From a bacterium (lineage in GTDB: Bacteria > UBP15 > UBA6099 > JAJRTR01), in contig JAJRTR010000198.1 in the NCBI GenBank assembly GCA_024278215.1, positions 1 through 23,577 of the forward strand: 23,577 bases of DNA. Direction: 5' to 3'. Both the position numbers and the translations under genes were made by a program. Below, one piece after another: positions 1 to 23,577 of the stretch (the first letter of the stretch is position 1; each line of letters begins with the position of its first letter). The notes under the pieces are model-generated. The model ran no database searches, was not told the origin of the DNA, and saw only the letters and a program-made list of their open reading frames with translations.

Positions 1-1206
1 GCCGAGAATCTGCTCGATAATGTTATCGATGCGATTATTGCACGGCTGCCCGAAAAACGCGGCTCGCGGAAATATGACAGAAAGAGAATACTCGATGATC
101 TCGCTTCGATCAAGAGCGTCTATGTGCCTTCCCTGTACGAATCTGTATACGGCGAAGCGGGACACTTCGATCACATCGAGTCTGCCGCCGGCGCACCACG
201 CGAAGTCCGGTACAATATCTGCGATCCGATACCTGAAGCGGCGCATTCACCTGTTGTGACAGACAGGTCGGCATTCCCGGGTCGGTTTCTGCTGGAGATG
301 TCGCGTGGTTGTCCACACAGGTGCAAGTTCTGCCTTGCGAGTCATTCCGCCGAAAAGTTCAGACCGGCAAAGATGGCTGTGGCAGCCGCGGAAAGAGGAC
401 TCGCGGCTACCGGCAGGATCGGTCTCATAGGGACTGCCTTCACCAGGTCGTCGCAGGTGGAACGTATCTGTGAGGGTGCATCGGCCGCAGGGGCCGGTGT
501 GTCGTTTTCATCAATTCGCATCGACAGGAAGACGCTCGATATGCTCTCGCGTTTCGGTGACACACTTGACATAAAGTCAATTGCCGTCGCGCCGGAAACA
601 GCATCCGCGAAATTACGAAAAGTTATCAGCAAAGACATTTCAGCGGAGTTGGAAATGTTTGTTGAAGAGCGACCGCTGCCGGAACTCGAAAGGCTGAGGC
701 TCTATTATCTGATCGGCATACCGGGCGAGTCCGCCGAAGATGTGTCCGCGATTGCCGAAGAGGCGGCGCGCATACGAAAGAAAACCGGCTGGGAGATCCT
801 TATAAGTGTCACGCCGATGATACCAAAACCGCACACGCCGATGCAGTGGATGACGATGGCGGGCGAAAAAGAATTGAAGAAGAAACGCAACCTGCTGAAG
901 AAGGCAGTCGCTGAACATGACGGCGTCGATCTGAAAATCGAAAGCATTCGTGGCGCGATCGAACAGGCAGTGCTTTCGAAAGGTGACCGCCGCATCGGCA
1001 GGGCGATTATGCAGGCTGCAAAGGAGAAACCGGGCAGGACCGACTTGCTGAAGGAAGTGGAATCCTGTGGCATCAGGACAGTCGATATCATAGGTGCGAT
1101 GGGGGACCCGGAGAGGCATTACCCCTGGGATGTAATTACGCATGGCGCGGGTAGCGAAAAATTATTCGGTGAATTTATCAGGGCGAGGGAAGCATCGGAA
1201 GAATGA
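1..1206 (+). CDS. Radical SAM protein, 5'-truncated by the window edge
   Basis: The frame is open from base 1, so the true start lies upstream and only the C-terminal ~401 residues are visible. The [4Fe-4S]-binding CxxxCxxC motif reads SRGCPHRCKFC, with cysteine codons at 310, 322 and 331. A GIPGE-type motif (YLIGIPGESAED) and a VAPETAS segment follow, as in B12-binding-type (MiaB/Elp3-like) radical SAM enzymes that cleave S-adenosylmethionine to make a 5'-deoxyadenosyl radical. A cobalamin-binding domain would sit in the missing N-terminal part; that is inference. The substrate is unknown. The stop codon overlaps the yggS start (ATGA), which suggests one operon and translational coupling. 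An ATG at 124 exists but cannot be the natural start, because coding sequence continues upstream of it. The radical SAM assignment is secure; the subfamily is not. Confidence 0.85.
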   Translation, partial: AENLLDNVIDAIIARLPEKRGSRKYDRKRILDDLASIKSVYVPSLYESVYGEAGHFDHIESAAGAPREVRYNICDPIPEAAHSPVVTDRSAFPGRFLLEMSRGCPHRCKFCLASHSAEKFRPAKMAVAAAERGLAATGRIGLIGTAFTRSSQVERICEGASAAGAGVSFSSIRIDRKTLDMLSRFGDTLDIKSIAVAPETASAKLRKVISKDISAELEMFVEERPLPELERLRLYYLIGIPGESAEDVSAIAEEAARIRKKTGWEILISVTPMIPKPHTPMQWMTMAGEKELKKKRNLLKKAVAEHDGVDLKIESIRGAIEQAVLSKGDRRIGRAIMQAAKEKPGRTDLLKEVESCGIRTVDIIGAMGDPERHYPWDVITHGAGSEKLFGEFIRAREASEE

Positions 1207-1901
1207 ACAAAATGGATGAAACAGCGATAAAACAAAACCTTGACGAGATAGGCGAAAAGATGTCCGCGGCAGCAGTGCGAAGCGGAAGAAAAGCCGGGGA
1301 TGTGACACTTGTTGTCGTAACAAAAACAAGGACTGTCGAGGAGATCAGGGCGGTGATATCAGCAGGTGTGGGCCATATAGGTGAAAACAGGGTGCAGGAA
1401 GCGGAAACAAAACGAAGCGAACTCGGCGAAGGTTTCACGTTCAGAATGATCGGTCACCTCCAGCGGAATAAAGCAAAAAATGCTATCGAGTTGTTCGACG
1501 CGATTGATTCGGTGGACTCGATAAGGCTTGCAAAAGAGTTGTCGAAAGAACTGCAAAAAAAGGACATGAACATGCCGGTACTTATAGAAGTGAACAGTTC
1601 CGGCGAAGATACAAAGTTTGGTTTCGAGCCTGAAGAGATCATGAGAGCGGCCTGTGAAATAGCGGTACTTCCCGGCATTGACTTGAAAGGACTCATGACA
1701 ATCGGGCCTTTGACAGCAGACGAAAAAAGAATACGGGACTCATTTGAAACGACAAGAGAAATATTCGAAAAGATAAAGAAAAAGCATCCCGCATTTGAGA
1801 CGCTTTCGATGGGGATGACAGACGACTACGAGACAGCAATAGAAGAAGGTTCGACGATGGTGCGCATAGGGCGTGCCGTATTCGGAAAAAGGAGGTGGTG
1901 A
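1203..1901 (+). CDS. yggS: YggS/PLPBP-family pyridoxal phosphate homeostasis protein
   Basis: This 232-residue protein has the usual length for the YggS/YlmE/PROSC family, a single-domain alanine-racemase-like TIM barrel that binds pyridoxal 5'-phosphate and buffers cellular PLP without a known catalytic turnover. The PLP lysine is predicted at K41 in VVVTKTR. Other family signatures are HIGENRVQE, MIGHLQRNK, LMTIGP and the C-terminal LSMGMTDDYETAIEEGSTMVRIG. The ATG at 1203 overlaps the upstream stop. A second ATG at 1212 lies about 10 bases after GGAAG and could be the real start, costing three residues. The order yggS-sepF-proC is the one seen around the division cluster of many Gram-positives and Cyanobacteria, which supports the assignment. 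Its cytosolic location is family knowledge. Confidence 0.95.
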   Translation: MNKMDETAIKQNLDEIGEKMSAAAVRSGRKAGDVTLVVVTKTRTVEEIRAVISAGVGHIGENRVQEAETKRSELGEGFTFRMIGHLQRNKAKNAIELFDAIDSVDSIRLAKELSKELQKKDMNMPVLIEVNSSGEDTKFGFEPEEIMRAACEIAVLPGIDLKGLMTIGPLTADEKRIRDSFETTREIFEKIKKKHPAFETLSMGMTDDYETAIEEGSTMVRIGRAVFGKRRW

Positions 1902-2007
1902 GGAAAAACAAATATATACCTTGATTGCCGGGCCGCCGGGCCGTGAGCGGAAATCTGAAACCGCCCAAATCAATCGTCCGGGGCTTTATCTGAAGAGGAG
2001 GATAAAA

Positions 2008-2451
2008 GTGTTTAGCGCATTAGTACAGAATCCAGTCTACAAGAAAGTAAGAGATTTCTTCATTCTCGATCCCGAGTCTGAAGACTACAGGGAACAGGAT
2101 CATATCGAGGAATTCGAGCAAAACGGAAAAGTGGTTCCGATAAACCGCGCGGGAGCGAAAATCGCTGTCAGCATAAGCGATCCGACTACAACGGCGGACG
2201 CGAAAAAAGCAACCGATGAACTTCGGCAGAACAAGATTGTCATTGCCAATATTTCAAGGCTGGAAGCCGGGATGCAGAAAGAATATCTGCACTTCCTGAG
2301 CGGCGCGACCTATGCGCTGGACGGCAACTGCAAAAAGGTCGGTCCGGGTGTCTTCCTGTTCTCGCCCAATTCGATTCCGATAACAGACCTGGAAGAACTT
2401 ATCAGCGAAAAAGAAGGCGGTAGAAAAGGTGTGTTCATCGACGATCTTTGA
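2008..2451 (+). CDS. sepF: Cell division protein SepF
   Basis: SepF binds FtsZ filaments and tethers or bundles them at the membrane, acting as an FtsA partner or substitute at the septum. The predicted protein is 147 residues. The DUF552/SepF core is clear: a conserved ADAKKATDELRQNKIVIANI helix-strand region, then LHFLSGATYALDGNCKKVG and GVFLFSPNSIPI. A short N-terminal segment (VQNPVYKKVRDFF) could be the amphipathic membrane-targeting helix, although it is less typical than in Bacillus. I chose the GTG at 2008 because GAGGAGG lies just upstream at suitable distance. The longer frame from ATG 1873 would run back into yggS and adds an unrelated basic N-terminus. It lies between yggS and proC, the classic context. 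SepF in an organism with lipid A genes is a useful taxonomic marker. Confidence 0.93.
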   Translation: MFSALVQNPVYKKVRDFFILDPESEDYREQDHIEEFEQNGKVVPINRAGAKIAVSISDPTTTADAKKATDELRQNKIVIANISRLEAGMQKEYLHFLSGATYALDGNCKKVGPGVFLFSPNSIPITDLEELISEKEGGRKGVFIDDL

Positions 2452-2565
2452 TCCGGTGGCGAACTGAAGAAACGTCGCATAAAAACAGCTCGGATGAATC
2501 AACGATTGCCGGGTGTATGCACGTATTCGAGTAAACAGTAAATAAATTGCCTGGAAGTGACAGAA

Positions 2566-3381
2566 ATGGGTTTTAAGGGAAAAGCCGGATTCGCCGGTGC
2601 CGGGAAAATGGGCGGCATACTTATCGAGGGATTGACGGGAAGCGGTATGCTGCCTCCCGAAAATGTATCAATATTCGACATCGCAGCCGAACGACTGAAG
2701 CAACTCTGTGAGAAGACAGGCGCGGAGCCCGCATCGTCGGTTTCAGAGCTGACCTCGGTATGCGATGTCCTGTTCTTGTGTGTCAAACCCGATCAGTTTC
2801 CTGCCACCGGTGCCCGGATCGCGGAAACATGGGAAGCGAAAAGGCCTGTGATAGTAAGTATCATGGCCGGAGTGAAAACAGAGTTTATAAGAAGAATCAT
2901 CAGCACTGAAGCGCCGGTAATAAGGGTAATGCCGAATGTGGCGGCCCTTGTAGGGAAGGGCGCGGCAGGGGTCGCGAAAGATGAGCGCGCGCCTGACGAA
3001 GTAAATGAATTCGTATTTGACTTGTTCGAAAAGCTTGGCGGCGCTGTGTGGGTGCCCGAGTCGAAAATGGACGCTGTCACCGCGCTGAGCGGCAGCGGAC
3101 CGGCGTATGTTTTCATGTTTATAGAAGCGCTTACCGATGCCGGCGTGCGGCTCGGACTTGACAGGCAGACATCGGAAAAACTCGCCGTGCGTACTGTGGC
3201 GGGCGGCGCCGCGATGGTGGACGAGACGGATTTCGACACTCTGCAACTCAGGGCGCAGGTTTCCTCTCCGGGCGGTACAACTGTAGCGGCGACGTCGGAA
3301 CTCGAAAGGCTCGGCTTCAGAAGTTCTATCATCGAGTCTGTAAGAGCAGCTTATGAGAGGTCGGTCGAACTGGGAAAATGA
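2566..3381 (+). CDS. proC: Pyrroline-5-carboxylate reductase
   Basis: ProC reduces 1-pyrroline-5-carboxylate to L-proline with NAD(P)H, the last step of proline synthesis. The 271-residue length is normal. The N-terminal Rossmann fold shows GFAGAGKMGG, followed by a VSIFD strand end, VLFLCVKPDQ and VIRVMPNVAALVGKG. The C-terminal dimerisation/active-site domain has ALSGSGPAYVFMFIEAL and QVSSPGGTTVAA, both family hallmarks. I prefer the ATG at 2566, preceded by GGAAGTGA. A GTG at 2557 in the same frame would add three residues and has a poorer ribosome-binding site. In this neighbourhood proC often accompanies yggS and sepF without a known mechanistic link to division. The gap to sepF is 114 bases. 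The stop codon overlaps the start of a doubtful 63-aa ORF. Confidence 0.96.
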   Translation: MGFKGKAGFAGAGKMGGILIEGLTGSGMLPPENVSIFDIAAERLKQLCEKTGAEPASSVSELTSVCDVLFLCVKPDQFPATGARIAETWEAKRPVIVSIMAGVKTEFIRRIISTEAPVIRVMPNVAALVGKGAAGVAKDERAPDEVNEFVFDLFEKLGGAVWVPESKMDAVTALSGSGPAYVFMFIEALTDAGVRLGLDRQTSEKLAVRTVAGGAAMVDETDFDTLQLRAQVSSPGGTTVAATSELERLGFRSSIIESVRAAYERSVELGK

Positions 3382-3569
3382 AACAACAACACTGCATCAG
3401 GAAAACAATTTCGCTCACAGGGCGGTACCTTGCCAGACGACGCAGACTGCATCTGCTCAAACAGACGGGGCTGCATCCGAGCACGAGAAGAAGACCTGCC
3501 GGCGCCGGGAAATACCTGTGGCTCAATTGCAAAAGCAGTGCCGAAATGGATTCAACGGCACGCCATTAA
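3378..3569 (+). CDS. Doubtful 63-aa basic ORF between proC and ftsK
   Basis: This frame begins with an ATG that overlaps the proC stop (ATGA), the arrangement used by coupled genes elsewhere in this window, and it largely fills the 231-base gap before ftsK. The protein would be very basic (runs such as ARRRRLHLLK and TRRRPAGAGK) with no domain that I recognise, no signal peptide and no membrane span. Two other frames are also open over this stretch, including an upstream extension of the ftsK frame, so openness is weak evidence. The overlap could be accidental. I list it as possible only; a non-coding spacer is at least as likely. Confidence 0.25.
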   Translation: MKQQHCIRKTISLTGRYLARRRRLHLLKQTGLHPSTRRRPAGAGKYLWLNCKSSAEMDSTARH

Positions 3570-3612
3570 AGGCAGCCGATCATATAAATCACAACGACAG
3601 GCGGGATTTGAA

Positions 3613-5973
3613 ATGAGCAGGAAAACAGCTAAGAAAAACAAAAAGACAGGGAAAAAAGCGGCAGGTAAAGTCCGCGACGATGCTTTCCTGTCGGAAATAC
3701 TCGGCATTCTCGTCATCACACTTGCACTGCTTTCGGCTGTAGGTCTTTTCTGGGGACGCGAAGCGACGACGCTTTCTGCTGTCAGGCAGGCATATATCTC
3801 GCTTTTTGGCATAACATCAATCGCAGTTCCCGTTATCATCGGCCTTCTTGGCTTATGGATACTCCTGAAAAAGAGAACGTTTCTATGGACGATGCTGCAA
3901 GTTTTTCTTATCACACTTTTCACCGGCGCCTTTCTTAATATTGTCAGGATCGATCCGGGCCATGATTTCATTATCAGTCATCGGGCATGGCTCTCAGCCG
4001 GCGGAACGGTTACATCGTGGTTCATTGTCCCGCTCATGCGCGCGCTGACTCCGGTCGGCGCAATGCTTATTCTCATCGCTGTCGTAATGGTTTACACTCA
4101 ACTCGTATTCGGCGTATCCTATATCGAAATAGGGAAAAAAATCGCGCCGCACATTTTGCAGGCACTCAATGCAATCGGATTATTAATATCAAAAGCATTC
4201 AATTTCTTCGCGGAGCGTGCAAGCGAGATGGCACAAAAGCGACGCGAGAGAATCGAAGCCCTCAAAGAACAAAAGGCAAGAGAAGTGGAAGAAAGAGCGC
4301 AGAGACTGAAGGAAGAAGAAGCGCGCGTGATGTCCGGCGGCAGCTTTCTGGACGACGACGAAGAGCAGGATGACGATATTTCTCTAACAAACGACGATGA
4401 CAAAAATTCAGTGTCGTTTGAGATTCAGAAGAACCCGGAAGAGGAACTCGTTGCCGAAGAAGACTATGTCGAAACACAGCGGCAGAAAGAGATCGCGGTG
4501 CAGACGATAGGCGAAGAAGGAGACGATGTCGAAAGAATCACATGGAAGCTGCCTGCCCCGCACGACTGGCTGGACCCGCCCGCCGATGTCTCCGAATCTT
4601 CGATGGACGGCACAATGCGCGACAAACTCGAAGAAATGCTTCAGAGTTTCAAGGTGCCCGCGAAAATCACGAATGTTGTTAAAGGCGCATCTTTTACACG
4701 GTTTGAAATCGAGCTGGAACCCGGCACTAAAGTCAGTCGCATAGTTCAACTTGAAGCGAATATAGCGCTGTCGCTCGCGACCGACATAAAAACAATACGT
4801 ATAGAAGCGCCCATACCCGGCAAGTCGGCCATCGGTATCGAGGTGCCGAATGTGGAAAGGGCTATGGTGCCGTTCCGCAAACTATTTCTCAATAAGAAAT
4901 TTGTCACCCTTAAGAATCCGCTGTCGTTTGTGCTTGGCGAGGATATCACGGGGAAAGCAGTTTTCGCAGCCGTCCCCAGGATGCCGCACATGCTCGTGGC
5001 GGGGTCCACCGGTTCGGGAAAGAGCGTGTGTCTCAACGCCATATTGTGCAGCATCCTGGCACGCGAATTTCCAACACAGACACGTATGATCCTTGTTGAT
5101 ATGAAGCGGGTCGAACTCACCCCTTTCGACGGCATACCGCACCTTATGACAAATGTTATCCAGGAACCGCAGGAGGCGGCTAACGCCCTTAAATGGGTGT
5201 GCGACGAGATGACACGCAGGTTCAAGATATTTGCCGAAGTCGGTGTCAGGAATATCGAAAGCTACAACAATTACGTTGAAAACGAAGAAGAAAAAATGTA
5301 CAGAATCCTGTTTGTCATTGATGAACTTGCAGACCTCATGATGATATCGAATTCATCAATGAATATCGAGAATTATATCTGCCGTGTGACACAGCTCGCA
5401 CGTGCTGTAGGCATACACATGATACTCGCCACACAGAGGCCGGACACGAAAATTATCACAGGAACAATAAAGAACAACATCCCCGCGCGGCTGTCGTTCT
5501 CGGTCAGATCGCAGATAGACTCGCGCACGATCATCGACCAGAAAGGCGCTGAAACATTGCTGGGGAAAGGCGATATGCTCTATCTCGGCTTCGGATCGAA
5601 CAAACTCCAGCGACTTCAGGGCCCGTTCGTAAGCGACAGCGAAGTGCGCCGCCTTGTGAAGTTCTGGAAATCGCAGGGTGAGGTCGAATACCAACTTAAA
5701 TTCGACGACGGAACTACTGATGTCAGTGAAGGCATGACCATGGGTGAGAACCTTACCGAGGATGAGAAACTCTATTTTCAGGCTGTCGAGCTTGTCGTAA
5801 ATACGGGACAGGCCTCGATCTCAAAGATACAGCGCCACCTGCGCATCGGATACAACCGTGCGGCAAGAATGGTTGACCTTATGGAAGAGCGCGGAGTAGT
5901 CGGCCCGGCAGACGGCAGCAGGCCTCGCGAAGTATTGCAGCGTTCCGTACATGCCGAAAGCGGAGTCGATTAA
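3613..5973 (+). CDS. ftsK: DNA translocase FtsK/SpoIIIE
   Basis: This is a septum-located, ATP-driven double-stranded DNA pump that clears chromosomes from the closing septum. At 786 residues it has the compact SpoIIIE-like size rather than the long-linker E. coli form. Order of parts: a basic N-terminus, about four transmembrane segments (roughly residues 27-165), a charged coiled-coil/acidic linker (about 195-310), then the alpha/beta motor. Walker A is GSTGSGKS at about 464-471 (Lys470) and Walker B is ILFVIDELADLMM with Asp570. LVDMKRVELTPFDGIPHL and ATQRPDTKIITG are further FtsK signatures. The C-terminal winged-helix gamma domain that reads KOPS/SRS-type orienting sequences is present (about 715-775, QRHLRIGYNRAARMVDLMEE). 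I chose the ATG at 3613 because the lysine-rich start precedes the first membrane helix. The frame stays open back to 3430, but that extension is cysteine-rich and unlike the family. Confidence 0.96.
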   Translation: MSRKTAKKNKKTGKKAAGKVRDDAFLSEILGILVITLALLSAVGLFWGREATTLSAVRQAYISLFGITSIAVPVIIGLLGLWILLKKRTFLWTMLQVFLITLFTGAFLNIVRIDPGHDFIISHRAWLSAGGTVTSWFIVPLMRALTPVGAMLILIAVVMVYTQLVFGVSYIEIGKKIAPHILQALNAIGLLISKAFNFFAERASEMAQKRRERIEALKEQKAREVEERAQRLKEEEARVMSGGSFLDDDEEQDDDISLTNDDDKNSVSFEIQKNPEEELVAEEDYVETQRQKEIAVQTIGEEGDDVERITWKLPAPHDWLDPPADVSESSMDGTMRDKLEEMLQSFKVPAKITNVVKGASFTRFEIELEPGTKVSRIVQLEANIALSLATDIKTIRIEAPIPGKSAIGIEVPNVERAMVPFRKLFLNKKFVTLKNPLSFVLGEDITGKAVFAAVPRMPHMLVAGSTGSGKSVCLNAILCSILAREFPTQTRMILVDMKRVELTPFDGIPHLMTNVIQEPQEAANALKWVCDEMTRRFKIFAEVGVRNIESYNNYVENEEEKMYRILFVIDELADLMMISNSSMNIENYICRVTQLARAVGIHMILATQRPDTKIITGTIKNNIPARLSFSVRSQIDSRTIIDQKGAETLLGKGDMLYLGFGSNKLQRLQGPFVSDSEVRRLVKFWKSQGEVEYQLKFDDGTTDVSEGMTMGENLTEDEKLYFQAVELVVNTGQASISKIQRHLRIGYNRAARMVDLMEERGVVGPADGSRPREVLQRSVHAESGVD

Positions 5974-6018
5974 GAAACAATGAAAACATACAATAATGTA
6001 AATAACAAGTTGTATTGC

Positions 6019-6165
6019 GACCTTCTAGGTCCTTGGCCCGACAGGGCCAAAGGAGGAGTGTTGTTTCTATATTGTGGCTTCGGGTCTCGCCGCAACATGG
6101 CGAGCCCGGAAGCCGCCCTCTTGCTTTGAAGTATTCCCGAAAGTGCTTTTGCGCTTAGGGTTTTT
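6019..6165 (+). ncRNA. Candidate structured RNA (unidentified) with its own terminator
   Basis: Over about 150 bases the plus strand packs several strong helices. They are GACCT/AGGTC (6019-6031, 3-nt loop), TTGGCCC/GGGCCAA around GACA (6033-6050), and a 15-bp hairpin with one bulge per arm (6076-6114, loop GCAACAT). A distant 11-position helix, 6048-6058 with 6118-6128 (10 pairs including one G-U), encloses that hairpin and a 17-nt unpaired segment. A hairpin at 6136-6160 followed by five T's closes the segment. No ORF here looks real. The layout of a closing helix, an asymmetric open loop and a capped hairpin superficially resembles 6S RNA, but I see no sequence signature that lets me name it. 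It could also be an mRNA 3' end or an attenuator. A structured element is well supported; independent RNA gene status is not. Confidence 0.45.
6136..6165 (+). terminator. Probable Rho-independent terminator (first of a pair)
   Basis: The arms AAGTGC and GCGCTT (6141-6146 and 6151-6156, one G-U pair, TTTT loop) are extended by CCC at 6136-6138 and GGG at 6158-6160, then five T's at 6161-6165. It lies about 160 bases after the ftsK stop, so it would end either the ftsK transcript or the candidate structured RNA. Confidence 0.55.
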
Positions 6166-6184
6166 ACTTATCATTCCCCCCTGC

Positions 6185-6211
6185 CGGCCCCGAAAGGGGC
6201 CGTTTTTTTTT
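6185..6211 (+). terminator. Strong Rho-independent terminator
   Basis: There is a perfect 7-bp GC-rich stem, CGGCCCC (6185-6191) with GGGGCCG (6196-6202), a GAAA tetraloop and nine consecutive T's (6203-6211). This is textbook geometry on the plus strand. It is a second, stronger stop just downstream of the 6136-6165 hairpin, closing the ftsK-side transcription unit before the tRNA genes. Confidence 0.92.
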
Positions 6212-6470
6212 GTGTTGCCGACGGGCGTATCCCAGCTGCACTTGAAAGTCACCTATTCCGGTGTTGCAGGAGCAGGAGGAGGATAATCTAAACAGTGATA
6301 TACATCGAGAGTCTTTTCTTTCCTGCTGTCGATGTCATTTCTCGATTTCACATACACAACTCCTATTGATAGCCGCTATATACAGGAATGTCGCGAATAA
6401 TGATGTCGAAAATAAAACAGGAGGAACGACTTGAATTTTCCCATTTTATCAGGCAGAATAAGAACTGTTT

Positions 6471-6476
6471 TATAAT
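6471..6476 (+). promoter_or_regulatory. Probable -10 box for tRNA-Val
   Basis: A perfect TATAAT lies 27 bases before the mature 5' end of tRNA-Val, a sensible distance for a short leader trimmed by RNase P. I see no good -35 hexamer at 16-18 bases upstream, so strength is uncertain. The upstream DNA is AT-rich, which raises the chance of a fortuitous match. Confidence 0.5.
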
Positions 6477-6503
6477 GAAGAATGTAGTTGTTTTCGATAA
6501 TTC

Positions 6504-6575
6504 GGGCGTTTAGCTCAGTGGGAGAGCGCTTGCCTTACAAGCAAGGGGTCACTGGTTCAAGTCCAGTAACGCCCA
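6504..6575 (+). tRNA. tRNA-Val (anticodon TAC)
   Basis: The full cloverleaf fits 72 nt: acceptor GGGCGTT with AACGCCC, D stem GCTC/GAGC with loop AGTGGGA, anticodon stem CTTGC/GCAAG around loop CTTACAA (anticodon TAC), variable loop GGGTC, T stem ACTGG/CCAGT with loop TTCAAGT, and discriminator A. The bases after it are TCA, so CCA is not encoded and must be added by a nucleotidyltransferase. UAC reads valine GUA/GUG codons and probably more by wobble. Confidence 0.97.
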
Positions 6576-6873
6576 TCAGCAAATTTCGCGCAACGTTATA
6601 GCATAAAATAATAGGAATTTCGTACCTGTAGGCACTATCAATTTCCACGCAACTGTGATACATATATATGCACACCAACATTTAGCTATCCAGAAGAAAA
6701 ATGAGGCGGCCCACAAGAAGTTGAGCAGATAAGGCAACCATCAGAAATAAAAAATCATGGTTTCCATTCTGGCACTACATAGGGATATATACGAACGCAC
6801 GGCTACAGCCCGACCAACGGACTAAAATAACATAAGTTTCAAAAACAACCGCGATATTTAGGGTTTTCGTTAG
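6576..6873. other. AT-rich spacer between two tRNA genes, nothing recognised
   Basis: These 298 bases contain no ORF of note on either strand, no clear promoter and no confident hairpin terminator. Downstream of the minus-strand tRNA there is a weak pairing of AAAACC with GGTTGTTTT (minus-strand reading) that might act as a terminator, but it has a bulge and a long loop. Confidence 0.6.
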
Positions 6874-6946
6874 TGGGCCCGGAGGGACTCGAACCCCCGA
6901 CTAACGGATTATGAGTCCGCTGCTCTACCAGCTGAGCTACAGGCCC
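6874..6946 (-). tRNA. tRNA with CAT anticodon (elongator Met, or Ile2)
   Basis: Read on the minus strand the cloverleaf is 73 nt: acceptor GGGCCTG with CGGGCCC, D stem GCTC/GAGC, anticodon stem GCGGA/TCCGT around loop CTCATAA (anticodon CAT), variable loop TAGTC, T stem GGGGG/CCCTC with TTCGAGT, and discriminator A. CCA is not encoded. The paired first acceptor position rules against initiator tRNA-fMet, which has a mismatch there in bacteria. Elongator tRNA-Met and lysidine-modified tRNA-Ile2 share this anticodon and cannot be separated by eye, so I label it Met-like. Confidence 0.93.
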
Positions 6947-7179
6947 TTGATATTTTATGCTACTAAATCTGCTCCAAAGTTCTTAATAACGCTGTCCGAT
7001 TCTACATCAACGTTAGAAAAGCTCTCTATCACATCTCTAACGCATACGACTCATTCTATTACGTTTGAATCTTGCTCATAAATAATCAACAATCTCCGAT
7101 TACGCATCAGTAAATAAACCTCAATACTAGTCTTAATATCATACACGAATTTATTTATTTTTGAAGGGCTTGAAGGAAA
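6947..7179. other. AT-rich intergenic stretch
   Basis: No gene is supported here. It contains the upstream region of the minus-strand tRNA. A possible minus-strand promoter reads TTGATG, a 16-base spacer and TATTAA, ending about 36 bases before the tRNA. This is a moderate match in AT-rich DNA and is not listed as a separate site. Confidence 0.5.
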
Positions 7180-7365
7180 TTATTCGGCTTTCTTTTTCTT
7201 GCTGTCTCCAACTGGCTTCACAGGTGGAAACATCTTTTCCATGAATGTTCGGCAAATATAGGCATTTCCATTTAAGTCGGTTTCATAGCTCTGTTCTCTT
7301 ATGGAACCATCACGTCTTCCTTCACGTGAATCTCTTATCTCTTTAGGTGCACCGACTTTTCTCAT
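7180..7365 (-). CDS. Small unrecognised ORF (61 aa)
   Basis: A minus-strand frame begins at ATG 7365 (MRKVGAPKEIRD) and ends with the very basic tail GDSKKKKAE at 7180. It is hydrophilic, with no membrane span or signal peptide and no family that I can name. The frame is open upstream to a GTG at 7482, but that extension is cysteine-rich and would run through the 18-bp direct repeat, so I prefer the inner ATG. It is isolated in an AT-rich, gene-poor stretch between a tRNA and a radical SAM gene, and could be a remnant of a mobile element or a chance ORF. No strong ribosome-binding site is visible. Confidence 0.3.
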   Translation of the reverse strand: MRKVGAPKEIRDSREGRRDGSIREQSYETDLNGNAYICRTFMEKMFPPVKPVGDSKKKKAE

Positions 7366-7440
7366 TCTGTTCTTGAAATCTTTCCTAACCAGGCAAAGCC
7401 GGAACCAAACAGGCCGTATTTTCGTGCCCAAACAAATGCG

Positions 7441-7483
7441 GTTTGAGCACGGCACACAGTCTATAGTTTGAGCACGGTACACA
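7441..7483. repeat. Two direct copies of an 18-bp sequence
   Basis: GTTTGAGCACGGCACACA (7441-7458) and GTTTGAGCACGGTACACA (7466-7483) are direct repeats with one mismatch and a 25-base period. On the minus strand each reads TGTGNNCCGTGCTCAAAC and lies just upstream of the small 61-aa ORF. Repeated TG-starting motifs like this are seen at the ends of IS21-type elements and also at operators. With only two copies and no transposase nearby I cannot decide between these. Confidence 0.6.
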
Positions 7484-7786
7484 TAGTTTCATCGTTCCCA
7501 GGGGCTACCTTGGAAACGTCTGTAACTGGAAGTTCCAGCTTTCACCGATCCCTTTTCAGCATTTCTTTACCATCCGGCGTAGCATTTCAGTCGTAAGATA
7601 CTACGCCTAAATGTCTTTGTGTGATATGTGGAACATTTGCAAGTACTCGCGCCTTATCAAATTGATACATTAACCCTTTGAGTCATCCCATCAACTCCTT
7701 CTTTTTCAAGGAAGGCAGCCAACTGAGGCGGGATAACGATCTTTCAATAAAACCTTTTCCTCTTGTTTTTGTTGAAGCTCAACTGA
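7484..7786. other. Gene-free stretch with one inverted repeat
   Basis: No ORF is convincing here. A perfect 7-bp inverted repeat, GGCGTAG (7576-7582) and CTACGCC (7601-7607), encloses an 18-base loop; it has no T-run and is not a standard terminator. The region lies downstream of the minus-strand radical SAM gene and might carry its transcript end. Confidence 0.5.
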
Positions 7787-9202
7787 CTAACTGAAAACCT
7801 TAAGGAACTTCCGAAAAATATATTTTAAGTGTTGAAAAGAACGGATATAAAAAAACACACTCATCAACGCCCCGGGACGACAGTAAACAATGAAGTAACC
7901 AAGAAACCTCGCTATCCGCAGGAAGCTGGACGAAACACCTTTCGGCAGATAAACAAGCTTGTGCAAGGCAACTTTATCATAATCAAGTGACGCGAGTTGG
8001 CCGTTCTTTTTCATTTCATCATAGAAAGCGCTTCCGGGTAACGGCAGAAAGAAAACAAACTGTGCACGGTCGAGTTTCAGTTTCCCGGCGAATGAAATCG
8101 TTTTCAGGATATCCGGCTTCTCTTCGCCCGGAAATCCCATAACGAAAAAGCCCGTGATCTTCATCTTTGTGTTGTCACGCACAATCCGGACTTTTTCCTT
8201 AACCATATCCACAGTCTGGTTCTTCATGACAGCATTCAATATACGTTGAGAACCGGATTCTATACCCATGGATATCGCATAGCACCCTGCCCTCTCCAGC
8301 GCCGTAATAATTTCTTTGTCTATCGTGTTTATCTTTATGCCGTTAGGCAACGCAATATTTACCGCCGGGTTGCTTGCTGCTATGGACTCGCAGAATTCGA
8401 GTACCCACTCGCGATTCCCGGTGAAACAATCCGACACTATATGTATTTCACGGATATTATATTCCGAGCGCAACATTGAGATCTCATCGACAACGCTATC
8501 GACACTGCGGTAGCGCAGGCTGCGTCCGGTGATGGTATGCGCGGCGCAGAATTTACACGAATACGGGCAACCGCGCACCGGGCAGACAGGCGCCACAGGA
8601 TACGATTTGATAAAAGCGCCCATCGGCGCGGTGTCGTAATCAAGCGGATGAATCAGGTCCCACGCAGGAACAGCCACATGATCGAGATCGCTTATTACTT
8701 TCAGTTTATTAACGACAATCTTTTCTCCATCTCTCCATATCAGGTTGGGAATTTTCGAAAAATCCGGATTATCCCGTAGAGAATAATCGGCGCTCCTGAG
8801 TCTGTTTATCAAGGCGGGAAACGACTCTTCACCTTCTCCTCGCACAGCAAAATCAAGTTCGGGTATCATTGCCGGCATATTCGCGGGATCACCGGACGGG
8901 TGTGGTCCGCCGACAACTGTTTTTACATCCGGAGATATCTTCTTCACAAATCTGAGCAACTCGATTGTCTTTGTAAGAGCCCTAGAATAAACCTGAAAAG
9001 CGACAACATTGAAACCACCGGCTGCTATCCGCCTCTCGATATCTGTATAGTTCATTCCCGATTTATTGCCGTCACACAAATCGACCCCGATATCCTCCGC
9101 TCGAAGCGCAGCCGCAAGATAGCCAAGTCCGAGATTGGGAATAATAATATCAACATTATCATGTGTTGTTACCGGGTTGATGAGCAGAACTTCACAATTC
9201 AA
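7787..9202 (-). CDS. B12-binding-domain radical SAM protein (BchE-like class)
   Basis: The 471-residue protein has the two-part layout of cobalamin-type radical SAM enzymes: an N-terminal Rossmann-like domain (about 1-140, with IPNLGLGYLAAALR and VVGGPHPSGDP) and a radical SAM core with CxxxCxxC at C212, C216 and C219 (RGCPYSCKFC), followed by GIESGSQRIL and GFPGEEKPD. These enzymes methylate or rearrange unactivated carbon in lipids, pigments and natural products; the substrate here is unknown. The usual cobalamin-ligand motif DxHxxG is not evident. The C-terminal ~50 residues are hydrophobic and aromatic, suggesting membrane contact. The start is TTG at 9202, supported by GAGGTGG just upstream; no good ATG lies nearby. 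The stop is TAG. It follows the phosphodiesterase gene by 181 bases on the same strand. Confidence 0.9.
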   Translation of the reverse strand: MNCEVLLINPVTTHDNVDIIIPNLGLGYLAAALRAEDIGVDLCDGNKSGMNYTDIERRIAAGGFNVVAFQVYSRALTKTIELLRFVKKISPDVKTVVGGPHPSGDPANMPAMIPELDFAVRGEGEESFPALINRLRSADYSLRDNPDFSKIPNLIWRDGEKIVVNKLKVISDLDHVAVPAWDLIHPLDYDTAPMGAFIKSYPVAPVCPVRGCPYSCKFCAAHTITGRSLRYRSVDSVVDEISMLRSEYNIREIHIVSDCFTGNREWVLEFCESIAASNPAVNIALPNGIKINTIDKEIITALERAGCYAISMGIESGSQRILNAVMKNQTVDMVKEKVRIVRDNTKMKITGFFVMGFPGEEKPDILKTISFAGKLKLDRAQFVFFLPLPGSAFYDEMKKNGQLASLDYDKVALHKLVYLPKGVSSSFLRIARFLGYFIVYCRPGALMSVFFYIRSFQHLKYIFRKFLKVFS

Positions 9203-9282
9203 GAATCCACCTCAAAATGAAATGAATTGCCTTTTACAAAAACGCACAAGATCAGCTTTAATTCCAAACACTCAAATCATAG

Positions 9283-9305
9283 CCCGCATATTTCACAAAT
9301 GCGGG
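9283..9305. repeat. Perfect 7-bp inverted repeat after the phosphodiesterase gene
   Basis: CCCGCAT (9283-9289) and ATGCGGG (9299-9305) flank a 9-base loop, about 80 bases beyond the phosphodiesterase stop on the minus strand. The minus-strand bases after it are mixed rather than a T-run, so it may be a weak terminator or an mRNA-stabilising hairpin. Confidence 0.45.
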
Positions 9306-9383
9306 TTGAGCCAAATGCTGTACAGTGTGAACGGATACTTCGTTGGGAACGATGCCAAAATAGCCGGCATCCTGCAAGTTGCC

Positions 9384-10085
9384 CTATTCGATTCCCAATT
9401 CCGCTTTTATGCCCTGAAGCCTGTCGGGATAGTCGGTCATTATGCAGTCGACATCCAGAAGGATCATTCTCCTGATGTCCTCTTTCTCGTTGACAGCCCA
9501 CACGTTAACATTCAAGCCGAGTTCGTGAGCTGCAACCACATATTTACGTGTGGTGGTCTTATAAAGAGGATTCACTGAAACGCAACCGAGTCCGGCGGCA
9601 AGCCTGAGTTGACGCCACTTCAACACCGGAACAGCGAGATAGCCGAGCGGCACATCCGGATCGATTTCACGCATTGTTTTAAGCACTCCGAATTTGAAAC
9701 ACGATACCTGGCAGCGATCATACAATTTATTTTTTCTGATAACTTCGACTACTTTTTCGACTGCATCACTGTCTTTGATTTCTATATTTATCGTCATGCC
9801 GGTTCCGACGCATGTATCTACAGTTTCCTGAAGTGTGGGTATCGGTTCGTCCCTGAAACGCAATCGTCGAATCTGATCGAGCGACAGTTTTTTTATATGA
9901 AACGCACCGGAATCAGTCTGTAATTTCGCGTTATGTGATATTACAGGCACAGCGTCAGCTGAGAGGAAGACGTCTGTTTCGATTTCCTGCGCGCCCATCT
10001 CCGCCGCACGCACAAATGCCCGGACTGTGTTTTCCGGTTCGTGAGCCCTTGCGCCTCGATGCGCGCAGTTAATAATTTTCTTCAT
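9384..10085 (-). CDS. Glycerophosphodiester phosphodiesterase family protein
   Basis: The family (UgpQ/GlpQ, TIM-barrel) hydrolyses glycerophosphodiesters, giving sn-glycerol 3-phosphate and an alcohol, in phospholipid turnover. From ATG 10085 the protein is 233 residues, close to UgpQ. The N-terminal signature is present: CAHRGARAHEPENT with catalytic His9-Arg10 and the Glu17-Asn19 pair, then EIETDVF with metal ligands Glu36/Asp38 and His51. The usual HD is HN here, and the preceding T-DG turn is replaced by SADAVPVIS, mild departures in the active-site loop. Later motifs are INIEIKD, VNVWAVNEKEDIRRM and CIMTDYPDRL. There is no signal peptide, so a cytosolic enzyme is expected. The frame is open to 10169, but the extra 28 residues do not belong to the family. 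The stop is TAG. It probably sits in a minus-strand unit with the secretin upstream. Confidence 0.92.
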   Translation of the reverse strand: MKKIINCAHRGARAHEPENTVRAFVRAAEMGAQEIETDVFLSADAVPVISHNAKLQTDSGAFHIKKLSLDQIRRLRFRDEPIPTLQETVDTCVGTGMTINIEIKDSDAVEKVVEVIRKNKLYDRCQVSCFKFGVLKTMREIDPDVPLGYLAVPVLKWRQLRLAAGLGCVSVNPLYKTTTRKYVVAAHELGLNVNVWAVNEKEDIRRMILLDVDCIMTDYPDRLQGIKAELGIE

Positions 10086-10125
10086 TGTTCGATTTATCCG
10101 GAGTCCATGATATCCAAACCGGAAA

Positions 10126-10158
10126 GCGGATTCCGCATAATATACCCACGGAATCCGC
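10126..10158. repeat. Perfect 10-bp inverted repeat between secretin and phosphodiesterase genes
   Basis: GCGGATTCCG (10126-10135) and CGGAATCCGC (10149-10158) pair without mismatch around a 13-base loop. On the minus strand it follows the secretin stop by about 50 bases and precedes the phosphodiesterase start by about 40. Only three T's follow, so it may be a leaky terminator, an mRNA 3'-end stabiliser or an operator for a dimeric regulator. Confidence 0.6.
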
Positions 10159-10210
10159 ATTGATTTCAATCAGATTGTCACATCGTAATGCTTACTATTC
10201 TTCGGGCCTC

Positions 10211-12358
10211 TTATTCCTCATCTCCGCTGCGTTCATTGTCATACCTGTGGTTCCACCACCAGCTTCGGTGATCGCGGTCTTCGTTGATGTCGTCGTAATT
10301 CTTGTGCAGAAGATCGTATTCCGGAGTTTTTATCTGCTTGTCGTCCGTGAGTTCGTCGACGATATAGGGAACTAGGATAATGATGAGTTCCTGTTCGTCG
10401 ACATAATCCTGAGTATGCCTGAACAATTCACCGACAAGCGGTATTTCGGAAAGAAGGGGCACACGCTTGACCCGTGTTTTGTTGTCGCGCCTGATGAGAC
10501 CGCCGATAACGACTTCCTCGCCGTCCTTGAGCCGCACCATCGAGTTTGTTTCGCGTACAACAATATTAGGATAATAGTTGGGATTGCCGTATTTCTTCGA
10601 ATTTCCGCCGGTTCCCAGTAGCGAGTTGAACATCTGGATGATACCATGGTTTTCGCTGTCTTTGTAGTTTTCCCTGAATTCCTGCTCGATCTCGCTGAGA
10701 ATCGGATGGATCATGAGGCTGATCTCGCGGGTTTTCATATCTACCCTGGGTACCAGGTAAAGCGTCATGCCGATATGCTTGTAGTCGACCTGGCTTGTCG
10801 AGACGACGCTGCCGTTGTTGACCGTAGTGTTCGAGGATGCCATGGGAATCTCTTTGCCGACCCTGATCACGGCGGGCTGGCCGTCGAGAGTGGTGATAGT
10901 CGGATTGTTAAGTATCTTGGCCTTCTGCTCCTGGAGGAGTGTGTGCAGTACAGTATAGAGAGTGTTATGGCTGCCTTTTTCAAACTGCTCCTTCGAGGCC
11001 AGCCCGACCCATAGCTGGCCTGTGTCGAAAGCGCCGTCGAAAAGCGCCACGCCATACCTGCCGAGCGTGGGCAGAACAGTATAGTCGGCGCCGTAGTCGT
11101 GCGTATTGTTTCTGTCGATCTCCATGATCAGCGCCTTGAAAATCAACTGTGTGGGTTTTGTGTCAATCAGGTCGACAACCTTGTGGACCTGTTTTAATGA
11201 TTCCCTGGTACCCTTAACAAGCAGGAAATCTTTTTTTGCGGTGACAATCTGCTCATTGGGCAACGACCTCTCGCTCTCGGAACCGGAGCGGCCGCCGACC
11301 TGCAACGTATCGGCCTGCTGGTTGTGTATCGGCCCCACATAAGTTTTCACCACTTCCGGCGCCGGCTGGATATTCATCGAAAGGATCATATCCCTGACAG
11401 TGTCCGCATCCGCATAATAAAGTTGAATCTTTTCGATCTCTATCGGGCCATTCTCTTTTTCGCGTTCCACATATTCTTTGTATTCGTCTTCGACAGTTCC
11501 CTCGGAAGCAACGTGGAAAGAGCCGCCGTTCCTGTAGTAAGCAAGTCCGTAATGTTTGAGCAGGTCCTGTAGTCCGGCCGCGATAGTCTGGCCTGAAAAA
11601 GAATAATCCACAATTGTCGAGTATACATCATCTTCGGCGGAAGCGTTGACATAAATATCAATGTCGGTTCTTTCGGCTATTTCCCTGAGCAGGTGCCCGA
11701 GCGTAACATCTTTCGCTTCGAGTGTGACGAGTTTACGGTTGTCGTCCGAGACCTCGATATTGACGGAACCTTCGTCATCGGCCTGATATGCGTAATCACC
11801 TTCATACATTCTGATCGGCACATAATTTCGTTTGAGCTGCCGCTCTCCGGGTTTAGTATCGTCGGTGTATCGCACAGCATAGCCTTTGTCCGGGTCGTGG
11901 ACATAAGTGACATTCTTTACAGTCTTCTTCCCGACAGTCTTTCCCGTGCCGGGTATGCTGGCAGGTTTCACCTGCATGGCAGGGCTGTCCGCCGCGGCAC
12001 CGTCGAGAATGTCCATAACCTGCGCATCAGCATTTTTCGCATCGAAAATCGCCTTGTCCGCAAGGTCGGAAGCAACAACAGTGTCGCCACGTTCGGGACG
12101 CATGTTCTCGACAGTCGTCTCCAACTCGCAAAACACATAGCTGTACCTGGAATATTTTACCCTGCCGATAGCTACAAGGCCCACACCCTCGCGTGTGACA
12201 ACAACCTTCTGCCCCTCGGGGTACTCACCGGGTTTAAATGCCATAAATGAAAACGCATCGTCATAGACATTCTCTATAGTGTTTCCAATACCCGCAAACC
12301 CCGCCACGCTTGCCATCGCAACAAAAATCAACGCAAGTGCCAGTCTTCTAATAGTCAT
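10211..12358 (-). CDS. Secretin (GspD/PilQ superfamily outer-membrane channel)
   Basis: Secretins form large outer-membrane rings through which type II/III secretion substrates, type IV pili or phage pass. The 715-residue protein has a signal peptide (about 1-23, ALALIFVAMASVAGFA). An unassigned N-terminal region with a beta-rich segment (about 45-100) follows. Next come an N0/STN-like domain (about 208-285), an N1-type domain (about 305-400, IQLYYADADTVRDMILSM and FLLVKGTRESLKQVHKVVDLID) and the secretin core (about 405-668). The core ends with the hallmark VPLLSEIPLVGELFRH and LIIILVPYIVD. The last ~45 residues are charged and aromatic (HRSWWWNHRYD), perhaps the pilotin-binding S-domain position. 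The start at ATG 12358 has GGAGCGGAA just upstream. No ATPase, pseudopilin or other secretion gene is in the window, so the type is undecided. It is divergent from the bamA operon. Confidence 0.93.
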   Translation of the reverse strand: MTIRRLALALIFVAMASVAGFAGIGNTIENVYDDAFSFMAFKPGEYPEGQKVVVTREGVGLVAIGRVKYSRYSYVFCELETTVENMRPERGDTVVASDLADKAIFDAKNADAQVMDILDGAAADSPAMQVKPASIPGTGKTVGKKTVKNVTYVHDPDKGYAVRYTDDTKPGERQLKRNYVPIRMYEGDYAYQADDEGSVNIEVSDDNRKLVTLEAKDVTLGHLLREIAERTDIDIYVNASAEDDVYSTIVDYSFSGQTIAAGLQDLLKHYGLAYYRNGGSFHVASEGTVEDEYKEYVEREKENGPIEIEKIQLYYADADTVRDMILSMNIQPAPEVVKTYVGPIHNQQADTLQVGGRSGSESERSLPNEQIVTAKKDFLLVKGTRESLKQVHKVVDLIDTKPTQLIFKALIMEIDRNNTHDYGADYTVLPTLGRYGVALFDGAFDTGQLWVGLASKEQFEKGSHNTLYTVLHTLLQEQKAKILNNPTITTLDGQPAVIRVGKEIPMASSNTTVNNGSVVSTSQVDYKHIGMTLYLVPRVDMKTREISLMIHPILSEIEQEFRENYKDSENHGIIQMFNSLLGTGGNSKKYGNPNYYPNIVVRETNSMVRLKDGEEVVIGGLIRRDNKTRVKRVPLLSEIPLVGELFRHTQDYVDEQELIIILVPYIVDELTDDKQIKTPEYDLLHKNYDDINEDRDHRSWWWNHRYDNERSGDEE

Positions 12359-12680
12359 TTCCGCTCCAGTTTAACTTATTTTTCACAAAATCGGCAACCC
12401 CGAACACAGGCACAAAGAACCAGACACCCGGCTTGAGAAAAACCTTTAACCCGATTCGAAGCAACATAAAAAGACATACTGAAAAACAGTTTCATTTATT
12501 TAAGCACATTATTTAAGTGTTCACACACTATCACACAGTTTTTTACGTGTCAAGATTCACGCGCTTCAGCATATTTATTTTGCTTAAAGTGAAAGCTTCT
12601 TGATATTAATGGTGATATTATATAAATTTAGGTTGTGGAATACCATACATTCCGAAACAGTGACCGGCAGGAGGCAACAG
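12359..12680. promoter_or_regulatory. AT-rich divergent intergenic region between secretin and bamA
   Basis: These 322 bases must hold promoters for both flanking units. A 9-bp direct repeat TTATTTAAG occurs at 12496-12504 and 12509-12517 (13-base period), a possible operator. On the plus strand TTGATA (12600-12605) and the AT-rich TATATAAATT (about 12619-12628) could be -35 and -10, with TAAATT giving a 17-base spacer. The match is mediocre. A ribosome-binding site AGGAGG at 12669-12674 serves bamA. No ORF here is convincing; the bamA frame is open back to 12600 but lacks signal-peptide character before 12681. Confidence 0.5.
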
Positions 12681-14438
12681 ATGGCGCACAAAAAGCTCAG
12701 CGTTGCAATAATTATCATTTTAACAGCAATAATTACCTTATCCAACGGGGTTTCAGCCCAGGTGCAGACGGATAGTTCGGAAGTCGAGATAAAAGCGATC
12801 GACATTACGGGAAACTTCGAAGTTTCCGACGATGAAATCCTGGCTGTTGTTACCTCAAAAGTCGGGGAAATACTTTCGACCGAGAAGCTCGAGGAGGACC
12901 TTCAGCGAATATTCGATCTCGGTTACTTCTCGAAGGACGTCAAGGCGAGCCTGGCAGAATATGAAGGCGGCGCCCGCGTAACGTTCAGGGTCGAAGAAAA
13001 TCCTGTCGTCAACGATATCCTCGTCGAGGGCAACTCTTCAGTGACCGACCAGGATGTGCTCGATATGATAAAAACAACGCCGAACACCATTCTCAACAAC
13101 AATACGCTGCGCGGCGATATAGAAACCATCGAGAAGCAGTATCACGACACCGGTTTCCTCGCGGCGCGCGTGATCGACGCGAAAATGGACCAGGACAACA
13201 ACCTGATCATCATGATCTCGGAAGGCATTATCCAGGCTATCAACATATCGTATGTGACAAAAAACGATGACGATCCCGAACAGATAGATACTCTCGAGAG
13301 CGGAAAAACAAAGCCTTACGTGATCACCCGCGAAATGAAGGTCAAACCCGGCGACACTTACAACACGAACAGAATAAGCAAAGATCTTCAGCGAATATAC
13401 AACCTGGGTTTCTTCGAGGACGTGCACACACGTGTCGAACCGGGCGACCAGCCGGGCTACATCGTCCTCATTATCGAAGTGGAGGAAACGAACACCGGTA
13501 GCGCGGGTTTCGGCGCGGGCTACAGCTCGAACACGGGACTTACCGGGTTCCTCACGCTCCAGGAAAGGAATCTCAAGGGCAAAGGACGCCGCGCCGACAT
13601 AAAACTCGAATTCGGCGGCAAACGCGACAATTACGAACTCGGCTATTTCGAGCCCTGGCTCGACAGAAAACAGACCAGCCTCGAACTCAGCGTTTATAAT
13701 TCCTCGACACAGAACCTGCAATACGGGCTCGGCGGCGTGAATGACGACGACTATGAAGAAATCAGGCGCGGTTTCAATTTCACCGTAGGCAGACCGATAA
13801 CCGATTACACAAGAGTTTATATAGGATTCAAAACTGAAGATGTTAATGTCGAGCCGGTGAAATATGACTACCTCGACGGTACATCCCGGAGTATGACCGG
13901 AACGATAAGAACCGACACGCGCGACAATGTATTCAACCCGACAAGCGGGCGCTATGACTCCGGTTCGCTCGAAATCGACGGTGGTTTCCTGGGTGGTGAT
14001 TTCGATTATCAGAAATTCATTCTGGATATTCGCAGATTCAGGGCAATCAGGAAAAAACAAGTGTTCGCTTTCCGTATCAAAGTCGGACTGGGCAACGACG
14101 AGATACCACGCTTCGACTATTTCGATATCGGCGGCGTGAATACTCTGCGCGGTTACGACGAATACCAGTTCTCCGGCACAAAAATGATCCTTTACAACGC
14201 TGAATACAGGTTCATTATGTCGGGAAATCTGTCGGCGGTGCTTTTCGCGGATGCCGGCCAGACCTGGATGGACGTAAGCGATATGGACCCATCGCCGATG
14301 AATATGCCGAAGTCGATAGGCGCGGGCCTCAGGCTGAAGATACCGGTTTTCGGCATCGGGCCCGTCAGGCTTGACTATGCTTACGCGCTGTCTATTGAAG
14401 AAACCAAAATACACTTCGGCTTCGGCCACATGTTCTGA
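12681..14438 (+). CDS. bamA: Outer membrane protein assembly factor BamA-like (Omp85), three POTRA domains
   Basis: Omp85 proteins insert beta-barrels into the outer membrane. From ATG 12681, placed correctly after AGGAGG, the protein is 585 residues with a signal peptide ending near VSAQ (about 26). Three POTRA repeats follow: about 35-107 (IDITGNFEVSDDEILAVV), 108-182 (ILVEGNSSVTDQDVLDMI) and 184-268 (MKVKPGDTYNTNRISKDL, NLGFFEDVHTRVE). The barrel occupies about 275-585, with the QERNLKGKGR segment, the loop-6 motif TLRGYDEY (about 488-495, equivalent to VRGF/Y), LFADAGQTW and a terminal phenylalanine (GHMF). It is much shorter than the five-POTRA proteobacterial BamA (about 800 residues) and closer to TamA or cyanobacterial/diderm-Firmicute Omp85 in size. 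TamA-like function cannot be excluded, but skp and lpxD downstream favour BamA. Confidence 0.92.
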   Translation: MAHKKLSVAIIIILTAIITLSNGVSAQVQTDSSEVEIKAIDITGNFEVSDDEILAVVTSKVGEILSTEKLEEDLQRIFDLGYFSKDVKASLAEYEGGARVTFRVEENPVVNDILVEGNSSVTDQDVLDMIKTTPNTILNNNTLRGDIETIEKQYHDTGFLAARVIDAKMDQDNNLIIMISEGIIQAINISYVTKNDDDPEQIDTLESGKTKPYVITREMKVKPGDTYNTNRISKDLQRIYNLGFFEDVHTRVEPGDQPGYIVLIIEVEETNTGSAGFGAGYSSNTGLTGFLTLQERNLKGKGRRADIKLEFGGKRDNYELGYFEPWLDRKQTSLELSVYNSSTQNLQYGLGGVNDDDYEEIRRGFNFTVGRPITDYTRVYIGFKTEDVNVEPVKYDYLDGTSRSMTGTIRTDTRDNVFNPTSGRYDSGSLEIDGGFLGGDFDYQKFILDIRRFRAIRKKQVFAFRIKVGLGNDEIPRFDYFDIGGVNTLRGYDEYQFSGTKMILYNAEYRFIMSGNLSAVLFADAGQTWMDVSDMDPSPMNMPKSIGAGLRLKIPVFGIGPVRLDYAYALSIEETKIHFGFGHMF

Positions 14439-14558
14439 TATGCCTCAAGTCACAGCCGGCGGCCATGCAGTCGACACAAGGAAGACAGCGCTGTGAACAC
14501 TACAGGAGCATTCTGCTTGCGCATTCATACCGGGGGTCGGACACGGGGCGGGAGCACG

Positions 14559-15917
14559 ATGAAACATAACGATGGTAAAATGATTATCATGAGATCAAAC
14601 AGATTATTATACATTCTGATGATTATGCCGGTTTTCATAATCGGCCTGGCGGCAGCAGTAAACGCCGAAACAGCACAATCGGCGGCCACTACCGGTCCGC
14701 AGACCGTAAGAGAAGTCGATGTTCGCCTTCACATCTACGACAACCTCCCCGAGTCGGTCGAGCAACGCATCCATACAAGCCTTATGAAAGTCGGCGAAAG
14801 AGCGCTGCTGGGTAAACCCCTCGATGAAGCCAACAGGCTGAAATCGTCCATTTCGCAGGTTATGAAGAAGATATTCAACGAGGTCCTGGGCGGATTCAAA
14901 GTGCTTGACCTCACAGTGGATATTGGAGAACGATCGAGCATAGACCTTTTTCTCGAACCGCTGTCACCGCAGATCAAATCAGTGAAGATCGAGATAATTC
15001 CACAGGGCGGAATATCCGCTGAATGGACATATTTATTCCGGAAAAGACTCGAGGGTGTTGAAGAGAATCTCACGGAAAAGCTCTCCGGACTGCCCGTCGA
15101 GTCATCGAAGTGGAGTCTCCCGCTTGTCGAAAGCCTTATAATCGGCGAAATGGATTGCAGTACACGTTTCCCCGGCATCTCATCGGACATGGAAGTTACA
15201 ATCGGCAGCGAGACAACTGTGCGTTTGATGCTGTCGCCCGCGTCGAAAACGATCAGGTCGATTGCCGTCAAAACCAGGTCGACGACTGTCCCTTCTCTGG
15301 CGCTGGAAAGAATCAAATTCAATGTCGCGGCACACGCGGACCTGCTCATCGGGTTGCCTGTCGTGTTCGCAAAAGAAGAAGAAGCATCCATTCTGGAGAC
15401 TTTTCACCAGGCGTTGCAGGATAATTCTTTCGGACGAAAACTCCGGCTCAGGTACGAGATAAAAGCTACGATGCAGTCACGAACCGTACTGAGTGTTATC
15501 GCGGAATCAGAAAAATACAGCGGATTTGCCAGGGTAAAAGTAGGCTTCGGGCAGGAAGACCGCAACCCTGATATCGAAGCGCACCTTGGCTTTTTCCCCG
15601 TCGACGACACCGAGATATTTTCTGAAATAAACTTTTTCCCCGGCCCCATAGACCTGCAATTCAACCTTGGGATCGGCAGAAGGCTGGGAAACTTCTATGC
15701 GGCCGGCGGCCGTAATTTCATCGACGGACTCAACAGAATATGGCTCAACTATTACATTACCGAAGACATCGTCGCCGCATGGGAAAAGAATGTTGTCGAT
15801 ATTGAAAATGAGAAGATCGAAGGTTCTCTGACTTTCAAAGCCCACGATTTTTTCAGTTTTCAGCTTGTAACGAATTTCCAGGAGGACATCTGGATTCAAT
15901 TCACAGTCAATCTCTAA
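14559..15917 (+). CDS. Exported protein with three POTRA-like repeats and a beta-rich C-terminus (unrecognised family)
   Basis: I do not recognise a named family. From ATG 14559 (GGGAG just upstream) the protein is 452 residues with a signal peptide (hydrophobic about 16-34, likely cleavage after VNA at 36). By eye it contains a repeated unit: LTVDIGERSSIDLFLEPLS (118-136), MEVTIGSETTVRLMLSPAS (211-229) and a weaker copy at about 299-318, spaced about 93 and 88 residues. LSGLPV (175-180) and LIGLPV (263-268) recur between them. The implied beta-alpha-alpha-beta-beta order and ~90-residue spacing resemble POTRA domains. The last ~130 residues are rich in alternating hydrophobic strands (SLTFKAHDFFSFQLVTNF) and might form a small barrel or membrane-edge domain. 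It lies between bamA and ompH, so a periplasmic or outer-membrane assembly role is inferred. A GTG at 14493 would put 22 non-signal-like residues in front. Confidence 0.85.
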   Translation: MKHNDGKMIIMRSNRLLYILMIMPVFIIGLAAAVNAETAQSAATTGPQTVREVDVRLHIYDNLPESVEQRIHTSLMKVGERALLGKPLDEANRLKSSISQVMKKIFNEVLGGFKVLDLTVDIGERSSIDLFLEPLSPQIKSVKIEIIPQGGISAEWTYLFRKRLEGVEENLTEKLSGLPVESSKWSLPLVESLIIGEMDCSTRFPGISSDMEVTIGSETTVRLMLSPASKTIRSIAVKTRSTTVPSLALERIKFNVAAHADLLIGLPVVFAKEEEASILETFHQALQDNSFGRKLRLRYEIKATMQSRTVLSVIAESEKYSGFARVKVGFGQEDRNPDIEAHLGFFPVDDTEIFSEINFFPGPIDLQFNLGIGRRLGNFYAAGGRNFIDGLNRIWLNYYITEDIVAAWEKNVVDIENEKIEGSLTFKAHDFFSFQLVTNFQEDIWIQFTVNL

Positions 15918-15951
15918 TTATGACATTTATCCACAAGGAGGCAATATAAGT

Positions 15952-16446
15952 ATGGAACGGTTTTTAAAGATTTTCGCCTTAGCTGCATCATGCGTAATGC
16001 TGCTGGCGGCTGTCGCGGTTTTTCGAGGCACCGGAGACGCCGAGGCACAGGGACACTCTATCGGTTTCATCGATTCCGACAAGGTGCTTGAAAATTACGC
16101 GCCCGCAGTCGAAGTGAATAAACAACTCGCGAACCTTAGAAAACAGATCGAGATGGACCTGGAGAAGACAGTCAGGGAAAAATACGGGCCCGGCGACCTG
16201 AGCACTCTGTCGCGCGAGCAACAGCTTGAAGTGCAGAAGATGTTCGACAATACCGACACTATTTTCCAGCAGAAGTCCGAATCCCTGCGGCAGGAGAAGT
16301 GGGTGCCGATTGTCGATGAGATCAACGCTGCGATCGAAAAGGTGGCCATGGAGGAAAAACTCGAAGTCGTACTCGAAAAAACGGCTGTTATTCATGGCGG
16401 TGTGGACCTCACACAACAAGTAATCGACTACCTGAAAACGAAATGA
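15952..16446 (+). CDS. OmpH/Skp-family periplasmic chaperone
   Basis: Skp holds unfolded outer-membrane proteins in the periplasm and delivers them to BamA. The protein is 164 residues, normal for the family, with a signal peptide (ALAASCVMLLAAVAVF, cleavage near AEAQ about 33). The mature chain begins with the canonical IGFIDSDKVLENYAPAVEVN, a long charged helix pair forms the tentacle (about 55-110), and the C-terminal strand region reads EKLEVVLEKTAVIHGGVDLT. It has AAGGAGG upstream of ATG 15952. The stop overlaps the start of the next, longer homologue (ATGA), so the two are translationally coupled. Position between an Omp85 gene and lpxD is the classic bamA-skp-lpxD order. Confidence 0.93.
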   Translation: MERFLKIFALAASCVMLLAAVAVFRGTGDAEAQGHSIGFIDSDKVLENYAPAVEVNKQLANLRKQIEMDLEKTVREKYGPGDLSTLSREQQLEVQKMFDNTDTIFQQKSESLRQEKWVPIVDEINAAIEKVAMEEKLEVVLEKTAVIHGGVDLTQQVIDYLKTK

Positions 16447-17516
16447 ACCGATGGTTTTACATATTGTTACCAGCAATTTCCGCTTCGCTGCTCTGGTTCG
16501 CGGTAGCCCGCAAACAACCGGAACCACCGGCTATCGGTATTATCAACACAAATACTGTTTTAGATAATAACCGGGAAATAAAAGCGCTGCTTTCACTGAA
16601 AAAAGCATGGGCACAATCCGGCAGACGCGATAAGCTCCATTCTGGTTCAACATATTTCACAGGCTATGACGACACAATTTTTTTTGAAGAAGAGCGACGC
16701 CTGTTCTACGAAGGCGCAAATCTGCGCCGCAAAGCCCTCACAGACATAAAAACGCAAAGCTCGATGAGCAATCTGGAAAGGCACTTCATGTCCTTACGAA
16801 ACGGCCATGACAGAACGTGGAAATATATTGCCGAAAAAGCCGCCCTCGACCTGAAGGATTCTTACAGGAAAATCATGAAAAAGAAGAAATCGGATTTTAT
16901 GGCCGACGAGAAATTCCGGCTCTTCAACCTCGAAATGAAAATCCGGGTGCTGACTCGCGATCCGTTTGTAATGCCCGAGAGTCGCAGGGTTGAAATTCAG
17001 GACGAAATCGACAGGATTTCCTCAATGATTGATCAGGCCGAAAAGAACCACATTGATTCAATGCAGAGAGATATGAAAAAAAGTTCGGAACGCACCGAAC
17101 AGCAACTTACTTCAATGCGCGCGGAACTCGACGAAGACCTGAAACTCGCGATTCACGACGCGCTTGTAAGCACGGAGGCTATTCTCGATAAGGCAATTGC
17201 GGAAGAGGAATCCGAAACACAGAAGATTATAGATTCGGCCATGCTGTTGCGCAACATCGGTTCTTCGTTGTTTTCCGACAGGCAAACAGGTAGCCGATCG
17301 TTTGATGCGGAACAATATTACGTAGCTGCTCTTGAAAAGATCAGGTCGGAAATGCTGCGGCGCATAAGACGTAAGGCACAGGCAACGGCGGAAAAACATA
17401 ATCTTTATCTCGTTATCGATTCGCCCTTTCCGCCGCTACCGGGTGTTATCGACATAACAGGCGAATTTCTTAATATCGACAATCTGCGAAAAAAACGGCA
17501 GGGAGCTGAACAATGA
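16443..17516 (+). CDS. Elongated OmpH/Skp-like protein
   Basis: This 357-residue protein is coupled by ATGA overlaps to the Skp gene before it and to lpxD after it. Its ends match the Skp fold: the N-terminal IGIINTNTVLDNNREIK parallels IGFIDSDKVLENY of the neighbour. The C-terminal AEKHNLYLVIDSPFPPLPGVIDIT parallels the neighbour's EKLEVVLEKTAVIHGGVDLT; both comparisons are by eye. Between them lies about 230 residues of highly charged, mostly helical sequence, roughly twice the tentacle length of ordinary Skp. Residues 5-21 are hydrophobic and could be a signal anchor or uncleaved signal; no clear cleavage site follows. I infer a duplicated and expanded periplasmic chaperone, perhaps for larger clients or held at the inner membrane. 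A coiled-coil protein unrelated to Skp is the alternative. Confidence 0.8.
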   Translation: MNRWFYILLPAISASLLWFAVARKQPEPPAIGIINTNTVLDNNREIKALLSLKKAWAQSGRRDKLHSGSTYFTGYDDTIFFEEERRLFYEGANLRRKALTDIKTQSSMSNLERHFMSLRNGHDRTWKYIAEKAALDLKDSYRKIMKKKKSDFMADEKFRLFNLEMKIRVLTRDPFVMPESRRVEIQDEIDRISSMIDQAEKNHIDSMQRDMKKSSERTEQQLTSMRAELDEDLKLAIHDALVSTEAILDKAIAEEESETQKIIDSAMLLRNIGSSLFSDRQTGSRSFDAEQYYVAALEKIRSEMLRRIRRKAQATAEKHNLYLVIDSPFPPLPGVIDITGEFLNIDNLRKKRQGAEQ

Positions 17517-18526
17517 TTACTGCAGGTGAACTTTCAGAAATCGTGCGGGGTGAACTTGAAGGCAATGACGAAAAGCTTGTCAAAGGAATCAGTTCGCTGG
17601 ACGACGCCGCTATGGACACAGTTGTCTATGTCGAAAAACAGAAAGATGCGTGGAAACTCGATAGAAGAAAACCGGCGGCGGTGATATGCAGCCGCGCCCT
17701 CAAACTCGAAGGGCATAATCTCATCAGGTGCAAAGATACAAGACTTTCATTTGGTCTTGCCATGCGATACTTCTTTCCACCCGAAGAACACATCGGCGGC
17801 ATCCATCCCACAGCAGTCGTCGAGGAAGGCGCGGCGGTGGCACCCGACGCATCCATCGGTGCGCATTGCTTTATCGGCGCAGGCACCGGCATCGGAGCGG
17901 GAACCGTCATACACCCCGGCTGCCACATAGGGCAAAACGTTTCAATAGGGAAGGACTGCCTCCTGCATCCAAACGTCACAGTACTCGACAGGTGCAAGAT
18001 CGGCGAACGTGTGATATTGCACAGCGGATGCGTGATCGGCGCGGACGGTTTCGGTTATGTGAATGATGATGGGTTCCAGATGAAAGTGCCGCAGGTCGGC
18101 AACGTCTGCGTCGAGGACGACGTGGAAGTGGGCGCCAACACGACGATAGACCGCGCCACGCTCGGAACAACCCGCATCGGCCGCGGCACCAAGATCGACA
18201 ATCTCGTCCAGATCGGCCACAACTGCAACATCGGCGAAAACTGCATTATCTGCGGCCAGGTGGGCTTCTCGGGGAGTTGCACAATCGGCGACGGTGTGAT
18301 ACTCGCGGGCCAGGTGGGCATCTCCGACCACATCACTATCGGTGAGGGCGCTATACTCGGCGGCAAGTCCGGCGTCTACGAAAATGTCCCGGAAAAAGTC
18401 TTCTACTCCGGGTTCCCCGCTAGGCCGCACAGGCAGACCATGCGCATTTTATCGCTCCTTGAAAAACTTCCCGAACTGGCCGCGAAAATAGATGATATCG
18501 CACACGGCGACGATGAACAGCGTTAA
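17513..18526 (+). CDS. lpxD: UDP-3-O-acylglucosamine N-acyltransferase
   Basis: LpxD transfers a 3-hydroxyacyl chain from acyl-ACP to the 2-amino group of UDP-3-O-acylglucosamine, the third step of lipid A synthesis, in the cytosol. The 337-residue length is typical. The N-terminal uridine-binding domain (about 1-95, ISSLDDAAMDTVVYV) is followed by left-handed beta-helix hexapeptide repeats (about 98-300, such as IGAHCFIGAGTGIGAGTVIH). The HSGCVIGADGFGY signature is at about 170-182. The predicted catalytic histidine is His236 in VQIGHNC. A short C-terminal helix (LSLLEKLPELAAKIDDI) fits the ACP-recognition region. It is coupled by ATGA to the upstream Skp-like gene. No lpxC, fabZ or lpxA follows, unlike many clusters, so the rest of the pathway must be elsewhere. 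Confidence 0.97.
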   Translation: MITAGELSEIVRGELEGNDEKLVKGISSLDDAAMDTVVYVEKQKDAWKLDRRKPAAVICSRALKLEGHNLIRCKDTRLSFGLAMRYFFPPEEHIGGIHPTAVVEEGAAVAPDASIGAHCFIGAGTGIGAGTVIHPGCHIGQNVSIGKDCLLHPNVTVLDRCKIGERVILHSGCVIGADGFGYVNDDGFQMKVPQVGNVCVEDDVEVGANTTIDRATLGTTRIGRGTKIDNLVQIGHNCNIGENCIICGQVGFSGSCTIGDGVILAGQVGISDHITIGEGAILGGKSGVYENVPEKVFYSGFPARPHRQTMRILSLLEKLPELAAKIDDIAHGDDEQR

Positions 18527-18534
18527 TTTGAGTT

Positions 18535-18580
18535 CACAGGAGTGCCTGTGCCCCATCTTCCGGGCGCATGTCCCGGAAGA
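18535..18580. repeat. Two adjacent hairpins after lpxD
   Basis: CACAGG/CCTGTG (18535-18550, 4-base loop) is followed by the stronger TCTTCCGGG/CCCGGAAGA (18556-18564 and 18572-18580, 9 perfect pairs, 7-base loop). They begin 9 bases after the lpxD stop. No T-run follows, so they may be a Rho-dependent or stabilising 3' end of the bamA-lpxD transcript rather than an intrinsic terminator. Confidence 0.6.
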
Positions 18581-18638
18581 AACGTTGTAGCTCTTCGGCA
18601 ATGCCCCCTGTACACATTCACGAATCATGTTTTTGTTG

Positions 18639-18668
18639 TTTACACATAACTGGTGGTAGTTATATAAT
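18639..18668 (+). promoter_or_regulatory. Strong sigma70-type promoter for the triple-lipase gene
   Basis: TTTACA (18639-18644, five of six consensus bases) and a perfect TATAAT (18663-18668) are separated by 18 bases. Transcription would start near 18675, about 40 bases before the ATG at 18714, leaving room for the GGGGTGG ribosome-binding site at 18704-18710. This makes the lipase gene its own unit, separate from the bamA-lpxD operon, and rejects the GTG at 18681 as start. Confidence 0.75.
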
Positions 18669-18713
18669 GATTAAAACATTGTGATTCATAAGCATTGCTT
18701 AACGGGGTGGAAT

Positions 18714-19028
18714 ATGAGAAGATCGTTATTCAGAAACCTTGCGTTATTTGTGATTACTCTATTTTCGGCAACTTTGTTTTTTGCCGTTTCGTGCCGCTCG
18801 GCGGGAATCCTCGAAAAAGAAAGCGGGAAGGACCCGATAGTGCTCGTGCATGGCTATTGCGGTTCTGTGCTTGGCGGACTTTCTGTCGAGGGCTACTGGT
18901 TATTCGTCGGCAACCGTTTCAAGCTGGATGGTTATGATATACACAAGATCGTGCTGGGCAACGGCGCTCTCCAGGACATCCGCACGAGTGCCGAAGAACT
19001 GAAAAATTATGTTAATAATGTCAGGTAG
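18714..19028 (+). CDS. N-terminal part of triple-lipase lipoprotein, ending at an in-frame TAG
   Basis: This 104-residue frame starts at ATG 18714 after GGGGTGG. It has a lipoprotein signal: basic MRRSLFR, a hydrophobic stretch, then FFAVSC with Cys27 as the predicted lipidated residue. The first strand and oxyanion-hole motif of a lipase follow (DPIVLVHGYCG, residues 40-50), plus the region up to NYVNNVR. It then stops at TAG (19026-19028) just where the second and third modules of the same gene continue with LSSTG and LAETG. The frame resumes without shift as STGKNKVDIVAHSEGG. On its own this piece lacks the nucleophile, acid and histidine and cannot be an enzyme. It is the front end of the gene at 19029-23216, separated by a nonsense codon, a read-through site or a sequence error. 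Confidence 0.75.
   Translation: MRRSLFRNLALFVITLFSATLFFAVSCRSAGILEKESGKDPIVLVHGYCGSVLGGLSVEGYWLFVGNRFKLDGYDIHKIVLGNGALQDIRTSAEELKNYVNNVR
19026..19028 (+). other. In-frame amber codon splitting the lipase gene
   Basis: The codons run GTC AGG TAG TCA ACC GGA, with homologous coding sequence in the same frame on both sides. In modules 2 and 3 the aligned codons are AGC (Ser) and GCG (Ala). One base change from TCG (Ser) would create TAG. Two other genes in the window, the radical SAM gene at 7787 and the phosphodiesterase gene at 9384, end with TAG, so general recoding of amber is not suggested. Confidence 0.9.
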
Positions 19029-19046
19029 TCAACCGGAAAAAACAAA

Positions 19047-22000
19047 GTGGACATCGTCGCCCACAGTGAAGGCGGGCTTGTCGCGAAATATTACATTCTA
19101 TACCTTGGCGGCGCGTCTTATGTCGACGACCTCGTCACGATATCCACACCGCATCGCGGCACAACCAGCGCGAGCATCGGACCCGGCAAAGCGTCTCGAC
19201 AGATGGAAGTCTACAGCGATTTTATCCGGCAGCTTAATTCGGACTGGAATTTCCCCGGCAATGTCGATTACACCGCGATACACAGCAACCAGGATGAAAT
19301 CGTTTTTCCGACACCCAACGGCTTCTTCGCAGGCGCAATAAACATGAATGTAAACATGCTCGGCCACGCCGGCATTCTGGCAAACGAAAAAGTTTACCAG
19401 ATGGTTAAGGGCGCTGTTTCGACGGATATCAAAAACAACCACAGGGCGCTGCCCATCGAGATCGTCAAAGACCGCATGACTACGAATAATCCCAACGTCA
19501 CTTTGAAACTTAATAAAACCGATCATCTCCACACCGGCACCAATATGGAAGATATGATGATCGACGACCAGCCATTTCTGCACGGCGACAATTATGAATC
19601 GTTCGCATCGACAAAATCCTGGCGGCTCGATACTACCCATGATGGGCTGAAAGCTGTTTATGTGCGGTATAGAAAAAAAGGCGGCTTCCTGCAAATGGAC
19701 AAAAAATCGCCAGTTTATGTCGATTACATTTTCTACGACAGTACCGCACCCGGTTGCAGTCTGAACATTGTTCCCGAAGTCACCCTCGACACTACTGTTT
19801 CGCTGGCGATCGACGCCGCCGACAACAGCGACAATTACAAAAAGTTCAAAATATGGAACGCACTGACCGCTTATGGGATCGACGACCTGGGCGTAAAGGA
19901 AATGAAAATCAGTACAGACCCGAACTTCAGCGGCACCGCCTGGCAGCCGTACTCAGGGAGCGCAAGTATTGACCTCGGACCCGGTTCCGGCGAAAAAACA
20001 GTATATCTGAAGGTCCGCGACGGCGCGGGAAACGAAAGCACCGCAGTGAGCGACACGGTCCGCGTTGTCGATCCCGCCGCGGGTGATATCGGAATGATTT
20101 CCGAAGGCGACAGCGACCCGGTAGTGCTCGTGCACGGCTACGGCGGCTCTATCGTCGGCGAGGTCAGCTCCTACATCAACTGGGTATATATCTATGAAAA
20201 ACTGCGCAGTGAAGGTTTCGACGTCCACCGGATAACACTCAGCGGGGGCGGTCTCCAGGACGTTGTAAAAAGCGCGGACGAACTGAACTCATTTGTCGCG
20301 GATGTACTGAGCAGCACGGGGAAGCCAAAAGTGGACATCGTATGCCACAGCGAAGGCGGACTGGTGGCGCGTTATTATATCCAGAAGCTCGGCGGCGCCG
20401 CCTATGTGGACGATCTGGTGACGATCAGCACCCCGCATCGCGGCACTACCGTCGCGAGCATCGGCCCCGGCAAAGCGTCTCGACAGATGGAAGTCGCAAG
20501 CCCGTTCCTCCAGGACCTCAACTCGGGCGACACTCTGCCCGGCGACGTGTCATATACCGCTCTTTTCAGTCATGCCGACGAGATAGTGGTGCCGGGCAAA
20601 AACGGTTTCTTCGACGGCGCTGTCAATATAAATTACACGATGTTCGACCATGCGGGAATCCTTTTCCATATCGATCCCTACACGGTTGTTCGCAATTCGC
20701 TCTCGAACCGCTACATCTTCGACAAATCGCAGAGGCCGGTGGAAATTGTCGCCCCGGGCATGTCCACTTCGGCGAATACTTTACAGGTTAAACTCAAGGC
20801 CTGCAATCATTACGCTCCGCAAACACCGGTCATTGAAATGATGGTTGCGACAAACGGACTTTTCAAAGGCGCGTCGTGGCAGCCGTTCGCCCCGGAGGTG
20901 ACACTCGATGTCTCCGGCAGGGGAAACGGACTGCTGGGCGTACATGTAAAATACAGGGGCGCGGACGGAAAGCAGTCACCCTCTTATGCTGATTACATCA
21001 TGATCGACAGGTCCGCGCCGTCAGCATCCGTCGAAGTCGCAGAGGCCGACATCGACAATTCGACCCTGCATATCAAGATCAATGTTTCAGACAATACAGA
21101 CAAGTATTCCGGAATAAATCCGAAGAATATTTTCGAGTCATACGGCATAACCGGCATAGGCGCTAAGGAGATGATGGTTGGCAAAGGTGAGGATTTCGCC
21201 GGCGCGTCGTGGCAGCCGATAAGCAACTCGATAGAAGTTGCAGTCGATCCCGGATTCGGGATGAGAACGGTTTATCTCAAATTCCGCGACGGAGCGGGCA
21301 ACGAAACCCCTGCCCTCTCCGCTTCGGCGTATATGTTCAACAAAGTCAACGGCTACATGGCGATGGAAGAAGACAACGACCCGGTGGTGCTCGTGCATGG
21401 CTACGGGAGTTCGATTATGGGCGATGTCAGCTCATACATAAGCTGGGCGTATTATGTGGGACGTCTCGAAGCCGACGGTTTCGATACTCATGTGATAACC
21501 CTCAGCGACGCGGGGATGCAGGACATAACTATCAGCGCGGCGGAACTTCAATCGTTCGTACAGAAGGTGCTGGCGGAAACCGGCGCGCGAAAAGTCGATA
21601 TAGTCAGCCACAGCATGGGCGGGCTGGTGTCGAGATATTACATTAAATATATGGGCGGCTCCGGGCTTGTCGACGACCTCGTCACAATTTCCACTCCGCA
21701 CAGAGGCACTATCACTGCGTCCATAGGACCCGGCAAATCCGCACGGCAGATGGAAGTGGGCAGCAGCTTCCTGCGCACTCTCAACTCGGGCGACATAACG
21801 CCCGGCTATGTCGATTACACCGCTATTCACTCCAACAACGACGAGATGGTTATCCCACAGCAAAACGGCTTCCTCGACGGGGCGATAAATATCAATATGA
21901 ACAACTATGAACATGCGACAATTCTTTTCAACGATGAAACATACCAGGCCGTAAAAGCCGCGTTCAAACTCGATGTGGGACACGCGCCGGAAGAACTGCC

Positions 22001-23216
22001 CGTGCATATAAACGCGGATACGATGGTCACGGATTCGCCTCATGTCACTCTCACACTTAACTACTACAACCACTATGCGCCTCAGTATCCGCCGGGTGAA
22101 ATGAAAATTTCAAACAACAAGTTTCTCACCGGTGCCCAATGGCAGCCTTTCTCCAACAGCGTATCATGGCAACTCAACACTTTGAACGATGGGCTAAAGG
22201 CTGTTTACGTTAAATACCGCGCCGCCGAATCAGGCACGGAATCACCCGTTTATGTAGATTATATTGTGCTCGACCGCACACCGCCCGAAGGCAGCGTATC
22301 CGCCGCCCTCTCGCAGGACGACCCGAACACGGCGGACCTCACCATCACCGCTTACGACAACTCCGACACCTACGGACGCCTGAACCCGACAAAGCTGATG
22401 CAGTCGTACGGTATCAGCGATATCGGCATGAAGTCGATGATGCTGTGGAACACACCTGATTTTTCGGGCGCTCTCTGGGAGGATGTCACAAGTACACGCA
22501 AGTGGCCGCTTATCGAAGCTGATTCCGACAGAACGGTTTATGTTAAGTTTATTGATAACGCCGGTAACGAAAGCGCAACTCTGAATGTGCCTGTGAAATG
22601 GGACGGAACATATTCGGACGACGACACAAACGAAGAAAACGTCGAAGACAAAACACAACCCGGCGATGTTGTTTCCGATGGAACTGGCGAAACCGGAAAA
22701 ACTCCCGTCAATGTCGTCAGCGAGATCGACTTCACCAGAGGATGGAATCTCTTCTATCTGCCCAACGGGCTCCCTGAAAATGTCTCGGAGATTATTACTA
22801 CCTTCATCCAGTCACTCAAGGATACTCTGGACTTCTCATTCACTTCCCGTTCCAGGAACAGTTCACGCCTGCATGTCGTCGAAAGAGGCCGGGCGATATG
22901 GGTACACACCGACGAGCCGCTATCCCGTAAATTCAGTTTCATGACATACGCGGGCGGCGGAAAGAAAAACTCTGTGGCGCTTGCTCCGGGCTGGAACGTC
23001 ATCGGCCTGTCAGGTCATGAATCCGCCGATATTTCAGACATAAATATTGTACTTGGCGCAGAAAAACTTTCGATCGCAGACGCGGCGGCACAGCGTCTCA
23101 TTTCCGGAGATATACTTACTTATGACAATGGCTCATACAAAGCTACTGAGACGCTCCTGCCTTTTACCGCCTACTTTATAAAAGCGATTGAACCATGTGT
23201 GATCGAACTTCCGTAA
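19047..23216 (+). CDS. Triple-lipase protein, main part (three lipase + Ig-like modules, C-terminal beta domain)
   Basis: Counting from 18714 through the amber codon the product is 1500 residues. Three homologous modules each hold an alpha/beta-hydrolase lipase followed by two Ig-like beta domains. Predicted triads are S118-D194-H218 (AHSEGG, DEIV, GHAGIL), S546-D622-H646 (CHSEGG) and S967-D1043-H1067 (SHSMGG); Ser-Asp and Asp-His spacing is 76 and 24 in all three. HGY oxyanion motifs lie near 46, 474 and 895. The AHSxGG/GHxGIL pattern resembles Bacillus-type (family I.4, lipase class 2) enzymes. Each Ig-like block ends with a KTVYLKxRDGAGNES-type strand. An acidic linker (about 1300-1333) leads to a C-terminal domain starting GWNLFYLPN and containing APGWNVIGL, a type seen in surface proteins. 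The GTG at 19047 has no good ribosome-binding site and no signal peptide, so restart there would leave a cytosolic, damaged first module. Substrate unknown; esters or lipids inferred. Confidence 0.88.
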   Translation: MDIVAHSEGGLVAKYYILYLGGASYVDDLVTISTPHRGTTSASIGPGKASRQMEVYSDFIRQLNSDWNFPGNVDYTAIHSNQDEIVFPTPNGFFAGAINMNVNMLGHAGILANEKVYQMVKGAVSTDIKNNHRALPIEIVKDRMTTNNPNVTLKLNKTDHLHTGTNMEDMMIDDQPFLHGDNYESFASTKSWRLDTTHDGLKAVYVRYRKKGGFLQMDKKSPVYVDYIFYDSTAPGCSLNIVPEVTLDTTVSLAIDAADNSDNYKKFKIWNALTAYGIDDLGVKEMKISTDPNFSGTAWQPYSGSASIDLGPGSGEKTVYLKVRDGAGNESTAVSDTVRVVDPAAGDIGMISEGDSDPVVLVHGYGGSIVGEVSSYINWVYIYEKLRSEGFDVHRITLSGGGLQDVVKSADELNSFVADVLSSTGKPKVDIVCHSEGGLVARYYIQKLGGAAYVDDLVTISTPHRGTTVASIGPGKASRQMEVASPFLQDLNSGDTLPGDVSYTALFSHADEIVVPGKNGFFDGAVNINYTMFDHAGILFHIDPYTVVRNSLSNRYIFDKSQRPVEIVAPGMSTSANTLQVKLKACNHYAPQTPVIEMMVATNGLFKGASWQPFAPEVTLDVSGRGNGLLGVHVKYRGADGKQSPSYADYIMIDRSAPSASVEVAEADIDNSTLHIKINVSDNTDKYSGINPKNIFESYGITGIGAKEMMVGKGEDFAGASWQPISNSIEVAVDPGFGMRTVYLKFRDGAGNETPALSASAYMFNKVNGYMAMEEDNDPVVLVHGYGSSIMGDVSSYISWAYYVGRLEADGFDTHVITLSDAGMQDITISAAELQSFVQKVLAETGARKVDIVSHSMGGLVSRYYIKYMGGSGLVDDLVTISTPHRGTITASIGPGKSARQMEVGSSFLRTLNSGDITPGYVDYTAIHSNNDEMVIPQQNGFLDGAININMNNYEHATILFNDETYQAVKAAFKLDVGHAPEELPVHINADTMVTDSPHVTLTLNYYNHYAPQYPPGEMKISNNKFLTGAQWQPFSNSVSWQLNTLNDGLKAVYVKYRAAESGTESPVYVDYIVLDRTPPEGSVSAALSQDDPNTADLTITAYDNSDTYGRLNPTKLMQSYGISDIGMKSMMLWNTPDFSGALWEDVTSTRKWPLIEADSDRTVYVKFIDNAGNESATLNVPVKWDGTYSDDDTNEENVEDKTQPGDVVSDGTGETGKTPVNVVSEIDFTRGWNLFYLPNGLPENVSEIITTFIQSLKDTLDFSFTSRSRNSSRLHVVERGRAIWVHTDEPLSRKFSFMTYAGGGKKNSVALAPGWNVIGLSGHESADISDINIVLGAEKLSIADAAAQRLISGDILTYDNGSYKATETLLPFTAYFIKAIEPCVIELP
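19170..20495. repeat. Near-identical 42-bp segments in lipase modules 1 and 2
   Basis: Bases 19170-19211 and 20454-20495 match at 41 of 42 positions (only A/C at the twelfth base), 1284 bases (428 codons) apart. The corresponding stretch in module 3 (about 21717-21758) is clearly more diverged. The segment encodes ASIGPGKASRQMEV. It marks modules 1 and 2 as the more recently related pair, or as partners in gene conversion. Confidence 0.85.
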
Positions 23217-23577
23217 TCTTATGTCGCCGTGCTTCCGGCAACAAGTTCTTTCCTTATTCGGCGTAGTGTCGTGCCAACGATGAAAAGACGTAATAAAATA
23301 CTCCTAGTGGAGGGAACATAAAAAGTGTAGGGTGGGTCACCATACCCCGCCTACGCATATATTACGCATAACGGTTTGTACAAGCAAAAGTTGAGGCGGG
23401 GTGGTGCCCCCGCCCTACAAAAACGCAAATACAAAGTTGATTCGCGTGTAATTAGTCATTTTCAATTCAGGCGTTGTTTTTAAAGTCGTCGGAAATACGC
23501 AAAAACGTTCTTTACGAGTTCGCTATCGTCGCTTATTGTCCGTTGACAAATGTCATCCGCGGCTTTTTACACACGAA
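23217..23577. other. Non-coding end of the window
   Basis: No ORF here is supported. It contains the inverted repeat at 23327-23418 and otherwise AT-rich sequence. No classical terminator follows the lipase stop. The inverted repeat might serve as one on either strand, though it lacks a T-run. Confidence 0.55.
23327..23418. repeat. MITE-like inverted repeat (about 25-bp imperfect arms)
   Basis: The left arm 23327-23351 begins GTAGGGTGGGTCACCATACC and the right arm 23395-23418 ends GGTGCCCCCGCCCTAC. They are imperfect reverse complements with a 43-base spacer. Arms starting GTAGGGTGGG and ending in CCCTAC are a widespread style of small dispersed intergenic repeat or non-autonomous element in bacterial genomes. 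Whether this one is repeated in its genome cannot be seen here. Confidence 0.6.

Follow-up and report, generated by a model that had tools for sequence, protein, structure and literature searches.

A lone in-frame TAG in a conserved, exported triple-lipase gene is probably a private and non-programmed nonsense substitution

The window analysed here is a complete contig of 23,577 bases (C176) belonging to a 4.55-Mb draft genome in 207 contigs (G000), with 95% completeness and 1.3% contamination, that is likely a metagenome-assembled genome. A run of housekeeping genes, read from their translations as encoding ProC, FtsK, BamA, a Skp/OmpH-like protein and LpxD, is located ahead of a large lipase gene on the forward strand. 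From its ATG at 18714 to its TAA at 23216 this gene forms one continuous frame of about 1,500 residues, broken once by a TAG at 19026–19028. The interruption had been pointed out in a first-pass annotation, and our analysis agrees with that description: the frame is already open ahead of the ATG and stays so up to the TAG, and is open again for 1,395 codons down to the TAA. The expression signals also appear intact, as had been proposed. A strong promoter-like site of the sigma-70 type (TTTACA-18-TATAAT, 11 of 12 positions by consensus match) is found at 18639–18668 on the same strand, and a GGGGTGG run resembling a ribosome-binding site precedes the ATG, which is aligned with the starts of the orthologues. 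The 104 codons before the stop (18714–19025) encode the signal sequence, the first beta strand and the oxyanion-loop HG of module 1. The part after it (19029–23216) encodes the remainder of module 1, then modules 2 and 3 with beta-rich linkers and, at the C-terminus, a GWNL domain. The first possible in-frame restart past the TAG is a GTG at 19047–19049, a candidate start from which the product would carry neither the signal sequence nor the HG loop of module 1.

The encoded protein is indeed a triple lipase, with three Lipase_2-type alpha/beta-hydrolase modules in one chain. The Lipase_2 profile (PF01674) matches three stretches with 114 bits, against a curated cut-off of 20.3, and module 3 matches structures of Bacillus subtilis lipase A. 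The modules are therefore akin to Lipase class 2 and to the LipA/EstA fold of B. subtilis, but here they occur in tandem with beta-rich linkers and the C-terminal GWNL domain. This layout of about 1,500 residues is conserved across the order, being kept in six genomes. Among named contigs, the closest found carry only much more distant lipases, from Niallia, Clostridium and a Patescibacteria MAG. All nine Ser/Asp/His catalytic residues are present by motif. The triad of module 1 is entirely 3' of the TAG, and the oxyanion-loop HG of the same module is 5' of it. The lipobox noted previously (AVSC) is present in this genome, but it is not a conserved feature, as the signal sequences of four of the five orthologues have no Cys at this place.

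The comparison with relatives that the first-pass annotation had proposed was carried out with six relatives belonging to the same order. The 5' half of the orthologue is available in five of them, and a contig end truncates the gene in the sixth. The five orthologues are 53–57% identical to the interrupted lipase, and their frames are uninterrupted end to end (1,489–1,557 codons). In the column of the TAG, four have an Ala codon and one a Ser codon. Since all five are open with a sense codon at this column, the stop is, by this alignment, private to the source genome. A sense codon in the relatives is what the first-pass annotation itself had associated with an error or a private mutation. 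The protein is homologous to these orthologues in the same frame on both sides of the TAG; no gap is needed from the first conserved strand up to the stop, and the mature part aligns without indel. The 65 mature residues upstream of the TAG are 51–66% identical, comparable to the 52–56% of the distal protein, which argues that no decay has accumulated. Among the close trio G001, G003 and G004 the dN/dS of the gene is 0.055–0.060, and as judged from these ratios it is under purifying selection and maintained in close relatives.

Other genes of the source genome are cut in the same way. We scanned 1.34 Mb of it for stops with same-frame coding sequence to either side and, in a second and separate scan, for stops inside homologous alignments; the gene queries were chosen by coding score, and tandem gene boundaries were removed by reading both sides. 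Five further clear single-stop genes were found, two with TAG and three with TAA, each with a homologous or coding frame continuing past the stop. An alpha/beta hydrolase gene carries a TAG at 8238–8240 of L116 (minus strand), and its orthologues in G005 and G006, 65–68% identical, are open. A ligase gene is cut by a TAG (L100, 4840–4842, minus strand) and an acyl-CoA ligase gene by a TAA (L107, 3363–3365, minus strand). A gene with a TAA at 7247–7249 of L081 (minus strand) has open orthologues in G001, G003, G004 and G006, and an aspartate-dehydrogenase-like gene with a TAA at 10037–10039 of L090 (plus strand) is open in five relatives. Thus the orthologues are uninterrupted for each of the three genes in which they were tested (L116, L081 and L090). 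A weaker case is a TAG at 14769 of L101 (plus strand). Candidates in L036, L038, L081 (plus strand, 3935), L087, L088, L106, L119, L123 and L129 were discarded as tandem genes or matches on the non-coding strand.

The same scans gave no convincing lone-stop gene in 0.77 Mb of G001 and G003. With the lipase included, there are six or seven cases in 1.34 Mb of the source genome versus none in 0.77 Mb of the relatives. The chance that all six or all seven fall in the source genome by its share of sequence is 0.07 or 0.04, respectively, so that the excess is no more than suggestive, and the sampled pieces are unequal. The sampled part of the source genome showed no interruption of the frameshift type. 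Consensus errors of the substitution type would be expected to leave this pattern more than natural decay would, although the power of the observation is low. The stops found (TAG three or four times, TAA three times, TGA never) fit random single substitutions, which predict 42/39/19% for these three codons. With only 19% expected for TGA, its absence from six cases has a probability of 0.27 and is not surprising. The residues found at the interrupted sites in relatives or paralogues are varied (Ala/Ser, Glu, Asp, Lys).

Lone stops in several unrelated genes are most simply explained by ordinary recent mutation or by base-calling or assembly error. For the TAG we therefore favour a private nonsense substitution that is not programmed, located in a conserved gene for an exported triple lipase and one of several scattered over this genome (probability of roughly 0.88). 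As to its origin, base errors in the consensus or bases from a minor strain have about an even chance, and are slightly favoured over a genuine recent loss-of-function mutation, which is a somewhat weaker but serious possibility. Two points go against this explanation. A clean frame on both sides would also fit a stop that is tolerated or read through, and the compared genomes are from the same order, so a TAG fixed in the species would be compatible with the alignment as well. In a genome truly carrying the TAG, RF1 would recognise it as a normal terminator and translation would yield a 104-residue fragment consisting of the signal sequence followed by the first part of module 1. As the TAG separates this signal sequence and the HG of module 1 from every catalytic triad, the secreted enzyme would be lost, leaving at best a leaderless product restarting at GTG 19047. 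The case is like the private nonsense mutations and consensus errors of draft and metagenome-assembled genomes, with a lone in-frame stop in an otherwise intact gene, a sense codon in every relative, no suppressor tRNA and several such genes in one assembly. Nothing sets the lipase apart from them, except that the interrupted protein is unusually long. False calls of recoding are known to arise from in-frame stops of pseudogenes where suppressor tRNA genes are lacking, as described in a published screen (PMC8629427). No matches came from our search of the literature for nonsense errors in metagenome-assembled genomes. The locus calls for caution, as a striking lone stop in an intact gene turned out to be one of several in the genome and is missing from all relatives checked.

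Four origins had been put forward for the TAG in the first-pass annotation. An error or a private mutation, two of these, are favoured by the sense codon in all five orthologues; read-through and an on/off switch fared less well. By read-through, some ribosomes would decode the TAG with a near-cognate tRNA and produce a little full-length exported lipase. The intact frame, promoter and ribosome-binding site would allow this, and E. coli passes premature stops at some positions (PMC11126739). The lipase resembles the E. coli UAG reporters in having a stop in frame with a downstream coding extension, but its stop is kept by no relative, the other genes of the genome are cut likewise, and its context is unfavourable. 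The TAG is followed directly by a T, and in E. coli read-through was reduced when the sequence downstream was T-rich (PMC11126739). No stable or unusual RNA fold was found downstream (z = 0.55). The suppressor-tRNA search that had been suggested gave no CTA (or TTA) anticodon among 46 tRNAs (Rfam model and ARAGORN). This absence is strong evidence but not absolute, because tRNA-Asn was not detected either, probably owing to an assembly gap, and the set is thus incomplete. Read-through is very unlikely on these grounds, and its programmed form is, like recoding, unsupported and disfavoured.

Less credible is a split gene, in which translation would stop at the TAG and restart at GTG 19047 to give a deliberate leaderless, cytoplasmic double lipase. 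The GTG lies 18 bases past the stop and is preceded by a weak purine run (CCGGAA), but it is an ordinary conserved Val codon (KVDIV), the restart would separate the HG loop of module 1 from the catalytic Ser of that module, and every orthologue is one exported chain. General low-level suppression by a near-cognate tRNA, whereby the lineage would tolerate lone UAA and UAG codons and several genes, the lipase included, would be partly read through, is given still less credence. If true, such UAR suppression would mean that a free-living bacterium tolerates some deviation from strict termination. Exported hydrolases are a class possibly under variable selection, and the lipase is one of them, which could suit a strain-variable on/off switch of a surface enzyme. 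This phase variation is nevertheless highly improbable, since a point substitution does not provide a reversible switch, and no short repeat tract, frameshift or invertible element is present around the site.

Reassignment of TAG in the lineage, or its use for pyrrolysine, can practically be dismissed: TAG accounts for three of the six clear interruptions, but those by TAA are equally frequent, the residues at the sites differ, RF1 and RF2 are both present and intact (RF1 with 473.6 bits), no CTA tRNA was found, and no pyrrolysyl-tRNA synthetase was detected, the best match to the PylS model reaching 38.9 bits versus a cut-off of 178, with sub-threshold matches also given by most control genomes. 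The terminal stops of the sample (986 called genes in 1.34 Mb) are TGA 477, TAA 274 and TAG 198, so that about a fifth of the genes (198 of 949) end in TAG, which is a working stop codon in this genome. Genome-wide recoding had already been thought unlikely given two neighbouring genes that terminate with TAG, at 7787 and 9384 on the minus strand, and both the stops and the conclusion are upheld here.

The last approximately 165 residues of the lipase (22700–23213 of the window) form a GWNL...GWN domain with no Pfam match. It recurs at the C-terminal ends of other large proteins that look exported, both in this genome and in the order, with instances at 7252–7758 of L118 and at 18778–19227 of L119 (minus strand), and is a candidate surface-sorting or anchoring domain.
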